Of a stretch of 64,000 nt of DNA, positions 1 through 64,000 are shown in pieces. The position numbers were made by a program, and so were the translations under genes. This DNA comes from Tabrizicola sp. (lineage in GTDB: Bacteria > Pseudomonadota > Alphaproteobacteria > Rhodobacterales > Rhodobacteraceae), in assembly GCF_030373185.1 (NCBI RefSeq), contig NZ_JAUCZH010000005.1, forward strand, positions 1 to 64,000, read 5' to 3'. Under the pieces are notes generated by a model that saw only the letters and a program-made list of their open reading frames with translations, was not told where the DNA came from and ran no database searches. Each line of letters starts with the position of its first letter. Position 1 is the first letter of the stretch.

Positions 1-516
1 TCCAAGCGGGAACGCCGCGCCACGACCGGCGCCCTGCTTTACCACCAGCCAGCCCGTCGGATACATCACCACGTTCGACTTGGTTCCTGGCAGGCCCGCA
101 TCGCCCATCCGGCCTTCGTCAAACAGCGGCACGACGGCCGCCGGTTGCGGTTCAAACCCAAGGACGCGCGTCCGGGTGCGGGTCGAACGGCGCCGGGGGC
201 CATGGTCTGCTGCGGGCTCCGGAGCCGGCGGGGCGGGCTTTGCAGAGTCCGGCTCGGCCTCCATGTCCCAGATATTCACAGCAGGGGCGGGACCGTCTTT
301 TGCAACGGTCGCACTTGTGGCCGTGCGCGTCAGCACCTCGGGCGAGGCGTCTGCAAGCTTGGGAAAGCGTCCGTCGGCAGGCCCTTCGCCAGCCGCAACC
401 TGCTTGATCGCGGCTTTTGTGGCCTTGATCTGTTCAGTCTCGGACCCGCGGAACTTGGCACTGCCAGACCGCCCTTTCGGTTTTCGACGCAACAGCCAAT
501 CGAAAAAGCTCATCAT
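1..516 (-). CDS. FHA-domain protein, 3' end cut by window edge
   Basis: The reading frame is open from an ATG at 516 to the window edge, giving about 172 residues without a stop. The first ~140 residues are basic then Pro/Ala/Glu-rich and probably disordered (start MMSFFDWLLRRK). The last visible residues, around GWLVVKQGAGRGAAFPLG, look like the first strands of a forkhead-associated phosphothreonine-binding domain; the rest lies outside. The start at 516 is favoured over the adjacent ATG at 513 because GGGAG sits 5 nt upstream. FHA proteins bind phosphothreonine partners; the partner here is unknown. The family call rests on the truncated domain only. Confidence 0.6.
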   Translation of the reverse strand, partial: MMSFFDWLLRRKPKGRSGSAKFRGSETEQIKATKAAIKQVAAGEGPADGRFPKLADASPEVLTRTATSATVAKDGPAPAVNIWDMEAEPDSAKPAPPAPEPAADHGPRRRSTRTRTRVLGFEPQPAAVVPLFDEGRMGDAGLPGTKSNVVMYPTGWLVVKQGAGRGAAFPLG

Positions 517-802
517 CCACACTCCCGCCCTGCGAACCATGCAGGCTTCACACCGATCCGGATTGTCGCTGACCGTCCAGAGCCTTGTCCAGCAAGAACG
601 CCGCCGGACCCGAGGCCCTGACCGAACGTCCTGTCGACTGCTCTTGCCCTGCTGCCCTGCGGTTTTGGACCGCCGTTTTCCGTGACAATCGGGCCTGCGT
701 CATCAATCCTTGTTCTTTATCCTATACATTTTTTATACATAGACTTTGGCCAAAAAGTGATCCCATTTCGGTCATTTCACGGTTCCAGTTGATTGAAACC
801 AG
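517..802. other. 286-bp gap between FHA gene and polyprenyl synthase
   Basis: No convincing gene is seen. The gap holds the leader of the FHA gene and the end region of the polyprenyl synthase gene. An AT-rich patch at 711-745 contains TATACAT twice (723-729 and 734-740), exactly 11 bp apart. It is a plausible promoter or protein-binding site for the leftward FHA gene. I could not define a confident -35/-10 pair. Confidence 0.35.
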
Positions 803-1840
803 TCACGAAACCCGTTCGACAACATAGTCCGCAAGCTGGGATAGCAACAACCGAAGTTCGCTCTCTGGCAGGTGACAAAGCGCTTCCCGCGCGCGCCCGG
901 CCCAGGCCATTGCCGTGTCGCGGGCATGTTCGATTGCGCCATGCTCTGCAAGAATCGCCATGGCACGTTCAAGGTCACCGTCTTGCTGGTCGCCCTTTTC
1001 GATCACCCGAACCCAGAACGCACGTTCCTCTGGGGTGGCACGGGCCACGGCGTGAATGACGGGCAGCGTCAGCTTGCGTTCGCGGAAATCATCGCCGGTG
1101 TTCTTGCCGATGGTTGCCGCAGTGCCGCCGTAATCCAGGATGTCATCAACGATCTGGAATGCGATGCCAAGCGCGTCGCCGTAATCAAAAAGCGCGCGCA
1201 CCTGGTCCTCGGGTGCATCGGCAATCACGCCGCCCACCTCGGTCGCGGCCGAAAACAGCGCCGCCGTCTTGCCGCGCACGATTTGCAGATAGACCTGTTC
1301 ATCTGTCCGCAGATCCTGCGCGGCGGTCAGTTGCAGCACCTCGCCTTCCGCGATTGTTGCCGAGGCGTTGGCCAGAATGTCCAGAACCCGCAGGTTGCCG
1401 GTTTCCACCATCAACTGAAAGCTGCGCGAGAACAGATAGTCGCCCACCAGAACGGATGACTTGTTGTCCCACAGAAGGTTGGCCGTCGGCCGGCCCCGTC
1501 TGCGCTGGCTTTCATCCACCACGTCATCATGCAAAAGCGTGGCGGTGTGGATGAATTCGACCGTCGCGGCCAACTTGAGATGATCTTTGCCGGCGTAGCC
1601 AAGCATTCGCGCCGCTGCGAGTGTCAGCATCGGGCGCAGGCGCTTGCCCCCGGCTTCCACCAGATGCGCCGTCACCTCTGGAATGCGCGGGGCATGCCTG
1701 GACGCCATCCGTTCGCGGATCAGCAGGTTCACGGCCGCCATGTCTTCGGCCAGCCAAGCGGCCAGCCGGTCCTGTGGCGCCTTCGCCCCTGCTTCGTCCA
1801 CCACGTCCATTCCCGGCCCGTCCATTCCTGCCCCGTCCAT
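803..1840 (-). CDS. All-trans polyprenyl (octa-/decaprenyl) diphosphate synthase
   Basis: Chain-elongating E-prenyltransferase that makes the side chain of ubiquinone from IPP and an allylic diphosphate; soluble, Mg-dependent. The first Asp-rich motif DDVVDE lies near residue 104, just after the FIHTATLLH helix. The second motif, DDILDYGG, lies near 236-243, and the GGKRLRP substrate-binding motif near 65-71. Length (345 aa) fits the family. Three nearly identical ATGGACG starts (1840, 1825, 1810) occur in a row; the family's usual length would favour the third (335 aa), and GGGGCAGGA precedes the second. Rhodobacteraceae normally make Q10, so decaprenyl is likely, but chain length cannot be read directly. 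Confidence 0.9.
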   Translation of the reverse strand: MDGAGMDGPGMDVVDEAGAKAPQDRLAAWLAEDMAAVNLLIRERMASRHAPRIPEVTAHLVEAGGKRLRPMLTLAAARMLGYAGKDHLKLAATVEFIHTATLLHDDVVDESQRRRGRPTANLLWDNKSSVLVGDYLFSRSFQLMVETGNLRVLDILANASATIAEGEVLQLTAAQDLRTDEQVYLQIVRGKTAALFSAATEVGGVIADAPEDQVRALFDYGDALGIAFQIVDDILDYGGTAATIGKNTGDDFRERKLTLPVIHAVARATPEERAFWVRVIEKGDQQDGDLERAMAILAEHGAIEHARDTAMAWAGRAREALCHLPESELRLLLSQLADYVVERVS

Positions 1841-1909
1841 TTCCGGTCAACCTGTCCCAGCCAGTCGCAGCCCTTGCCCCGACCGCCGGGTCAGAGTTAA
1901 CTCCATGCC

Positions 1910-2125
1910 ATGAAGGAACTTCTGCGCACGACCGACCCGACTGTGATCGCCTTTGCGACGGTCCTTCTTGAGGGCGAGGGTATAGCCGCCTTTCCGCTGG
2001 ACGTCCACATGAGCATCCTTGACGGAAGCCTTGGTATCCTGCCGCAGCGATTGATGGTCGCGGACCGGGATCATTTCCGCGCCAGTGCAATCATGCGCGA
2101 CAATGATGTTCCGATAAGCCGATGA
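1910..2125 (+). CDS. DUF2007 family small protein (putative signal-transducing protein)
   Basis: A 71-residue protein that begins MKELLRTTDPTVIAFATVLL and has the typical DUF2007 fold signature: a position or gene-dose-sensing-like strand-helix start, then an aliphatic-rich middle and a basic end. Biochemical function is unknown. It is divergent from the polyprenyl synthase gene (69 bp between starts). Its stop overlaps the start of the downstream methyltransferase by 4 bp (ATGA), so the two are co-translated. This DUF2007-methyltransferase pairing is a recurring arrangement in Rhodobacteraceae as I recall it. Confidence 0.75.
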   Translation: MKELLRTTDPTVIAFATVLLEGEGIAAFPLDVHMSILDGSLGILPQRLMVADRDHFRASAIMRDNDVPISR

Positions 2126-2898
2126 GCATCCCTGCCGCGATGTTCAGCGATGACGAGCTTTCGGATGACAAATTCCTCTGCGGCCGCCTGCATCTGTTGC
2201 AACCGATCAAGGGCTATCGGGCGGCAACCGACCCGGTGCTGCTGGCGGCGGCCTGTCCTGCAAAACCGGGTGAGTCGGTGCTTGACCTTGGGTGCGGCGT
2301 GGGGGCGGCGGCGCTTTGCCTTGGGCTGCGGGTGCCGGGGGTGCGCCTGGAGGGGCTGGAGCTTCAGCCCGACTATGCCGACCTTGCCCGCCGCAATTCG
2401 GAGCGCAACGCGATCCCGGTCGAGGTGCATGAGGGTGATCTCGCCCGCATGCCGGCAGCCATCCGCAAGGACTTTGACCATGTGATCGCGAACCCGCCCT
2501 ACTATCCGCCCGGTGGCAGCCCGTCGCCCGTTCCCGGCCGGGCGCGGGCGATGCAGGTTGAGACGCCGCTGGCCGACTGGGTGGCAGCCGCCAGCCGCCG
2601 CCTCCGGCCCGGAGGCTGGTTGACGCTGATCTGTGGGGCCGATGGCCTGCCGCAGGTTCTGGGGGCAATGGGCAGCAAGCTTGGGTCCGCCGCCGTTCTG
2701 CCGCTTGCCCCGCGTGACGGGCGCCCGGCGCTGCGCATCCTGTTTCAGGCGCGCAAGGGCGGGCGGGCGGCCTTTCGTCTGCTGGCACCCTTGGTCATCC
2801 ACCACGGCCCCGCCCATGACGGCGACCGCGAAAGCTATACGCCAGAGGCCAATGCCATCCTGCGTGAGGGCGCGGATCTTCTGGCGCGTTTTCGGTGA
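2122..2898 (+). CDS. TrmN6/YfiC-type tRNA1(Val) adenine-N6 methyltransferase family protein
   Basis: SAM-dependent methyltransferase of the small-domain (MTS) class. The SAM loop VLDLGCGVGAAALCLG lies near residues 55-70. The catalytic NPPYYPP motif that defines N6-adenine methylation lies near 129-135. Homologues act on A37 of tRNA1(Val) or related RNA; RNA target here is inferred from family only. The gene overlaps the DUF2007 gene by 4 bp. At 258 aa it is of usual length. Confidence 0.82.
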   Translation: MSIPAAMFSDDELSDDKFLCGRLHLLQPIKGYRAATDPVLLAAACPAKPGESVLDLGCGVGAAALCLGLRVPGVRLEGLELQPDYADLARRNSERNAIPVEVHEGDLARMPAAIRKDFDHVIANPPYYPPGGSPSPVPGRARAMQVETPLADWVAAASRRLRPGGWLTLICGADGLPQVLGAMGSKLGSAAVLPLAPRDGRPALRILFQARKGGRAAFRLLAPLVIHHGPAHDGDRESYTPEANAILREGADLLARFR

Positions 2899-2994
2899 AT
2901 TCTTCGGATCATTCTGTCACATCCCCGTAACAATGGGTGACACGACTCAGCTTTCGTGGTGGACTTCCCTTGTAGGCAACCAAGGAGGACGACC

Positions 2995-3162
2995 ATGACG
3001 ATCGCATCGCATCTGGTAGAACTGCGCAAGAAGCACGACACGCTTTCCGAAATGGTCGAAAAGGCTCAGCGCAGCCCCGCTTCAGATGCCCTGAAGATTG
3101 CCGAACTCAAGAAACAGAAACTGCGCATCAAGGAAGAGATTGCGCGTCTGGCCCAGCATTAA
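2995..3162 (+). CDS. DUF465 (YdcH-like) 55-aa coiled-coil protein
   Basis: Start at the ATG 2995 is set by a strong Shine-Dalgarno (AAGGAGG at 2982-2988). The 55-residue product is almost entirely a Lys/Glu-rich helix (HLVELRKKHDTLSEMVEKA, then IAELKKQKLRIKEEIARL), the hallmark of DUF465. The family's role is not established. It stands alone between the methyltransferase and a convergent transporter gene. Confidence 0.8.
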   Translation: MTIASHLVELRKKHDTLSEMVEKAQRSPASDALKIAELKKQKLRIKEEIARLAQH

Positions 3163-3170
3163 TCAACACA

Positions 3171-4031
3171 TCATCCCCGATTGGCGCTGGCCCGCGCGGC
3201 CAGTGCCGCACCGCCCGTGATCAAGACCGCCGCGATCGCGATGGCCCAGCTTGGCTGGGCAATTCCAACGGCCACCAGGGCCAACGTCGACAACAGCGGT
3301 GCCGCATAGGATGCGACACCCAGAAGTTGAATGTCGCCCCGCTTCATTCCGATGTCCCATGTGAAGAACGCGGCGCCCACCGGGCCGACGCCAAGGGCCA
3401 GTACGGCACCCCAGCCCATCGCATCCGCCGGCCAGACTGTTTCCTCAAGGGCTAGATGTGCCAGCACAGACAGGGTTGCGGTGGCCAGACAGAAGACCGT
3501 CACGCTTTCGGTCGGCACGTTGCCCAACCGGCGCGACAAGACCGAATAGCCGGCCCAGGTCAGCGCACACAGAAAGGCGAGCGTCAGCCCGACGGCAGAG
3601 CCTGCGCCATTGTCATCTCGCCCAAGGACAATCACCGCAGCACCGGCAAAAGCAATCAGCGCGCCAATCACATGCGGCGCGCGAAGTTTTTCTCCCGGCA
3701 AAAGGCCAGAAAACAGCACGATGAACAGCGGCCACAAATAGGCAATCAGCCCGGTTTCAGCGGTCGGAGACAGCCGAAAGGCGGTGAAATAGAGGAAATG
3801 GTAGCCAAAGAGTCCGATTGTCCCGAAAGCGTAAACTCTCCAGTCAATACCCCGCAGCACGCCAAAGCCCTGCCGTGCCGTCCAAGCCAGCCCGATCAGC
3901 CCGCCAATGCCAAAGCAAAGCGCGTTCAGCAGGAACGGCGGCACCGGGGCCGATCCGATTGTGAAGAGCGCCAGAAGCGACCACATCAAGACCGCCGTGA
4001 AACCCGTGGCGGTGGCTTTGGCTTTTGTCAT
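3171..4031 (-). CDS. EamA/DMT-family exporter, YddG-like
   Basis: A 286-residue, ten-helix drug/metabolite transporter made of two EamA repeats (first TM near residues 9-25, IGALIAFAGAAVIVLGR near 135-150). The pattern TAETGLIAYLWPLFIVLFS resembles YddG-like aromatic amino acid exporters, but substrate cannot be fixed from sequence. The ATG at 4031 is chosen because the protein begins with a short basic tail before TM1. An upstream in-frame start at 4175 would add 48 non-hydrophobic residues. It converges with the DUF465 gene. Confidence 0.8.
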   Translation of the reverse strand: MTKAKATATGFTAVLMWSLLALFTIGSAPVPPFLLNALCFGIGGLIGLAWTARQGFGVLRGIDWRVYAFGTIGLFGYHFLYFTAFRLSPTAETGLIAYLWPLFIVLFSGLLPGEKLRAPHVIGALIAFAGAAVIVLGRDDNGAGSAVGLTLAFLCALTWAGYSVLSRRLGNVPTESVTVFCLATATLSVLAHLALEETVWPADAMGWGAVLALGVGPVGAAFFTWDIGMKRGDIQLLGVASYAAPLLSTLALVAVGIAQPSWAIAIAAVLITGGAALAARASANRG

Positions 4032-4253
4032 TGCCTGTCTTTCTTGCGGCCGACTTTTCAATCCGGTTCCTGCATCAACCGCAGCACCGCGTCCAGTCCA
4101 CTGAACGGACAGGGATTCGATTTCCGACCGGCCGTCGGATGCAGCACACGCAGGGCGGGGTTGCTGAAAGGTCATGGATGTTGACCTTGCCGAAGATGCC
4201 GCTTTGGCGCATCTTTACCAGCAGGGGGGGACTTTCCGATCAGGAGATGTCCA

Positions 4254-4397
4254 ATGAACGATCTCGATCCAGGCGCGAACTATGAGGCAATCATCCTTCG
4301 CGCCAAAGCCATGCGGGCTGAGGCAACCGCAGATTTGCTGAACCGCTTCTTCAACCTGTTTCGTCGCAAGAAGGCAGCGCTTCCCGTGCAGGCCTGA
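4254..4397 (+). CDS. 47-aa small protein, unknown function
   Basis: ATG at 4254 preceded by AGGAGATGTCCA gives a 47-residue protein: MNDLDPGANY, a helix with LRAKAMRAEATADLLNRFF, then a basic LFRRKK stretch. The strong ribosome binding site and amphipathic helix support a real gene. It resembles the short, uncharacterised conserved peptides common in Rhodobacteraceae, but I do not recognise a named family with certainty. It is divergent from the DMT exporter and convergent with phaB. Confidence 0.6.
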   Translation: MNDLDPGANYEAIILRAKAMRAEATADLLNRFFNLFRRKKAALPVQA

Positions 4398-4432
4398 GCG
4401 GGGCCACCCTGACCGGGCGACCCCCCAGGCTA

Positions 4433-5158
4433 TCAGACGAAGAACTGCCCGCCATTGGCGGAAATGGTCGATCCGGTGATGAACCCCGCGTCGTCCGAGG
4501 CAAGGAATGCCACGATCCTGGCAATCTCCTCCGGTTCGCCAAGGCGGCCGACGGGGATTTGCGGGATGATACGCTCGGCCAGAACCTTTTCGTCGATGGC
4601 CCGTACCATTTCGGTGCCGATATAGCCCGGGCAGATCGCGTTCACCGTGATCCCGGCCCGCGCGCCTTCCTGCGCCAGCGCCTTCGTGAACCCAAGGTCG
4701 CCCGACTTTGCCGCCGAATAGTTGGCCTGCCCGGCCTGGCCCTTCTGCCCGTTGATCGACGAGATGTTGATCACCCGCCCGAACTTCCGGTCACGCATGC
4801 CGCCCCAAAGCGGATGGGTCATGTTGAAAAGGCCGGTCAGGTTGGTGTCGATCACCTCTTTCCACTGGCCGGGGGTCATCTTGTGGAACATCGCATCGCG
4901 GGTGATGCCGGCGTTGTTCACCAGCACATCAATCGGGCCAACCTCGGCCTCGACCTTGGCTATGCCGGCAGCGCAGGCGTCGTAGTCCGCGACCGACCAT
5001 TTGTAGGTCGGGATTCCGGTTTCCTTCGTAAAGGCTTCGGCGGCGGCGTCATTGCCGGCATAGTTTGCCGCAACCTTGTATCCCGCCGCCTTCAGTGCCA
5101 CCGAAATCGCCGCGCCAATGCCGCGCGACCCGCCCGTGACCAGTGCAACCCTTGCCAT
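4433..5158 (-). CDS. phaB: Acetoacetyl-CoA reductase (PHB synthesis)
   Basis: Short-chain dehydrogenase (241 aa) that reduces acetoacetyl-CoA to (R)-3-hydroxybutyryl-CoA with NADPH. The cofactor motif TGGSRGIG lies at residues 8-15, NNAG near 87-90, and the catalytic Ser-Tyr-Lys appear as NISSING and NYSAAKSG near 135-155. The close of the protein, TISANGGQFFV, is typical of PhaB. The start at 5158 places the nucleotide fold at the N-terminus with GAGGAGGACAG directly upstream. It follows phaA on the same strand after 112 bp that contain a strong hairpin. Confidence 0.93.
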   Translation of the reverse strand: MARVALVTGGSRGIGAAISVALKAAGYKVAANYAGNDAAAEAFTKETGIPTYKWSVADYDACAAGIAKVEAEVGPIDVLVNNAGITRDAMFHKMTPGQWKEVIDTNLTGLFNMTHPLWGGMRDRKFGRVINISSINGQKGQAGQANYSAAKSGDLGFTKALAQEGARAGITVNAICPGYIGTEMVRAIDEKVLAERIIPQIPVGRLGEPEEIARIVAFLASDDAGFITGSTISANGGQFFV

Positions 5159-5219
5159 TCTGTCCTCCTCCTGACGTATGCTTTCGTATGCCGTTGAAAT
5201 CCTGTTACCGAAACGAAAT

Positions 5220-5246
5220 CGGGCGCGCAAGATTATTGCGCGCCCG
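5220..5246 (-). terminator. Intercistronic hairpin between phaA and phaB
   Basis: Perfect 11-bp inverted repeat (5220-5230 pairs with 5236-5246) around a 5-nt loop GATTA, stem CGGGCGCGCAA. On the minus-strand transcript it lies 24 nt after the phaA stop and is followed by GATTTCG rather than a clean U-run. It may be a partial terminator or an mRNA-stabilising stem that sets the phaA:phaB ratio. Confidence 0.6.
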
Positions 5247-5270
5247 AGCCCTCGCCTTTGTCAAAAAGCC

Positions 5271-6446
5271 TCAGGCACGTTCAAGGCACATCGCAACGCC
5301 CATGCCACCGCCAATGCACAGCGTGGCCAGACCCTTCTTCGCGTCGCGCCGCCCCATTTCGTGAATGAGCGTGTTGAGGATCCGGCAGCCCGAGGCGCCA
5401 ATGGGGTGTCCGATCGCAATCGCGCCGCCGTTCACGTTCACGATTGACGGATCCCAACCCATGTCCTTGTTCACAGCGCAGGCTTGCGCGGCAAAGGCCT
5501 CATTCGCCTCGACCAGATCCAGATCGCCGACCTTCCAGCCGGCCTTGCCAAGCGCCTTGCGGCTGGCGTGGATCGGGCCGACGCCCATGATCGACGGGTC
5601 AAGCCCGGCCGTCGCGTAAGAGGCGATCCGGGCCAGAACCTTCAGCCCGCGCTTGGCAGCCTCTTCTTCCGTCATGAGCAGAACCGCTGCCGCGCCATCA
5701 TTCAGGCCCGATGCGTTCGCGGCGGTAACCGAGCCTTCCTTGGTGAATGCCGGGCGCAGTTTCTGCATGCTTTCCAGCGTCGCACCGTGACGGATGTATT
5801 CGTCCTGATCGACAAGGATATCGCCCTTGCGGGTCTTCACGGTGAAACCGATGATCTCATCCTTGAACTTGCCGGCCTTTTGCGCCGCTTCGGCCTTTTG
5901 CTGGCTGGCCAGCGCAAATTCGTCCTGCATGTCGCGGGAAATCTGCCACTGGTTTGCAACGTTTTCCGCGGTCTGGCCCATGTGATAGCCGTTGAAGGCG
6001 TCCCAGAGGCCGTCCTTGATCATCGAGTCGATGAAGTTGAGGTCGCCCATCTTCTGCCCGGCGCGCAGGTGCGCCACGTGGGGCGACAGCGACATCGATT
6101 CCTGCCCGCCCGCGACCACGATCCGCGCATCGCCAAGTTGCACATGCTGTGCGCCCAAGGCCACGGCGCGAAGACCTGACCCGCAGACCTGGTTCAGCGA
6201 CCACGCGCTTGCCTCTTTCGGCAGGCCGGCCTTGATATGGGCCTGGCGCGCCGGGTTCTGGCCCTGCCCTGCGGTCAGCACCTGACCAAGGATCGTTTCT
6301 TCGACCTCGGCCTTGTCAACGCCCGCGCGGGCGACCACGGCCTCGATCACGGCAGCGCCAAGGTCATGCGCCGGAGTGCTGGCAAAAGCACCGTTGAAGC
6401 TGCCAACGGCGGTCCGGCCCGCCGCCACGATTACGACATTGGTCAT
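5271..6446 (-). CDS. phaA: Acetyl-CoA C-acetyltransferase (beta-ketothiolase)
   Basis: Thiolase of 391 aa condensing two acetyl-CoA to acetoacetyl-CoA, the first step of polyhydroxybutyrate synthesis. The acyl-accepting Cys is in NQVCGSGLRAVALG near residue 89. The C-terminal GGGMGVAMCLERA contains the second catalytic Cys near 379. The active His is in NVNGGAIAIGHPIGASG near 349. Clean family length and start. It lies directly upstream of phaB on the same strand, so the two form a PHB precursor unit; the polymerase phaC is not in this window. Confidence 0.94.
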   Translation of the reverse strand: MTNVVIVAAGRTAVGSFNGAFASTPAHDLGAAVIEAVVARAGVDKAEVEETILGQVLTAGQGQNPARQAHIKAGLPKEASAWSLNQVCGSGLRAVALGAQHVQLGDARIVVAGGQESMSLSPHVAHLRAGQKMGDLNFIDSMIKDGLWDAFNGYHMGQTAENVANQWQISRDMQDEFALASQQKAEAAQKAGKFKDEIIGFTVKTRKGDILVDQDEYIRHGATLESMQKLRPAFTKEGSVTAANASGLNDGAAAVLLMTEEEAAKRGLKVLARIASYATAGLDPSIMGVGPIHASRKALGKAGWKVGDLDLVEANEAFAAQACAVNKDMGWDPSIVNVNGGAIAIGHPIGASGCRILNTLIHEMGRRDAKKGLATLCIGGGMGVAMCLERA

Positions 6447-6642
6447 CTGAATTTTCTCCCACTGCGCCCGAGCATTGCCTTGATGGCGCGAAAGGGCCGC
6501 GCCGCTTCAATCCATGCCCTAAACGGCGATTGTCGCAAGCGCAAGAATGTTGGCGCAACCAAATTAGCCCCGAGAGGGCTTCCATGTGGCCGGGCAACCC
6601 AGCAAGCTCATTGGGGCAACCCAGGGGCGATTGTTCACCCTG

Positions 6643-7506
6643 TCAGCCGGCGCCGTCCGAAAGCACTGGCCGGCCATGGCGAAAAGCGCGGAAGTCCGGT
6701 GTCACGGTCGGCGCACCGAACAAGTAACCTTGCAGGCACCCCACGCCGGCTTCGCGCAGCCAGTTGGCCTCAGCCTCCGTCTCCACCTCTTCGGCGACGA
6801 CATACATGCCCATTTCCTGTGCCATGGCGATGGCCGCGCGCACCAGCGCCTGTTGATCTGGCAAGCGGTCCACCTCTCGGACCAGAACCCCGTCGATCTT
6901 GGCGATTTCGAACCGCAGTTCGCGCAACAGGCGCAGCGAGGTCATCCCGGCGCCGAAATCATCCAGCGCAAAGACAATGCCGTGATCGCGCATTTCAGAC
7001 ATGAAAGGCTTCAGCACATCAGGCACTTGCAGCGCCGAAGCCTCATTGATTTCAAGGATCAGATTGTAGCCAAGTCGGGGCGATTCCCGCAGGGCCTTGC
7101 GCAGGATCGTCACCCAGGGCTGGTAGCCGACCGACCGCGCCGACATGTTCACCGAAACCCGGATCTGCGGATTGCGCTGAAGCGCCATCAACCCCATCCG
7201 CAAGGCTGCACAGTCAATCTCGCGGCCCAGTTCACGCTGTTCGACCGCAGCCATGAAGTCGCGCGCGGGGATCACCTGATCGCGCAGGTTCAAGAGGCGG
7301 ATGTAGCCTTCGAAAAATCCGATCACCGAGGGATCAGCGGCATAGACCACCGGCTGAAAGGCCAGCCGCATCCGACGCGCCTTCAGGGCCGAGTCTACCA
7401 GCGCCAGCGTTTCGCGATCCTGCGCGGAAATGGCAGCGTCAAGCGGGCTGGCAAGCGCAGGGTCACGGTCGAACTTCGACGTCCTGCGGTCCTTCATGAA
7501 ACTCAT
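6643..7506 (-). CDS. EAL-domain protein (c-di-GMP phosphodiesterase-like) with altered EAL signature
   Basis: A 287-residue stand-alone EAL domain with no GGDEF, PAS or membrane part. The signature Glu-Ala-Leu-x-Arg is changed to E-G-Y-I-R. Other active-site positions remain: Asn in VNMSA, Glu in ILEINE, the Asp pair in DDFGAG, Lys in KIDG, Glu in VAEEVETE and Gln in QGYLFGAP. Hydrolysis of c-di-GMP is therefore possible but not assured; it could be a binding protein. Start at 7506 is preferred to 7542 since GGGGG lies upstream at suitable spacing. It sits between phaA and tag with 196 bp of non-coding sequence before phaA. Confidence 0.8.
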   Translation of the reverse strand: MSFMKDRRTSKFDRDPALASPLDAAISAQDRETLALVDSALKARRMRLAFQPVVYAADPSVIGFFEGYIRLLNLRDQVIPARDFMAAVEQRELGREIDCAALRMGLMALQRNPQIRVSVNMSARSVGYQPWVTILRKALRESPRLGYNLILEINEASALQVPDVLKPFMSEMRDHGIVFALDDFGAGMTSLRLLRELRFEIAKIDGVLVREVDRLPDQQALVRAAIAMAQEMGMYVVAEEVETEAEANWLREAGVGCLQGYLFGAPTVTPDFRAFRHGRPVLSDGAG

Positions 7507-7623
7507 GCGCTTACCCCCGGGGCGGTGGATCCCTGATGACAACCTATCCGGGCAAGGCTAAACGAATCCCTAAGATTCGCATTTTGTTCCAATTGTCTGC
7601 AATGCCGGAAAAGGAAGCATCCC

Positions 7624-8208
7624 ATGGAAGACACGGATATTTCCAATCGCTGCCCATGGTGCGGCTCTGATCCGATCTATGTGAATTACCATGACAACGA
7701 ATGGGGTCGCCCGGAGCGCGACCCGCGCAAGCTGTTCGAGCTGCTGATTCTTGAAAGCTTTCAGGCTGGTCTTTCCTGGATCACGATCTTGCGCAAACGC
7801 GACGGGTTTCGGGCGGCGTTCCATGGCTTTGACCCTGAAACCATCTCTGGCTGGACCGAGGCCGAGGTGGCGCGTCTTCTGGAAAATCCCGCGATTGTCC
7901 GGCATCGCGGCAAGATCGAAAGCACCATCCGTGGCGCGGAGGCCTTCCTGCGGATCGAGGCTGCCGTGGGGTTCTCCCCCTTTCTGTGGTCCTTCACGGG
8001 AGGCCAGCCGCTCCAGCCGCGCCCGGCACGGATGGCCGAGGTTCCGGGCCAGACTGCCCAATCCCTTGCGATGTCCAAAGCCTTGAAGCGCGAGGGGTTC
8101 AACTTTGTCGGCCCCACGATCACCTATGCCTTCATGCAGGCCTCGGGCATGGTGAATGACCATCTGGTCACTTGTCCAAAGCACGACGAGATTGCCGGAC
8201 TTGCCTGA
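7624..8208 (+). CDS. tag: DNA-3-methyladenine glycosylase I
   Basis: Base-excision repair glycosylase that removes 3-methyladenine from alkylated DNA. Zinc-binding Cys and His at the N-terminus (RCPWCGSDPIYVNYHDNEWG) pair with HLVTCPKH near the C-terminus. The catalytic Glu is in ILESFQAGLSW near residue 42. The 194-aa length matches Tag. Single gene, preceded by GAAAAGGAAGC as ribosome binding site. Confidence 0.93.
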   Translation: MEDTDISNRCPWCGSDPIYVNYHDNEWGRPERDPRKLFELLILESFQAGLSWITILRKRDGFRAAFHGFDPETISGWTEAEVARLLENPAIVRHRGKIESTIRGAEAFLRIEAAVGFSPFLWSFTGGQPLQPRPARMAEVPGQTAQSLAMSKALKREGFNFVGPTITYAFMQASGMVNDHLVTCPKHDEIAGLA

Positions 8209-8271
8209 TCGCCCCTTGGCCTTTGGCGGCGCAATCGCCATATATGGCGAAACTTCTACATGAGGGGTGTC

Positions 8272-9174
8272 ATGCTGGGTCTGGGCGAAAAACCGCAAGT
8301 GCAGGGCGATCTGGTCAAGGACGCCACCGAAGCCACATTCATGGCCGACGTGATCGAGGCCAGTCAGGTGGTGCCGGTCATCGTGGATTTCTGGGCCACA
8401 TGGTGCGGTCCGTGCAAGACACTGGGGCCGATGCTGGAGGCGGCGGTGACTGCTGCCGGCGGCAAGGTGAAGATGGTCAAGGTCGATGTCGATCAGAACC
8501 AGCGTATCGCGGGGCAGTTGCGGATCCAGTCGATCCCGACTGTCTTTGCCTTCTGGCAGGGTCAGCCGGTTGACGGGTTTCAGGGCGCCGTGCCTGCTTC
8601 GGAACTCAAGGCCTTTATCGACCGGGTGTCGGCTCTTGCCGGGGATGGCGGTCTTGCCGATGCCATCGCGGCTGCTGAAGACATGCTGACCGAAGGTGCC
8701 GCTGTCGATGCCGCCGAGACCTTCGCCGCCATTCTTGAAGAAGACCCGGAAAATGCCGCCGCCTACGGTGGCCTTGTGCGCGCACAGATGGCGCTGGGCA
8801 ATCTGGATCAGGCCGAGGGCTTGCTGACCGCCGCCCCCGCTGCCATCGCCAAGGCCAAGGAACTGGACGCGGCCCGCGCACAGCTGGAACTGGCCCGTCA
8901 GGCCGCCAATGCCGGGCCCGAGGCCGAATTGCGTGCCGCCGTCGAGGCCGACCCGATGGATCATCAGGCCCGCTTTGATCTTGCCGCCGCCCTTCTGGCC
9001 GCTGACAACCCGGCCGAGGCCGTGGACCAGTTGCTTGAACTGTTCCGCCGTGATCGCGAATGGAATGATGGGGCCGCCCGCACCCAGCTGTTCACCATCT
9101 TCGAAGCGCTGAAGCCGCAAGACCCGATCGTCCTGTCTGGCCGCCGCCGCCTTTCGTCGATGATATTTGCCTGA
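8272..9174 (+). CDS. CnoX/YbbN-type thioredoxin with TPR-like C-terminus
   Basis: About 300 residues: an N-terminal thioredoxin domain with the redox motif WCGPC near residue 46-50, followed by a helical C-terminal half (DAAETFAAILEEDPENAAAY and similar repeats) of the type found in CnoX/YbbN co-chaperones. These hold unfolding, hypochlorite-stressed proteins for GroEL/DnaK; an intact CxxC suggests redox activity as well. An ATG at 8260 is also possible; 8272 has GAGGGG just upstream. It is followed after 21 bp by the Lon-N gene, probably one operon. Confidence 0.88.
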   Translation: MLGLGEKPQVQGDLVKDATEATFMADVIEASQVVPVIVDFWATWCGPCKTLGPMLEAAVTAAGGKVKMVKVDVDQNQRIAGQLRIQSIPTVFAFWQGQPVDGFQGAVPASELKAFIDRVSALAGDGGLADAIAAAEDMLTEGAAVDAAETFAAILEEDPENAAAYGGLVRAQMALGNLDQAEGLLTAAPAAIAKAKELDAARAQLELARQAANAGPEAELRAAVEADPMDHQARFDLAAALLAADNPAEAVDQLLELFRRDREWNDGAARTQLFTIFEALKPQDPIVLSGRRRLSSMIFA

Positions 9175-9195
9175 TGCTTCGGGCGGGCTAGGTCC

Positions 9196-9873
9196 ATGGC
9201 CATGATAAACCAAGCCGACCTGCCGGATATCATTCCGGTCTTCCCGCTGCCCGGCGCGCTCATGCTGCCCCGGGCGCGGTTGCCACTGCACATTTTCGAG
9301 CCGCGCTACCTTGCGATGATCGAGGATTGTCTCAAGACCAGGCATCGCCTCATCGGGATGATCCAGCCGCGCGAGACACCGCAGTCCGAAAGGCGGGGCT
9401 CGGGAAGTGGGGCCACCGAAAAGCGGCTTCAGGCCATCGGCTGCGCCGGGCGAATCACCGGGTTTTCAGAAACCGAAGACGGGCGCTACATGATCACGCT
9501 GTCGGGTGCCTCGCGGTTTCGCGTCAAGGAAGAGGTTCAGGGCTTTACGCCCTACCGGCGCTGTCTTGTCGACTGGGGGCCTTTCGCGCGCGACCTTGGC
9601 CCGACAGAAGACGACCCCGGCTTCCGACGGCAGGAGTTCATGACGCTGCTTGGCCGCTATTTTTCACATATGAACCTGTCAACCGATTGGGAAAGCCTGA
9701 AGGAAGCCGAGGCGGAACTGCTGATCAATTCGCTTTCCATGCTTTGCCCGTTTTCTCCCGAAGACAAGCAGGCTCTGCTGGAGGCGCCCACCCTGGATAC
9801 CCGGCGCGAAACGCTGGTCACCCTGATCGAGTTTGCCCTGCGCGGCGGCGCGGATGAGGAGATCATGCAATGA
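9196..9873 (+). CDS. LON peptidase substrate-binding (N) domain protein
   Basis: A 225-residue protein consisting of a Lon N-terminal domain only: [30 protein letters not shown] at the start is characteristic, and no ATPase or peptidase part follows. Stand-alone Lon-N proteins are widespread in alphaproteobacteria; function unknown, possibly a substrate adaptor. The stop overlaps the Trm112 start (ATGCAATGA), and the thioredoxin gene lies 21 bp upstream. Confidence 0.88.
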
Positions 9874-10046
9874 GCGAACCGGCAGATCGCCGGATGCTGG
9901 AGGCGCTGGTCTGTCCGGTGACCCATGCCGTCCTGACCTATGATGCCGACCGGCAGGAACTGGTGTCCAAGGCCGCGCATCTGGCCTTTCCGATCCGCGA
10001 TGGCATTCCGGTGATGCTGGTCAGCGAGGCGCGGGAACTGGAATGA
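9870..10046 (+). CDS. Trm112/YcaR-like small protein
   Basis: A 58-residue protein [20 protein letters not shown] with the family ending [19 protein letters not shown]. Bacterial Trm112-like proteins resemble the eukaryotic methyltransferase activator; here only one Cys remains, so zinc binding is unlikely. It overlaps the Lon-N stop by 4 bp, which sets the start and implies translational coupling. Confidence 0.88.
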
Positions 10047-10159
10047 CCTTGGGTATCGGCCGAACCTCGTGACGCGCGCGTGCTGACGGGTGCGATCAGA
10101 ATCGGGTTTCGCGGGGCGGAGGCATCGCTTATGCCACTGCAATCGGCAGGAGGACGGGC

Positions 10160-11260
10160 ATGAGCCTGAACAGTTTCGGACATCTTTTCCGCGTCACCAC
10201 CTGGGGCGAAAGCCACGGGCCAGCCATTGGTTGCACTGTAGACGGCTGCCCGCCCGGCGTGGCGCTGTCCGAGGCGGATCTTCAGCCGTGGCTTGACCGC
10301 AGGAAGCCCGGCCAGAACAAGTTCACCACCCAGCGCAAGGAACCGGACGAGGTGCGCATCCTGTCCGGCGTTTATGAGGGGCGCACGACCGGCACGCCGA
10401 TCCAGCTGATGATCGAAAACACCGACCAGCGGTCAAAGGACTATGGCGATATCGCGCAAAGCTTCCGGCCCGGTCATGCCGACATCACCTATCACCAGAA
10501 ATACGGGCTGCGCGATCCGCGTGGCGGCGGGCGATCCTCGGCCCGGGAAACCGCGTCGCGGGTGGCGGCGGGTGGCGTGGCGCGTAAGGTTCTGGCGGCT
10601 TTGGTGCCGGGGCTGAAGATCACCGGCTACATGGTGCAGATGGGCGTCAAGGGCATCGACCGCAGCCGCTTTGACACGGCTGAGATCGAACGCAACCCCT
10701 TCTGGGTGCCGGACGCAGCGGCGGCGGTCGAATGGGCAGCCTATCTCGATGACCTGCGGCTGTCGCACAACTCGGTCGGCGCGGTGATCGAGGTTGTGGC
10801 CGAGGGTGTCCCCCCCGGCCTTGGTGCGCCGCTTTATGCCAAACTGGACAGCGACCTTGCGGCGGCGATGATGTCGATCAACGCGGTCAAGGGGGTCGAA
10901 ATTGGCGAGGGCATGGCGTCCGCCGCGCTGACCGGGGTGGAAAACGCCGACGAGATTCGCATGGGGCCGGATGGGCCAGAGTATCTGTCGAACCACGCAG
11001 GAGGTATTCTGGGCGGGATTTCCACCGGTCAGCCAGTGGTGTGCCGGTTTGCGGTCAAGCCCACATCCTCGATCCTGACGCCGCGCCAGACCGTCACGCA
11101 GGATGGCCGCGAGGTGGATCTGGTCACCAAGGGCCGCCACGACCCCTGCGTCGGCATCCGCGCCGTGCCGGTGGGCGAGGCGATGATGGCCTGCGTGATT
11201 CTTGATCAGTTGCTCTTGGACCGGGGCCAGACCGGCTGCGTGCGCGGCCAGATCGGCTGA
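10160..11260 (+). CDS. aroC: Chorismate synthase
   Basis: Catalyses the last step of the shikimate pathway, EPSP to chorismate, using reduced FMN. The N-terminal signature [19 protein letters not shown] near residues 6-24 and the C-terminal [17 protein letters not shown] near 328-344 are diagnostic; basic-loop motif [18 protein letters not shown] is present. The 366-aa length is normal. AGGAGGAC upstream of the ATG fixes the start. Confidence 0.96.
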
Positions 11261-12064
11261 TCAATAGCCGCCCGGCCCTTTCGTCGGGGCGGCGCCCAAG
11301 GTCAACTTGCGAAACCCCGCGACGGCATCGGCCGCCCCCGCCGACAGAAAGCGCGTGTCGCCCCCTACGGTAGTCATGCGGAACCCCCAGCCGATTGCGC
11401 GGTGGGCATAGTCCGGCGTTCCGCAATGCAGTGCGGCGATGATCCCGCGCGCCTGGCAGGCGGCGGCAATCTTTTGGAGGGCGGCCAAGATCTCGAGTTC
11501 TTCGCGGTCCACCCCGGCGGCGAGCCTGCCGTTGCTCAGCGACAGCGACAGGTCAGCCGGGCCGACATAGATGCCGTCAAGGCCCGGGGTCGCCGCGATC
11601 TCATCCAGATTGGTGAAACCCTCGGCGGTTTCGATCATCGCGAAGGCCAGCACGGTTTCATTGGCCGTCGCGGCGTAACCGGCACCATGGGCAAAGGCCG
11701 CGCGGGTCGGGCCGAAGCTGCGGGTGCCAAGCGGCGGATAGCGCATGTAGCTGACCAGCCGTGCCGCTTCCTCTGCCGTGTTGACCATCGGGCAGATGAT
11801 CCCTTCTGCCCCGGCGTCCAGCGCCTTCATGACGGCCGCCGGGTCAAGCCACGGCACCCGGGTCAGAAGCGTGGCCCCGCTGGCGCGCATGGCCTGAAGC
11901 ATCGGCAGAAGGTCGGAATAATCCAGCGCGCCGTGCTGCATGTCGACGGTGACAGAGTCAAACCCCTGCGCTGCCATGATCTCGGCCACGAAGGGATTGC
12001 CGATGGAACACCAGGCGTTGATCGTCGGCTGGCCCGAGGCCCAGATTGAACGCAGCTTGGTCAT
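11261..12064 (-). CDS. HpcH/HpaI-family class II aldolase
   Basis: A 267-residue TIM-barrel aldolase of the 4-hydroxy-2-oxoheptanedioate / 2-dehydro-3-deoxyglucarate aldolase family. Motifs include DSVTVDMQHGALDY near 36-49, RVPWLDP, the Glu/metal segment MIETAEGF and YVGPADLSLSL. It cleaves 2-oxo-4-hydroxy acids to pyruvate (or oxaloacetate) and an aldehyde. The frame is open far upstream; the ATG at 12064 is chosen from GAGGATGAA and family length. It is divergent from an SDR gene; a palindrome lies between them. Connection to the hydroxyquinol genes is by location only. Confidence 0.85.
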   Translation of the reverse strand: MTKLRSIWASGQPTINAWCSIGNPFVAEIMAAQGFDSVTVDMQHGALDYSDLLPMLQAMRASGATLLTRVPWLDPAAVMKALDAGAEGIICPMVNTAEEAARLVSYMRYPPLGTRSFGPTRAAFAHGAGYAATANETVLAFAMIETAEGFTNLDEIAATPGLDGIYVGPADLSLSLSNGRLAAGVDREELEILAALQKIAAACQARGIIAALHCGTPDYAHRAIGWGFRMTTVGGDTRFLSAGAADAVAGFRKLTLGAAPTKGPGGY

Positions 12065-12089
12065 TTCATCCTCCTGCCAACCCCGTGCA

Positions 12090-12102
12090 TTGCGTGACGC
12101 AA
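12090..12102. promoter_or_regulatory. Palindrome TTGCGT-G-ACGCAA in the aldolase/SDR divergent region
   Basis: Perfect 6-bp arms around one central base in an 81-bp divergent intergenic region, 26 bp upstream of the aldolase start and 44 bp upstream of the SDR start. It is placed where one repressor dimer could control both genes. No regulator gene is adjacent apart from the LysR gene 3.9 kb away, whose candidate element looks different. Confidence 0.4.
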
Positions 12103-12145
12103 AGCCCGCCGATATGCAAGGCAGCGGGTAAGGCAGGGGGACAGG

Positions 12146-12949
12146 ATGAACCGGATGGATGGCAAGGTCTGCGTGGTGACCGGGGCGACGCAAGGCCTTG
12201 GGGCGGCTATTGCCCGCAGGCTGGCAGCGGCGGGCGCGGCGGGGGTCGTGGTCACGGGCCGCAATGCCGAGCGCGGACGGGCGGTGGCCGAAAGCCTGCC
12301 GTGTCCGGCTCATTTCGTTGCCGCCGATCTGGCCGAGGTTGAGGACTGCCGCCGCGTGATCGTCGAGACTGACCGGCGCTTTCACCGCATCGACGTTCTG
12401 GTCAATGCCGCCGCGCTGACCGACCGGGGGACGATCCTCGATACCTCGCCCGACCTCTTTGACCGGATGTTCGCCACCAATGTCCGTGCGCCGTTCTTCC
12501 TGATGCAAGAGGCGATCCGGCTGATGATCCGGGACGGCATCGCCGGGGCGATCCTGAACATCGGCTCGACGGCGGCCATGGCTGGCCAGCCCTTCATCAG
12601 CGCCTATTGTTCGTCCAAGGGCGCCCTCGCCACCCTGACCGCCAACACGGCCTTTGCCGTGATGGGCAATCGGATCCGGGTGAACCAGCTTAACCCCGGC
12701 TGGATGGCCACCGACCATGAACGCGCGCTGCAACTGGTGGAAAGCGGTGATCCCGACTGGGAAACGAAGGCGCGCGCCAGACTGCCCTTCGGGCGGCTGA
12801 TCGACCCGGATGAGGTGGCGCGGGCGGTCAATTTCATCGTCTCCGACGATGCGGGCCTGATGACCGGGTCCATCGTGAACTTTGATCAATCGGTCTGGGG
12901 CGCCTTCCCGGCCGGGCCGCCGGTGCCGAAAGGGCCAATGACGCTTTAG
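12146..12949 (+). CDS. SDR-family NAD(P)-dependent oxidoreductase
   Basis: Classical short-chain dehydrogenase of 267 aa: cofactor motif TGATQGLG near residues 12-19, NAAA near 91, catalytic Ser in NIGSTAA near 144 and the YxxxK motif YCSSKGAL near 157-164. Substrate unknown. Start supported by a GGGGGACAGG ribosome site. It is transcribed away from the aldolase and toward the convergent monooxygenase gene. By position it may process a sugar-acid or aromatic intermediate. Confidence 0.85.
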
Positions 12950-12994
12950 GGCCACCCGCAAAGGACGGATGGCCCCTTGACCGATGGTCCGTGC

Positions 12995-14752
12995 CTAGCG
13001 CGCCAGAACCTGCCGCAGCACCCGGGCAAGCTCTGCCTTCGGTTCGACGGCAATCGCTTCGGACCGCCAGCAGACGTGATGGTCGGGCCGGACCAGAAGG
13101 CAGCCACCATCGCCGATTTCACTGGCGCGCGCCCAATCGCCGCTGTGATCGACAAAGGCCTGACGCGGGCCGATGACATGGGTGACGATCTCGATCCCCA
13201 ACTCCTGCGCCACATCTGCCGCCGCCTTGGCCCAGGCCTCGCCGCCCAGACCGGTCAGCAGGGTGAAGCGCCCGTGGCCGCAAAGGTCAAGCGACGAGAT
13301 CTCGGCCCCACTGTCGTGGCGGTAAAGCCAGACATGCGGCAGGCGCGCGCCGGGCCAGGTTGTCGGCTGATAGTGGAGGTCGGCGTCAAGGGTGAAGGCG
13401 GGTTCGATCTGGCCATCGGTCACCACGGCACCAGACCGGTAGCGCTGGTTCATCTCGATCCCGTGGGCGTCGAATTCGTATTTCTTGAAGGCAATCGCCT
13501 TCCTGATCGCCTCGCGCTGGCGTTCGGCGGCATCGGTGCCTTCGGTGCGCGCGGCAAGGTTCTTCTGCATCTCCTCGGGGTCCACGCCTTCGGACATGCC
13601 CAGCGCCTCGAAGATCGGACCGAATTCGCCGATCGACTGGTTGGCGCGGGTCACGATCTGCTTGGCAATCGGCGCGCGTTCGGTGTCGTAGCTGTCCAGA
13701 AGCCGTTCACCCGCCTGACCTTTCAGGACCATGGCCAGCTTCCACGCCAGATTGAACGCATCCTGAATCGAGGTGTTGGACCCCAGCCCGTTTGACGGCG
13801 GGTGCCGGTGGATCGCATCGCCCATGCAGAACACCCGGCCATGCGCGGTGCGGGTGGCGTAGCGGTTGTTCACCGTCCAGGTGTTGGCCGACAGAAGCTC
13901 GATCTCAAGGTTCGGATCGCCCACCAATTGCCGTGCGACGCCGGTCGCGAATTCAGGGGTCACCTGCGGTTCGGGGCCGTTGATGTCGTAGCCCCAGACG
14001 ATCAGCCATTCGTTCCATGGCCGGACCATCCGCACCAGACCCATGCCGATGCCGCCAACGTCCGCGCCGGGCTGCATGACCCAGTACAGGACGGAAGGCC
14101 GGTGGGCGACATACTTGGACAGGTCGGCCCGAAACAGGATGTTCATCGACCCGCCGACCCCCATCTTGCCTTCAAACGGCAATCCGGCATGTTCGGCGAC
14201 CAGGGATTTCCCGCCATCCGCGCCGATCAGGTATTTCGACCGGATCGTCACCGTCTTGCCCGTCAGCCGGTCGCGGCAGGTGGTGGTCACGCCTTCAGCG
14301 TCCTGTTCGTGGCTGAGGTATTCGGTGGACATCCGCGCCTGCGTGCCGCGCGAACAGGCGGTCTTGAAGAGCAAAGGCTCCATCATCGTCTGCGGCAGGT
14401 CGTTCATCAGTGTCGGCGAGGACATCAGGTGCTCGGCCTTGGACAGGGGATGGTTGCCCCAGGACTTGATCCGGCCGATTTCTTCACCGGCAAGGCTTTC
14501 GCAGAAGATGTTCTCGCCCATCAGATCCTGATGGGTGGCGAACATGTAGGCCTCGTCCTCGACCTCGCGGCCAAGGTCGCGCAGCACCTCCATCGTGCGC
14601 TGGTTGGTGATATGGGCGCGCGGGGTGTTGGCCAGCCAGCGATAGCGGTTCACCGCCATGTTCTGGATGCCATAGGTTGAAAGCAGCGCGGCGGTGGTCG
14701 AGCCGGACGGACCGGTGCCGATAATCAGCACCTCGGTCGTGATGTCTGTCAT
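12995..14752 (-). CDS. TfdB-like FAD-dependent phenol monooxygenase
   Basis: A 585-residue single-component flavoprotein hydroxylase. The FAD motif IIGTGPSGSTTAALL lies at residues 10-24, PRAHITNQRTMEVLRDLG near 44-61 and the GD motif GDAIHRHPPSNGLGSNTS near 308-325. A thioredoxin-like C-terminal domain follows. It resembles 2,4-dichlorophenol 6-monooxygenase closely; related enzymes hydroxylate phenols and resorcinol. With hydroxyquinol dioxygenase and maleylacetate reductase nearby, its likely product is hydroxyquinol (or a substituted catechol). It is 27 bp downstream of the maleylacetate reductase gene, in one operon. Confidence 0.85.
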   Translation of the reverse strand: MTDITTEVLIIGTGPSGSTTAALLSTYGIQNMAVNRYRWLANTPRAHITNQRTMEVLRDLGREVEDEAYMFATHQDLMGENIFCESLAGEEIGRIKSWGNHPLSKAEHLMSSPTLMNDLPQTMMEPLLFKTACSRGTQARMSTEYLSHEQDAEGVTTTCRDRLTGKTVTIRSKYLIGADGGKSLVAEHAGLPFEGKMGVGGSMNILFRADLSKYVAHRPSVLYWVMQPGADVGGIGMGLVRMVRPWNEWLIVWGYDINGPEPQVTPEFATGVARQLVGDPNLEIELLSANTWTVNNRYATRTAHGRVFCMGDAIHRHPPSNGLGSNTSIQDAFNLAWKLAMVLKGQAGERLLDSYDTERAPIAKQIVTRANQSIGEFGPIFEALGMSEGVDPEEMQKNLAARTEGTDAAERQREAIRKAIAFKKYEFDAHGIEMNQRYRSGAVVTDGQIEPAFTLDADLHYQPTTWPGARLPHVWLYRHDSGAEISSLDLCGHGRFTLLTGLGGEAWAKAAADVAQELGIEIVTHVIGPRQAFVDHSGDWARASEIGDGGCLLVRPDHHVCWRSEAIAVEPKAELARVLRQVLAR

Positions 14753-14779
14753 GTGGTTTCCTCCCTTGAAGGTCTCTTG

Positions 14780-15868
14780 TCAGGTGGCCGGATCCCAGCT
14801 GGCTGGCGCATCGCCCGCCCATGCCGCCTGAAGCAGTCGGCGCAGACCCGCCCGGTTGACCGGGGCCGGGTTCCAGTAGGGGTTCTCGCTGGCGATATCC
14901 GCCGCGCGGTCCAGATCGGCCTCGCGCAGGCCCAGATCGCGCAGGGCCAGCGGGGCCTTCATCCGGGTGGCAAAGTCGTGCAACGCCTTTCCGGGGGCCG
15001 GGCCGCCGAAGATCGTGGCCACCGGCGCAAGCTCCCCGGCCGCCGCCTGCTGGTTATAGGCGATGGCATGGGGCAGGATCACGGCATGGGTTTCGGCGTG
15101 GGGCAGATCGAAGCTGCCACCAAGCGTGTGGCAAAGTTTGTGGTGCAGTGCCATGCCGACCTGCCCAAGAACCGTGCCGCAAAGCCACGCGCCGTAAAGC
15201 GTTTCTCCCCGCGCCTTCAGGTCATCGGGGTTGTCCAGCACCCGGGGCAGGGCAGCGTGGAACGCCCGCAAGCCTTCCAGCGCCATCAGGCTGGATATGG
15301 GCGAGCGGTTCTGCGCGTAAAGCCCTTCGGCGGCATGGGCCATGGCGTTCAGCGCCGAGGTTACCGTCATGCCCACAGGCAGACTGCGCACCAGTTCGGC
15401 ATCATAAAGGATCACCTCGGGCTGGACCTTGGGCGTGGTGATCGTGGTCTTGCGCCCGGCTTCGGTCTGGCCAAGGATTCCCGTTGCCTCGGACCCGGCA
15501 TAGGTGGTGGGGACGACGATTTGCGGCAGATCGGTGCGGAGCGCGATGGCCTTGCCAAGCCCGGTGGTTGACCCGCCACCCACGGCAACAACGCAATCGG
15601 CGCCAAGCCGGATGGCCATGGCCGTCGCGTCTTCGCTGACCGGAACCGGGGTATGCATTGCGGCGCCGGAAAAGACACCCACGGCCCTTGCCCCCAGCCG
15701 TTCGGCGAACTTGGCCCCGGTGTCGGCCTGCTGGGGCGTGGTCAGGATCAGCGCGCGCGACAGGCCAAGCCGGTCCATCTCCTCGTCCACCGCATGCCGG
15801 ACGCCGGCACCAAAGCGCACGCGGACGGCGGCACTGGTGGCCGTGAAGTCTTCCTGAAACAGCGACAT
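14780..15868 (-). CDS. Maleylacetate reductase
   Basis: Iron-containing-alcohol-dehydrogenase-fold enzyme (362 aa) that reduces maleylacetate to 3-oxoadipate with NAD(P)H. Motifs: GGGSTTGLGKA near residue 96-106, the family ALNAMAHAAEGLY near 165-177 and the maleylacetate-reductase segment HHKLCHTLGGSFDLPHAETH near 238-257. The ATG at 15868 gives family length; an upstream in-frame ATG at 15922 would run into the regulatory element. First gene of a two-gene operon with the TfdB-like hydroxylase. Confidence 0.92.
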   Translation of the reverse strand: MSLFQEDFTATSAAVRVRFGAGVRHAVDEEMDRLGLSRALILTTPQQADTGAKFAERLGARAVGVFSGAAMHTPVPVSEDATAMAIRLGADCVVAVGGGSTTGLGKAIALRTDLPQIVVPTTYAGSEATGILGQTEAGRKTTITTPKVQPEVILYDAELVRSLPVGMTVTSALNAMAHAAEGLYAQNRSPISSLMALEGLRAFHAALPRVLDNPDDLKARGETLYGAWLCGTVLGQVGMALHHKLCHTLGGSFDLPHAETHAVILPHAIAYNQQAAAGELAPVATIFGGPAPGKALHDFATRMKAPLALRDLGLREADLDRAADIASENPYWNPAPVNRAGLRRLLQAAWAGDAPASWDPAT

Positions 15869-15934
15869 GCCTGTTTCACCCCTTTTGCAGCATCCTTGGT
15901 CAGAAAACACCTTAGCCCGCATGGATCAGGATAT

Positions 15935-15975
15935 TGATCGTATCGCGCAGGTCTAATATTGCTTTACGTTATGAA
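15935..15975. promoter_or_regulatory. 41-bp conserved element, copy A (lysR/maleylacetate reductase)
   Basis: Sequence block TGATCGTAT-N9-CTAATAT-N2-CTTTA-N-G-N-TATGAA. The same block with the same spacing occurs at 22971-23011 (about 30 of 41 bases identical by my count). The first half contains a GATC-centred near-palindrome. Copy A lies 66 bp in front of the maleylacetate reductase start and its last bases include the lysR ATG. This is the expected position of a LysR-type recognition/activation site with autoregulation. Confidence 0.65.
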
Positions 15976-16921
15976 GCTGGACAGCGAACACCTCGAAATT
16001 CTGGCCATGATCGTCGAAAAGGGCGGTCTGACCGAAGGTGCCGAGGCGCTGGGCAAGTCGCAGCCATCCGTTTCGCGCACCATGGCCCTTCTGGAAGACC
16101 GGATCGGTGCCGCGCTGTTCGAGCCGGGAAAGCGGCCCCTGCGCCCGACGGAACTGGGCGAAAGCCTTGCCCGGATCGGCGCGCGCATCCATGCGCTGAA
16201 CCTTGAGGCCAGCCGCATGGTGCAAAGTTTCCGCAAGGGTCACACCGGGCGGCTGCGCATAGCCGGGACGCCGATCTTCATGGATGGGGTGGTGTCGAAC
16301 TTCATCGCGGATTTCCAGACCCGCCAACCGGATGTGCAGATCGAACAGTCCTACGGCTATCTCGACCAGCTTTCCGGACAACTGCGCAACGGGGCGCTGG
16401 ATATGGCGATCGTGCCGTTGCACCCAAGTTCGGCCCCCACAGACATGAGCTTTGTGCCGCTTCTGCCCGGGCGCAACGTGATTGCCTGCCGCGCCGGGCA
16501 TCCGCTGATGCGGAAAGCGACGATCACGCTTGCCGACATCGAGCCTTACCCATGGATCGCGCCGCCCCCTGACAGCCCGCTTTACCGGGACTTGCAGCGC
16601 GCGCTCAAATCCATCGGCAAAGAGGATTTCCGGGTCAGCTTTTCGGGTGGCACGCTGGCCTCGATCATCTCGGTGCTGGCGCGATCGGATTCGCTGACGG
16701 TGCTGCCCTATTCGGTGGTGTTCCTGTCGCGAAAGACGGCGGGCCTTGATGCCCTGCGGATCAGGATCGCGCATCCGGACCGGCATCTGGGGATGCTGAC
16801 CTTTGACGGAGGTACGCCGCCCCCGTCGTTGCGGCTGTTCGCGGGGTTCCTGAAGGACGAATTCCAACTGCTTGAGGCCCGCATCCAGCATGAAAGCCAG
16901 GTGACCAAGCGGCGGGGCTGA
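15971..16921 (+). CDS. LysR-type transcriptional regulator
   Basis: A 316-residue LTTR: N-terminal winged helix-turn-helix (GGLTEGAEALGKSQPSVSRTMALLE near residues 18-42) and a C-terminal periplasmic-binding-protein-like effector domain. It is divergent from the maleylacetate reductase operon, the classical arrangement for an LTTR activating an adjacent aromatic pathway. The ATG at 15971 has no good ribosome site; a TTG at 15959 is an alternative. The start codon is inside the conserved 41-bp element. The likely co-inducer is a pathway intermediate (inferred). Confidence 0.9.
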   Translation: MKLDSEHLEILAMIVEKGGLTEGAEALGKSQPSVSRTMALLEDRIGAALFEPGKRPLRPTELGESLARIGARIHALNLEASRMVQSFRKGHTGRLRIAGTPIFMDGVVSNFIADFQTRQPDVQIEQSYGYLDQLSGQLRNGALDMAIVPLHPSSAPTDMSFVPLLPGRNVIACRAGHPLMRKATITLADIEPYPWIAPPPDSPLYRDLQRALKSIGKEDFRVSFSGGTLASIISVLARSDSLTVLPYSVVFLSRKTAGLDALRIRIAHPDRHLGMLTFDGGTPPPSLRLFAGFLKDEFQLLEARIQHESQVTKRRG

Positions 16922-16939
16922 CCCTTTGGCGGCGCGCCC

Positions 16940-17272
16940 TTACTTCAGCGCAATATAGGTTTCCGGGTCCAGCGCCGTGACCCGCACCGCCACATGCGCG
17001 GCCGTTGCCGCCTCGACCATGCTGCGCAGCTTGCCGCAGACAGACAGCACCACGTCGCGGGTGCGTTCGGGGCGGGGCAGGATCTGCATCTCGACATTCA
17101 CGCGCGGCAGGTCAGGCATGGCACAGACCGGCATCACGGCAAACTGGCAGGCCGGCACATCGACCTTCAGATCATGGCACAGCATGTCGCGGATCGGCCC
17201 GAGCGACTCGGCCAGCCTGTCCCGGCAGCCGGGATAAAGGGTGTCATCCACGAAAATCTTCACATTGGGCAT
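16940..17272 (-). CDS. 110-aa Pro-1 protein, possibly tautomerase-like
   Basis: I do not recognise the family. The protein begins MPNVKIFVDD, so Met removal would expose an N-terminal Pro followed by a beta strand, as in 4-oxalocrotonate tautomerases. A helix GCRDRLAESLGPIRDMLCHD and a second beta-rich half (VNVEMQILPRPERTRDVVLS) follow, which would fit a beta-alpha-beta doublet. It is 14 bp downstream of the hydroxyquinol dioxygenase gene and is the last gene of the seven-gene transporter operon. A role in isomerising maleylacetate or a cleavage product is possible but is inference. Confidence 0.6.
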   Translation of the reverse strand: MPNVKIFVDDTLYPGCRDRLAESLGPIRDMLCHDLKVDVPACQFAVMPVCAMPDLPRVNVEMQILPRPERTRDVVLSVCGKLRSMVEAATAAHVAVRVTALDPETYIALK

Positions 17273-17286
17273 GATCTTCGCCTCGC

Positions 17287-18126
17287 TCAGGCCGGGGTCA
17301 GGACAAAATCGAACGGCGAGCGCCACAGGGTGTCGGCGCCCTCCAGCCGCTCGAACGGCGCGACGAGGGATTTCTTCACCCCGAAGACCGCATCGCTTTC
17401 CAGATAGGCGTCGTCGCCGACGAAAGTGTGGGTGACCAGCTTCTGGAACCCCGGCGCGGTGACAAGGAAATGCATGTGCGCCGGGCGGAAGGGGTGGCGG
17501 CCCATATGGCCCAGCATCTTGCCGACCGGCCCATCGTCGGGGATCGGGTAGGAGGTGGGCTTGATCCCCTTAAACGCATAGGCGCCGTCCTTGCCGGTGA
17601 TGAAGCGGCCCCGGTTGTTCCACCTTGGCTGGATGCCGGGTTGCTGCACGTCATAAAACCCGTCGGCATTGTCCGACCAGACATCGACACAAGCGCCTTG
17701 GATCGGGGTGCCGTGCAGGTCCAGCACTTTGCCTTCGAACAGGCACGGCTCTCCCTTGCCATCCAGACTGATATTGTCGCCCATCGCCCGGATCGGCGCG
17801 TCGGCCACATGGAACGGGCCGAAGACGGTGTTTTCCGTGGCCCCCAGCGGGCGGCGGTTGTTGATCGCATCGACCAGCATCGAAACCCCCAGCACATCGG
17901 ACAAAAGGATGAACTCCTGCCGCTCGCCGGAACAGATCTGGCCGGTCTTCGTCAGGAAATCCACGCCGATGTCCCATTCTGCCTGTGTCAGATGCACTTC
18001 CTTGGCGAAGGCGTGCAGGTGCTTGACAAGGCTGGCCATCACCTCGGCCATGCGCGGGTTGATGTCGCCACCCATCCGGGCGTTGACCGTCTGAACCGAG
18101 CTTTCCTCAGAGAAGTAATGTGTCAT
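17287..18126 (-). CDS. Hydroxyquinol 1,2-dioxygenase (intradiol)
   Basis: Non-haem Fe(III) intradiol dioxygenase (279 aa) that opens 1,2,4-trihydroxybenzene to maleylacetate. The N-terminal helical dimerisation domain (about residues 20-95) is typical of catechol/hydroxyquinol dioxygenases. Iron ligands are visible as Tyr in DGFYDVQQPG, Tyr in PTSYPIPDDGPVG and two His in RPAHMHF. Assignment to hydroxyquinol rather than catechol rests on overall similarity and on the maleylacetate reductase in the neighbouring operon. Lies 26 bp after livM-like gene, so it is co-transcribed with the importer. Confidence 0.9.
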   Translation of the reverse strand: MTHYFSEESSVQTVNARMGGDINPRMAEVMASLVKHLHAFAKEVHLTQAEWDIGVDFLTKTGQICSGERQEFILLSDVLGVSMLVDAINNRRPLGATENTVFGPFHVADAPIRAMGDNISLDGKGEPCLFEGKVLDLHGTPIQGACVDVWSDNADGFYDVQQPGIQPRWNNRGRFITGKDGAYAFKGIKPTSYPIPDDGPVGKMLGHMGRHPFRPAHMHFLVTAPGFQKLVTHTFVGDDAYLESDAVFGVKKSLVAPFERLEGADTLWRSPFDFVLTPA

Positions 18127-18152
18127 GGGGCAGATCCTTTGTCAGCAGAAGC

Positions 18153-19202
18153 TCAGGCCGTGCGGCGTTTGGTGGTCGGGAGCGGGCCGTCGGTCTTGGG
18201 CGGGCGGTGGCGCAGGGGCAAAAGGTCGATGCCGGTGCGGTCGGTGAACATGCCCCAAAGGCCACGGCGGGCAAACAGCATCACCGCGATGCCCAGAAGG
18301 CCAAGGACGATCAGGTAGATCGTGCCATAATCGGCCAGAAGGCGTTGCAGGGCGTAGAACACCGCCACGCCGACAATCGGGCCGGGCAGGGTGCCGATAC
18401 CGCCGATGACGGTGATGAAGATCACGAAAGCCGTCCAGTCGATCACCGAAAACGCGGCGTCGGGGGTGACGCGGGTGATCTGGATGAAGGCCAGCGCGCC
18501 GCAAAGCCCGGTGCCGAAGGCGGTCAGCAGGAAGACCATCGCCTTCAGCTTCACCGGGTCCACCCCCACCGACCGCGCGGCCGTCTCGTTGTCGCGGATC
18601 GCTTGCAGGCCAAGCCCCATCCGCGACCGCAGGAACACATAGCTGGCCACCAGCAGCACCACGGCCAGCGACAGCATCAGCCAGTAGGTCAGCGCATCCG
18701 CCGCCGCCGCGCTGGACACGTCAAGCCAGTCCTTGATCCCCTCGACCCCCCACATGTCGCGGGTGGTTCCCTTGGGCAGCGAGGTGCCGGTGCCGCCGCC
18801 AAGTGCCTTCCACTGGCTGATGGCCAGCCGGGCGATATCGGCCACGACCCAAGTGCCGATCGCGAAATAAGCGCCGTTCAGGCGGAAGGCGAAGAAGGCC
18901 ATCGGCACGGCAAACAGCGCCGCTGCGATGCCTCCGATCAGCACCCCGATCAAGGGATCAAGCCCGTAAAGGATGATCGCCGCGAACATCGCATAGGCGC
19001 CGATCCCGACAAATGCCTGTTGGCCGACCGACACCAGCCCGGCGAACCCAGCCAGCATGTTCCAGTTCATCGCCAGCACCAAGAGCGTCAGGATGCCGAA
19101 CAGGTCTTGCACCACGGCGCGCGGGGCGATGGCGGGCATGGCGTAAAGGACTGCCAGCGCGGCAAAGGCAAGGATGATTGCAATGGGGCGGGGCAGGGTC
19201 AT
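18153..19202 (-). CDS. Branched-chain-type ABC transporter permease (LivM family)
   Basis: Integral inner-membrane permease of 349 aa with about nine to ten hydrophobic segments (first near residues 7-30) and the LivM loop motif GLGLQAIRDNETAARSVGVD near 217-236 that contacts the ATPase. Part of the operon livK-G-F-H-M-type genes plus hydroxyquinol dioxygenase. Family members carry branched amino acids, urea or aromatic acids; context argues for an aromatic substrate. Confidence 0.9.
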   Translation of the reverse strand: MTLPRPIAIILAFAALAVLYAMPAIAPRAVVQDLFGILTLLVLAMNWNMLAGFAGLVSVGQQAFVGIGAYAMFAAIILYGLDPLIGVLIGGIAAALFAVPMAFFAFRLNGAYFAIGTWVVADIARLAISQWKALGGGTGTSLPKGTTRDMWGVEGIKDWLDVSSAAAADALTYWLMLSLAVVLLVASYVFLRSRMGLGLQAIRDNETAARSVGVDPVKLKAMVFLLTAFGTGLCGALAFIQITRVTPDAAFSVIDWTAFVIFITVIGGIGTLPGPIVGVAVFYALQRLLADYGTIYLIVLGLLGIAVMLFARRGLWGMFTDRTGIDLLPLRHRPPKTDGPLPTTKRRTA

Positions 19203-19211
19203 GCTGGCCTC

Positions 19212-20075
19212 TCAATCATTGGCGCGGGGGAAAAGCCCGCGCGGCCGCAGCAGCAGGACCACCACAAAGGCGATGTGGCCCGACAGGATCTGCCATTCCG
19301 GGTTGATCGACGCGCCCACCGCCTGCGCCATCCCGATGACCACGCCACCCGCAAGCGTTCCCCAAAGGCTGCCCAGACCGCCGATGATCACCGCTTCGAA
19401 GGCGTAAAGCAGGCGGGCCGGGCCAATGGACGGGTCAAAGTTCGACCGGGTGCCAAGGTAAAGCGCCGCGATGGTGGCCACGACCAGCGCGATGCCGGTG
19501 GCCATGGCGAAAACCCGTTCGGGGCGGATGCCCATCAGCTGCGCCGTCACCGCGTCATCGGATGTGGCTCGGAAGGCCCGGCCAAGGGCGGTGCGGTAGA
19601 AAAGCTGGTTCAGAAGGAAGATCACCGCCACCGCCGACAGGAAGGTCAGCACCGGCATCACGCCAAGCGTGACAACGCCAAGATCCATCGCCTGCGCTTC
19701 GATCGGCCCGGCGCTCAGCTTCTGGCTGTCTGCGGTGTAACCCTCCAGCAGCGCGTTCTGGATCACGACGGACAGGCCAAAGGTCACCAGAAGTGGCGGC
19801 AGGATATCGGGGCCAAGGACGCGGTTCAGCAGATGGGTCTGCAACAGCCAGCCAAACCCGAACATCACCGGCGCGGCCAGAAACACCGCCAGAAACGGAT
19901 GCAGGCCCGTGGCCGTGGTGATGGTCAGGATCAGATAGGCGCCAAGGATGATCAGGTCGCCATGCGCAAGGTTGACCAGCCGCATGATCCCGAAAACAAG
20001 GGAAAGCCCCGCCGCGAACAGCGCGTAAAGCCCGCCCAGAAGCAGGCCTTGCGCAAGGGTGTCGATGCCGATCAT
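19212..20075 (-). CDS. Branched-chain-type ABC transporter permease (LivH family)
   Basis: A 287-residue membrane permease beginning MIGIDTLAQGLLLGGLYALFAAGLSLVFG. The cytoplasmic EAA-like loop lies around GRAFRATSDDAVTAQLMGI, near 165-183. Stop and start arrangement: its ATG overlaps the stop of the upstream ATPase gene by 4 bp and the livM-type gene starts 9 bp after its stop, so stoichiometric co-translation is expected. Confidence 0.92.
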   Translation of the reverse strand: MIGIDTLAQGLLLGGLYALFAAGLSLVFGIMRLVNLAHGDLIILGAYLILTITTATGLHPFLAVFLAAPVMFGFGWLLQTHLLNRVLGPDILPPLLVTFGLSVVIQNALLEGYTADSQKLSAGPIEAQAMDLGVVTLGVMPVLTFLSAVAVIFLLNQLFYRTALGRAFRATSDDAVTAQLMGIRPERVFAMATGIALVVATIAALYLGTRSNFDPSIGPARLLYAFEAVIIGGLGSLWGTLAGGVVIGMAQAVGASINPEWQILSGHIAFVVVLLLRPRGLFPRAND

Positions 20076-20785
20076 GCGTGGCTCACTCCGAAATAGGCGT
20101 CATGGATCGCGGCGCGGGACAATTCATCCGGGCGGCCTGACAGGGTGATCCGGCCTTCCATCATGCAATGCACCTGATCGGCCACCCGAAGCGCCTGACT
20201 GATGTCCTGTTCGACCACGATGATCGAGGTGCCACTGGCCTTGATCCGCGGGAAAGCGGCGTAGATTTCCTTGATCACGACGGGGGCAAGGCCAAGGCTC
20301 AGCTCGTCGCAGAGCAACACCCGGGGGTTCGACATGAGCGCCCGGCCGATGGCAACCATCTGCTGCTGCCCGCCCGAAAGGGCCGTGCCGGGGCTGTAGC
20401 GGCGGTCCTTCAGGATGGGAAACAGGGTCTGCACCCGGTCCAGCGTCCAATGACCGTTGCCCTGCCGCGCATGGGCGCCGATCATGAGGTTTTCTTCCAC
20501 TGTCAGCGATGGAAAGAGCCGCCGCCCTTCTGGAACCATGGCGATGCCCCGTGTCAGGATGTCGGGCGCGGGCAGGCGGGTGATATCCTCGCCCGCCAGC
20601 GTCACAGTCCCCGCCGTGACCTTCGCCACCCCGGTAATGGCGCGCAGCAAGGTGGTCTTGCCCGCCCCGTTCGCGCCGATGATGGCGACGGTCTGGCCTT
20701 CGTCCAGTGTCAGATCCACGCCGAACAGCGCCTGAAAATCCCCGTAATGCGCGGTTAGCCCGCTGATGCCCAGAAGCGCGGTCAT
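20072..20785 (-). CDS. ABC transporter ATP-binding protein (LivF family)
   Basis: ATPase subunit of 237 aa. Walker A GANGAGKTT near residues 37-45, signature LSGGQQQM near 140, Walker B VLLCDELSLGLAP near 158-170, H-loop replaced by VVEQD (Gln in place of the usual His is common in LivF). Overlaps its neighbours by 4 bp on both sides. Confidence 0.93.
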   Translation of the reverse strand: MTALLGISGLTAHYGDFQALFGVDLTLDEGQTVAIIGANGAGKTTLLRAITGVAKVTAGTVTLAGEDITRLPAPDILTRGIAMVPEGRRLFPSLTVEENLMIGAHARQGNGHWTLDRVQTLFPILKDRRYSPGTALSGGQQQMVAIGRALMSNPRVLLCDELSLGLAPVVIKEIYAAFPRIKASGTSIIVVEQDISQALRVADQVHCMMEGRITLSGRPDELSRAAIHDAYFGVSHA

Positions 20786-21501
20786 GCCTCGATCCCCAGA
20801 TAGATTTCGCGCACCTCGGGCGAGGCCATCACGACCTCCGGTTCGCCGATCATCAGCATCCGGCCAAAGTTCAGCACCATCAGCCGTTCGACGACCGAGT
20901 TCAGGGCGTGCAGCACATGCTCGATCCAGATGATCGCGGTGCCTTCAGCGTGGATCGCCTTGATCGTGGTGATCAGCTCGCCACATTCCGCTTCGGTCAG
21001 ACCGCCCGCGATTTCGTCAAGCAGGATGACCCGAGGCCGCGTCGCCATGGCGCGGGCCAGTTCCAGCCGTTTGCGCTGCAACAGCGACAGCCCGCCGGAT
21101 GGGCTTTCGGCCACTGGCAAAAGCCCGGTGCGCGACAGGATTTCCATGCAGAAGCCGGGGGCGTCTGACGCCCGCACCTCGCCGCCAAAGCGCGCGGCGA
21201 CCAGCAGGTTTTCGTAGACCGACAGATGCCCGAAGGGTTGCGGAATCTGGAAGGACCGCCCGATGCCAGATTTCACCCTGACCATCGGCGGTTCACGGGT
21301 CACGTCGCGGCCATCCAGAAAGACGCGGCCCTTGTCGGGCGCGATATTGCCAGTGATCAGGTTGAACAGCGTCGATTTCCCCGCGCCATTCGGCCCGATG
21401 ATGCCAAGGGCCTCGCCCGGTTGCAGATCGAAGCTGACATCGTCAGTGACCTTGAGCGCGCCAAAGGACTTTGACACGGCCTGAAGCGAAAGGATCGACA
21501 T
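20782..21501 (-). CDS. ABC transporter ATP-binding protein (LivG family)
   Basis: ATPase subunit of 239 aa. Walker [10 protein letters not shown] near residue 37-45; the signature region reads [15 protein letters not shown] (the LivG-type C-loop without the canonical LSGGQ), and Walker B is [11 protein letters not shown]. The family's C-terminal extension [21 protein letters not shown] is present. Start at 21501 follows family alignment; the open frame continues upstream. It follows the binding-protein gene after 52 bp. Confidence 0.92.
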
Positions 21502-21553
21502 GGGTCTTGCTTTCCGGTTGGCCCCGGCACCTGCGCGCCGGGGCCGGTTCAGA

Positions 21554-22828
21554 TCAGGACAGGGTTTCCAGCGTGCCACCCAGCGGAATTTCCGGGGCGC
21601 CGGCGTTTTCCACGATCACCAGATCGAAGGTGCCATCGTCCTTGCGGCGCCACTGGCCGCCGACCAGCGGGGTCTTCGACACGTTCTTGCGCGCAAATTC
21701 CGGCACGTTGTCGCGGCCCCACTGGACCTTGCCCACGACCGTATCAAGGTTGGTGGTGGCAATCGCCTCGGCCAGTGCTGCGCCGTCGGTCGGGTCATCG
21801 GTGCGGGCAATCGCGTTGGCGGCCACTTCGAACAGCGCATGGACAAAGCCCACCGGCATTGTCCACTGCCGCCCGGCCGCTGCCTCGAAGGCCGCTGCAA
21901 GATCGGCGGCACTTTCGCCCGTAAGGCTGGACGTGAACGGATGGTTTGGAGACCACCAGACCTCGGCCGTCAGGTTGTGGCCCAGATCGCCCAGTGCGGC
22001 GACGCTTTCGGGGAACAGAAGCGCCTTGGCAACCGACACCAGCTTGGGGTTGAAGCCCTGCTGCTTGGCCTGGGTCCAGAAGGTCGTGAAGTCCGGCGGG
22101 ATCGGGATGCCGGTCATGATCTCGCAGCCGGCGGCCTTGAAGGCGTTGACCTGTGCGCTGAAATCATCGGTCAGGTTCTGGTAGCGGCCCGGATCGGTCA
22201 GCTCATAGCCCTGTGCCGCCAGCGCCGGGGGCATGCCCACATCGGGCGAGGCCCAGGCATTGCCGTCGCCATCGTTGGGCCAAAGCGCGCCGACCTTCTT
22301 GTTGGTATCGACGGAATTCCACATGTTCATGAAGGTGGCGATGTTGTCTTCCAGCCCCCAGAAGAAGTGGTAGACGTAGTCGAATTCCTGCCAGCTGCCC
22401 GGATCGCCGGGGTTGCCCTGCTGGCCGATGAACCACGGCTGCCACGGCGCCACGGTCGAGATGACGGGAATTTCTTCCTGTTCGGCAATCGAACAGACCG
22501 GGTTGGTGGTTTCCGGGGTCGAGGCGACAAGGATCAGGTTCACCTCGTCACGGCTGATAAGTTCCTTGGCAACTTCGGCGGCGCGGTTCGGGTTTGACTG
22601 GCTGTCCTTCACGATGACCTCGACCTCCAGCCCCAGTCCGGGGGCCGAGGCAAGGAACTTTTCCACCATGAAGCTATCCGCCGCCGAGAAGGCCGAAAGC
22701 GGGCCGGTCTGCGGGCTGACATAGCCGATCTTCAGTTTCTTGGTCTGGGCATAGGCCGGCAGGCCCAGCGCGGACGAGGCGGCGGCAACGGCGGCCCCGG
22801 ATTTCAAGAGCGTGCGGCGGGTGATCAT
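21554..22828 (-). CDS. Periplasmic substrate-binding protein of Liv-type ABC importer
   Basis: A 424-residue type I periplasmic binding protein (Peripla_BP_6) and the first gene of the importer/dioxygenase operon. The N-terminus ITRRTLLKSGAAVAAASSAL is a twin-arginine-type signal with cleavage probable after AYA. The mature start KKLKIGYVSPQTGPLSAF is typical. It should define substrate choice; given the operon this is probably an aromatic acid or phenolic compound, not leucine. The ATG at 22828 places the RR motif at residues 4-5. Confidence 0.9.
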   Translation of the reverse strand: MITRRTLLKSGAAVAAASSALGLPAYAQTKKLKIGYVSPQTGPLSAFSAADSFMVEKFLASAPGLGLEVEVIVKDSQSNPNRAAEVAKELISRDEVNLILVASTPETTNPVCSIAEQEEIPVISTVAPWQPWFIGQQGNPGDPGSWQEFDYVYHFFWGLEDNIATFMNMWNSVDTNKKVGALWPNDGDGNAWASPDVGMPPALAAQGYELTDPGRYQNLTDDFSAQVNAFKAAGCEIMTGIPIPPDFTTFWTQAKQQGFNPKLVSVAKALLFPESVAALGDLGHNLTAEVWWSPNHPFTSSLTGESAADLAAAFEAAAGRQWTMPVGFVHALFEVAANAIARTDDPTDGAALAEAIATTNLDTVVGKVQWGRDNVPEFARKNVSKTPLVGGQWRRKDDGTFDLVIVENAGAPEIPLGGTLETLS

Positions 22829-22970
22829 TCTGTTCCTCCCTGTGTTGGCGTTCGTATCCCTGCGGCGGGTCAATCGGGCAACCCGGTCCGCAAAGGGCCT
22901 TGGCCCCTCTCCTCCAGAGGGGACAGGCGTGCTGCGATGGAGGGAAGTTACGCTGCCGATCAGGTGAATA

Positions 22971-23011
22971 TGATCGTATGAACCGCGCCTAATATATCTT
23001 TATGGTATGAA
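22971..23011. promoter_or_regulatory. 41-bp conserved element, copy B (upstream of transporter operon)
   Basis: Same block and spacing as 15935-15975: TGATCGTAT-N9-CTAATAT-N2-CTTTA-N-G-N-TATGAA. It lies 143 bp in front of the substrate-binding-protein start and has the same orientation relative to the leftward operon as copy A. The TATGAA at the end coincides with the lysR start codon in copy A, but here no regulator gene follows. Either a second operator of the same LysR protein or a duplicated fragment of the lysR promoter. Confidence 0.65.
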
Positions 23012-23039
23012 TTTCGGGCCTATGACCGGCGAGGGCCGG

Positions 23040-24269
23040 TCAGATCGGCCGCCCTGTGAGCAGCTTCGGCAGCTCGCCGGTGAGCCCTGCGGCCTGCCGG
23101 ATGAAGCCACGCCGCAGGGATGGCAACGCCGCGACGACGCCCATGCCAAGATCACGCCCCAGCCGCAGGATCGGGTTGTCGGTTGAAAACACCCGGTTCA
23201 CCGTATCCATCCCCAGCGCAAGCAGCGTTGCATCGAACCGCCGCCAGCGCTGGTATTCTTCCAGCGCCACGGCACTTCCCGGCTCTTCGCCACGGCGACG
23301 GGCCAGGATCAGCACCTCGGCCAGAGCCGCCACATCGCGCAGGCCAAGGTTCAGGCCCTGCCCGGCAATCGGATGGACCCCATGCGCCGCATCGCCGACC
23401 AGTGCCACCCGGTCTGCCACGAAGTGTTCTGCCAGAGACAGCGAGAGGGGATAGGTGAACCGCGCCCCGGCAAGGCTGATCTCGCCCAGAAAATCGCCAA
23501 AGCGGGGGCGCAGCGCTTCCAGATACTGGTCGTCCGGCAGCGCCTGAATGGCGGCTGCGGTCTCGGCGCTTTCGCTCCAGACGATGCTGGAATGATGGCC
23601 ACCCTTCAGCGGCAGAATGGCCAGCGGACCCGAAGGCATGAAGAACTGCTGCGCGACGCCGCCATGATCGCGTTCGTGGTGGATCGCGGTGACAAGGGCG
23701 GTCTGTCCGTAGCCCCAGCCGACGCGCTTGATCCCGGCCCGGGTCGCCACGCCCGAGCCCCGGCCGTCACAGCCGACCAGAAGCCCCGCCGTAAGCACCT
23801 TGCCCGAGGCAAGCGTCACCGAAACCCCCGCAGGCCCGGCTTCCTGCGCAACCACCGTTTCCCCCGACAGCAGGGTCACGCCGGGTGCCGCCTGCATCGC
23901 CGCCAGAAAGGCCGCGTAAAGGTAGCGGTCTTCCAGCATGTGGCCCATCGGGCCTTCCTCGATCTCGGCATGGTCAAAATGCAGGAAGAAAGGGGCCGCC
24001 CCTTCGCCGGCGCGACCATCGCTTGCCTTGATCTCAAGGATCGGCTGCGCCTTTTCCGCCACTGCGTCCCAGACCCCGATCGCCTTCAACAGGCGAACCG
24101 AAGCTATCGCCAGCGCATAGGCGCGACCGTCAAACCCCGCTTCGGCCCGCGCCGGTGCCGGGCGCGCATCAACCACCGTGACGCGAAACCCACCTTGAGC
24201 CAGCGCCAAAGCCAAGGCCGGGCCGTTCAGGCCGCCGCCCGCAATCAGGATGTCTGTGTGCCATGCCAT
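23040..24269 (-). CDS. UbiH/UbiF/Coq6-family FAD hydroxylase
   Basis: Flavoprotein monooxygenase of 409 aa for ring hydroxylation in ubiquinone synthesis. The FAD motif ILIAGGGLNGPALALALAQGG lies at residues 6-26, the conserved DG segment VGCDGRGSGVATRAGI near 163, and the GDAAHGVHPIAGQGLNLGLRD motif near 290-310 is diagnostic for the UbiH/Coq6 family. Which ring position it hydroxylates cannot be told. The ATG at 24269 directly precedes the FAD fold. It is divergent from the amidase. Confidence 0.87.
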   Translation of the reverse strand: MAWHTDILIAGGGLNGPALALALAQGGFRVTVVDARPAPARAEAGFDGRAYALAIASVRLLKAIGVWDAVAEKAQPILEIKASDGRAGEGAAPFFLHFDHAEIEEGPMGHMLEDRYLYAAFLAAMQAAPGVTLLSGETVVAQEAGPAGVSVTLASGKVLTAGLLVGCDGRGSGVATRAGIKRVGWGYGQTALVTAIHHERDHGGVAQQFFMPSGPLAILPLKGGHHSSIVWSESAETAAAIQALPDDQYLEALRPRFGDFLGEISLAGARFTYPLSLSLAEHFVADRVALVGDAAHGVHPIAGQGLNLGLRDVAALAEVLILARRRGEEPGSAVALEEYQRWRRFDATLLALGMDTVNRVFSTDNPILRLGRDLGMGVVAALPSLRRGFIRQAAGLTGELPKLLTGRPI

Positions 24270-24346
24270 GCCGCCAGTTATGCCGCCTCGCAACGGATTG
24301 TCCATGCGTCGCCAAGCCGCTACCTTCGGGCGAAACGGGGGATCAC

Positions 24347-25678
24347 ATGACCGGCACATGGGCAAACATGACCGCTTCGGAACTGGGGCGCGAGATTGGC
24401 AACGGCCGCATCCATCCTGTGGAACTGGCCGAAGCCTTTCTTGATGCCATCGACAGCCACCCGCTTTCGCCCCGCATCTACACCCGCACAACCGCCGCCC
24501 GCGCACGAGCCGAGGCGATGTCCGCCGCCGCGCGCGCCAAGACAGGTCTGCGCAAGGGACTCTTGGATGGCGTGCCGATCAGCTGGAAAGACCTTTTCGA
24601 CACGGCAGGGACCGCGACCGAGGCAGGTTCGGCCCTGCTGAAAGGCCGCACCCCCGCCCGTGACGCCGCCGTATTGGAAACAGCTACGCTTCAGGGTCTG
24701 GTCTGCCTTGGCAAGACGCATATGTCCGAGCTTGCCTTTTCCGGTCTGGGGCTGAACCCCGTCACGGCTACGCCGCCCTGCCTGAACGATGACCGCGCGG
24801 TGCCGGGCGGGTCTTCCTCTGGCGCCGCTGCGTCGGTCGCCTTCGGCCTTGCCCCGGCGGCCATCGGGTCTGACACCGGCGGGTCGGTCCGTATTCCTGC
24901 CGCCTGGAATGATCTGGTCGGCCTGAAGACCACTGCGGGCAGCCTGCCTTTGACCGGGACCGTTCCGTTGTGCGGGATGTTTGACACCATCGGCCCCCTT
25001 GCCCATTCGGTCGAGGATTGCGCCCATATCCTTGCCGCCTTGCATGGCACCCGGCCGACAGACCTTTCGGGCATTGATCTTTCCGGCCTGCGTCTTGCCG
25101 TGCTGGAAACCGTGGCACTGGATGACTTGCGCGACCGCCCCGCCGCAGGGTTTGACGACGCGGTGACCCGCCTTGCGCGCAATGGCGCGAAGATCGACCG
25201 GATTTCTGTTCCCGAACTGGCCGAGGCAATGGGGCTTTCCGCCATCCTCTTTACTGCCGAGGCCTATGGCATCTGGCACGATACAATTGAAAAAGCACCG
25301 GAAAGGATGTTCCCGCGGATATTGGAACGGTTCCGGTCCGGTGCGAATTTCACCGCGATGGATTACGTCGCCGCATGGCGCCGTCTGCATGCCATCCGTG
25401 CGGTCTGGGCAGATCTGACGGCCGCCTTTGACGCGGTGATCCTGCCGACCGCCCCCATCCTGCCGCCTGATGCCAACCGCCTGATGACCGATGACGCCTA
25501 TTACATCAGTGAAAACCTGCTGGCGCTTCGAAATACGCGGATCGGCAATCTGATGGGGCTTTGCGCCCTTACCCTGCCGACATCGCAGCCATCCTGCGGG
25601 ATCAGCCTGATGGCCGCGCCGGGGGCAGAGGCGCGGCTCTTGCGGCTGGGGGCGGCGGCAGAACGGGCGCTGCGGTAG
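24347..25678 (+). CDS. Amidase signature family protein
   Basis: A 443-residue amidase. The Ser-cisSer-Lys triad is visible: Lys in VPISWKDLFD near residue 85, cis-Ser in GGSSSGAAAS near 160 and nucleophile Ser in GSDTGGSVRIPA near 184. Hydrolyses a carboxamide; GatA identity is unlikely because no gatB/gatC is adjacent. Start at 24347 is based on a GGGG ribosome site. An aminotransferase gene follows on the same strand. Confidence 0.88.
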   Translation: MTGTWANMTASELGREIGNGRIHPVELAEAFLDAIDSHPLSPRIYTRTTAARARAEAMSAAARAKTGLRKGLLDGVPISWKDLFDTAGTATEAGSALLKGRTPARDAAVLETATLQGLVCLGKTHMSELAFSGLGLNPVTATPPCLNDDRAVPGGSSSGAAASVAFGLAPAAIGSDTGGSVRIPAAWNDLVGLKTTAGSLPLTGTVPLCGMFDTIGPLAHSVEDCAHILAALHGTRPTDLSGIDLSGLRLAVLETVALDDLRDRPAAGFDDAVTRLARNGAKIDRISVPELAEAMGLSAILFTAEAYGIWHDTIEKAPERMFPRILERFRSGANFTAMDYVAAWRRLHAIRAVWADLTAAFDAVILPTAPILPPDANRLMTDDAYYISENLLALRNTRIGNLMGLCALTLPTSQPSCGISLMAAPGAEARLLRLGAAAERALR

Positions 25679-25844
25679 GGCAAGGAATTTCCGCGCGGAT
25701 TCTTCGCTGCGCGCTTCGCCTCTGCCAAAAAGCCACAGCCCGGCCTGCCAACCCTCTAACCGGGTTGGTTTTTCTGGACGTTGGCCACATCGCTCGCTAT
25801 CGTTGGATGAAATGGGGCGCATAGACCCCGACCTTGAGGCAGCA

Positions 25845-27023
25845 ATGGCGTTTCCTGAGCGGTTTTCGAACCTGCCAGACTATGCGTTTCCGCGCTTGCG
25901 GAAGCTACTTGACGCGCACCCCCCCGGCGGTGCGCCCATTGCCATGACCATTGGCGAGCCGCGCCATGCCATGCCGGACTTTGTCGGCCCTATCCTTGCC
26001 GCCAACCTTGCGGGCTTTGGGGTTTACCCTCCGAACGACGGCACCCCGGAACTGTTGTCCGCCATTTCTGGCTGGATCGCGCGGCGCTATGGCGTGACCG
26101 TGACCGAAGATCGGCTAATGGTCCTCAACGGCACGCGCGAAGGGTTGTTCAATGCAGCAATCGCGCTTTGCCCGGAAATGAAAGCCGGGAAAAAGCCGGT
26201 CATCTTGATGCCGAACCCGTTTTATCAGGTCTATGCCGTGGCCGCGCTGACCGTGGGGGCGGAACCGGTTTATGTTCCCGCAACCTCAGCCACTGGCCAT
26301 CTGCCGGATTACGGCAGCCTGCCGCAGGACATTCTGGACCGGGTGGCCCTTGCCTACATCTGCTCGCCCGCCAATCCGCAAGGCGCTGTCGCCTCGGCAG
26401 ATTATCTTGCCGACCTGTTGGCGCTGGCCGAAAAGCACGATTTCCGCGTCCTCGCTGATGAGTGTTATTCCGAGATCTGGCGCGCTGCCCCCCCGCCGGG
26501 CCTGCTCCAGATCGCCCAGCAGCAAGGCGCCGACCCCGAGCGCGCGCTGGTGTTCCATTCGCTGTCCAAACGGTCGAACCTGCCGGGCTTGCGGTCCGGC
26601 TTTGTCGCCGCTGGCCCCGAATGCATGCTGCGCCTGCGCCAGTTGCGTGCCTTTGCCGGGGCGCCACTGCCGCTGCCGCTGCAAAAGGTGGCCGAGGCCT
26701 GCTGGCAGGACGAGGCCCATGTCACCGCCTCGCGCAAGCTTTATCAGGCGAAATTCGCCGGGGCCGACCAGATCTTTGCCGGGCTGCAAGGCTATCAGGC
26801 CCCCGATGGCGGCTTTTTCCTGTGGCTGCCGGTTGAAGATGGCGAAGCGGCGACGCTGAAACTTTGGCGCGAAACGGGGGTGCGGGTTCTGCCCGGCGCC
26901 TATCTGTCGCGCGATGCCGGGGGCCAGAACCCCGGCAAGGGATATATCCGGGTCGCGCTTGTCGCCCCGGCAGAAGAAACGCAGCGCGGGCTGAGCCAGC
27001 TTCGCGACTGTCTATACGGGTGA
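25845..27023 (+). CDS. PLP aminotransferase, DapC-like (succinyldiaminopimelate transaminase family)
   Basis: Class I/II aminotransferase of 392 aa. The substrate-binding opening [15 protein letters not shown], the [12 protein letters not shown] segment near residue 168-179 and the PLP lysine in [17 protein letters not shown] near 247 are typical of DapC-like enzymes of lysine and peptidoglycan precursor synthesis. The ATG at 25845 has GAGG 9-12 nt upstream and matches family starts; in-frame TTG 25803 and ATG 25812 are weaker alternatives. It lies 7 bp before ftsK. Confidence 0.8.
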
Positions 27024-27030
27024 GGTAAAC

Positions 27031-29985
27031 ATGGCATCCTTTCAGGCACGGCAGCGCGATCCGCTTCTGGATCAAGGCACACAGGCAATGCTGGAACGCC
27101 GCGGGCGCGAGCTTGTTGGGCTGGTCCTCATCCTGCTGGCACTTGCCTTTGCCTTGATGCTGGGAAGCTACTCCCCGGACGATCCGGGCTGGATGGTTGC
27201 TACCGAAGAACCGGCACAGAATTTCTTTGGCCGTTTCGGAGCGGCGGTCGCGTCGACGCTGATCATCCTGATCGGACAAGGCACATGGGCCATTCCGGTG
27301 ATCCTTGCGGTCTGGGGCGGCCGGTTCATGGCGCATCGTGGCGGCGAAAGGGCGCTGGGGCGAGTGGTCTTTGCCGTGATCGCCGTCGCGCTGGCGTCGA
27401 TTTATGCCGCGACTCTGGTCCCGGGGGCGGATTGGTCACACTCCTTCGGTCTGGGCGGGCTGTTCGGCGATACCGTGCTGGGGTCGCTGATCGGTGTCAT
27501 GCCGGGGTCGGCGGGTTTCGGGTTGAAACTTCTGTCGCTGCTGACGTTTGCCGGCCTTTTGGCGATGCTGCTTTACGTCACCGGTTTCGATATGGCCGAG
27601 TTGCGGATGATGTGGCGGTTTCTGATTGTCGGGTCGATCATGGGCTATTCGGCGCTGGCCTCCGGGCTTGGCACTGGCGCCCGTGGTGCCGTGGTGGGTG
27701 CGCGTGCGATGCAAGAGCGCGCCCGCAACCGCTCTGCCGTGGTGTCATCGGCGCCGCTGGGGCGCGAGGCCAACCCGGCTCGTCGGTCCATGCCCCCGGT
27801 TACCGGTTCCGGAATGACCCCCGAACCTCTGCGCGCCAACCCGGCTCGCGTAGCGCCCGCCGCGCTTCGCGCCGATATCCGGGCCGAACCCCGGGCCGAT
27901 CGGCCCGGCCTTGCACCCGAACCCGCGCCGGTGCGTGAAAAGACAGGCTTCCTTGCCCGCCTCCGCCGCGCCGCGGATCCGCAGCCCGAACTGGTGGAAC
28001 AACACCTGTCCGATGCGGCCTGGGATGCAACCCTGCCCAGCGAAGACCGCATAAAGGCCCGCATATCCGATGTCATCCGCAACCGGGTTCAGCGCGCGCC
28101 CGATCCCGTGCCGCAAGCCTCCGCCGCGCGGATGGAGCCGCCGGTGGTGCGCCCGCGTGGCCCGGTTGTCCTGATGGCCGACACCCGGCCGCTTGGAGCC
28201 CCGCCACGTGTCGCCGTTCCGCCACTGACCGAAGAACCCCAATGGCAATCGGATATGACAGAGGAAGATGAAGGCCTTCCGGCAAACATGTTCGCCGCAG
28301 ACAGCGCATGGGATGAGGACGAGGATGACAGCCTGATCGACGACGATCTGCCCAGTCCGCGCCTTTTTGCCGGCAGCGCCGACCGCCGCGCCGTTGTTCA
28401 GCATGCGGCACGCAAAGCCGCCCCGTCACGTCAGGCCTTGGCGGAAACCCAGCCCGGCCTGCGGTTTGACGAGGTGGCTCCGGCCTATGAGCTTCCACCG
28501 CTGAACCTGCTGTCCGCCCCCGTCGCCATCCAGCGCACCCAGCTTTCCGACGAGGCGCTGGAAGAAAACGCGCGGATGCTGGAAAGCGTTCTGGACGATT
28601 ACGGTGTGAAGGGTGAAATCACCGCTGTCCGCCCCGGTCCGGTCGTTACCATGTACGAACTGGAACCCGCGCCGGGCCTGAAGGCCAGCCGGGTGATCGG
28701 CCTTGCCGACGATATCGCGCGCAGCATGTCGGCGCTTTCCGCCCGCGTTTCCACCGTTCCGGGGCGCACGGTCATCGGGATCGAACTACCGAACGCGATC
28801 CGCGAAAAGGTGGTCTTGCGAGAAATCATCTCGGCCCGCGACTTTGGCGACAGCCAGATGCGCCTGCCGCTTGCCTTGGGCAAGGATATTGGCGGCGAGC
28901 CTGTGGTGGCGAACCTTGCCAAGATGCCCCACCTTCTGATCGCCGGGACCACCGGTTCGGGCAAATCCGTCGCGATCAACACCATGATCCTGTCGCTTCT
29001 CTACAAGCTGACGCCCGAGGAATGCCGGTTGATCATGATTGACCCGAAAATGCTGGAACTGTCCGTCTATGACGGCATCCCGCATCTTCTGTCCCCTGTC
29101 GTCACCGACCCGAAGAAGGCCGTGGTGGCCCTGAAATGGGTCGTCGGAGAGATGGAGGAACGTTACCGCAAGATGTCCAAGATGGGCGTGCGCAACATCG
29201 AGGGCTACAATGGCCGCGTGCGTGAAGCGCTGGCCAAGGGCGAGATGTTCAAGCGCACCATCCAGACCGGTTTTGACGAGGAGACCGGTGACCCGATCTT
29301 CGAGACCGAGGAATTCGCCCCCGTGGCGCTGCCCTATATCGTGGTCATCGTGGACGAGATGGCCGACCTGATGATGGTGGCCGGCAAGGAAATCGAAGCC
29401 TGCATCCAGCGCCTTGCCCAGATGGCCCGCGCAAGCGGCATCCACCTTATCATGGCAACGCAGCGACCCAGCGTCGATGTGATCACCGGCACGATCAAGG
29501 CCAACTTCCCGACCCGGATCAGCTTTCAGGTCACCTCCAAGATCGACAGCCGCACGATCCTTGGCGAACAGGGCGCCGAGCAACTGCTTGGCATGGGCGA
29601 CATGCTTTACATGGGCAACGGTGCCAAGATCACCCGGATCCATGGCCCGTTCGTATCGGATGAGGAAGTGGAGGAAATCGTCAACCACCTCAAATCCTTC
29701 GGCCCGCCGGTCTATATGTCCGGCGTGGTGGAAAGCCTGGATGATGAGCGTGACAACGAGATTGACGCCGTGCTTGGCCTGAATTCCGAAGGCGACGATA
29801 CGCTTTACGATCAGGCCGTTGCCATTGTCGCGCGGGACCGCAAATGCTCCACCTCTTACATCCAGCGCAAACTTGGGATCGGCTACAACAAGGCCGCCCG
29901 ACTGGTGGAACAGATGGAAGATCAGGGCGTCGTCACCCGCGCGAACCATGTCGGCAAACGGGAAATTCTGGTGGAAGAGCGTTGA
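27031..29985 (+). CDS. ftsK: DNA translocase FtsK
   Basis: Division-septum DNA pump of 984 aa that segregates chromosome termini and activates XerCD. N-terminal four-to-five TM domain (residues about 28-210), a Pro/Arg/Ala-rich linker (about 215-500), then the RecA-like motor with Walker A GTTGSGKS near 638-645 and Walker [12 protein letters not shown] near 772. The C-terminal gamma winged helix ([21 protein letters not shown]) near 940-965 reads KOPS sites. The [11 protein letters not shown] motif is intact. Ribosome site GAGGTAAAC. Confidence 0.96.
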
Positions 29986-30179
29986 AGTCGGCCTGATCCT
30001 GCCATCGGCCGATTTGCGCAAAAGAGCCCCGCAGACCCTGTCGGGCCGTCCTGCGCATCCCGATGAAGTCGTGGCAGCGATTGCCTTTCCCTGTTCGGCA
30101 ATGGCCTTGATGCTCATTTGAGCAACATCACGATCGATGGCGCATCGACGATCATCGATGTGCCAACTCTGGCCTTTGG

Positions 30180-31070
30180 CTAAGGCGCTGTGGCTTGTCT
30201 TTTGGCCCGTGTCGGCCAGACTTCCAGGACACCGCAGAAGATGACCAACGCTCCGCCGATCACTTCGTTGGGTGCAAGGCTTTCGCCCGCGAACATCGCC
30301 GCGGTCAAAGAACCGATAATCACCTCGGGCATCAAGAGAATGCCGACCCGTGCCGGATCAAGCCGAAGCGTTGCCCACATCAGGGCGGCGATTGACAAGC
30401 CCCACCAGACCCCCCCGGTCAAAAGGACGTAGCCCGCGACGGTCACGAGGTCAGCTGTGGCGATCCTGGGCAGGGGTTCGAGGAACGGCGCGAAAATGAA
30501 CGAGGTTGCGGTGGCGCCAACGGCGAACAGGAATGCTGCTGATCCCGGCGGAACCTGAGACTTCAGGCGCATACCCGCCGTTGCCACCGCCCAGATGAGC
30601 CCGCCTGCAAAGGCCATCCATTCCCCCAGACTGTCTGGAAGCGGGATTTCACCTTCACCGCCCAGCATGATGAACAGCCCGGCAAACCCCACGGCTATCG
30701 CGACCAGTCGCAACTTGGGAACGTGCCAGCGCAACACATACCTTGCGATCAGAACGCTCCAGACGGGGCTGAAGAACCACAGCAACACGACAAGCGCTAC
30801 TTTCCCGTAAAGAAATCCGATCGAGTAAAGTGCGAAAGCCGCCCCGCCAAGCAGGATTGATGCCATTCCCAGCGGATTTTCATCACGAAATGAACGTTTT
30901 CCACCGATGATGCCCGGAAGCAGGAAAAGCGCGGCGGCCAAGGTGATCGCACCCGTTCCCCAGGCCCCATCAAGCCCAAGCTCGGCGATGGCGCGCACCG
31001 GGAGCCAGTAGATTCCCCAGAAAATGCCGGTGCAAAGGACAATTGCAGAGGCCCAGAAGGTTGTGCTCAT
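30180..31070 (-). CDS. EamA/DMT-family transporter
   Basis: A 296-residue ten-TM permease with two EamA repeats (TM1 near residues 6-25; IAVGFAGLFIMLGGEGEIP mid-protein; last helix near 265-285 followed by WPTRAKRQ). Substrate unknown. The ATG at 31070 begins the first TM segment after a short polar start; an in-frame start at 31184 would add a charged 38-residue tail. It lies 174 bp downstream of, and same-strand with, the Lrp gene. Confidence 0.8.
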   Translation of the reverse strand: MSTTFWASAIVLCTGIFWGIYWLPVRAIAELGLDGAWGTGAITLAAALFLLPGIIGGKRSFRDENPLGMASILLGGAAFALYSIGFLYGKVALVVLLWFFSPVWSVLIARYVLRWHVPKLRLVAIAVGFAGLFIMLGGEGEIPLPDSLGEWMAFAGGLIWAVATAGMRLKSQVPPGSAAFLFAVGATATSFIFAPFLEPLPRIATADLVTVAGYVLLTGGVWWGLSIAALMWATLRLDPARVGILLMPEVIIGSLTAAMFAGESLAPNEVIGGALVIFCGVLEVWPTRAKRQATAP

Positions 31071-31244
31071 GTCTTGCCGGATCCTGTCATGGTGATCTTT
31101 CCTGACCGCAGTGATACCGGCCGAACGCGTGCCATGTTCCGTTGTCTTTCCATCGGGCCGCTTCAGGATGTTTGCGGGGGGCAAAAGAGCTTGCGCGTGG
31201 ATCTCTGTCTCTTTGCCCGTGTCGGGCCATGCGCGCTGGCACAG

Positions 31245-31703
31245 CTAGACCGCCAGCGCTGTCGTCTTCACGACGGTCCGCAAGGCAAAGGACGATTGCA
31301 TCTGCCGCACCCCGGGCAAGCGAGACAGGAACTGGCGGTGGATGCGGGCGAAATCTTCGGTGTCTTCGGCCATGATCTTCAGCAGGTAGTCCGCGGTTCC
31401 GGCCATCAGGTGACATTCCAGCAGGTCCGGCACCCGGGCCACTTCACGCTCAAAGGCGTCAAGCAGGTCTTCGGCCTGGCTTTGCAGGGTGATTTCCACG
31501 AAGACCGTGGTAAGACGCCCCATCTTGCGGGTGTCGAGCAGGGCCACATAGCCGGCGATATACCCGTCGTCCTCCAGCCGCTGAACACGCCGGTGGCAGG
31601 CCGAGGGTGACAGGTTCACCATTTCGGACAACTCGGCGTTTGTAATCCGGCCATCCTTTTGCAGGACGGTCAGGATGCGGCGGTCTGTGGCGTCAAGATC
31701 CAT
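31245..31703 (-). CDS. Lrp/AsnC-family transcriptional regulator
   Basis: A 152-residue regulator: N-terminal helix-turn-helix (GRITNAELSEMVNLSPSACHRRVQRLE, residues 18-44) and a C-terminal RAM effector domain (VFVEITLQSQAEDLLDAFE, then TADYLLKI). It is divergent from alanine dehydrogenase, so it is probably the alanine-responsive activator of ald (AldR/AlaR type). Palindromic sites lie in the 158-bp spacer. Confidence 0.9.
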   Translation of the reverse strand: MDLDATDRRILTVLQKDGRITNAELSEMVNLSPSACHRRVQRLEDDGYIAGYVALLDTRKMGRLTTVFVEITLQSQAEDLLDAFEREVARVPDLLECHLMAGTADYLLKIMAEDTEDFARIHRQFLSRLPGVRQMQSSFALRTVVKTTALAV

Positions 31704-31715
31704 GTTTCTGGTGGG

Positions 31716-31749
31716 TTCTTCGAAGAAATCCGGATTATCCGAAGAATCC
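31716..31749. promoter_or_regulatory. Probable Lrp/AldR operator
   Basis: Perfect 12-bp palindrome TTCTTCGAAGAA at 31716-31727, followed by a direct repeat of its right half: CGAAGAAATCC at 31721-31731 and CGAAGAATCC at 31740-31749, 19 bp apart. The location between the divergent lrp and ald starts matches a multi-site Lrp-family operator. Confidence 0.55.
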
Positions 31750-31861
31750 TACTGCCGATTTTCCGACAAGTCACTCAGAATTCAAAGTATTGCCGCCTGA
31801 ACAGGCAAAGACTGATCCCACAAATGAAAAGTTACGGGATCAATCCCGCAGGGAGAGAATC

Positions 31862-32980
31862 ATGAAAATCGGTTGCCCGAAGGAAATCAAGCCGCAGGAA
31901 TTTCGCGTTGGCATGACGCCGGACGCGGCGCGTGAGGCGGTCGGCCATGGTCACAAGGTGATCATCGAAAAGGGGGCAGGCGTTGGTGCCGGCTTCACCG
32001 ACGCCGACTACAAGGCGGCGGGGGCGAAGATCGTCGATACGGCAGACGAGGTGTTCGAAAAGGCCGACATGATCGTAAAGGTCAAAGAGCCCCAGGCGGT
32101 CGAGCGCAAGCGTCTGCGTGAGGGGCAGGTGCTGTTCACCTATCTGCACCTTGCGCCCGATCCGGCGCAGACCACGGATCTCTTGAAATCCGGTGCGACC
32201 TGCATTGCCTATGAGACGGTCACGGATGACCGGGGCGGACTGCCCCTGCTTGCCCCGATGTCCGAGGTTGCGGGGCGGCTTGCGCCTCAGGTGGGTGCCT
32301 GGACCTTGCAGAAGGCCAATGGCGGGCGCGGTGTGCTTCTGGGCGGCGTTCCGGGTGTCTTGCCGGCGAAGGTGCTGGTGATCGGCGGCGGTGTCGTGGG
32401 GACGCATGCCGCCAAGATCGCGGCCGGGATGGGGGCGGATGTCACGGTCATTGACCGGTCAATCAACCGACTGCGCTATCTGGATGACGTGTTCGGCGGG
32501 CAGTTCAAGAACGCCTATGCCAGCGCAGGGAACACCATCACGCTGGCGCGTGAGGCAGACCTGATCATCGGTGCGGTGCTGATCCCGGGGGCAGCAGCAC
32601 CCAAGCTGATCTCCAAAGCCCAGCTGAAGGAACTGAAGCCGGGCGCGGCGCTGGTGGATGTGGCCATCGACCAGGGCGGTTGTTTCGAGACGTCAAAAGC
32701 CACCACCCATCAGGATCCGATCTACGAGGTGGACGGGATCATGCATTATTGCGTGGCCAACATGCCCGGCGCGGTGGCGCGGACCTCCACGCTGGCGCTG
32801 GGAAATGCAACGATGCCCTTCATGCTGGCCTTGGCCGACAAGGGCTGGAAAATGGCCTGCGCCGAGGACCGGCATCTTCTGGCAGGGCTGAATGTGCATG
32901 CGGGCAAGCTGACCTATGAGGCGGTGGGGGTGGCGCTTGGCCTGCCAACCATTCCGGCGGCGGAGGCGTTGAACTTCTGA
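31862..32980 (+). CDS. ald: Alanine dehydrogenase
   Basis: NAD-dependent L-alanine dehydrogenase (372 aa), alanine to pyruvate plus ammonium. Start MKIGCPKEIKPQEFRVGMTP is diagnostic. Catalytic Lys lies in VKVKEPQ near residue 74, catalytic His in FTYLHLAPD near 95 and the NAD motif VIGGGVVGTHAAKIA near 172. The ATG 31862 has GGGAGAGA upstream. Divergent from its presumed Lrp-type regulator. Confidence 0.96.
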   Translation: MKIGCPKEIKPQEFRVGMTPDAAREAVGHGHKVIIEKGAGVGAGFTDADYKAAGAKIVDTADEVFEKADMIVKVKEPQAVERKRLREGQVLFTYLHLAPDPAQTTDLLKSGATCIAYETVTDDRGGLPLLAPMSEVAGRLAPQVGAWTLQKANGGRGVLLGGVPGVLPAKVLVIGGGVVGTHAAKIAAGMGADVTVIDRSINRLRYLDDVFGGQFKNAYASAGNTITLAREADLIIGAVLIPGAAAPKLISKAQLKELKPGAALVDVAIDQGGCFETSKATTHQDPIYEVDGIMHYCVANMPGAVARTSTLALGNATMPFMLALADKGWKMACAEDRHLLAGLNVHAGKLTYEAVGVALGLPTIPAAEALNF

Positions 32981-33033
32981 CGACGGAAAACTGTCGGCCT
33001 GCCGTAAAACCTGGGACCATGCACAGGTGACCC

Positions 33034-33639
33034 ATGACTCTCTTCGGCCAGAAGCCTTCGACGCTTATCCTCTGGGTCATCCTGGCCTTGCCGGCCCTTC
33101 CGCTTCTGGGGCCGCTTTTCGGGGATGACGCCCGGGCGTTTCATCGCCTGCTGCACCCGACCGGAGAGTGGGCGGCACGGCTCATGATCATCGGCATGAT
33201 GGCCTCGGGTCTGATGCTGCTGTTCAAGGGCCGCAGTTGGCCGCGCTGGCTGGTCCACCATCGCCGCGACATCGAGGTGGCGGCCTTCGTTTATGCCGCG
33301 CTCCATACCATTGTCTATGTGGTTGACCGTGGCAGTCTTGACCGGATCTTGGCTGCCTTGCAGCACGTTGAAATCTGGACGGGCTGGCTGGCGATGCTGC
33401 TGTTTCTTCCGCTGGTGATGTCATCGAACAATGCTGCCCAACGCTGGCTGCATGCGGGCTGGAAGTCGCTGCAACGGCTCGCCTATCCGGCGGCGGTTCT
33501 GGTGCTGATCCACTGGGCCGCCTTGCACAACTGGGGCAGTTGGCCCGCCGCAGCGGTTCATTTCGGCCCGCTGCTGGCGCTTTGGGTCTACAGGTTCTGG
33601 TTCTGGTATCTGCGCCCGCGGCCGACGCCAGCGACCTGA
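33034..33639 (+). CDS. Ferric-reductase-like transmembrane haem protein (MsrQ/YedZ-like)
   Basis: A 201-residue membrane protein with about five or six TM helices. Paired His residues suited to b-haem binding occur in YAALHTIVYVV and in VLIHWAALHNWG. It resembles the ferric-reductase-like superfamily that includes MsrQ, the quinol-linked partner of periplasmic methionine sulphoxide reductase MsrP. No msrP gene is adjacent, so the electron acceptor is open. Single gene after ald; a terminator-like stem follows. Confidence 0.7.
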   Translation: MTLFGQKPSTLILWVILALPALPLLGPLFGDDARAFHRLLHPTGEWAARLMIIGMMASGLMLLFKGRSWPRWLVHHRRDIEVAAFVYAALHTIVYVVDRGSLDRILAALQHVEIWTGWLAMLLFLPLVMSSNNAAQRWLHAGWKSLQRLAYPAAVLVLIHWAALHNWGSWPAAAVHFGPLLALWVYRFWFWYLRPRPTPAT

Positions 33640-33648
33640 CATGCAAAA

Positions 33649-33674
33649 GGCCCGCAAGACTGATCTTGCGAGCC
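33649..33674. terminator. Terminator between convergent membrane-protein gene and mscL
   Basis: Inverted repeat with a 7-bp core stem CGCAAGA/TCTTGCG around CTGA, extended by three more pairs (33649-33651 with 33672-33674) past one mismatch. Read on the minus strand it is followed by TTTT, so it suits termination of mscL best; it may act in both directions. Confidence 0.7.
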
Positions 33675-33697
33675 TTGCCAGTCTGACCGCAGATGGC

Positions 33698-34069
33698 TCA
33701 GGCTTTCTTCAGCTCGGCCAGGATATCCTTCAGCAGGTCATTGTCCGTAGGCCCGGCCGGAGCGGCGGGGGCATCTTCCTTTTTCGGCATCATCCGGTTG
33801 ACCGCCTTCACGATCAGGAACACCACCCAGGCCACGATCAGGAACTTGATCACGGCGTTGATGAAGTTACCGATGTTGAAACGTGCGTCTCCCACCCCGA
33901 ACCCCCAGGACGAGAAATCAATTCCGCCAATGATCAGGCCGATCATGGGATTGATAAGATCTTCCACCAATGATCCGACGATGGCAGTAAACGCAGCGCC
34001 GATGACGACACCGACGGCAAGATCAAGCACGTTGCCGCGCGCAATGAAGGTCTTGAATTCGTTAAGCAT
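33698..34069 (-). CDS. mscL: Large-conductance mechanosensitive channel
   Basis: A 123-residue inner-membrane osmotic safety valve. TM1 with the pore helix motif [22 protein letters not shown] lies at residues 12-33, TM2 near 75-95 ([22 protein letters not shown]), and a C-terminal helix bundle end [12 protein letters not shown]. The start [12 protein letters not shown] is typical; the open frame extends 56 residues further but without family similarity. Confidence 0.95.
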
Positions 34070-34220
34070 TCCTCGGTTCCCTTTTGCCGCCTGCCTTGGT
34101 TGGCAAGCATTCTGATTGCACAGGCGCGCAGGCCCGCCGAAACTATCGCACAGCCAGAGGCGGTTTCGAACGGGGAATTTTTCACTAAGCTTGGCCATCA
34201 GTCCTTGAAAGGAGCCTGCC

Positions 34221-34916
34221 TTGCCAGAGCTTGCCAATCATCCGATCACCCGGCGCTGGCCACCCCGCACCCCGGGGGCCATTCAGCTTTATTCCCTGCC
34301 GACACCGAATGGAGTGAAAGCATCCATCGCGCTGGAAGAAACCGGGTTGCCCTATGACGCGCATCTGGTGGACTTTGGCCGCAACGACCAGATGTCGGCA
34401 GAATTTCTTAGCCTCAATCCCAACAACAAGATCCCCGCGATCATCGATCCGGCCGGTCCGGCGGGCGTGCCGCTGGCGCTGTTCGAAAGCGGGGCGATCC
34501 TGCTTTTTCTGGCGGAAAAGTCGGGCAAGCTGATCCCTGTGGGCAAACATTGGGAAACGGTTCAGTGGCTGATGTTCCAGATGGGCGGCATCGGGCCGAT
34601 GTTCGGCCAGCTTGGCTATTTTCACCATTTCGCGGGCAAGGATGTGGATGATCCCCGCCCCAAGGAACGCTACCGGGCCGAGGCGGAACGCCTGTTGAAG
34701 GTGCTGGACGGGGCTCTGGCGGGGAAAGACTGGATTGTCGGCGAATATTCCATTGCCGATATCGCGATCTGCCCATGGCTGCGGACCCTGCGGGACTTTT
34801 ATCAGGCGGCCGATATCGCGGGCTGGGGCCAGTTGAAACACGTTCCGGCCTATCTTGACCGCTTCCTTGCCCGCCCTGCCGTGCAGGCCGGATTGGTGCA
34901 GCCGCCCCGGGTTTGA
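34221..34916 (+). CDS. Glutathione S-transferase family protein
   Basis: A 231-residue GST of the GstB/YfcG/YghU-like group: N-terminal thioredoxin-like domain ([33 protein letters not shown]) and helical C-terminal domain ([19 protein letters not shown]). It uses a TTG start at 34221, which is firmly placed by AAAGGAG six bases upstream. The likely role is disulphide-bond reductase or conjugating activity; substrate unknown. Confidence 0.88.
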
Positions 34917-34940
34917 TTGCCGGGGTTTGATCGCCGCGCC

Positions 34941-35897
34941 TTAACCCCGGGGCGCGGCGGCGCGGCGCAGCCGGTCATTGATGGCGCGGCCAAGACCCCG
35001 CTCTGGCACCGGCGCAAAGGCGATGTGGCCAGCCGGGCCAGCCAGCCGGTCCGCCTCGCGCAGGGTCTGGAACAGCCGCGCTGCCGCCTCGACCAGATCA
35101 CCCGATTCAGACAGCGAAAGCGCGCCCCTGACCGGGCCAAAGCCGACCAGAACTTCACCGGGTCGCGCCGTTACCGCGTCAAGCCGTACCCCAGCCTCGG
35201 GCGCATAATGCGACGCCAGCTGACCGGGCGACGTGGGCTTTCCCGCATCCCCGGCCATGCCAAGGGGTCGGCCCAGCGCCGCCTCAAGTGCTTCGAGCGG
35301 AAGACCGCCGGGTCGCAACAGCACCGGGTGAGAGTTGGTGTCTGGGTCAGCCAGCACGATCGTCGATTCCAACCCGACGGCGCAAGAACCGCCATCCAGA
35401 ACGGCGGCAATCCGGCCACTCAGACCTTCCAGCACATGCGCCGCCCGGGTCGGGGACACCCGCCCCGACGGGTTGGCCGAAGGCGCCGCGACCGGGCCGC
35501 CAAAGGCGCGCAGCAGGCGTTGCGCAAGGGGATGTTCCGGCACCCGGACAGCAACGGTCGAAAGCCCCGCCGTCACCAGTGGCGACACGCCCGCATCTTC
35601 CCGCAGCGGCAGCACAAGGGTCAAAGGCCCCGGCCAGAACGCAAGCGCCAGATCACGCGCGACCGGGCCGACAATGGCCACCGCTTCAACCGCCGCCAGA
35701 TCCGGCAGATGCACGATCAGCGGGTTGAAACTTGGCCGGCCCTTCGCCTCGAATATCCGCGCGACGGCATGGTCTGACCGTGCATCGCCGCCCAGCCCGT
35801 AGACCGTTTCGGTCGGAAAGGCGACCAGTTCGCCCTGCCGCAACAGCCTTGCAGCCTCGGCGATCCCGGCGTCATCTGGGGCAAGGGTTGCGGTCAT
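34941..35897 (-). CDS. L-threonylcarbamoyladenylate synthase (Sua5/TsaC with C-terminal domain)
   Basis: First enzyme of t6A37 tRNA modification, making threonylcarbamoyl-AMP from Thr, bicarbonate and ATP. The YrdC-fold motifs are GELVAFPTETVYGLGGDA near residues 17-34, KGRPSFNPL near 50 and the SANPSGRVSPT segment near 140. The 318-aa length includes the C-terminal Sua5 domain absent from short TsaC proteins. It is divergent from the acyl-CoA dehydrogenase gene. Confidence 0.93.
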   Translation of the reverse strand: MTATLAPDDAGIAEAARLLRQGELVAFPTETVYGLGGDARSDHAVARIFEAKGRPSFNPLIVHLPDLAAVEAVAIVGPVARDLALAFWPGPLTLVLPLREDAGVSPLVTAGLSTVAVRVPEHPLAQRLLRAFGGPVAAPSANPSGRVSPTRAAHVLEGLSGRIAAVLDGGSCAVGLESTIVLADPDTNSHPVLLRPGGLPLEALEAALGRPLGMAGDAGKPTSPGQLASHYAPEAGVRLDAVTARPGEVLVGFGPVRGALSLSESGDLVEAAARLFQTLREADRLAGPAGHIAFAPVPERGLGRAINDRLRRAAAPRG

Positions 35898-36034
35898 GAG
35901 TTGCAGGCCATCGGGTTCGGGTCAGCTATCTGACGCAGCGTCCGCCTTGAAGGGGGGCGTGAAAGGGATAGCGTCTGATTGGGCGTCCATACGGCAGCCC
36001 CCCCATTTTGCCAAGCCTTTGACAGGAGTTCCCA

Positions 36035-37738
36035 ATGCCCTATCGCGCCCCGCTCAAGGATATCCGCTTCATCCTCGATCATGTGGTGGGGTTTGAACAG
36101 GTCACCGCCACCGCGCGTTTTGCCGCCGCCACACCCGACATGGCCGACGCCATCCTGACCGAGGCGGGGCGGATTGCGACCGATGTCCTTGCCCCCCTGA
36201 ACCGTGCGGGCGACACGCACCCCGCGCGGCTGGAAAATGGCGCGGTCCTGTCGTCTCCTGGGTTCGCCGAGGGCTACCGCGCACTTGCGACTGGGGGCTG
36301 GGTCGGCATTGCGGCAAGCCCCGAATATGGCGGCATGGGTCTGCCGATTTCCCTTGCGCTTGGGGTCGATGACATGATGTCCGGCGCCTGTCTTGCGCTG
36401 CAACTGAAGCCGCTTTTGACAAAGGGCCAGATCGAGGCGCTGGAACATCATGCCAGCGATGCGATCAAGGCACTTTATCTGCCAAAGCTGACCTCGGGCG
36501 AGTGGTCCGGCACGATGAACCTGACCGAACCGCAAGCCGGGTCCGATGTCGGCGCCTTGCGGGCCAAGGCGGAACCGGCGGGCGATGGAACCTACCGGGT
36601 CAGCGGCCAGAAGATCTATATCACCTGGGGCGACAGCGATCTGGTGGCGAATGTCTGTCATCTGGTGCTGGCGCGTCTGCCGGGTGCCGCCGAGGGGACC
36701 AGAGGCATCAGCCTGTTCATGGTGCCGAAGTTCATTCCCGATGCGGCGGGAAACCCCGGACCTCGCAACAGCCTGCGGGCGATCAGTCTTGAACACAAGC
36801 TGGGCATCCACGGCAGCCCGACCTGCGTGATGCAGTTTGACGGGGCAACCGGCTGGCTGGTGGGCGAGCCACACAAGGGCATGGCGGCGATGTTCACGAT
36901 GATGAACAACGCCCGTCTTTCGGTGGCCGTGCAAGGCGTTGGGGTGGCCGAGGCCGCGCTCCAGCAGGCGGTGGCCTATGCCTCTGACCGGCGGCAGGGT
37001 GCGACCCCGCTTGCACCGGATGGTGCGATCATTGACCATGCCGATGTGCGGCGGATGCTGGCATCGATGCGCGCCGAGGTCTTTGCGGCCCGGTCCATCG
37101 CGCTGTCCTGCGCCGTGGCCATCGACATGGCAACTGCCATCGGCAGCGCCGCCTGGCAGGCAAGGGCGGCACTTCTGACCCCCATCGCCAAGGCGTATGG
37201 CACTGATATCGGCTGCGAGGTGGCGCATCTGGGCATCCAGATTCACGGCGGCATGGGGTTCATCGAAGAAACCGGCGCGGCACAATTCCTGCGTGATGTG
37301 CGGATCACGCCGATCTACGAAGGCACCAACGGGATTCAGGCCATGGACCTTGTGGCCCGCAAGATGGCCGATGGCGGCGAGGCCGCGTTCCGGCTGATCG
37401 ACGAAGTGCTGCGTGACACTGACGCCGCGCGCGCCAGCCTTCCCGACCTTGCCGCAGATGTCTGGCAGGCCGCCCATGCCCTGCGCGAGGCGACCTCGGC
37501 GCTGTTGGCCCAACCTCTCAACGACCGTTTTGCCGGGGCGGTGGCCTACCTGCGCGGCTTTGCCCGGGTGCTGGGCGGCCATGCGCATCTGAAAGCCGCG
37601 CTGGCAGACCCCGCAAGGTTGCCGTTGGCCCGGGTGATGATCCGCCGCCTGATGCCTGAACATCTGGCGCTTTTTGCGCAGGCGCGCGAAGGTGCCGCCG
37701 GGCTTTATGCCCTGACCCATGAGGATTTCGCCGCGTGA
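36035..37738 (+). CDS. Acyl-CoA dehydrogenase, DmdC-like (3-methylmercaptopropionyl-CoA dehydrogenase family)
   Basis: FAD-dependent dehydrogenase of 567 aa with the opening MPYRAPLKDIRFILDHVVG and C-terminal extension (about residues 450-567) seen in the DmdC subgroup. GTMNLTEPQAGSDVGALRAK near 158 contacts FAD/substrate, and the catalytic-base segment is IYEGTNGIQAMDL near 427. DmdC acts in DMSP demethylation, but the same subgroup includes medium-chain enzymes; no dmdB/dmdD is adjacent here. Overlaps the MBL gene by 4 bp. Confidence 0.85.
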   Translation: MPYRAPLKDIRFILDHVVGFEQVTATARFAAATPDMADAILTEAGRIATDVLAPLNRAGDTHPARLENGAVLSSPGFAEGYRALATGGWVGIAASPEYGGMGLPISLALGVDDMMSGACLALQLKPLLTKGQIEALEHHASDAIKALYLPKLTSGEWSGTMNLTEPQAGSDVGALRAKAEPAGDGTYRVSGQKIYITWGDSDLVANVCHLVLARLPGAAEGTRGISLFMVPKFIPDAAGNPGPRNSLRAISLEHKLGIHGSPTCVMQFDGATGWLVGEPHKGMAAMFTMMNNARLSVAVQGVGVAEAALQQAVAYASDRRQGATPLAPDGAIIDHADVRRMLASMRAEVFAARSIALSCAVAIDMATAIGSAAWQARAALLTPIAKAYGTDIGCEVAHLGIQIHGGMGFIEETGAAQFLRDVRITPIYEGTNGIQAMDLVARKMADGGEAAFRLIDEVLRDTDAARASLPDLAADVWQAAHALREATSALLAQPLNDRFAGAVAYLRGFARVLGGHAHLKAALADPARLPLARVMIRRLMPEHLALFAQAREGAAGLYALTHEDFAA

Positions 37739-38763
37739 CCGAAGGCATCCGCCACCCGTTCGACACCCCGCCCCCGGAAGGCGGCGCTGTCGAAGTGGCC
37801 CCCGGCGTCCTTTGGCTGCGCCTGCCGCTGCCGATGGCGCTGGACCATGTGAACATCTATGCGCTTGATGATGGCCCCGGCTGGACGATCATCGACGCCG
37901 GCCTGTCGTCGCGCCGGACAAAGACCATCTGGGAAAAACTGCTGGCCGGCCCCTTGCAGGGCAAACCCGTGACCCGGGTGATCCTGACCCACCACCACCC
38001 CGATCATGTCGGCCTTGTCGGCTGGTTCCAGTCCCAAGGGGCGGAACTTCTGACCACCCGGACCGCATGGCTTTACGCCCGGATGCTGACGCTTGATGCG
38101 CAAGACCGCCCCGCGCCCGAAGCGCTGAGCTTTTACCGCCGCGCGGGGCTGTCCGAAGCCGATCTGGCCAAGCGTGCCGCTGAACGCCCGTTCAACTTTG
38201 CCGATGTTGTCGACCCGATGCCGCTTGGCTTTACCCGCCTGACCGAAGGCGCGCGCCTGACCATCGCCGGGCGCCAGTGGGGCGTGCGTATCGGCCACGG
38301 CCACGCACCCGACCATGTGACCCTTTGGTCGGATGACGGGATCATTCTGGGGGGTGATCAGTTCCTGCCCGGCATTTCCGCAAATATCGGCGTCTATCCA
38401 ACAGAACCCGAGGCCGACCCGCTGACCGACTGGCTGGACAGTTGCCGCGCCTTCATGCCCCATGCCAGCGATCGTCAGCTTGTGTTGCCGGGCCACAAGC
38501 TGCCCTTCACCGGCCTGCCTTTCCGGCTTGGCCAGATGATTGAAAACCACGAAAGCGCGCTGATCCGGCTTTTGGATCACCTGTCCATCCCCCGAACCGC
38601 CGCCCAATGCTTTGTGCCGCTTTTCAAGCGCGAGGTCGGGCCTGCGGAATTCTCGCTTGCGCTGGTCGAATCGGTTGCCCATCTGAACTGCCTATTGCGG
38701 CGTGGTCTGGTTTTGCGTTCCCTGACCCCTCAAGGTGCATGGGAATGGGAACGTCAGGGATGA
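37735..38763 (+). CDS. MBL-fold metallo-hydrolase
   Basis: A 342-residue metallo-beta-lactamase-fold protein. The metal motif THHHPDHVGLVG lies near residues 84-95, the downstream His in IGHGHAPDHVTLW near 186 and the Asp in ILGGDQFLP near 204. A C-terminal helical part (about 245-342) is typical of hydrolases paired with acyl-CoA enzymes. Translationally coupled to the acyl-CoA dehydrogenase (4-bp overlap); may hydrolyse a thioester product (inference). Confidence 0.86.
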   Translation: MTEGIRHPFDTPPPEGGAVEVAPGVLWLRLPLPMALDHVNIYALDDGPGWTIIDAGLSSRRTKTIWEKLLAGPLQGKPVTRVILTHHHPDHVGLVGWFQSQGAELLTTRTAWLYARMLTLDAQDRPAPEALSFYRRAGLSEADLAKRAAERPFNFADVVDPMPLGFTRLTEGARLTIAGRQWGVRIGHGHAPDHVTLWSDDGIILGGDQFLPGISANIGVYPTEPEADPLTDWLDSCRAFMPHASDRQLVLPGHKLPFTGLPFRLGQMIENHESALIRLLDHLSIPRTAAQCFVPLFKREVGPAEFSLALVESVAHLNCLLRRGLVLRSLTPQGAWEWERQG

Positions 38764-39137
38764 CGACGACAGCGACCAAACGGAAAGCAAGACGCATCAA
38801 GAGCCCGGCCGAACGGGCGCATGACCAGTTGGTTCTTTATATCCGGGACTTCGAATCCCGGCTGGACGCCGAACAGGAAATCACAATGGGCTTTGCCGGG
38901 GACGCAACAGGCGTGTTGCGCATCGAGGGCATCGGCTTTTTCCCGCCGGATATCGTCACTTTCTACGGGATGGATGAGACAGGCACCCGGACTCAGCTGA
39001 TCCAGCATGTCAGCCAGCTTTCCGTGACGCTTCGCGCCATATCGAAGGATGATGAAACCGACGATCCGCCTCGCCGCATCGGGTTTCAGCTGACCACTGG
39101 CTGGACGGGTGGCGGTTCGGGGGATGCTTCGGCCTGA
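38760..39137 (+). CDS. DUF6173 family protein
   Basis: A 125-residue protein with a basic N-terminus (TTTATKRKARRIK) and a conserved core LVLYIRDFESRLDAEQEITM / GFFPPDIVTFYGMDETGT that matches DUF6173 of Rhodobacteraceae as I recall it. Function unknown. Its ATG overlaps the MBL stop (ATGA), so it is the third gene of the operon. Confidence 0.75.
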   Translation: MTTTATKRKARRIKSPAERAHDQLVLYIRDFESRLDAEQEITMGFAGDATGVLRIEGIGFFPPDIVTFYGMDETGTRTQLIQHVSQLSVTLRAISKDDETDDPPRRIGFQLTTGWTGGGSGDASA

Positions 39138-39223
39138 CGCGGCGAATTGGCCGCCCCCGCCCCCCGTGACAGGCCCGGAAGAATAGGCTATTGGGCAGGA
39201 AAGAGACAAAAGGGAACCTCGCC

Positions 39224-39370
39224 ATGGCTGACCACAACGCCGAACACAAGCACGGCTCGATGGATATCCGCGACCACGAAAAGACCTTTGCGGGCTTCAT
39301 TCGCATGTCGATCTGGGTGACCGGAATTTCAATCGGGATCTTGGTTTTCCTTGCTCTTGTGAATTCCTGA
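39224..39370 (+). CDS. aa3-type cytochrome c oxidase subunit IV
   Basis: A 48-residue single-TM peptide: hydrophilic, His-rich start [20 protein letters not shown], then a TM helix [19 protein letters not shown]. This is the small fourth subunit of the alphaproteobacterial aa3 cytochrome c oxidase; the large subunits are encoded elsewhere. AGGGAACCTCGCC precedes the ATG. Confidence 0.9.
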
Positions 39371-39392
39371 TCGCGTGGCTGTGGGCGGTGTG

Positions 39393-40004
39393 ATGCTGCG
39401 TCTTGCGCTTGGCCTTTTTGCCCTGCTGGGCCTTGCTGCTTGTGGCGCCGAACCCAAATGGGCGCCGGAGGAACAGGTTCAGGCCGCGCGCCATGTCGCA
39501 GAAGAGCAGACCCACATCACGCTTTACACGGTGGTGAGCAAATCCTCCGGGTCCGGGGCGCATTCCGCCATTCTGGTCAACGGGTCAGAGCGTTTGATCT
39601 TCGACCCTGCCGGAACCTGGATGCATCCCCGCTTGCCGGAACGCAACGATGTCCACTTCGGGATGACCGACAAGGCCATCGCCTTCTACGTCGATTACCA
39701 CGCCCGCAAGACCTATGACGTGATCGAGCAAAAGATCTTTGTTTCGCCCGAGACGGCTGAACTTGTCCTGCGCCGGGTGAAAGATTATGGCGCTGTGCCA
39801 AAGGCGATGTGTACGGCGGCCACCTCGACGGTCCTGCGCGGGGTTCCGGGGTTCGAATCGCTGCCCTCGACCTGGTATCCCAAGAAGCTGTCCACCGCTT
39901 TCGGGGCATTGCCGGGGGTCAGCACGCGCCTGATCACCGACGACGACGACGACAGCAATCATGGCGTCCTTCTGGTGCAGGCCAACGGCAACCCGCTGGA
40001 ATAG
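39393..40004 (+). CDS. Lipoprotein with possible permuted papain-like (NlpC/P60-type) domain
   Basis: A 203-residue conserved protein of unknown function. Signal peptide MLRLALGLFALLGLAAC ends in a lipobox (LAAC), so it is probably a lipid-anchored envelope protein. In the mature part a His in GSGAHSAILVNG precedes a Cys in KAMCTAATSTVLRG about 90 residues later. The order His then Cys recalls circularly permuted NlpC/P60 peptidases. An acidic run of five Asp lies near residue 187. A GTG at 39375 is an alternative start. Confidence 0.65.
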   Translation: MLRLALGLFALLGLAACGAEPKWAPEEQVQAARHVAEEQTHITLYTVVSKSSGSGAHSAILVNGSERLIFDPAGTWMHPRLPERNDVHFGMTDKAIAFYVDYHARKTYDVIEQKIFVSPETAELVLRRVKDYGAVPKAMCTAATSTVLRGVPGFESLPSTWYPKKLSTAFGALPGVSTRLITDDDDDSNHGVLLVQANGNPLE

Positions 40005-40104
40005 ACGGGCAGGTTCACCGGGCCGGGCAAAAACCCTTTGAGAGTTTGCAGGTCTTTTCCAAAGGATTTGCGCCTGCTCGCCCGTTGCGTTGCACTTGCG
40101 CCCC

Positions 40105-40117
40105 CCGCAACTTGCGG
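40105..40117. promoter_or_regulatory. Palindrome CCGCAA-C-TTGCGG upstream of mobA
   Basis: Perfect 6-bp arms with one central base, lying inside the spacer of a weak promoter-like pair (TTGCGC at 40096 and TAGGGT at 40118, 16 bp apart). It is 43 bp upstream of the mobA start. A possible repressor site; speculative. Confidence 0.3.
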
Positions 40118-40159
40118 TAGGGTCGGCAAACCCATTTGGCGTCCAGAAAGGCACCGGAT

Positions 40160-40750
40160 TTGCGCATTTTCGGGGTCATCCTTGCTGGCGGTCAGGCCCT
40201 TCGGATGGGCGGGGCGGACAAGGCTTTTGTCCCGCTGGCCGGAAAACCGCTTCTGGCCCATGTGCTTGACCGGCTGGAGCCGCAGGTTGAGCGGATGCTG
40301 ATCTCGGCCAATGGCGATCTGGCGCGTTTTGCGGCCTTCGGCTGCAAGGTCATTCCCGACGCTGCCCCGCAAGGCCCGCTTTCCGGCATCCTTGCTGCCC
40401 TTCTCCATGCGGCTGATCTTGGGGCGACACATCTGGTGTCATCCCCGGTCGACACACCTTTCCTGCCCGGCGATCTTGTGCCGCAGCTTTTGCTGGCGGC
40501 CGAACAGTCGCCCGAGGGTCTGGCGCTTGCGCGGACGGTTGACGGCGATCACCCCGCCACCGCGCTTTGGCCGGTGGCGTCGGCCCCGGCGCTCGCCGAT
40601 TTCCTGGCCCGGGGTGAGGCCAAGGTCACCCGCTTCACCACGGCCCACCACGCCGCCCGTGCCAGTTTTCCTGACGCCCGCGCCTTCATGAACCTCAACA
40701 CCCCCGAAGACCTTGCCGCCGCCGAGGCGCTGTTGACGGGTGACGCATGA
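40160..40750 (+). CDS. mobA: Molybdenum cofactor guanylyltransferase
   Basis: Adds GMP to Mo-molybdopterin to make the MGD cofactor of DMSO-reductase-type enzymes. Signature GVILAGGQALRMGGADKAF at residues 4-22 and the metal Asp in SSPVDTPFLPGD near 97. 196 aa. It uses TTG; the one at 40160 is chosen since AAAGG lies 8 nt upstream and it begins the Rossmann strand, while the in-frame TTG at 40136 would add eight residues. Overlaps mobB by 4 bp. Confidence 0.93.
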   Translation: MRIFGVILAGGQALRMGGADKAFVPLAGKPLLAHVLDRLEPQVERMLISANGDLARFAAFGCKVIPDAAPQGPLSGILAALLHAADLGATHLVSSPVDTPFLPGDLVPQLLLAAEQSPEGLALARTVDGDHPATALWPVASAPALADFLARGEAKVTRFTTAHHAARASFPDARAFMNLNTPEDLAAAEALLTGDA

Positions 40751-41241
40751 AGATCTTCGGCGTGATCGGTTGGAAGAACTCGGGCAAGACCAGCCTGATG
40801 GAACGTCTGGTGGCAGACATCACCGGGCGCGGCTTTTCGGTCTCTACCGTCAAGCATGTCCATCATACCGTGGACCTTGACCAGCCCGGCAAGGATACCT
40901 TCCGCCACCGTGCGGCAGGCGCGCGCGAGGTGGTGCTTGCCTCGGCCGACCGTTTCGCACTTATGGTCGAACACCGGGGGCCGGAGCCGGAACTTCCGGC
41001 GATTCTTGCGCGGCTGGCCCCGGTCGATCTGGTGCTGGTCGAAGGCTACAAGCGCGACGCCCACCCCAAGCTGGAAGTCTGGCGGTCCGAGACTGGCCAA
41101 CCTTTGATTCAGGCTGCCGACCCGCTGGTGCGTGCCGTGGCCACCGATGCCAGCCTGTCCCTTCCGGTCCCGGTTCTGGATCTGAACGACACCAGGGCCG
41201 TGGCCGACTTCATCCTGCGTGAGGCGGGTCTTGCAGTTTGA
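40747..41241 (+). CDS. mobB: Molybdopterin-guanine dinucleotide biosynthesis adaptor MobB
   Basis: P-loop GTPase (164 aa) that assists MobA. Walker A GWKNSGKTSLM at residues 7-17; conserved VKHVHHTVDLDQPGKDTFRHRAAG near 33-56 and LVLVEGYKRDAHPKLEVWR near 97-115 are diagnostic. Coupled to mobA by a 4-bp overlap, and its 3' end overlaps the next gene. Confidence 0.95.
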   Translation: MKIFGVIGWKNSGKTSLMERLVADITGRGFSVSTVKHVHHTVDLDQPGKDTFRHRAAGAREVVLASADRFALMVEHRGPEPELPAILARLAPVDLVLVEGYKRDAHPKLEVWRSETGQPLIQAADPLVRAVATDASLSLPVPVLDLNDTRAVADFILREAGLAV

Positions 41242-42106
41242 CCGGGTCATAGTGGTCGACTGGTCGGCGGCAAACCTGCCCACCAGCCCGACAAACCGGG
41301 CGAATGCGGTCTGGATCGGCTGCCATGACAGTGAAGGCGGGATCGAATGGCATCATCGCACCCGCGCTGCCGCCGAAGCCCAGCTCGGAACGCTGATCGA
41401 AACCGCCCGGAACGATGGCCTGCGGCTCTTGATCGGCTTTGACTTCGCCATGGGCTACCCTGCGGGTTTTGCCGCCCGGCTGACCGGCAGTCCAACCGCC
41501 CGGGCCGTCTGGCGCTGGCTGGCCGAGGCGGTCAGCGACGGGCCAGACAACCGCAACAACCGCTTTGCCGTGGCCGCGCGGATCAATGCCACGTTCTCCG
41601 AAGGCCCTGGCCCGTTCTGGAGCCACCCGACCGGCCAAAGCTGGCCCGGCCTGCCCTTCCGGCGCGCGGGCATTGACTATGCGGCCCTTGGCCTGACCGA
41701 ATACCGCGCTGCCGAAAGCGCGGTTCCCCGCGCGAAAAGCCCGTGGATGCTGTTCAACCCCGGCTCAGTCGGGTCGCAAAGCCTGCTGGGCCTGCCGATG
41801 ATCGATCGCCTCGGCAAGAACCCAGAAGTTTCGGTCTGGCCTTTCGACAGGGCAATCGACGCCCGCGTCATGGTTGCCGAAGTCTATCCGTCGCTTCTCG
41901 CCGGGCCGGTTGCGATCCTTGCCAACGCCCATGGTCTTCCGGCCGATCAGGCGCAGGTCCGGCTGCTGTCCCGTGCGCTTTACAATCTTTCGTGCCACGG
42001 CCGCCTTGCGCCGCTGCTGGACACGCCCCCGGAAGCGCAAGAGGAAGGCTGGATCCTTGGTGCCGGCCACGCCCCCCTTCTGGAGGAGGCGCTGGGATGG
42101 GCGTGA
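41231..42106 (+). CDS. Conserved protein of mobAB operon, DUF429-like/RNase H-like fold
   Basis: A 291-residue protein starting MQFDRVIVVDWSAAN. Two acidic strands, VVDWSA near residue 9 and LLIGFDFAMGYP near 65-76, recall DUF429/RNase H-like proteins; homologues are often labelled molybdopterin guanine dinucleotide synthesis protein because of their genomic position. Real function unknown. The TTG at 41231 has GAGGCGGG upstream; a GTG at 41219 is the alternative. Starts inside mobB and its end overlaps the GNAT gene. Confidence 0.7.
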   Translation: MQFDRVIVVDWSAANLPTSPTNRANAVWIGCHDSEGGIEWHHRTRAAAEAQLGTLIETARNDGLRLLIGFDFAMGYPAGFAARLTGSPTARAVWRWLAEAVSDGPDNRNNRFAVAARINATFSEGPGPFWSHPTGQSWPGLPFRRAGIDYAALGLTEYRAAESAVPRAKSPWMLFNPGSVGSQSLLGLPMIDRLGKNPEVSVWPFDRAIDARVMVAEVYPSLLAGPVAILANAHGLPADQAQVRLLSRALYNLSCHGRLAPLLDTPPEAQEEGWILGAGHAPLLEEALGWA

Positions 42107-42696
42107 CCATCTTCGCGGGCCTGCATACTCATCTGCGCCCGAAAGCCGCGCGGATCTATTGGGAAGCGTTCGGCGGCAAGCTGGGCCGTGTCCTTGGCCC
42201 CGAACCCCGCGCGCTGGCTTTTCTTGAACGGGTCATCCGTGCCGACCTTTGCCTTTCTGCCGTCGATGAGTCCGGTGCGCTGGTTGGCATGGCCGGTTTC
42301 AAGACTCCATCCGGCAGTTTTGCCGGGGGAAACTGGTCCGACCTGATTGCAATCTACGGCCCCGTTGGCGGACGGTGGCGCGGGTGGCTGCTTCGGGCGC
42401 TAAGTCAGGATTCTGACAATGACCGCTTTCTGATCGACGGCATCTGCGTGGACCGCAAGCACCGTGGCAAGGGGATCGGAACCCATCTGCTGGCCGCGCT
42501 TTATGACGAGGCGGCGGCGCGCGGCTACCGGTCGATCCGGCTGGATGTGGTCGATGCCAACTGGCGGGCGCGCGCGCTTTATGAGCGCGAAGGCTTTCTG
42601 GCGACTCAGACACAGACCATCGGTCTCTTGCGCCATCTTTTCGGATTTGCGGCGGCGACCACAATGGTGCGCCCGCTGCGGTCGCCGGGTCCGTGA
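42097..42696 (+). CDS. GNAT-family N-acetyltransferase
   Basis: A 199-residue acetyltransferase; acetyl-CoA pyrophosphate loop VDRKHRGKGIGTHLLAAL near residues 119-136 and the C-terminal NWRARALYEREGF segment near 156-168. Acceptor substrate unknown. GGAGGAGG lies upstream of the ATG and the start overlaps the previous stop by 10 bp, so it is the fourth gene of the mobAB operon. Confidence 0.85.
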   Translation: MGVTIFAGLHTHLRPKAARIYWEAFGGKLGRVLGPEPRALAFLERVIRADLCLSAVDESGALVGMAGFKTPSGSFAGGNWSDLIAIYGPVGGRWRGWLLRALSQDSDNDRFLIDGICVDRKHRGKGIGTHLLAALYDEAAARGYRSIRLDVVDANWRARALYEREGFLATQTQTIGLLRHLFGFAAATTMVRPLRSPGP

Positions 42697-42778
42697 AGGT
42701 CCGGAACGCCAGCTCTCTTGCCGCCGGACGCAGGGCCTGTCAGAACATCATCAAATTTCCACGGGCGAGGACCAGACC

Positions 42779-44236
42779 ATGATCACCAAGCGCGAATTCT
42801 ACATCAACGGGGAATGGGTCGCACCGCAGGTTGCGCGGGATTGTCCGGTTATCGACCCGTCAACGGAAGATGCCTGCGCCATCATCTCTCTGGGCAGCGA
42901 GGCTGACACCAACGCCGCCGTTGCCGCCGCCAATGCCGCGTTTCCGGCTTGGGCGGCTACCGACCCGGCTGAACGCCGCCGCGTCGTGGAGGGGATCCTT
43001 GCGCAATACTATGCCCGCAAGGAAGAAATGGCCCATGCGATCAGCCTTGAAATGGGTGCGCCCATCGACATGAGCCGCGACGATCAGGCGGAATGTCTGC
43101 CGTGGCACCTGAAGAACTTCCTGACCGCCTTTGACCATATCGAATGGATCCGCCCGCTTGGCCCCCATGCGCCCGACACCCGGATTGCGCTGGAACCGAT
43201 TGGCGTGGTCGGGCTGATCACGCCTTGGAACTGGCCGATGAATCAGGTGACGCTGAAGGTGATTCCGGCGCTTCTGGCGGGTTGCACCTGCGTCCTGAAG
43301 CCGTCCGAGGAATCGCCTCTGTCGTCGATGCTCTTCGCTGAATTCTGTCATGACGCGGGCGTGCCTGCGGGCGTGTTCAACCTTGTGAACGGTGACGGTG
43401 CCGGGGTGGGCAGCACGCTGTCCAGCCACCCGGATGTGGAAATGATCAGCTTCACCGGATCAACCCGCGCCGGGCGGGCAATCTCGGCCGCTGCGGCACA
43501 GACCTTGAAGCGGGTTACGCTGGAACTGGGCGGCAAGGGCGCGAACCTTGTCTTCGCCGATGCCGATGCCCGGGCAGTGGAACGCAGTGTGCGTCACATG
43601 ATGAACAACTCGGGCCAGTCGTGCAATGCGCCCAGCAGGATGCTGGTGGAACGCCCGTTCTACGACCGCGCGGTGGAAATCGCGGCCGAGGTCGCGAACT
43701 CGATAAAGGTCGGCCCGGCAAGCGAGCCGGGCAAGCATATCGGCCCGGTGGTGAACAAGCGCCAATGGGATCAGATTCAGGGCTACATCCAGAAAGGCAT
43801 CGATGAAGGTGCGCGGCTGGTGGCTGGTGGCCTTGGCCTGCCCGAAGGGATGAACAAGGGCTTTTACGTCCGCCCGACGATCTTTGCCGATGTGACCCCC
43901 GGAATGACCATCGAGCGCGAGGAAATCTTCGGGCCGGTCATGTGCATGATCCCCTTCGACACCGAAGCCGAAGCGGTCCAGATCGCCAATGACACGCCCT
44001 ACGGGCTGACGAATTATGTCCAGTCGCAGGACGGCGCACGGCGGAACCGGCTGGCGCGCGTCCTGAGGGCCGGGATGATCGAGATGAATGGCCGTTCTCG
44101 GGGTGCCGGCGCGCCCTTTGGTGGTATCAAGGCTTCTGGTCGCGCTCGTGAAGGCGGCATCTGGGGGATCGAGGAGTTCCTGGAGGTCAAGGCAATCTCT
44201 GGCTGGGATGTGTCGCAGGATGTAGCTGCGGAGTAG
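42779..44236 (+). CDS. Aldehyde dehydrogenase family protein
   Basis: NAD(P)-dependent aldehyde dehydrogenase (485 aa). ITPWNWPMNQ near residue 147 binds the cofactor, catalytic Glu is in LELGGKGANLVFAD near 248-261 and catalytic Cys in NNSGQSCNAPSRM near 282. C-terminal APFGGIKASGRAREGG is typical. Substrate is not predictable. GAGGACCAGACC precedes the ATG. Followed by two back-to-back hairpins. Confidence 0.9.
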   Translation: MITKREFYINGEWVAPQVARDCPVIDPSTEDACAIISLGSEADTNAAVAAANAAFPAWAATDPAERRRVVEGILAQYYARKEEMAHAISLEMGAPIDMSRDDQAECLPWHLKNFLTAFDHIEWIRPLGPHAPDTRIALEPIGVVGLITPWNWPMNQVTLKVIPALLAGCTCVLKPSEESPLSSMLFAEFCHDAGVPAGVFNLVNGDGAGVGSTLSSHPDVEMISFTGSTRAGRAISAAAAQTLKRVTLELGGKGANLVFADADARAVERSVRHMMNNSGQSCNAPSRMLVERPFYDRAVEIAAEVANSIKVGPASEPGKHIGPVVNKRQWDQIQGYIQKGIDEGARLVAGGLGLPEGMNKGFYVRPTIFADVTPGMTIEREEIFGPVMCMIPFDTEAEAVQIANDTPYGLTNYVQSQDGARRNRLARVLRAGMIEMNGRSRGAGAPFGGIKASGRAREGGIWGIEEFLEVKAISGWDVSQDVAAE

Positions 44237-44237
44237 G

Positions 44238-44282
44238 CGGTTTCTCAAAGGAAACCGTGTCGGGGCCTTGAAAGGCCCCGAC
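44238..44282 (+). terminator. Tandem hairpins after aldehyde dehydrogenase
   Basis: Two adjacent stems directly after the stop: CGGTTTC/GAAACCG (44238-44244 with 44251-44257) and the stronger GTCGGGGCCTT/AAGGCCCCGAC (44259-44269 with 44272-44282). No U-run follows, so termination may be factor-assisted or the stems may protect the 3' end. Confidence 0.6.
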
Positions 44283-44294
44283 GCATGGGCAAAC

Positions 44295-44323
44295 TTGACA
44301 CTTGTGTCGATTCCTGTTGGCAT
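44295..44323 (+). promoter_or_regulatory. Promoter of the OYE-family gene with embedded palindrome
   Basis: TTGACA at 44295-44300, 17-bp spacer, TGGCAT at 44318-44323; the ATG follows 20 bp later. The palindrome GACAC-TT-GTGTC (44297-44308) overlaps the -35 box, a position suited to repression. Confidence 0.5.
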
Positions 44324-44342
44324 GGTGGCAACGGAGGCCCCC

Positions 44343-46319
44343 ATGACCCAGCACCCGCGCCTTATGTCGCCCCTGCGCTTGCGCGATCTGACCCTGCGCA
44401 ACCGCATCGTCTTTGGTGCGCATACCGCGAACATGTCGGATCAGGGCATGCCCGGGCCGCGTTTCGGAAAGTACCTGCTGGAGCGCGCGCTGGGCGGGGC
44501 GGCGATGATCGTGGCCGAACCGGTGCCGGTGCATCGGACCGGCGTGCTGACCCGCGGTAACTTCCTTCATTCCGACGATGCGGTGATTCCGGCCTTTCGG
44601 ACCATCACCGATGAGGTGAAAGCCGCAGGCGCGGTGATCCTGCAACAGCTTTACCATGTCGGCGCGCATGGCGATGCCGACCTCAGCTTTGCGCCGCATT
44701 GGTCGCCCTCGGGCGGGCCGTCGTACCACGACAGCGACGGCAGCCACGCGATGACCGAAGCCGAGATCGAGGAAGTTCTGGAAGCCCATGTCGCAGCCGC
44801 CGTGCGGGCCAAGGCAGCCGGGTTTCAGGGGGTGGAGGTCTGGGCGGCCTATCACTCGATGCTGGACCAGTTCTGGACACCCTGGTCGAACCAGCGGACC
44901 GACCGCTGGGGTGGCAGCCTTGAAAACCGGACGCGGTTCTCGCGCGAGCTGATCGAGCGGGTGCGCCGGGCCTGTGGCGAAGGGTTCATCGTCGGTCTGG
45001 CGATCAGCTATTCCACCAGCTACGACGTGACGCTTCAGGCCGAAGCGCTGTGCGAAATCGTCGATCTGCATGACCGGACCGGGCATGTGGATTACGTCAC
45101 CGTAGGGGCCGGGTCATACCTTGAATTCGAGGCGATCATCCCGCCCTTCACCCATGCCGAAAAGCTGACAACGCCCCTGACCCAGCAGTTGAAATCGCTG
45201 GTCAAGCACGCGGTCATCACATCCGAAGCCGGGGTACGGACGCCTGAGAATGGCGAGGCGATCATCGGCTCGGGGCTGGCCGATCTGGTCAGCATTGTCC
45301 GGGGGCAGATTGCCGACCCCCACCTTGCGCGGAAGGTGGCCGAGGGGCGGGCAACCGATGTGCGGGGCTGTATCAGCTGCAACCAGATGTGCTGGGGGCG
45401 CAGAAGCCGGGATTACTGGATTTCCTGTCTGGTCAACCCTTCTGCCGGGCGCGAGTTCGAATGGGGCGGCGACCGGTTCTCACCCTCGACAGATGCCAAG
45501 GATGTGTTGGTGGTCGGCGCTGGCCCGGCCGGGCTGGAAGCCGCGCGGGCGGCGGCGGAACGCGGCCACCGGGTCGAACTGGTGGAGGCGGCCCCGGTGA
45601 TTGGCGGGCAGTTCCGGCTGGCCGGGATGCAACCCCGGCGCGGGCAGATTCTGGACCTGATGGACTGGTATGAACGGCAGTTTGCCAAGCTGGGGGTCCG
45701 GCTGCGGCTGAATACCTTCCTTGATGAGGCTGATCTGGCGGCGCATGGGGCCGGGGTGGTAGTGGTCGCCACCGGGTCTTTGCCCGATGAGACCGGATTT
45801 CAGCGCTGGGTGCCGGCGGAGCCGACCTTGCCGGGGATCGAGGCGGGGGGCGTCTGGTCCCCCGAGGCGGTACTCAGGCGTGAGGCGCGGCTGGGCGATG
45901 CCGTCGTGATCTATGACGAAGGCGGCAACTGGCGCGGGGTCGGCACGGCCTGGGCCTTGGCCGAACAGGGCAAGCGGGTGACCGTGGTCACGCCCGACCC
46001 CTTTGTCGGCAAGGAAATCGCGCGCACCGCCGCTGATGGGCCAGTGCGGCGGCGAATGGGCGCCTTGGGCGTGCGGATGTTGACCGAACATTGTCTGACG
46101 CGCTGGCATGGCAACGGGGTGACGGTGCGGTCATTCCTGACCGGGCAGGAAGAAACCATCGCCGCCTCGGCTCTGGTGATGGCAACGACGAACCGGGCGT
46201 TCGATCCGTTTCCGGTGGCGGTTCCCGGCAAGACCCTGCACCGGATCGGCGATTGCGCGGCGCCGCGCTTGGCGGCCTATGCGTTTCACGAAGGACGCAA
46301 GCTTGGTTTGACGCTTTAG
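44343..46319 (+). CDS. NADH:flavin oxidoreductase / OYE-family protein with 4Fe-4S and FAD domains
   Basis: A 658-residue protein of the dienoyl-CoA reductase/trimethylamine dehydrogenase type: N-terminal FMN TIM barrel (about 1-330), the [4Fe-4S] motif C-x2-C-x3-C-x11-C in CISCNQMCWGRRSRDYWISC near 343-362, then a nucleotide-binding half with VLVVGAGPAGLEAARAAAERG near 390. IVFGAHTANMSDQGMPG and QLYHVGAHGDAD resemble, from memory, the OYE family linked to mycofactocin systems; no mycofactocin gene is seen here. Substrate unknown. Start chosen from GGAGG five bases upstream. Confidence 0.85.
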   Translation: MTQHPRLMSPLRLRDLTLRNRIVFGAHTANMSDQGMPGPRFGKYLLERALGGAAMIVAEPVPVHRTGVLTRGNFLHSDDAVIPAFRTITDEVKAAGAVILQQLYHVGAHGDADLSFAPHWSPSGGPSYHDSDGSHAMTEAEIEEVLEAHVAAAVRAKAAGFQGVEVWAAYHSMLDQFWTPWSNQRTDRWGGSLENRTRFSRELIERVRRACGEGFIVGLAISYSTSYDVTLQAEALCEIVDLHDRTGHVDYVTVGAGSYLEFEAIIPPFTHAEKLTTPLTQQLKSLVKHAVITSEAGVRTPENGEAIIGSGLADLVSIVRGQIADPHLARKVAEGRATDVRGCISCNQMCWGRRSRDYWISCLVNPSAGREFEWGGDRFSPSTDAKDVLVVGAGPAGLEAARAAAERGHRVELVEAAPVIGGQFRLAGMQPRRGQILDLMDWYERQFAKLGVRLRLNTFLDEADLAAHGAGVVVVATGSLPDETGFQRWVPAEPTLPGIEAGGVWSPEAVLRREARLGDAVVIYDEGGNWRGVGTAWALAEQGKRVTVVTPDPFVGKEIARTAADGPVRRRMGALGVRMLTEHCLTRWHGNGVTVRSFLTGQEETIAASALVMATTNRAFDPFPVAVPGKTLHRIGDCAAPRLAAYAFHEGRKLGLTL

Positions 46320-46984
46320 AACGGCACCGGGGCGGTAAAGCTGACCCTTTCGCCGGTGGCGGGGTGGTGCAGCGACAATGTCTCGGCGTGCAGCATAAGG
46401 CGGGGATAATCGCGGCTGGTTTCCGGCGCATAGATCTGGTCCCCGATGATCGGATGGCCAAGCGCCAGCATATGCACCCGCAACTGGTGGCTGCGCCCGG
46501 TGTGCGGGGTCAGCCGGACACGGGTTTCGGTCTGGCTACGGACGATCACTTCCCAGTCGGTCACGGCGGGGCGGCCATTGAGGTGGTCAACCTTCTGGCG
46601 CGGACGAAAATCCCAGTCGCTGCCCAATGGAAGATCTATCCGGCCGCTGTCCGCCGCGATGTGGCCGTGAACCCGGGCGACATAGGTCTTTTGTGCGCGG
46701 CGGTGTTCAAACTCTTGCCCCAGAAAGCCCTGCGCCTGCTTGGTGCGGGCAAAGATGATGACGCCCGACGTGTCGCAATCCAGCCGGTGAACCACAAGCG
46801 CATCCCAGCGGGAGGCTTGCAGACGGGTGATCAGGCAATCCTGCCGACCTTCCAGCTTGCCGGGGACCGACAGAAGGCCGGCGGGCTTGTCGAGGACAAG
46901 GAGCTGGGCATCCTCATGCAGGAATTGCAGGGGGGTCTCCGGCGGGTCATAGGCGAAATCGGGGATCAGCGAGGGTTTATGCAA
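46316..46984 (-). CDS. RluA-family pseudouridine synthase
   Basis: A 222-residue RNA pseudouridine synthase with the catalytic Asp in VHRLDCDTSGVIIFAR near residue 67. It lacks an S4 domain. The target (rRNA or tRNA) cannot be read from sequence. Converges with, and overlaps by 4 bp, the OYE-family gene; its start overlaps the homocysteine methyltransferase stop by 8 bp. Confidence 0.9.
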   Translation of the reverse strand: MHKPSLIPDFAYDPPETPLQFLHEDAQLLVLDKPAGLLSVPGKLEGRQDCLITRLQASRWDALVVHRLDCDTSGVIIFARTKQAQGFLGQEFEHRRAQKTYVARVHGHIAADSGRIDLPLGSDWDFRPRQKVDHLNGRPAVTDWEVIVRSQTETRVRLTPHTGRSHQLRVHMLALGHPIIGDQIYAPETSRDYPRLMLHAETLSLHHPATGERVSFTAPVPF

Positions 46985-47867
46985 TCCGATGCCCCTTTGC
47001 CGTCAGGCGGCCGTGAAGATGGCGGATATGGGCGGGGCCAACCTCGCAGCAGCCGCCTATCAGCGTGGCCCCCTGCGCGACCCACCCAAGCGCAAAGTCG
47101 GCGTAGCGCTCGGGCGTAAGGTCATGGCGCGCGCCATAGGCGGGGGCGGATGTGCCGTGGGTGTGGGGCTCGATCTCGGAAAAGCCGTTGGCATAGGCCC
47201 CGAACGGCAGACCAAGGGGTTTGAGCGCGGCAAGGGCCGCCGACATCGCCTCGGGCATCGAACAGTTGGCAAGGATGGCGTCGGCGGGGGTTTCCCGCAA
47301 GACATCCGCCAAGGCCGCGACGGGCTCACCCGAACGCAGTCTGGTGCCGTCACGGTCCTGCACCGAAACCGACAGCCAGACCGGGCGATCCGTGGTGCGC
47401 GCGCCCATCAGCGCCCCCCGGGCCAGATCAAGCGACGAGATCGTCTCGATCAGGATCAGATCGACATGCGGAGCAAGCAGGCGGGCCTTTTCAGCGTAGA
47501 CTGCGGCGGAGACCGTGACCGGGGGCGTCAGGTCGGGGCGATAGCTTTCGCCCAGCGGACCCATGGACCCGGCGATCAGGCCACGGCCGGCGGTGGCGCG
47601 GGCCTCATGCGCCTCGGCCAGCGCGCGCAGGTGGAGGGCGTGATAAAGCGAATCCAGGCCATGGGGCAGAAGCCGGTCATGCAGGATGTTGTAGGTGTTG
47701 GTGGTCGCAAGGCTGGCCCCTGCGGCGAAGTAGTCTTCATGAATGGCCCTGACGAGGCCCGGATGATCCAGCATGACCCGGGTGGCCCAGAGCGGGCCGG
47801 GATCAGCGCCAGCACGGGCGATCAGTTCCTGGCCCATGCCGCCGTCAAGCAAGTTGATTGTTGTCAT
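46977..47867 (-). CDS. Homocysteine S-methyltransferase family protein
   Basis: A 296-residue zinc-dependent methyltransferase. Zinc Cys residues appear as one in ILANCSMPEAM near residue 197 and a pair in LIGGCCEVGP near 275. Start LLDGGMGQELIARAG is typical. It methylates homocysteine from S-methylmethionine, betaine or a related donor; donor unknown. Two genes upstream on the same strand handle free methionine sulphoxide and gamma-glutamyl compounds. Confidence 0.88.
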   Translation of the reverse strand: MTTINLLDGGMGQELIARAGADPGPLWATRVMLDHPGLVRAIHEDYFAAGASLATTNTYNILHDRLLPHGLDSLYHALHLRALAEAHEARATAGRGLIAGSMGPLGESYRPDLTPPVTVSAAVYAEKARLLAPHVDLILIETISSLDLARGALMGARTTDRPVWLSVSVQDRDGTRLRSGEPVAALADVLRETPADAILANCSMPEAMSAALAALKPLGLPFGAYANGFSEIEPHTHGTSAPAYGARHDLTPERYADFALGWVAQGATLIGGCCEVGPAHIRHLHGRLTAKGHRIA

Positions 47868-47888
47868 GGTCTGGTTCCTTTGGCTGAC

Positions 47889-47932
47889 CGCCGGGGGGGT
47901 TCACACCCCCCGGACCCCCCGTGGGATACTTG
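47889..47932. repeat. GC-rich extragenic palindrome (REP-like)
   Basis: An 8-bp stem CCGGGGGG/CCCCCCGG (47891-47898 with 47906-47913), flanked by ACCCCCCGTGGGATACTTG. G/C-run palindromes next to AAGTATCCC are, as I recall, a common repeated intergenic element in Rhodobacter-like genomes. Only one copy is seen in this window. It lies between two same-strand genes and may also act as a terminator. Confidence 0.45.
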
Positions 47933-47956
47933 TGCAGAGAGGAAGCCGAATTCCAG

Positions 47957-48424
47957 TCAGATTTCCGCTGAGTGGAACACTTCTGCAAGCAAGGGGACAA
48001 GCCAGTTTTCATCCTCCGCCGTGAAGGCTGCGGGTGTATTGCTGTCAAGGTCAAGGACGCCGAGAAGCCTGCCTTTGCCGTTCCACACCGGGAGGACGAG
48101 TTCGGACTTCGTGCTGGACGAGCAGGCGATATGGTCGGGGAAGGCGTCCACGTCGGGGACGTTCAGCACCTCGCCGGTCCGGGCGGCGGCACCGCAGACT
48201 CCGCGCGAGAATGGAATGACAAGGCAGCCATGGCCGCCCTGATAGGGGCCAATCTTCAGGAGTTCGGGCGCGACCACTCGGTAAAACCCGGTCCAGTCGG
48301 CGAAAGGGTGAGCGTGGTGGAGTTCGCACACCACCGTGGCCATGAGCGCGACGGTATCCGTCTCGCCCTCGGTCAGGGCGCGGATCGCGGTGGCGATGGC
48401 GGGGCGGTCAATGTCAGTAGCCAA
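47957..48424 (-). CDS. Free methionine-(R)-sulphoxide reductase (GAF-domain fRMsr)
   Basis: GAF-fold enzyme that reduces free Met-R-sulphoxide. The three conserved Cys are in GHGCLVIPFSRGVCGAAA and PDHIACSSSTKSELVLP, the arrangement of fRMsr. About 155 aa. The start is uncertain: no ATG is near, TTG 48424 gives family length and TTG 48460 is an alternative. It overlaps the end of the gamma-glutamyltransferase gene. Confidence 0.85.
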   Translation of the reverse strand: MATDIDRPAIATAIRALTEGETDTVALMATVVCELHHAHPFADWTGFYRVVAPELLKIGPYQGGHGCLVIPFSRGVCGAAARTGEVLNVPDVDAFPDHIACSSSTKSELVLPVWNGKGRLLGVLDLDSNTPAAFTAEDENWLVPLLAEVFHSAEI

Positions 48425-49988
48425 GGGCGCACCCGTCCTTTCTTGGATCCGAGGCGCCAATCAGGATGTCCCCATCAAGCAGGATCGCTTGCGCGCCTCC
48501 GATCGGCGTGTCGGGAATGCTGACCTGATGGCCCATGGCCGCCAGTTCGGCGCGGACCGTGTCGGAATAGCCGCGTTCGACTTGCATTCCATCCTCGCCA
48601 GAGAAGCAGCGCGGGGCGTCGATCGCAGCCTGCGGGTCGAGGCCGAAATCGGACAGATTCGATACAAAGCGGGCGTGGCCGGTAGACTGGTAGGCACCGC
48701 CCATGACGCCGAAGGGCATGATGACGCGGCCATTCTTGCGGATCATTCCGGGGATGATCGTGTGCATCGGGCGCTTGCCGGGGCCAGCCTCGTTCGGGTG
48801 GCCCTCTGCCAAAGTGAAGCCGGCGCCGCGGTTCTGGAAGTTGATCCCGAATTTCGTTGAAGCAAGGCCGGATCCGAAGCCCCAGAACACCGAATAGATC
48901 AGCGACACGGCCATCCGGTCGCGGTCGACCACAGTGATGTAGATCGTGTCGCGATGGACGGCCTCGGTAAGCGGCGCTGCGGCGGGCATCGCGCGCTTCG
49001 GGTCGATCAGGGCGGCAAGTTTCGCGGCGGTGTCAGGCGACAGCATATGGTCAAGCCGCGTGGTATGGGCCGGGTCGGCGATAAAGCGGTTGCGGGCGTC
49101 ATAGGCAAGCTTGGTCGCCTCGGCCTCGATATGGGCGCGGGTGGTGCCGAAGGGATCCATCGCGGCAATATCGAAGTGTTTCAGGATGTTCAGCAGCAGG
49201 ATGGCCGTGGCACCCTGGCCGTTTGGCGGGTGTTCCACCAGTTCCAACCCTTGATAGGGACCGCTGACGGGGGCGGTATAGTCGCAAGTGGTGCTGGCCA
49301 GATCATCCAGCGTATGACTGCCACCAAGGGATCGCAGCGAGGTTATCATATCCTCGGCGACCTCACCCTGGTAGAAACCGGCGCGGCCTTCGCGGGCAAT
49401 GCGGCGCAAGACTTCGGCCTGACCGGGGGCGCGGAAGATCTGGCCGATGGCCGGGGCCTTGCCGTTCAGGGTGTAGAAATCGCGGGCGGCACCCTTGAGG
49501 CAGGGCAGGTCGTCGGCCCAGTCGAAGGCAACGCGCGGGGCGACGGGGATGCCTTCCTCGGCATAATGGATTGCGGGGGCAAGGACGTCGGCAAGCGGCA
49601 TGAGGCCGTAATCGGCGTTCAGGCGGCAGAAGGCGTCAACCGCGCCGGGCAGGGTGACGGCCTCGATGGCCTGGGTCGGCATGGCGGTCAGGCTCCGGGC
49701 GCGCAGGGCGGCGGCGTCGAGGCCCCCGGGCGCGCGGCCAGAACCGTTGAGGGCGACAATTTCATCAGTCCCGGCCGGCTTCACCAGCACAAAGCAATCA
49801 CCACCGATCCCGGTCATCTGCGGTTCTGCGATGCCAAGGACCAGTGCGCCGGCGATGGCGGCGTCAGCGGCGTTGCCGCCGGATTTCAGCACCTCGATCG
49901 CCACCCGGGCGGCGATGGGATGAGACGTGGCACAAATGCCGTTCTGCACATAGACGGCGGACCGGCCTGGTAGATGAAGATCGCGCAT
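48414..49988 (-). CDS. Gamma-glutamyltransferase family protein
   Basis: Ntn-hydrolase of 524 aa related to GGT/YwrD. The self-cleaving nucleophile Thr is in VHRDTIYITVVDRDRMAVS near residue 337, followed by the family FGINFQNRGAGF segment. No signal peptide is visible (start MRDLHLPGRSAVYVQN), which suggests a cytoplasmic enzyme acting on a gamma-glutamyl or related amide rather than periplasmic glutathione. Overlaps fRMsr by 11 bp, so both are co-expressed. Confidence 0.87.
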   Translation of the reverse strand: MRDLHLPGRSAVYVQNGICATSHPIAARVAIEVLKSGGNAADAAIAGALVLGIAEPQMTGIGGDCFVLVKPAGTDEIVALNGSGRAPGGLDAAALRARSLTAMPTQAIEAVTLPGAVDAFCRLNADYGLMPLADVLAPAIHYAEEGIPVAPRVAFDWADDLPCLKGAARDFYTLNGKAPAIGQIFRAPGQAEVLRRIAREGRAGFYQGEVAEDMITSLRSLGGSHTLDDLASTTCDYTAPVSGPYQGLELVEHPPNGQGATAILLLNILKHFDIAAMDPFGTTRAHIEAEATKLAYDARNRFIADPAHTTRLDHMLSPDTAAKLAALIDPKRAMPAAAPLTEAVHRDTIYITVVDRDRMAVSLIYSVFWGFGSGLASTKFGINFQNRGAGFTLAEGHPNEAGPGKRPMHTIIPGMIRKNGRVIMPFGVMGGAYQSTGHARFVSNLSDFGLDPQAAIDAPRCFSGEDGMQVERGYSDTVRAELAAMGHQVSIPDTPIGGAQAILLDGDILIGASDPRKDGCALGY

Positions 49989-50055
49989 GATGCCCCCAGT
50001 TCAGCCGGAACCTAGAATGTCAGGATCGGGAAGCCAAGAGGCCGCAATAGAGCCC

Positions 50056-50096
50056 TGGCACCCGGAATGATTGGGGGGCGGTTGATCCGGGTGCCA
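50056..50096. repeat. 11-bp inverted repeat with 19-nt loop
   Basis: Perfect arms TGGCACCCGGA (50056-50066) and TCCGGGTGCCA (50086-50096) in the 217-bp gap between the RsbW-like gene end and the gamma-glutamyltransferase start. No other gene-like feature is seen in this gap. It may be a terminator of the RsbW/STAS operon. Confidence 0.45.
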
Positions 50097-50205
50097 AGGT
50101 GCAGCCCGCTTGGACCACGTCTGGCAGCTTTGGCCGTCTGTGCGGCGGCGGTCGATTGTCCGCGCGGCGAACTTGCGGCATTTGCGTACAATTCGTCTGA
50201 CCCTT

Positions 50206-50649
50206 CTATCCCGGGATCAGAAAGCTGAGCCGGTTCTGATGGTCCGACCGGGTGTAGTGCAGGTCTTGTGTCAGGCTGCGGATCAGGTGCCAGCCAAAGC
50301 CGCCCTCTGGAAGGTCCACGCTTGGCAGGCGACCTGTGGGAAGGTTGCCGCCTGGCATGGGCTGGCCACAGTCGACAACAAGACAGGACAGGCCTGCCGC
50401 GGTCAGCCAAAGGGTCAGTGTGACGGTGCCGCCCCCCGTGGGATAGGCGTGTTCCGCGACATTGTTCAGGATTTCCGCAAGGACAAGCTCTGTCGTTGCG
50501 CGATGGTCAGCGTTCAGGTCGACCACGGGAGCGGCCGCGGTCAGGCGAGCCAGTCCGCTGCGGACAGAGGTCGGGTCGGCGGCGATCACAAGATGAAAAC
50601 TGCGCTCTCCGGTCATATGGTCTGGTGCTGGATCAGGTACTTGCGGCAT
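50206..50649 (-). CDS. RsbW/SpoIIAB-like anti-sigma serine kinase (HATPase)
   Basis: A 147-residue GHKL-fold protein with the N-box ELVLAEILNNVAEHAY near residue 61-76 and a G-box region DLPEGGFGWHLIRSLT near 120-135. Such proteins phosphorylate a STAS antagonist and sequester a sigma factor or other partner. The upstream gene encodes that STAS protein; starts overlap by 17 bp (ATG 50649), and ATG 50616 is an alternative start. No SpoIIE-type phosphatase or sigma factor is adjacent. Confidence 0.82.
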   Translation of the reverse strand: MPQVPDPAPDHMTGERSFHLVIAADPTSVRSGLARLTAAAPVVDLNADHRATTELVLAEILNNVAEHAYPTGGGTVTLTLWLTAAGLSCLVVDCGQPMPGGNLPTGRLPSVDLPEGGFGWHLIRSLTQDLHYTRSDHQNRLSFLIPG

Positions 50650-50974
50650 GAGACACTGCCGCCTCAAGTGAGGCATGGATGGTGAAGATCGAATCCATCC
50701 GCGTCAGGCGAAAGACCCTTTCCACGGTCGGCGTCAGGCCGGAAAGTTCAAGAACCCGGTCTGGCCCCAGCAGCTTTTTCACCGCGACAATCGCGCCAAG
50801 GCCGCTGGAATCAAGAAACTGCACCCGGGCCAGATCCAGCACTACGCGTTGATCCCCGGTCTGCGTCAGGTCGCGCATGCGTTCCTTGAACTGGATGGCA
50901 GACGCGGCATCAATCCGGTCTTCGATCACCAGAACGGAAAGGACTTTGGGCCGGGTCTGGGTTTGCAGGTTCAT
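50633..50974 (-). CDS. STAS-domain anti-sigma factor antagonist
   Basis: A 113-residue SpoIIAA/RsbV-like protein. The phosphorylatable Ser is in VQFLDSSGLGAIVAVKK near residue 52. Partner of the adjacent kinase in a partner-switching module. The phosphatase that would reset it is not in this window. Translationally coupled to the kinase gene. Confidence 0.88.
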   Translation of the reverse strand: MNLQTQTRPKVLSVLVIEDRIDAASAIQFKERMRDLTQTGDQRVVLDLARVQFLDSSGLGAIVAVKKLLGPDRVLELSGLTPTVERVFRLTRMDSIFTIHASLEAAVSHAAST

Positions 50975-51036
50975 GTCGGTTCCCCTTGGCTTGCTTTCCG
51001 GCAGGCTAGGGACAAAGGGTTAGCAACCCGTAACCG

Positions 51037-51363
51037 TCAGTTAAGCTGGAAGGTAAGCGGATAGCGACCATCCTCGAAATCGCCGAACAGGTCGGACAGA
51101 TCAGGGTGATCGACAGGCTCTCCCGTTTCATCCGGGACAAGGTTCTGTTCCGAGACATAGGCGACGTAATAACTTTGGTCGTTTTCCGCCAGCAAATGAT
51201 AAAATGGCTGGTCTCTGGAAGGGCGGCTGTCTTCGGGGATGTTGTCGTACCATTCCTCGGTGTTCGAGAACATTGCATCCACGTCAAACACCACACCCCG
51301 GAACGGATGCTTCCGATGACGGAGCACCTGACCGAGGTGGTACTTGGCGCGGGTTGTCTGCAT
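51037..51363 (-). CDS. hspQ: Heat shock protein HspQ (YccV-like)
   Basis: A 108-residue protein with the YccV/HspQ core YHLGQVLRHRKHPFRGVVFDVD and YYVAYVSEQNLVPD. HspQ binds hemimethylated DNA in vitro and acts as a specificity factor for Lon in enterobacteria. The start at 51363 matches the family and has GGGG upstream; ATG 51378 and TTG 51417 are in-frame alternatives. Divergent from the lipoprotein gene. Confidence 0.9.
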   Translation of the reverse strand: MQTTRAKYHLGQVLRHRKHPFRGVVFDVDAMFSNTEEWYDNIPEDSRPSRDQPFYHLLAENDQSYYVAYVSEQNLVPDETGEPVDHPDLSDLFGDFEDGRYPLTFQLN

Positions 51364-51571
51364 GCTTGTGATCCCCATGGCCCCTTTTACGCCTTTCGGG
51401 GTTTTCTTGTCCACCAATCAGCGGCAGCGACAAGGGAAACAGTCTGTGAACCTTAGCCTTACAGTCCGGTAACCTCGCGGTTTTCTGATTTCCGGGCTGC
51501 GTCTTGCCCATTTCATCGGCCGCATGAATGGTCTAGGTTGTGTACAAAATACAAGAAGGCACGAGGGGCAG

Positions 51572-52156
51572 ATGAGCAGGTTTCTCCGTGCGTCGCTTTT
51601 GTTGCTGTTTCTGGCCTCTTGCGGCGGGGGCGGGGGCAACTATTCGGCGCCAAGACAACTGGACGATGCATGCGCGATCATCCGGGAACGGCCGCAATAT
51701 CTGCGGGCGATGAAGTCTACTGAACGGCGCTGGGGCATTCCCGTGCATGTGCAGATGGCGACGATCCATCAGGAATCGAAATTCATCGGCAATGCGCGCA
51801 CCCCGCACACCTATGCGCTGGGGGTGATTCCCATGGGTCGACAGAGCACGGCCTACGGCTACAGTCAGGCGCTGAACGGCACATGGGAGGAATATCAGGC
51901 CAGCGCAGGCGGGCGGCGGGCCAAACGCGATGACATCAATGACGCTACCGATTTCATGGGCTGGTACATGGATCAGTCCAGCCAGTCTCTGGGTATCTCC
52001 AAGGAAGATGCGGGCAACCAGTATCTGGCCTATCACGAAGGCCGCACCGGATTTGCCCGGCAAAGCTATCTTGGCAAGCCATGGCTGGTCGAGGTTGCCG
52101 CCCGGGTCGGCAAGCGGTCAGAGATGTACCGCGAACAGCTTCAGTCTTGCCGATAG
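51572..52156 (+). CDS. Lysozyme/transglycosylase-like (SLT fold) lipoprotein
   Basis: A 194-residue lipoprotein (signal MSRFLRASLLLLFLASC, lipobox LASC, then a Gly-rich linker). The mature part looks like a small goose-lysozyme/SLT domain: HVQMATIHQESKFIGNART carries the probable catalytic Glu near residue 70, and YGYSQALNGTWEEYQ resembles the SLT GLxQ motif. AYHEGRTGFAR follows. Probably cuts peptidoglycan strands in the periplasm. GAGGGGCAG precedes the ATG. Confidence 0.78.
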   Translation: MSRFLRASLLLLFLASCGGGGGNYSAPRQLDDACAIIRERPQYLRAMKSTERRWGIPVHVQMATIHQESKFIGNARTPHTYALGVIPMGRQSTAYGYSQALNGTWEEYQASAGGRRAKRDDINDATDFMGWYMDQSSQSLGISKEDAGNQYLAYHEGRTGFARQSYLGKPWLVEVAARVGKRSEMYREQLQSCR

Positions 52157-52184
52157 TGCCGCGCAATCGGGCTTGAAGCACAGA

Positions 52185-52213
52185 AAACCGGGCCTCTGAT
52201 CAAGGTCCGGTTT
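52185..52213. terminator. Bidirectional terminator between lipoprotein gene and lolA
   Basis: 11-bp stem AAACCGGGCCT/AGGTCCGGTTT (one G-U pair) around a 7-nt loop, between convergent genes. A/T runs flank the stem in both directions, so it can end transcription both ways. Confidence 0.75.
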
Positions 52214-52216
52214 CCG

Positions 52217-52816
52217 TCAGTTCCGACGCTTTTTCGTTTCGGCGGTGATGTCGAACAGGCTTGCGCCCAATTGTCCGCCTTTCTTCATCTCGCCAAGGAT
52301 CACCGTGGTCTGCGCGCCCAGATCGTCGGTGATGATCCATTGCCGCAGTTCCACCGGGTTGGAGGTGAAGACCAGTTCGATCGTGCCGTATTCCGGCGTT
52401 TCCGGGTCTTGCGCCCGGACGCGGGTTGCGGTGCCGTCATCGGTATGGCCCACCACCATCTTGGTGCGGGCAAGGTCGATGTTGGCCGCAAGGATCAGGT
52501 TGAGGGGCGTGCGTTTCAGCGGGTATTGCTCCGGAGGCTGGTTCGACTTTGCATCGAAGATCGCCACCTGCTGACCCCCGGCAATCACCAGACTGCGGTC
52601 GGGCGGCGCATATTCGAACCGCACGCGGCCCGGACGGCGGATATAGATCTTGCCGGTCGAGATGGTGCCGTCCGAGTTGATCTGAGTGAAGTCGGATTCC
52701 ACCGTGGACAGTCCGTTCAGATACTGTGACAGCGTGGCAAGCGGAATCCTTTCAGCCGCCGCTGGCAGCGGCAGAAGAAGGGCGAGCGGGGCCAAAAGGG
52801 CGAAACGGCGGTTCAT
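52217..52816 (-). CDS. lolA: Outer-membrane lipoprotein carrier LolA
   Basis: Periplasmic chaperone (199 aa) that carries lipoproteins from LolCDE to the outer membrane. Sec signal MNRRFALLAPLALLLPLPAAA; core LNGLSTVESDFTQINSDGTI, GKIYIRRPGRVRFEYAPPD and a hydrophobic C-terminal part fit LolA. Start at ATG 52816; an in-frame start at 52861 would precede the signal by 15 residues. In relatives lolA often follows ftsK; here it is about 22 kb away. Confidence 0.92.
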   Translation of the reverse strand: MNRRFALLAPLALLLPLPAAAERIPLATLSQYLNGLSTVESDFTQINSDGTISTGKIYIRRPGRVRFEYAPPDRSLVIAGGQQVAIFDAKSNQPPEQYPLKRTPLNLILAANIDLARTKMVVGHTDDGTATRVRAQDPETPEYGTIELVFTSNPVELRQWIITDDLGAQTTVILGEMKKGGQLGASLFDITAETKKRRN

Positions 52817-53076
52817 GCGTTGTATATAGCCACGGGCCGCAGCCGTTGCACCCCCGGACATGGGCCAGTCGCAAGGACGTGCCGATGCCGTGATGGCCCG
52901 TGATCCGCCATATCTTCGGCGGGATTCTTCCTGGACGGTGAATTCTTCTTCATTTTCTCGTTTAATCGATATTTTCTTCTACTGATCGGGAAGCACACGC
53001 CCGAAATCCCCAAGAAATCCCATCAGAGCGCCTGTATCTCCTGTCCAAGGAAACCAATCTGATCGGGATGGCAAAG

Positions 53077-54381
53077 ATGAAGGTCGTGGTGCTTGGCGCG
53101 GGCGTGATCGGGGTGACTTCGGCCTGGTATCTGGCAAAGGCGGGGCATGAGGTAACGGTGATCGACCGTCAGCCCGCCGCAGCACTGGAAACCAGCTTTG
53201 CCAATGCCGGCGAGATCAGCCCCGGCTATTCCTCGCCATGGGCGGCACCCGGGATTCCGGTCAAGGCGCTGAAGTGGCTGTTCATGGAACATGCGCCCTT
53301 GATCATCCAGCCCAGGATGGACTGGACCAAGCTGTCCTGGATGGCGCGGATGTTGATGAACTGCACGGCGGATGCCTATGCGGTGAACAAGTCGCGCATG
53401 GTGCGGCTGGCGGAATACTCGCGCGATTGCCTGATGGAGTTGCGGGCTGAAACGGGGATCTCTTACGACGAACGAACCCAAGGCACTCTGCAACTGTTCC
53501 GGACGGAAAAGCAGGTGGCGGCGGCGGAAAAGGATATCGCCGTCCTGCGCGCCGATGGCGTCCCGTTCGAGGTGCTGGATGCAGATGCCTGCGTTGCGGC
53601 AGAACCGGGGCTGGCAGGCGCGCGGGGCAAGATTGCCGGCGGCCTGCGGCTTCCGGGCGATGAAACCGGCGATTGCTTCAAGTTCACCCAGTCGCTGGCG
53701 GACATGGCCCGGGCGGCTGGCGTGACTTTCCGGCATGGCGTCTCGATTGACCGCTTGGAGGCAGAAACCGGGCGGATTGCGGCGGTCCATACCTCTGAAG
53801 GGCGGGTGACGGCGGATGCCTTCGTGGTGGCGCTGGGGTCATACTCGCCCAAGTTGGTGGCGCCATTGGGGATCAAGCTGCCGGTCTATCCGGTGAAGGG
53901 CTATTCGATCACCGTGCCGGTGGTGGACGCGGCGAAGGCCCCGGTTTCCACGGTCATGGACGAAACCCACAAGATCGCCATCACCCGGCTGGGGGAGCGG
54001 ATCCGCGTCGGCGGCATGGCGGAAATCGCCGGCTTCGACATGCACCTGCACCCCAAGCGGCAGGCAACGCTGACCCATTCGGTTGAAGATCTGTTCGGCG
54101 GTGCGGGCGATCAATCCCGGGCAGACTTCTGGTGCGGTCTGCGGCCAATGACGCCGGACGGCACGCCGATTGTCGGGCGGTCTTCGGTCAAGAACCTGTT
54201 TCTGAACACCGGCCATGGCACGCTGGGCTGGACAATGGCTGCGGGGTCGGGGCGGGTGCTGGCCGATATCGTCAGCGGTCGCCGGGCCGAGATCGAGGCT
54301 GCGGACCTTGGCTATGCCCGCTACCTGCGGGAAGGCCGCAAGGGAATGCGGGCTGGCGGCGGGGTGCCGGTTCCCGCGTGA
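53077..54381 (+). CDS. dadA: D-amino acid dehydrogenase
   Basis: FAD-dependent membrane-associated dehydrogenase (434 aa) oxidising D-amino acids (D-alanine in particular) to 2-oxo acids. Dinucleotide motif [21 protein letters not shown] at the N-terminus; [19 protein letters not shown] near residue 44 and [14 protein letters not shown] near 389 are characteristic. ATG 53077 matches family starts; ATG 53068 in frame is equally possible. Long AT-richer divergent region separates it from lolA; no racemase gene is adjacent. Confidence 0.92.
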
Positions 54382-54423
54382 CCGACCGCTGATCAGCATT
54401 ACCCAAGGCCGCAAGCACTTGCC

Positions 54424-54473
54424 TTGTCAGGTGCCTGCCCTGACCTGACACAAACCTTTCACACTGACACAAA
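54424..54473. promoter_or_regulatory. Inverted and direct repeats upstream of the cyclase gene
   Basis: Inverted repeat TGTCAGGT (54425-54432) / ACCTGACA (54443-54450), and a 10-bp direct repeat CTGACACAAA at 54445-54454 and 54464-54473, 19 bp apart. Located 131 bp and more in front of the cyclase start. It may combine a dadA terminator with a regulator binding site. Confidence 0.4.
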
Positions 54474-54604
54474 TATCTGCGCAAGCAGATGAAATCATGC
54501 GGGAAGTTCCCCAGAAAGCCGGCTTTCACCGGATGGAATCCGCATTTGCCGATTGCTTTTCGGCCCTACATGGCGACAAAACGATCAGGGGATCGGGGGG
54601 TCTG

Positions 54605-57600
54605 ATGGGGTTGAGCGAAGCGGTTGAGGGGCAGCGACGTCAGGTCACTGTTCTTTTCGCGGATATTGTCGGGTTCACCAATATCGCCGAAACGCTTGGC
54701 GAAGAAGGTGCGTTTGACCTTGTCCGCGATCTGACCACTAACATGACAACAATCGTCTCGGCCGAACGGGGGACAGTGCAGGAATTCCGTGGCGACGGGA
54801 TCATGGCCCTGTTCGGCAGCCCGATTGCGCTGGAAGACGCGCCGCTGCGGGCCTGCCGGACGGCGTTGAAGCTGCAACACATGCTGCGCGATATCGCACC
54901 GCGTTTGCAGGCGCGCTATGGGTTCAGCCCGCAAGTGCGCATCGGTATCCATGCCGGCCCCGTCATCATGGGGGAGGTGGATGATCAGCGTCAGATGCGG
55001 ATGACGGCCATCGGTGACACGGTCAACATCGCCGCACGGCTTCAGGTCGAGGCCGCGCCCGGTGAAAGCCTGATCAGCGAGGTGGTCGCCGGGCAAGTTG
55101 CCGGGCAGGTCGAATTGACCGGTATGGGGGAACGCGCCATTCGCGGGAAATCCCAGCCGATGCAGATCTTGCGGCTGGACGGACTGATCGCCTCTGCCTC
55201 GCGCTTTGATGCGGCGCGGCGGCAGGGGCTGACCTCGCTGGTCGAAAGAGAGCCGGAGCTCGCCCGGCTTGAGGCGCAGCTTGACCGGGCGCGGGGCGGG
55301 CGGATCGAGTTTGTGAACATCGTCGGTGATGCCGGAATTGGCAAATCGCGCCTGATGTATGAATTCCGCAGGCAGCACGAAAAGGACGGTCTGCTGATCC
55401 TTGCGGGCGACTGCATGGCAGACGGGGTCAGCTCGGCTTTCTTGCCCTTTGTCGAACTGGTGCGCACCAGCTTTGGTATCCGCAAATCCGATACCGCCGA
55501 AACGACCGACCGCAAGTTGCGGGCCGGGCTTCAGCAGATCGGCTTCGATATCGATGCCAGTGTGCCGTATCTGATGACCCTGCTGGGCCAGAAGGATTCC
55601 TCAGGTCTTCTGGCCGGTCTGAGCGCCGACCTTATCGGCGTCAGGATGCGTCAGCTGCTGAAAGACCTTCTGTGGCACAGCTGCCGCGACCGCCCGGTCA
55701 TTCTGTTTGTCGAGGATCTGCACTGGATCGACCCGGGTTCAGAACAGCTTTTGCAGCGCATTGCCGCCGCCGCTGATGCGGCCGCCGATGCGGTGCCGCT
55801 TCTGGTGGTTTGCGCCTTTCGGCCCTATTACGCCCCGCCATGGGCCGAGCGTGCCAATGTCATCCGCCTTGCGCTTGGCCCCTTGACCAATGACGGCACG
55901 GTGCAGCTTCTTTCGGAAAAGCTGGGGGTCAGCGACCTTGGGGCCGAACTGGTGCGGCTTGCCGTGGAAAAGATCGAAGGCAACCCGCTATACGCCGAAG
56001 AGATCGCCAAATTCCTGAAATCGCGCCGCAGCGACCTGCCGGATCAGGGCCCGTCGCCGCCCGGGATCGTCTTGCCCGCCAACCTTCAGAACCTGATCAT
56101 GGAACGCTTTGATCAGCTTGACGAACAGACCCGGTCCGTCCTGCATGCGGCCTCGGTGGCGGGCCGTCGGTTCAAATCCGACCTGATTGCCGATGTGATG
56201 GGCCGCACCGTTCCAGTGGAGCTTTGTCTGGCCGAGGCAGAGCAGCTTGAAATCTTGCACCGCGTAACCGGGCCTGACGCAGATTTCATCTTCAACCACG
56301 CGCTTGTGCAGGACGCCGTCTATGCCACCTTGATGACAGCGCAAAAGCGCAGTCTGCATGGCCGGGTCGGGCTGGCGCTGGAGGCCCGGTTTTCCGGCCG
56401 AGAAGCGGATATCGCCGATACGCTGGCAAACCATTTCACCCAGACCGACCTGTTTGAAAAGGCGATCACCTATCTGACGATTGCGGGGCAGAAGAACCTA
56501 CGGATCTTCTCGCTGGAGGTGGCAGACAGCTATTTCGTTCAGGCGGTCGAGATGATGGACCGGCACGGTATCGACATCGGGGCAGAGTTCAGCGCCCAGC
56601 TTCTGTCGGACTGGCTGGAGGTGCAGCAGTGGCGCGCTGACTTTGATCGGTCGATCCGTATTTTCGAACCACGTCTGACGCAGATCGAAGACCTGTCGGG
56701 AACCCGCCGCTATGCGCAGATTCTGGCGCTTCTGGGTGTGGCCTATGTTCAGCAATACCGCTACCGCGAAGCCGACATCCTGCTTGAAAAGGCGCTTCAG
56801 GCTGGCGAGGAACGGAACGAACAGGCCGCCATCGCGCATGCCTTGCTTGGGCTTATGGTGATCGAATGTGTGCGCCCGCGAAACGGGTCGTTTGCGATCG
56901 TGAAGTCAATCTATGACCGCCTTGACGCGATGGCGTTTGAAAAGGACCAGCTATATTTCCAGACCTTTGCCCGGTTCTATCTGTCATGGAGCATGATGAT
57001 CCGCGGTGATCTGGACCCGTCGCTTGCACTGGGCCTTGGCACGATCGAGATCGGCCACCGCGAAAACTATCCGGGCGCCATCGGTTTTGGTTCGACCGCC
57101 GCCGCCTATATCGAATGCATCTGCGAAAACTTCGATCGCTCCATCGCCTATGCCGAAGACGGGGTCAGGCTTGCGGGCGGGATCGTGGACAAGCTGATCT
57201 GTCTCAGCATGAAGGGGTTGTCACTGACCCTTGGTGGACGCGCCGCTGAAGGGCTTGATCTCTTGCTGGATGTCCGCCGCCAGTTGGAAGAGATGCGATA
57301 TCTTAGCCTTTTCAACATTGTCGACATGCCGATCGGTCTGGCGCTGGCCTCAGTCGGGGATCTTGAAAAGGGTCTGTCTTGGCTGGATCGGGCGGCCCTT
57401 GACCATCTGGACCACAAGAACCCGCACGGTGCTTGCGTGACCAACTTCGTGGCGGGAGAGATCTACCGTCAGATGGCCTCGGGCAAGGAAAAACCCAGCG
57501 CAGACCTGCTGCGGCGCAACTTCTGGTTCCTGATTCGCCGCTTGCCCTTTGCCCGCCGCCACGCGCTGCGGCACTATGATCAAGCCATATCTATCGGCAG

Positions 57601-57784
57601 GCAGGCGGCGCTGCATGGCGTGACGGCGCAGGCGATGCTGGGCAAGGCCCGGATCCAGCGGCTGGCACGGCAGCCCGACGCCGCGCAACAGACCCTTGCC
57701 GCAGCGCGGGACGAGCTGTCGCATGTCAGCTGGTCGTGGCTTGAACACCAGATCGCGGCGGAAGAAGCCAGCCTCAGGCGTTGA
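54605..57784 (+). CDS. Class III nucleotide cyclase - AAA/STAND ATPase - TPR protein
   Basis: A 1059-residue cytoplasmic protein. Residues ~12-190 form a class III cyclase domain with both metal Asp residues (D20 in VLFADIVGFT, D64 in FRGDGIMALFG) and GDTVNIAARL. The position that usually carries the adenine-selecting Lys is Glu (QEFRGD) and the second purine position is Thr, so ATP versus GTP use is unclear. A P-loop ATPase follows (GDAGIGKSRL near 258; ILFVEDLHWID near 370), then TPR-like helices to the end. Start 54605 follows a G-run; ATG 54533 is an alternative. Its 3' end overlaps the convergent lipoxygenase gene by 11 bp. Confidence 0.85.
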   Translation: MGLSEAVEGQRRQVTVLFADIVGFTNIAETLGEEGAFDLVRDLTTNMTTIVSAERGTVQEFRGDGIMALFGSPIALEDAPLRACRTALKLQHMLRDIAPRLQARYGFSPQVRIGIHAGPVIMGEVDDQRQMRMTAIGDTVNIAARLQVEAAPGESLISEVVAGQVAGQVELTGMGERAIRGKSQPMQILRLDGLIASASRFDAARRQGLTSLVEREPELARLEAQLDRARGGRIEFVNIVGDAGIGKSRLMYEFRRQHEKDGLLILAGDCMADGVSSAFLPFVELVRTSFGIRKSDTAETTDRKLRAGLQQIGFDIDASVPYLMTLLGQKDSSGLLAGLSADLIGVRMRQLLKDLLWHSCRDRPVILFVEDLHWIDPGSEQLLQRIAAAADAAADAVPLLVVCAFRPYYAPPWAERANVIRLALGPLTNDGTVQLLSEKLGVSDLGAELVRLAVEKIEGNPLYAEEIAKFLKSRRSDLPDQGPSPPGIVLPANLQNLIMERFDQLDEQTRSVLHAASVAGRRFKSDLIADVMGRTVPVELCLAEAEQLEILHRVTGPDADFIFNHALVQDAVYATLMTAQKRSLHGRVGLALEARFSGREADIADTLANHFTQTDLFEKAITYLTIAGQKNLRIFSLEVADSYFVQAVEMMDRHGIDIGAEFSAQLLSDWLEVQQWRADFDRSIRIFEPRLTQIEDLSGTRRYAQILALLGVAYVQQYRYREADILLEKALQAGEERNEQAAIAHALLGLMVIECVRPRNGSFAIVKSIYDRLDAMAFEKDQLYFQTFARFYLSWSMMIRGDLDPSLALGLGTIEIGHRENYPGAIGFGSTAAAYIECICENFDRSIAYAEDGVRLAGGIVDKLICLSMKGLSLTLGGRAAEGLDLLLDVRRQLEEMRYLSLFNIVDMPIGLALASVGDLEKGLSWLDRAALDHLDHKNPHGACVTNFVAGEIYRQMASGKEKPSADLLRRNFWFLIRRLPFARRHALRHYDQAISIGRQAALHGVTAQAMLGKARIQRLARQPDAAQQTLAAARDELSHVSWSWLEHQIAAEEASLRR

Positions 57785-59336
57785 TATTGGCGTCGATGGC
57801 TGACGGCCTGATCAGCCACGGGGCAGCGTTGTGGGGATAGGCCGGGTCGTCATAGCGTTTGTCCAGCGCCAGAAGCTCGGCCTGGAACTGCCGGAACAGC
57901 GCGGCTCCGGTGGCATCAAGGCCCATGTCGCTGAAATCCTGCGCCAGTTTGGCGCGGCGGACGTTCAGGTTGAAATTGGCATTCAACAGCCGCTGATAGA
58001 TGTCCACCGGCAGGCGGCGCTGGTCGGTGTAGACCCGCACCGGATTGCGGTCGACCCAAAGCTGGTAGTTCCACATCACGCTGCCCAGTGCTTCGTGCTG
58101 CACCGCCGCCATGTAGATCAGCCCACCGATGAGCCGCGCCAGACCGGCCTTTGTCAGATCAGCCGCTGTGATCGGGCCAGATACCCGTTCTACCCCGTTG
58201 GGAATGGCCGCCTCCAGCCCGGCCAGCCAGTTGATCACCACGCCATCGGCGCGCAGATCGGCGTCGGTCGGGTAGTATTGGTCGATATAGCGGGCTGCAT
58301 GGGCGTGCATCACGTCGTAAAGCTCGACCAGATTTTGCTGGACGGGTGACACAAGGTTCATCCCGGAAAGCCTGCGATCCTCCCAATCAAGTTCCGGGAC
58401 GATCACGCTGATCCGGTATTTGAGATGGGTCCGCTCGAACAGATCGCACATCCCCTGATGGGTGAAGGAAAAGATCGACTCGAATTCACCCCGGGGCAGC
58501 ATCTGGCCCTTGGTCACCAGAAAGTTGCTGTTCTGCGTGCCATACATATGCGGCCAGACCAGACGGCAGATCGGATGATCGGGCGGCATCCGGTTGCGGG
58601 TCACGATTGCGAAATGCCCGCCGCAGGCAAGGTGGACCCAGTTGAAATGGCGCACCATCGACACTTGCGTCGAGGCCGCGCACATCGCAATGGCCTTTGC
58701 CCGTGGCCAGTGCGGGCTGTCGGGTGTGATCTGGCCAAGGGCGCAGTCGATCCGCACGGCGCGGACGGTTCCGGCATTGGCCGGGTCGGGCGCAAAGATC
58801 ACCCGGCAGTCGACAGGCTCAAGCCCCGGGTTCAGTTCATGGTCCTTCAGGTCCGAGAAATCCCAGACCAGATCAGCGCCATCGCGCTGCAAAAAGCAGG
58901 CATAGGGGCTGTTCAGCGCCATCCCGCCAAGATCAGGCCCGCCCGGCCCGAACAGTTCCACCGGCTTTTTCGGTTTATTCGGATAGATCGCCTGATAGCG
59001 GTCATTGAAGGCGTCCTTCAATGCCACGTCGATATCGGGGTTAATACCGGGGAGGTCCGGCTGATTGGCGGGGTAATATTTGTACATCCACTGCCGCAGG
59101 GCATAGGCGTAATGCATCTTGGCGGAATATTCATCCTCGGGGATCCGGTCGGCAACCTGGATATTTCGAACACCTATGGCAGGCTCTTTAACCACCATTG
59201 CAACGGGCTGGAGCAACGGCTTGGTTTCGGTTGGAACCGGAATCGGCAAGACCTTCTTGCCCTTGAAAATCAGGATGAACATCGAATCCCAGATGAACCT
59301 GCGAATGGTCCAGGACAGGGGAAGACTATCGGTCAT
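57774..59336 (-). CDS. Lipoxygenase-family protein with atypical iron ligands
   Basis: A 520-residue protein with the catalytic core of lipoxygenases (peroxidation of polyunsaturated fatty acids by non-haem iron). H230-x4-H235 in VRHFNWVHLACGGH, followed by HPICRLVWPHMYGTQNSN near 254-271, matches the family's HPI..L..PH...T.NIN block. The third ligand is probably H414 (AAVQHEALG). The fourth position (H+4) is Gly instead of Asn/His, and the C-terminal residue is Ala rather than Ile. No signal peptide or PLAT domain is visible. It lies 27 bp after the haem peroxidase gene in one operon. Confidence 0.8.
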   Translation of the reverse strand: MTDSLPLSWTIRRFIWDSMFILIFKGKKVLPIPVPTETKPLLQPVAMVVKEPAIGVRNIQVADRIPEDEYSAKMHYAYALRQWMYKYYPANQPDLPGINPDIDVALKDAFNDRYQAIYPNKPKKPVELFGPGGPDLGGMALNSPYACFLQRDGADLVWDFSDLKDHELNPGLEPVDCRVIFAPDPANAGTVRAVRIDCALGQITPDSPHWPRAKAIAMCAASTQVSMVRHFNWVHLACGGHFAIVTRNRMPPDHPICRLVWPHMYGTQNSNFLVTKGQMLPRGEFESIFSFTHQGMCDLFERTHLKYRISVIVPELDWEDRRLSGMNLVSPVQQNLVELYDVMHAHAARYIDQYYPTDADLRADGVVINWLAGLEAAIPNGVERVSGPITAADLTKAGLARLIGGLIYMAAVQHEALGSVMWNYQLWVDRNPVRVYTDQRRLPVDIYQRLLNANFNLNVRRAKLAQDFSDMGLDATGAALFRQFQAELLALDKRYDDPAYPHNAAPWLIRPSAIDANINA

Positions 59337-59363
59337 TGAAAACCTGCTTTCTGAATTCCTTGG

Positions 59364-62258
59364 TCAATCGGCAAAAGCCGGGTCGGCCTTTGCATCCGGG
59401 CGCGGCTCCCAGCGGGTTGAATAATGCGTCCCCCGGTCGCGCGCCCAGGGGTCAAAGCTGTTGACCACCTGCGCCAGTTCCGGCGTCAGCTCCGGGATCG
59501 TGCGCATCAGCACGCGCTTCATCGGGGCCACGTCCTGCACATGCCCGTTGACCGGCTGCGTTTCCATCATCCGTTCCGGCCCGTTGTTTTCCACCCACGC
59601 CAGACCGAAATGGCTGTAGAATTCGGGACGGAAGCTGGAGGTGAAGAACCGGTCGGAAAACAGCCGACGCGAGGCGTTGATGATAAAGATCTGGAACTGC
59701 GTTTCGGAAATGGCAAAGCCATGCGGGCGGGTGCTTTCGGCCAGATAGCCTACCACGGTGTCCAGATCCTCGACATTGTCCACCACGCTGCCGTGCGGGT
59801 GGCCAAGGCAATCGTCGGGAAAGGCGGTCTTGCCCGGCTGATCCGGCACCGGAAGTTTCATCGCATGGCTGATGATCTTGGTGCTGTCGCAGACATGCGT
59901 GCCGTAGATATCCCGCAAGGTCGCGGCCAAAGCTCGCTGCTGGGCCAGAGTCGCTGCGTCGGCTGCGTTCAGGATGGCGGCCTTTGACAGCAGGCGCTGG
60001 TCGATGAAATCATCGAAACTGGTCAGTGGACGCAACCCGATCTGACGGCGAAACTCGTTGAAGCGGGGGATGCCTCGTTCCCGGTCGCGCAAGATGTCAA
60101 GCGCGGCCACATCCATGCGCCGCCCGGGCGAGGCCGGGTCAGACAGGTCAAGGTTCTGCAAGAAGACCGGGTGGTTGCCCAAGGACAGGCTGCCCGCCCT
60201 TTGCCGCCCGAACGACAGAGCAAGATCGCGCAGGCCGATCTGGTGGACCGCCCCGGTCGCCTTGCCTCGGAATGTCTCGACCAAAGGCAGGGTGCCGGTG
60301 ATCCGGTTCGGGTCGGCCCGAAGGTTCCGAAGCTCGATCAGGTCTGGCACAAGCGTATGCAGCCGGTAGACGCTGACAAATTCCTCGGTAAAGTTGAACG
60401 GCACGCCAAAGTGGTTGGTCCCGCCGTTCGCCCAGGCCACATCCGCGACATTGCCAGGCATATCCACCGTGCCGGAACCCACAATCCCCGGCCCGGCGGC
60501 AAAGGCGGAATACCACGACGTTGCCAGTTGCGGATTGGGTGAGCCGTGCATCTTTTCGGCAATCCGTTCCAGCACATGCTTCAGCATCGGGTGACCGTCG
60601 CTTAGCCCGAACCAGTTGGAAAACATCGCCGTGCGCAGCGGTTCGTTATACAAAAGCTGCGTGGTCCATTCGGTTGTGTGGATCTTGGCAATCTCGGCCG
60701 AAACGACCAGTCGCGCGATCTGGAAGATCTCTTCATCCGTCACGGCATTGTAGCGGATCGCGTCGCCGGGCCGGTCAGGGTGCCGCAAGCCCGAGTCTTC
60801 GGACCCGTGCGCCGCCACATGTTTGCGGAACTTGTCTACGAAGATGTTGTGTTCGCGCACAAAGACGTTGTGCAGAAAGCTGGTGCCGATGGACCAGTTT
60901 TCCGGGAAACCCACCGCCTCTTGCCCGGCCCATTTCGGGTTCATCGGGTCGGGCGTGCAGTCTGGGGCGCTGTCTTCGCCACAGATTTGCAGCACGGGCA
61001 GATACTTGTCCGGGTCATCCTTTGCCGTGCGTTCCGGCACCTCGACCAGCAAAAGCCTTGCCGGGTCCGCAGGGTCACGCTTGACCCGCCCGACCGAGGT
61101 TTCGTCATGGCCGTACACCTGCGAGGCATCCCACCAGGCCGTCACCAGATTGCGCGTCGTCTTGTAGGACCGGGCCATTTCCTCACGTCCACCTGCCACG
61201 AAGGTTGGCGGGGTGCCGGTTTCGGCAAAGAGCGCCTCTTCGATCTGCATGGCCGGGTTGCAGCCAAAGGCCGCACCCTGCACGCAGCCGACAGTCTGCA
61301 ACTGGTCAGAGTTGCGCCCCTCATCCAGATGGGTGAACCAGTCATGCGTCATGAACTGGATCCAGAAACCAGCCAACACGTTCAGGGTATCGGCTTTCTG
61401 GTAATCGCAATGGGCTGCCTGACCGGAATTCAGGCCCGCGCCGTAGCCTGCGTTGCAAGCAGCGGGGTCGGACTGCTGGCGGGTGAACAGCGCGCGGCTG
61501 ACAAGCTGCGGATCAGGGGTCATCAGGTCGATCCGCCCACCATGACGCGAGGCGGCCTCGGGCGTCAGTTGCTTGTCGGGGAAGGTCGCCCCGAACTGGA
61601 CATTGCGGCCAAAGGGCATGCCGGTTGACCCCATCGCGGGGTTTGCAATGTCATTGCAGACCCCGGTGAGGGTGCGAAACCGGATCATCTCGCCATGGCA
61701 AAGCTGCGCGCCGGTCGTCTGCTCCACCCGCAACAGCGGAAACAGCGGGTCTTCGGGTTGCAGGCGCATTTCCGGCCAGACCCGCAATTCGCGGCCGTCG
61801 ATCACCGCCTTGGTCTTTTCGTTGATACGGCCCAGCGCGTAGTCACGATGGGTCAGGTTGTCGAACAGGCTGAACTTCACCAGCTCGATCCGCGCCCGCT
61901 CCAGATCGATCAGCGCCCCCATGAACCCGCGCCCGGCCTGCGTCATGATGCCAAGCAACGGATGCGCCGGGGGTGTCAGCTTGGGCAACGACTGGATATC
62001 GCCCGCCGACCAGTAGCTTTGCCAATCCACCCAAGGTGTCTTCTGAATCAGCGCGTAGTCCGCCCCGCCCCGGCAGGCCCCCGCCGCAACGTCCGCCTTG
62101 CCGGCAAAGCGGTCTTCGCGGTGGTCCGCAATCGTCGGAAAGCCGCCCGCCACCATCCGCAGACAACTTGCGGCTGCGGGATCACGCCAAAGCCAGACGC
62201 CAAGACCGACCATTCCGACAGCGACAATTCCTGCCGCAAACAAGACGAGCTTTTTCAC
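59364..62258 (-). CDS. Membrane-anchored alpha-dioxygenase-like haem peroxidase (animal peroxidase superfamily)
   Basis: A ~964-residue protein with an N-terminal TM anchor (residues 2-24). Haem-peroxidase landmarks: VCNDIANPAMGSTGMPFGR, the distal-His segment WIQFMTHDWFTHLDE (His ~305), WWDASQVYG (~376), FVREHN (~466) and the proximal-His segment AKIHTTEWTTQLL (His ~527) followed by NWFGL. The latter resembles plant alpha-dioxygenase (AKIHTIDW...NWYGL), which adds O2 to C2 of fatty acids. A GTG start at 62258 is favoured because it begins the TM helix with GGAG upstream; ATG 62393 would put 45 polar residues first. Confidence 0.82.
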   Translation of the reverse strand: MKKLVLFAAGIVAVGMVGLGVWLWRDPAAASCLRMVAGGFPTIADHREDRFAGKADVAAGACRGGADYALIQKTPWVDWQSYWSAGDIQSLPKLTPPAHPLLGIMTQAGRGFMGALIDLERARIELVKFSLFDNLTHRDYALGRINEKTKAVIDGRELRVWPEMRLQPEDPLFPLLRVEQTTGAQLCHGEMIRFRTLTGVCNDIANPAMGSTGMPFGRNVQFGATFPDKQLTPEAASRHGGRIDLMTPDPQLVSRALFTRQQSDPAACNAGYGAGLNSGQAAHCDYQKADTLNVLAGFWIQFMTHDWFTHLDEGRNSDQLQTVGCVQGAAFGCNPAMQIEEALFAETGTPPTFVAGGREEMARSYKTTRNLVTAWWDASQVYGHDETSVGRVKRDPADPARLLLVEVPERTAKDDPDKYLPVLQICGEDSAPDCTPDPMNPKWAGQEAVGFPENWSIGTSFLHNVFVREHNIFVDKFRKHVAAHGSEDSGLRHPDRPGDAIRYNAVTDEEIFQIARLVVSAEIAKIHTTEWTTQLLYNEPLRTAMFSNWFGLSDGHPMLKHVLERIAEKMHGSPNPQLATSWYSAFAAGPGIVGSGTVDMPGNVADVAWANGGTNHFGVPFNFTEEFVSVYRLHTLVPDLIELRNLRADPNRITGTLPLVETFRGKATGAVHQIGLRDLALSFGRQRAGSLSLGNHPVFLQNLDLSDPASPGRRMDVAALDILRDRERGIPRFNEFRRQIGLRPLTSFDDFIDQRLLSKAAILNAADAATLAQQRALAATLRDIYGTHVCDSTKIISHAMKLPVPDQPGKTAFPDDCLGHPHGSVVDNVEDLDTVVGYLAESTRPHGFAISETQFQIFIINASRRLFSDRFFTSSFRPEFYSHFGLAWVENNGPERMMETQPVNGHVQDVAPMKRVLMRTIPELTPELAQVVNSFDPWARDRGTHYSTRWEPRPDAKADPAFAD

Positions 62259-62446
62259 TGTCGCAAGACTCCAAGGGCTTTGACGCGACGCGCAGGTAAT
62301 CACAGTTTGATGATCGTCACCAAATGATTTCCAGCGGCCTTCAATCAGAACGCCTGTGGCCTTTTTCCTTCGCAGTTGACATGGTTTAGGCATCGCTTAC
62401 GGTCAGCCTGCAAATGGCTTTTGCAGCCGGAAGGGAAACGCGGCCG

Positions 62447-63124
62447 ATGTCGAACCTTGCCGGCAAAGCCTATGCGATGAATGTGGTTACACCGATGCCG
62501 CGCTGGCATTGGTGGGTGAAATCGCTGATCTTCATCACGGTCCGCGCCATTCCGTCGCTGATGGATGGGCTGCGCGGCCTTTCCTTCATCCATTTCGCCC
62601 GTTGGGTGGTCTTGCGGTCTGACCAGTGGCCAGATCTGGGCCAACCCCGCCCGCGCAGGCTGCATTTCAATTACACGCTGTTCTGTTCTAATTTCAACGG
62701 CACATGGGACCAGTATATCGACGCCTTTTCCGATGCGATTCCGGTGATGCTCGACCTCGCCTGGTTCGGGGATTTCGACTATCCGCACTCCATCCCGCTA
62801 GAAAAGTTCCGCCGCTATATTCATCACAACCAGATCAACACCGACTATTACTATAACGCCACCCCCGGCGCGTCCGAGCGTGAGGTGAAGGCCGCGTTGC
62901 GTGTCTGGCGTGAGGTGCGCGCGCTTGAAGCTGCCCATGCAACGGCGCCACCCGAGGCCTTCGCCCGGCTTTATGCCGATGCGCTGTGCCGGGTGCAGAA
63001 CGATCTGGGCGCGCAGGGGATGGCCCCGGTGGCCAGTCTGGACACCCTTGCCGCGGCCCGAATCCGCCAGCCCCAGATCGAGGCTCACACCGGCGCAGGG
63101 CAAAAGGCGGCTGACCGGGCATGA
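62447..63124 (+). CDS. Unrecognised protein beside oxygenase operon
   Basis: A 225-residue protein that I cannot place. It starts MSNLAGKAYAMNVVTPMPRW, has a hydrophobic stretch near 25-55, then LHFNYTLFCSNFNGTWDQYI and DAFSDAIPVMLDLAWFGDFD, and QINTDYYYNATPGASE. The pattern beta strand - FNGTWD - helix - WF suggests an alpha+beta (ferredoxin-like) domain. It is divergent from the haem peroxidase gene (188 bp between starts) and overlaps the next gene by 4 bp. Confidence 0.65.
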   Translation: MSNLAGKAYAMNVVTPMPRWHWWVKSLIFITVRAIPSLMDGLRGLSFIHFARWVVLRSDQWPDLGQPRPRRLHFNYTLFCSNFNGTWDQYIDAFSDAIPVMLDLAWFGDFDYPHSIPLEKFRRYIHHNQINTDYYYNATPGASEREVKAALRVWREVRALEAAHATAPPEAFARLYADALCRVQNDLGAQGMAPVASLDTLAAARIRQPQIEAHTGAGQKAADRA

Positions 63125-64000
63125 GCAACTATGACGCCGGGCATTACTTCCTGACGGTCTTTGCACCGATCCGGACCCACCACCCGACCATCGGCACTGA
63201 TATCGGCAGCTCTCACACCATCGACCTGCGTCGTGATCTGTCACTGATGCCAACCGCCAGGCAGGACGCCGCCAGCCGTGACAGCGCGCTGGACAGTCCT
63301 TTCGCCAAGGTTCCCGGCGTTCACTTCGCGCGGTTCCTCGTGCTGGACCAACTGCCTTACAACGGGCGGCGGCCTTCGAATGCGATTTACAACCTGCTGA
63401 AGCGGGTTGATCTGGTCAGGCAACAGGCGGTGGACCATCTGGAAAACGCATGGCTTGTCATGATCATCGACATGGATGCCCCTGACGGCAGCGAAGCCAG
63501 CCTGCGCGCCTGCTCGGATCGGCTGTGGCAAGGGATGGAGCCGGAGCTGCGGCGGGTCTTTGGCCATTGCTTCGGCTTTGACGCGGCCAGCATTCAAGGC
63601 ACGGATGACTGGTTTGCCTATCTTCGCCGGTGTCAGGTCACGACCACCATGCCCTTTAACGACTACTGGACCGAGGCACCACCAAAGGCGCCGCTTTCCC
63701 GCCTGATGCTGGCAGCGGGGGCGCTGATCGCCGTTGCGGGGGCCGGGGCGCTGTGGCTGGGGTTTTGGCCCTTTGGCTGGGGCAGCCTTGTTGCCTTTGC
63801 GGTCGGGCTTTGGCTGGTTTGTGTCGTCGGGCTGATCCTGAAACTTGGCACGACACCTTTTCCGCCCGCGCCTGACAGCGATCTGGCTTCGATCCTGAAG
63901 GCGCTTTACGTTCAGGATCGGCTCAATCGCTTTGCCATGGCCCGGCAAGGCCAGACACCGGAAGACCTGCACCGCGCCTTTGGTGATTTCATCGCAGCCC
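63121..64000 (+). CDS. Unrecognised membrane protein, 3' end cut by window edge
   Basis: At least 293 residues, open to the edge. The N-terminal ~175 residues contain FARFLVLDQLPYNGRRPSNA and AWLVMIIDMDAPDGSEAS, then DDWFAYLRRCQVTTTMPFND, which loosely parallels the FNGTWD/WF/QINTDYYYN pattern of the upstream gene. Two TM helices follow near 195-240 (LMLAAGALIAVAGAGALWLG; LVAFAVGLWLVCVVGLIL). Probably inner-membrane bound, in the same place as the anchored peroxidase. Family unknown. ATGA overlap with the upstream gene. Confidence 0.65.
   Translation, partial: MSNYDAGHYFLTVFAPIRTHHPTIGTDIGSSHTIDLRRDLSLMPTARQDAASRDSALDSPFAKVPGVHFARFLVLDQLPYNGRRPSNAIYNLLKRVDLVRQQAVDHLENAWLVMIIDMDAPDGSEASLRACSDRLWQGMEPELRRVFGHCFGFDAASIQGTDDWFAYLRRCQVTTTMPFNDYWTEAPPKAPLSRLMLAAGALIAVAGAGALWLGFWPFGWGSLVAFAVGLWLVCVVGLILKLGTTPFPPAPDSDLASILKALYVQDRLNRFAMARQGQTPEDLHRAFGDFIAA

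What the first reader, a model, noticed from the sequence alone, without database searches (positions are those of the whole stretch)
57774..62258. Candidate bacterial oxylipin operon: lipoxygenase plus alpha-dioxygenase-like peroxidase
Two mechanistically different fatty-acid oxygenase families, a non-haem iron lipoxygenase and a haem alpha-dioxygenase/cyclooxygenase relative, lie 27 bp apart on one strand. The peroxidase is membrane-anchored. Plants and fungi use these enzymes to make hydroperoxide signals; both in one bacterial operon, with two unknown proteins across a divergent promoter, suggests a membrane-bound oxidised-lipid pathway in which one enzyme may make and the other convert a hydroperoxide.
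Basis: partly seen in the sequence, partly recalled or inferred. Interest (0 to 1): 0.8.

Follow-up and report, generated by a model that had tools for sequence, protein, structure and literature searches.

The report
Alpha-dioxygenase with an odd lipoxygenase-like partner
A rare bacterial gene module pairs a likely fatty-acid alpha-dioxygenase with a lipoxygenase look-alike that lacks part of the usual iron site, next to a cyclase-like signalling gene, and the same trio recurs in distantly related bacteria.

Summary
Both ORFs are real, at the stated places, 27 bp apart. The upstream one is a convincing fatty-acid alpha-dioxygenase (alpha-DOX): 12 of 14 haem and substrate residues of the rice enzyme that could be mapped are kept, the catalytic ones included. 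The downstream 'lipoxygenase' passes Pfam's cut-off but has Val for the first iron-ligand His and Gly for the Asn ligand. All 9 members found (window included; Rhodobacteraceae, Mycobacterium, one Pseudonocardiales MAG) lack both, so an iron lipoxygenase is not shown. Yet it is under purifying selection (dN/dS 0.20-0.40) and sits beside an alpha-DOX in 9 of 9 loci, while alpha-DOX often occurs without it. A cyclase-AAA-TPR protein also flanks the pair in 9 of 9. The two 'unknown' divergent genes belong to a DyP-peroxidase cassette found alone elsewhere in the family. My reading: alpha-DOX oxidises ordinary fatty acids at C2; the lipoxygenase-fold protein is its accessory, presenting substrate or handling product.

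The parts
54497..57784 (+). CYC: class III adenylate/guanylate cyclase domain + AAA_16 ATPase + TPR protein, 1095 aa; convergent with the LOX-like gene (ends overlap by 11 bp)
   Evidence: Pfam; homologue adjacent to the LOX-like/DOX pair in 9 of 9 loci; no other match in the own genome
57774..59336 (-). LOX-like: lipoxygenase-fold protein of 520 aa with an incomplete iron site
   Evidence: PF00305 above cut-off; ligand table; conserved subfamily of 9 members
58662..58664 (-). codon of Val225, at the place of the first iron-ligand His (preceded by Gln224)
   Evidence: alignments to the solved lipoxygenase 5med and to 11 other lipoxygenase-family proteins; codon checked
58647..58649 (-). codon of His230, second iron-ligand His, kept
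58095..58097 (-). codon of His414, third iron-ligand His, kept (Gly418 stands for the Asn ligand)
59364..62258 (-). DOX: alpha-dioxygenase-like haem peroxidase, 964 aa from GTG 62258 (longest ORF to 62393), with N-terminal membrane anchor
   Evidence: PF03098, PDB 4kvj/4hhr, key residues, hydrophobic segment
60357..60368 (-). YRLH: catalytic Tyr676 and proximal haem His679 (numbering of the 1009-aa ORF)
61344..61346 (-). codon of distal haem His350
62259..62446 (.). 188-bp divergent intergenic stretch between DOX (GTG 62258) and H236 (ATG 62447)
   Evidence: the sigma-70 consensus scan found no site in it
62447..63124 (+). H236: 225-aa protein with no Pfam or NCBIfam match over a curated cut-off, first gene of a DyP peroxidase cassette
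63121..64000 (+). H322: protein with two hydrophobic segments, distantly related to H236, cut by the window end (322 aa; ends at contig position 64089)
   Evidence: a DyP-type peroxidase follows at contig 64086-65726

Best explanation
It is a rare alpha-oxidation module, patchily spread over two phyla and so probably passed on horizontally (inferred). Step 1 (inferred from residues): the membrane-anchored haem protein is an alpha-dioxygenase; haem makes a radical on Tyr676, which takes a hydrogen from C2 of an ordinary free fatty acid held by its carboxylate, giving a 2-hydroperoxy acid that breaks down to CO2 and an aldehyde one carbon shorter. Step 2 (inferred): the lipoxygenase-fold protein is not a conventional lipoxygenase of polyunsaturated fatty acids. 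It is an accessory of alpha-DOX that kept the lipid-binding fold but lost half of the side-chain iron ligands; most likely it delivers fatty acid to, or takes the hydroperoxide or aldehyde from, the alpha-DOX. Step 3 (context only): the neighbouring cyclase-AAA-TPR protein regulates the pair or responds to it. Shown here: gene order, residue conservation, purifying selection, one-way dependence of LOX-like on DOX. Not shown: any activity, metal content, complex formation or signalling.
For: alpha-DOX: 12 of 14 mapped rice positions kept, among them distal His, Tyr, proximal His and the His/Arg/Thr that hold the carboxylate (residue list from passages of PMC8720084; mapping). LOX-like: 9 of 9 members lack the first Fe His (V/T/L) and the Asn (Gly) and keep the second and third His; 10 of 11 comparison lipoxygenase-family proteins keep the first His. 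The nine form one clade, 100/100 support, stem 2.35 changes per column on their side of a midpoint root. dN/dS among L007-L011: 0.20-0.40 for LOX-like, 0.30-0.49 for DOX; between phyla (L005 against L007-L011) LOX-like is 42-44% identical, DOX 35-36%. Pairing in 9 of 9 loci, co-directional in 8, divergent in L012. DOX without LOX-like: 25 of 26 Mycobacteriaceae genomes with a DOX match at E < 1e-20, and 3 genomes of the own family.
Against: No structure or assay. The second and third His and the flush C-terminus (NINA, aligned with NSISI of a complete lipoxygenase) are kept, so a remodelled metal site and real catalysis remain possible. The two mapped positions that differ (rice M325, A331) are Leu and Ser; they also vary among the other 14 DOX proteins aligned. 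DOX of L007 and L008 lack the distal haem His, so alpha-DOX activity is doubtful there, though PMC8720084 reports the distal His as only partly conserved in the family. In the window DOX is probably extracytoplasmic (N-terminal anchor, 12 Cys), whereas LOX-like shows no TM segment: a direct complex needs both on one side. The DOX identities include N-terminal parts that may not be homologous; over the longest shared stretch they are 30-31% against the window for L007-L011, where LOX-like has 41-43%. The mirror correlation of LOX and DOX distances (r 0.97, 8 loci) was not corrected for species descent.
Confidence: 0.5

Rival explanations
1. Enzyme relay with a remodelled metal site: LOX-like binds a metal through His230, His414 and the C-terminal carboxylate (perhaps with Gln224, or His in the actinobacterial members) and rearranges or cleaves the 2-hydroperoxide made by DOX, as a catalase-related lyase or P450s do for other dioxygenases.
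For: His230 and His414 are invariant and the C-terminus flush in 9 of 9 while the other two ligands are gone in 9 of 9, which looks like remodelling, not decay; a known tandem of a COX-like dioxygenase with a hydroperoxide-converting protein (Nostoc 10S-DOX with a catalase-related lyase, passages of PMC13049297).
Against: No model of the site; the residue before the lost His is Gln in the two alphaproteobacteria and His in the seven actinobacterial members, but 5 of the 10 comparison lipoxygenases that keep the first His carry a second His there too, so a shifted ligand is not shown. 85 other columns of the alignment are invariant as well.
Confidence: 0.27
2. Two true oxygenases: LOX-like is a working iron lipoxygenase and the operon makes oxylipins by two routes.
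For: PF00305 over the cut-off in the window, matched by 9 of 9 members at E up to 0.1, best 4e-14; profile similarity to solved lipoxygenases (best 3vf1 E 1e-22).
Against: Two of four side-chain iron ligands missing in 9 of 9; a published criterion for true lipoxygenases asks for both His-His and His-Asn clusters (passages of PMC6612559). From recall: these bacteria do not normally hold polyunsaturated fatty acids.
Confidence: 0.08
3. The cyclase is the point of the module: LOX-like and DOX form a lipid-oxidation sensor that sets the output of a class III cyclase, read by neighbouring cyclic-nucleotide-binding proteins.
For: Cyclase adjacent in 9 of 9 loci in three relative placements; no other match to it in the own genome; a PF00027 protein within about 10 kb in 3 of 3 non-mycobacterial loci, against a hand-reckoned expectation of 3-5% each from 7-9 such domains per genome.
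Against: 0 of 4 mycobacterial genomes searched have a PF00027 match near the locus (the other two were not searched). The transition-state Asn of class III cyclases (motif recalled) is kept only in the two alphaproteobacterial proteins and replaced in the other seven. The six mycobacterial genomes give 13-33 matches to the window cyclase, partial ones included, and the neighbour is the best match in 1 of 6. The cNMP test was chosen after seeing the neighbours.
Confidence: 0.12

Closest known systems
Plant and cyanobacterial fatty-acid alpha-dioxygenases (rice OsaDOX, Arabidopsis alpha-DOX1, CalDOX, LepDOX)
   Same: haem ligands, catalytic Tyr, carboxylate-binding His/Arg and Thr all kept; best PDB matches
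   Different: about 960 aa instead of 621-652 aa for the PDB chains; N-terminal membrane anchor, 12 Cys; fixed LOX-like partner gene; two substrate-channel positions differ
Iron lipoxygenases (PF00305; 5med, 11R-LOX 3vf1, Pantoea, Acaryochloris and Nostoc plasmid LOX)
   Same: catalytic-domain similarity by sequence; second and third Fe His; flush C-terminus
   Different: first Fe His and Asn ligand absent, C-terminal Ala/Ser, separate deep clade
Nostoc linoleate 10S-dioxygenase with its catalase-related hydroperoxide lyase (PMC13049297 passages)
   Same: a COX-superfamily dioxygenase working with a second protein that handles its hydroperoxide
   Different: the partner here has a lipoxygenase fold, and the dioxygenase is of the alpha-DOX branch; the relay is not shown
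DyP-type peroxidases (8re3)
   Same: third gene of the divergent cassette, outside the window, matches at E 1e-63
   Different: tied to two proteins of unknown family (H236, H322), one with two hydrophobic segments

Membership tests
Lipoxygenase | sequence match to PF00305 above the curated cut-off | tested here: met
   window 32 bits against 23.6; 9 of 9 members match at E up to 0.1 (cut-off not shown for the other eight)
Lipoxygenase | first ligand cluster His + His (criterion in PMC6612559 passages) | tested here: not met
   first His is Val in the window, V/T/L in 9 of 9; second His kept
Lipoxygenase | second ligand cluster His + Asn | tested here: not met
   His414 kept, Asn replaced by Gly418 in 9 of 9; the Nostoc plasmid LOX, which keeps the first His, also has Gly there
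Lipoxygenase | C-terminal carboxylate (usually Ile) as ligand | tested here: inconclusive
   C-terminus flush with complete lipoxygenases but Ala or Ser; geometry not testable without a model
Lipoxygenase | oxygenation of 1,4-pentadiene fatty acids | not testable with these tools
   needs an assay
Fatty-acid alpha-dioxygenase | distal and proximal haem His and catalytic Tyr (H157, H382, Y379 of rice) | tested here: met
   H350, H679, Y676
Fatty-acid alpha-dioxygenase | carboxylate-binding His311 and Arg559, Thr316, and Phe375/Phe552 stacking on Tyr | tested here: met
   H572, R910, T577, F672, F903
Fatty-acid alpha-dioxygenase | other residues of the rice substrate channel | tested here: inconclusive
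   W576, F900, I904, A907 kept; M325 is Leu and A331 is Ser; L53 and R57 lie outside the alignment
Fatty-acid alpha-dioxygenase | forms 2-hydroperoxy fatty acid / Cn-1 aldehyde | not testable with these tools
   needs an assay
Class III nucleotide cyclase (CYC) | two metal-binding Asp and the transition-state Asn/Arg pair (motifs recalled) | tested here: inconclusive
   both Asp and Arg in 9 of 9; Asn only in the window and G188
DyP-type peroxidase (cassette gene 3, outside the window) | Pfam Dyp_perox_C and match to solved DyP | tested here: met
   PF20628 E 2.5e-10, DyP_N below its cut-off; 8re3 E 1.2e-63 for the 3-sequence profile

The most novel reading that the evidence does not exclude
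A bacterial oxidised-lipid signalling module: alpha-DOX makes a 2-hydroperoxide or fatty aldehyde; a lipoxygenase-fold protein that has traded its oxygenase iron site for a sensing or 2-His-1-carboxylate site binds it; and a cyclase-AAA-TPR protein turns this into a cyclic-nucleotide or ATPase signal. It would be a lipoxygenase turned into an oxylipin receptor or transformer, kept across two phyla.
Probability: 0.12. Interest if true: 0.9.

Novelty: new variant of a known kind. Interest (0 to 1): 0.55.

Why it matters
Lipoxygenase annotation in bacteria leans on PF00305; here is a conserved subfamily that matches it (the window over its cut-off) but lacks ligands used to define true lipoxygenases, so claims of oxylipin capacity need a residue check. 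The one-way dependence on alpha-DOX gives a testable case of a lipoxygenase fold recruited as partner of another oxygenase, and the shared cyclase is a genomic lead to how a bacterium might couple fatty-acid alpha-oxidation to signalling.

Tried and rejected
Rejected or left open: (1) a single decayed gene or sequencing error as the cause of the missing His: 9 members from separate genomes agree. (2) A shifted His restoring the ligand: the actinobacterial His one place before is also common in complete lipoxygenases and is Gln in the window; left open, not claimed. (3) Anti-phage reading: of six proteins scanned, PADLOC matched only the cyclase domain of CYC to Pycsar cyclases (best E 4e-20, residues 37-192); the other five had no match. 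(4) H236/H322 as oxylipin genes: the cassette stands alone in 13 of 13 other loci examined. (5) H322 related to DyP: no (hhalign E 0.28); H236 and H322 are related to each other (E 2e-11). (6) Separate origin of the L012 DOX: the best tree puts it with DOX that stand alone, but one clade of paired DOX is not rejected (p-AU 0.46). (7) G003 'LOX' match: 59 aa with two stops, no hit at 1e-6 with any query; dropped. (8) Promoter and terminator scans: no more sites than shuffles. Limits: genome contigs was scanned once, with two short peptide patterns, so members may have been missed; several whole-genome searches scored only the best few first-look candidates per genome (up to 6, 4), so absences there are not complete; no myxobacterial survey; a PDB profile search of H236 found nothing at E up to 1. 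Literature: searches (22 papers listed of 22; 20 of 23; 20 of 38,627; 20 of 32; 8 of 271; 7 of 7; 8 of 8; 10 of 27) listed no title or abstract start on a bacterial lipoxygenase/alpha-dioxygenase gene pair or on lipoxygenase-like proteins without the first His; beyond the listings I saw passages of PMC8720084, PMC6612559, PMC11011848 and PMC13049297 only. Closed-access papers are not covered, so absence from print is not claimed.
Full report
OBSERVATION. Both ORFs exist as stated: 57774-59336 (-), 520 aa, and 59364-62393 (-), 1009 aa. The gap is 27 bp. Pfam gives lipoxygenase (E 6.6e-8) and animal haem peroxidase (E 8.3e-69); NCBIfam gives nothing for either at E up to 1.

THE PEROXIDASE IS AN ALPHA-DIOXYGENASE BY RESIDUES. 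Its best PDB matches are alpha-dioxygenases (E 2.5e-62 and 1.7e-59), then lactoperoxidase (1.2e-5), peroxinectin (2.4e-5) and cyclooxygenase-1 (0.003). PMC8720084 (passages) lists working residues of the rice enzyme. Through the alignment I mapped 14 of them. Twelve are kept in the window: H350 (distal), H572, W576, T577, F672, Y676 (radical), H679 (proximal), F900, F903, I904, A907, R910 (numbering of the 1009-aa ORF). Two channel positions differ (M325 is Leu586, A331 is Ser592); they vary among the other aligned DOX too. L53 and R57 lie outside the alignment. Of 15 DOX proteins compared, 12 keep those 12 positions; L007 and L008 have Gly for the distal His and L012 has Leu for I553. A hydrophobic segment at residues 49-67 supports a membrane anchor, shared by G188; the mycobacterial forms are built differently at the N-terminus, with TPR matches in L008, the one scanned.

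THE 'LIPOXYGENASE' LACKS PART OF THE IRON SITE. Alignments with solved lipoxygenases and with 11 other lipoxygenase-family proteins agree: place of first Fe His = Val225, second His230 kept, third His414 kept, Asn ligand = Gly418, C-terminal residue Ala520. Relatives were found in G188 (same family, 52% identical) and by one scan of genome contigs (7 loci: six Mycobacterium/Mycolicibacterium, one Pseudonocardiales MAG, 40-46% identical). All 9 members, window included, lack the first His and the Asn and keep the second and third His. Of the 11 comparison proteins 10 keep the first His; the exception (L059b) is itself the tandem partner of a complete one. The Asn place is Gly in the Nostoc plasmid LOX too, so that loss alone is weak evidence. 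The published criterion for true lipoxygenases asks for both clusters (PMC6612559 passages). The 9 form one clade (100/100), stem 2.35 changes per column on their side of a midpoint root. They are not decaying: dN/dS 0.20-0.40 among L007-L011, close to DOX (0.30-0.49), and 42-44% identical between L005 and those five against 35-36% for DOX (the DOX figure includes N-terminal parts that may not be homologous).

PAIRING. An alpha-DOX relative lies next to LOX-like in the window, G188 and L007-L012 and, across a contig break, in G301 (L064 with L013): 9 of 9. Eight are co-directional; in L012 the two are divergent. The dependence is one-way. In 295 genomes of the own family, LOX-like is in 2 (a third match, G003, is a 59-aa stretch with stops and was dropped) and the long DOX in the same 2; 3 others (G094, G101, G240) have an ordinary alpha-DOX and two more only weak matches (one search scored at most 2 candidates per genome). 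In 251 Mycobacteriaceae genomes, 33 have a DOX match, 26 of them at E < 1e-20, and only one of these, G296, has LOX-like; four genomes have other lipoxygenases (listed handles show the same draw, unlisted rows could not be compared). In 385 genomes of the own class only the own genome has LOX-like; two others have ordinary or divergent lipoxygenases. The same-genus genome G191 shows no match to either, as for a horizontally gained or often lost module. The family is Rhodobacteraceae/Paracoccaceae by inference: contig C5 of G094 has the length of the Qingshengfaniella plasmid. Four plasmid-borne alpha-DOX loci read (L067-L070; L070 is the G094 locus again) show no annotated lipoxygenase within up to 6 kb, but alpha/beta hydrolase, cytochrome c, FAD or GMC oxidoreductase or patatin neighbours.

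THIRD MEMBER: CYCLASE. A cyclase-AAA-TPR protein flanks the pair in 9 of 9 loci: beside LOX-like, tail to tail, in the window and G188; beside DOX, divergent, in the six mycobacteria; beside DOX, tail to tail, in L012. The own genome has no other match to it. The six mycobacterial genomes give 13-33 matches, partial ones included, and the neighbour is the top match in only 1 of 6; it is the top match in G188 and in the Pseudonocardiales genome. Both metal Asp are kept in 9 of 9, the transition-state Asn only in 2 of 9 (motif from recall), so activity is uncertain outside the alphaproteobacteria. A PF00027 cyclic-nucleotide-binding protein lies within about 10 kb in 3 of 3 non-mycobacterial cases (a Crp-type regulator in the own genome at contig 66356-67075, an ABC transporter fused to the domain in G188, a Crp-type regulator next to LOX-like in L012) and in 0 of 4 mycobacterial genomes searched; the seven genomes hold 7-11 such matches each. 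This was noticed after the fact and is only suggestive.

DIVERGENT GENES. H236 and H322 match no Pfam family over its cut-off, are related to each other (hhalign E 2e-11), and are followed by a DyP-type peroxidase. Of 295 family genomes 18 match H236, 14 of them strongly (E < 1e-79). I fetched 13 further loci of these strong matches (12 other genomes and a second copy in G188; the four weak ones were not fetched): all 13 hold H236-H322-DyP and none holds LOX-like, DOX or CYC within the 12-15 kb fetched. The cassette is also on a Granulicella plasmid. In both family genomes with the LOX-like/DOX pair a copy lies divergent to it. It is thus a separate peroxidase cassette joined to this locus.

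MECHANISM. Shown: sequence and order. Inferred: alpha-oxidation of free fatty acids by DOX; LOX-like as lipid-handling partner, with a remodelled catalytic site as main rival; a regulatory tie to the cyclase. That alpha-DOX accepts fatty acids without a pentadiene, and that these bacteria normally lack polyunsaturated fatty acids, is recalled knowledge and fits the loss of a lipoxygenase iron site.

LIMITS. No assay data. Nine members from one pattern-based scan and targeted searches. No myxobacterial survey. On rechecking, the residue count for DOX was widened from 12 of 12 chosen to 12 of 14 mapped, the cassette count set to 14 strong of 295, and the Pfam claim for the other eight members reduced; the odds did not need changing.

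Noticed in passing
window 62447-64000 (+) and contig positions 64086-65726 (L006 8087-9727): Conserved three-gene cassette H236-H322-DyP peroxidase, two proteins of no known family fixed upstream of a DyP-type peroxidase; strong H236 matches in 14 of 295 family genomes and a copy on an acidobacterial plasmid.
   Followed up: partly
   Followed up: no
L007 7612-9978 and L008 7573-9984: Mycobacterial alpha-DOX partners whose distal haem His is Gly (FMNGDW) while Tyr and proximal His are kept.
   Followed up: no
L006 10357-11076 (contig 66356-67075), L005 13536-16694, L012 11575-12339: Cyclic-nucleotide-binding proteins (two Crp-type, one ABC transporter fusion) near the module in the three non-mycobacterial loci.
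   Followed up: partly
L068 (Calothrix PCC 6303 plasmid) and L069 (Rhizobium phaseoli plasmid): Alpha-DOX genes with GMC oxidoreductase and patatin-like phospholipase, or with cytochrome c, as neighbours: other possible alpha-oxidation clusters.
   Followed up: no
L055 and L057 (genome G379, contigs C1 and C2): A Mycobacteriaceae genome with two lipoxygenases that keep the ligand residues and two alpha-DOX matches, one with a stop inside, at other places; a review passage names only Cyanobacteria and Proteobacteria as lipoxygenase-bearing phyla (PMC11011848).
   Followed up: no
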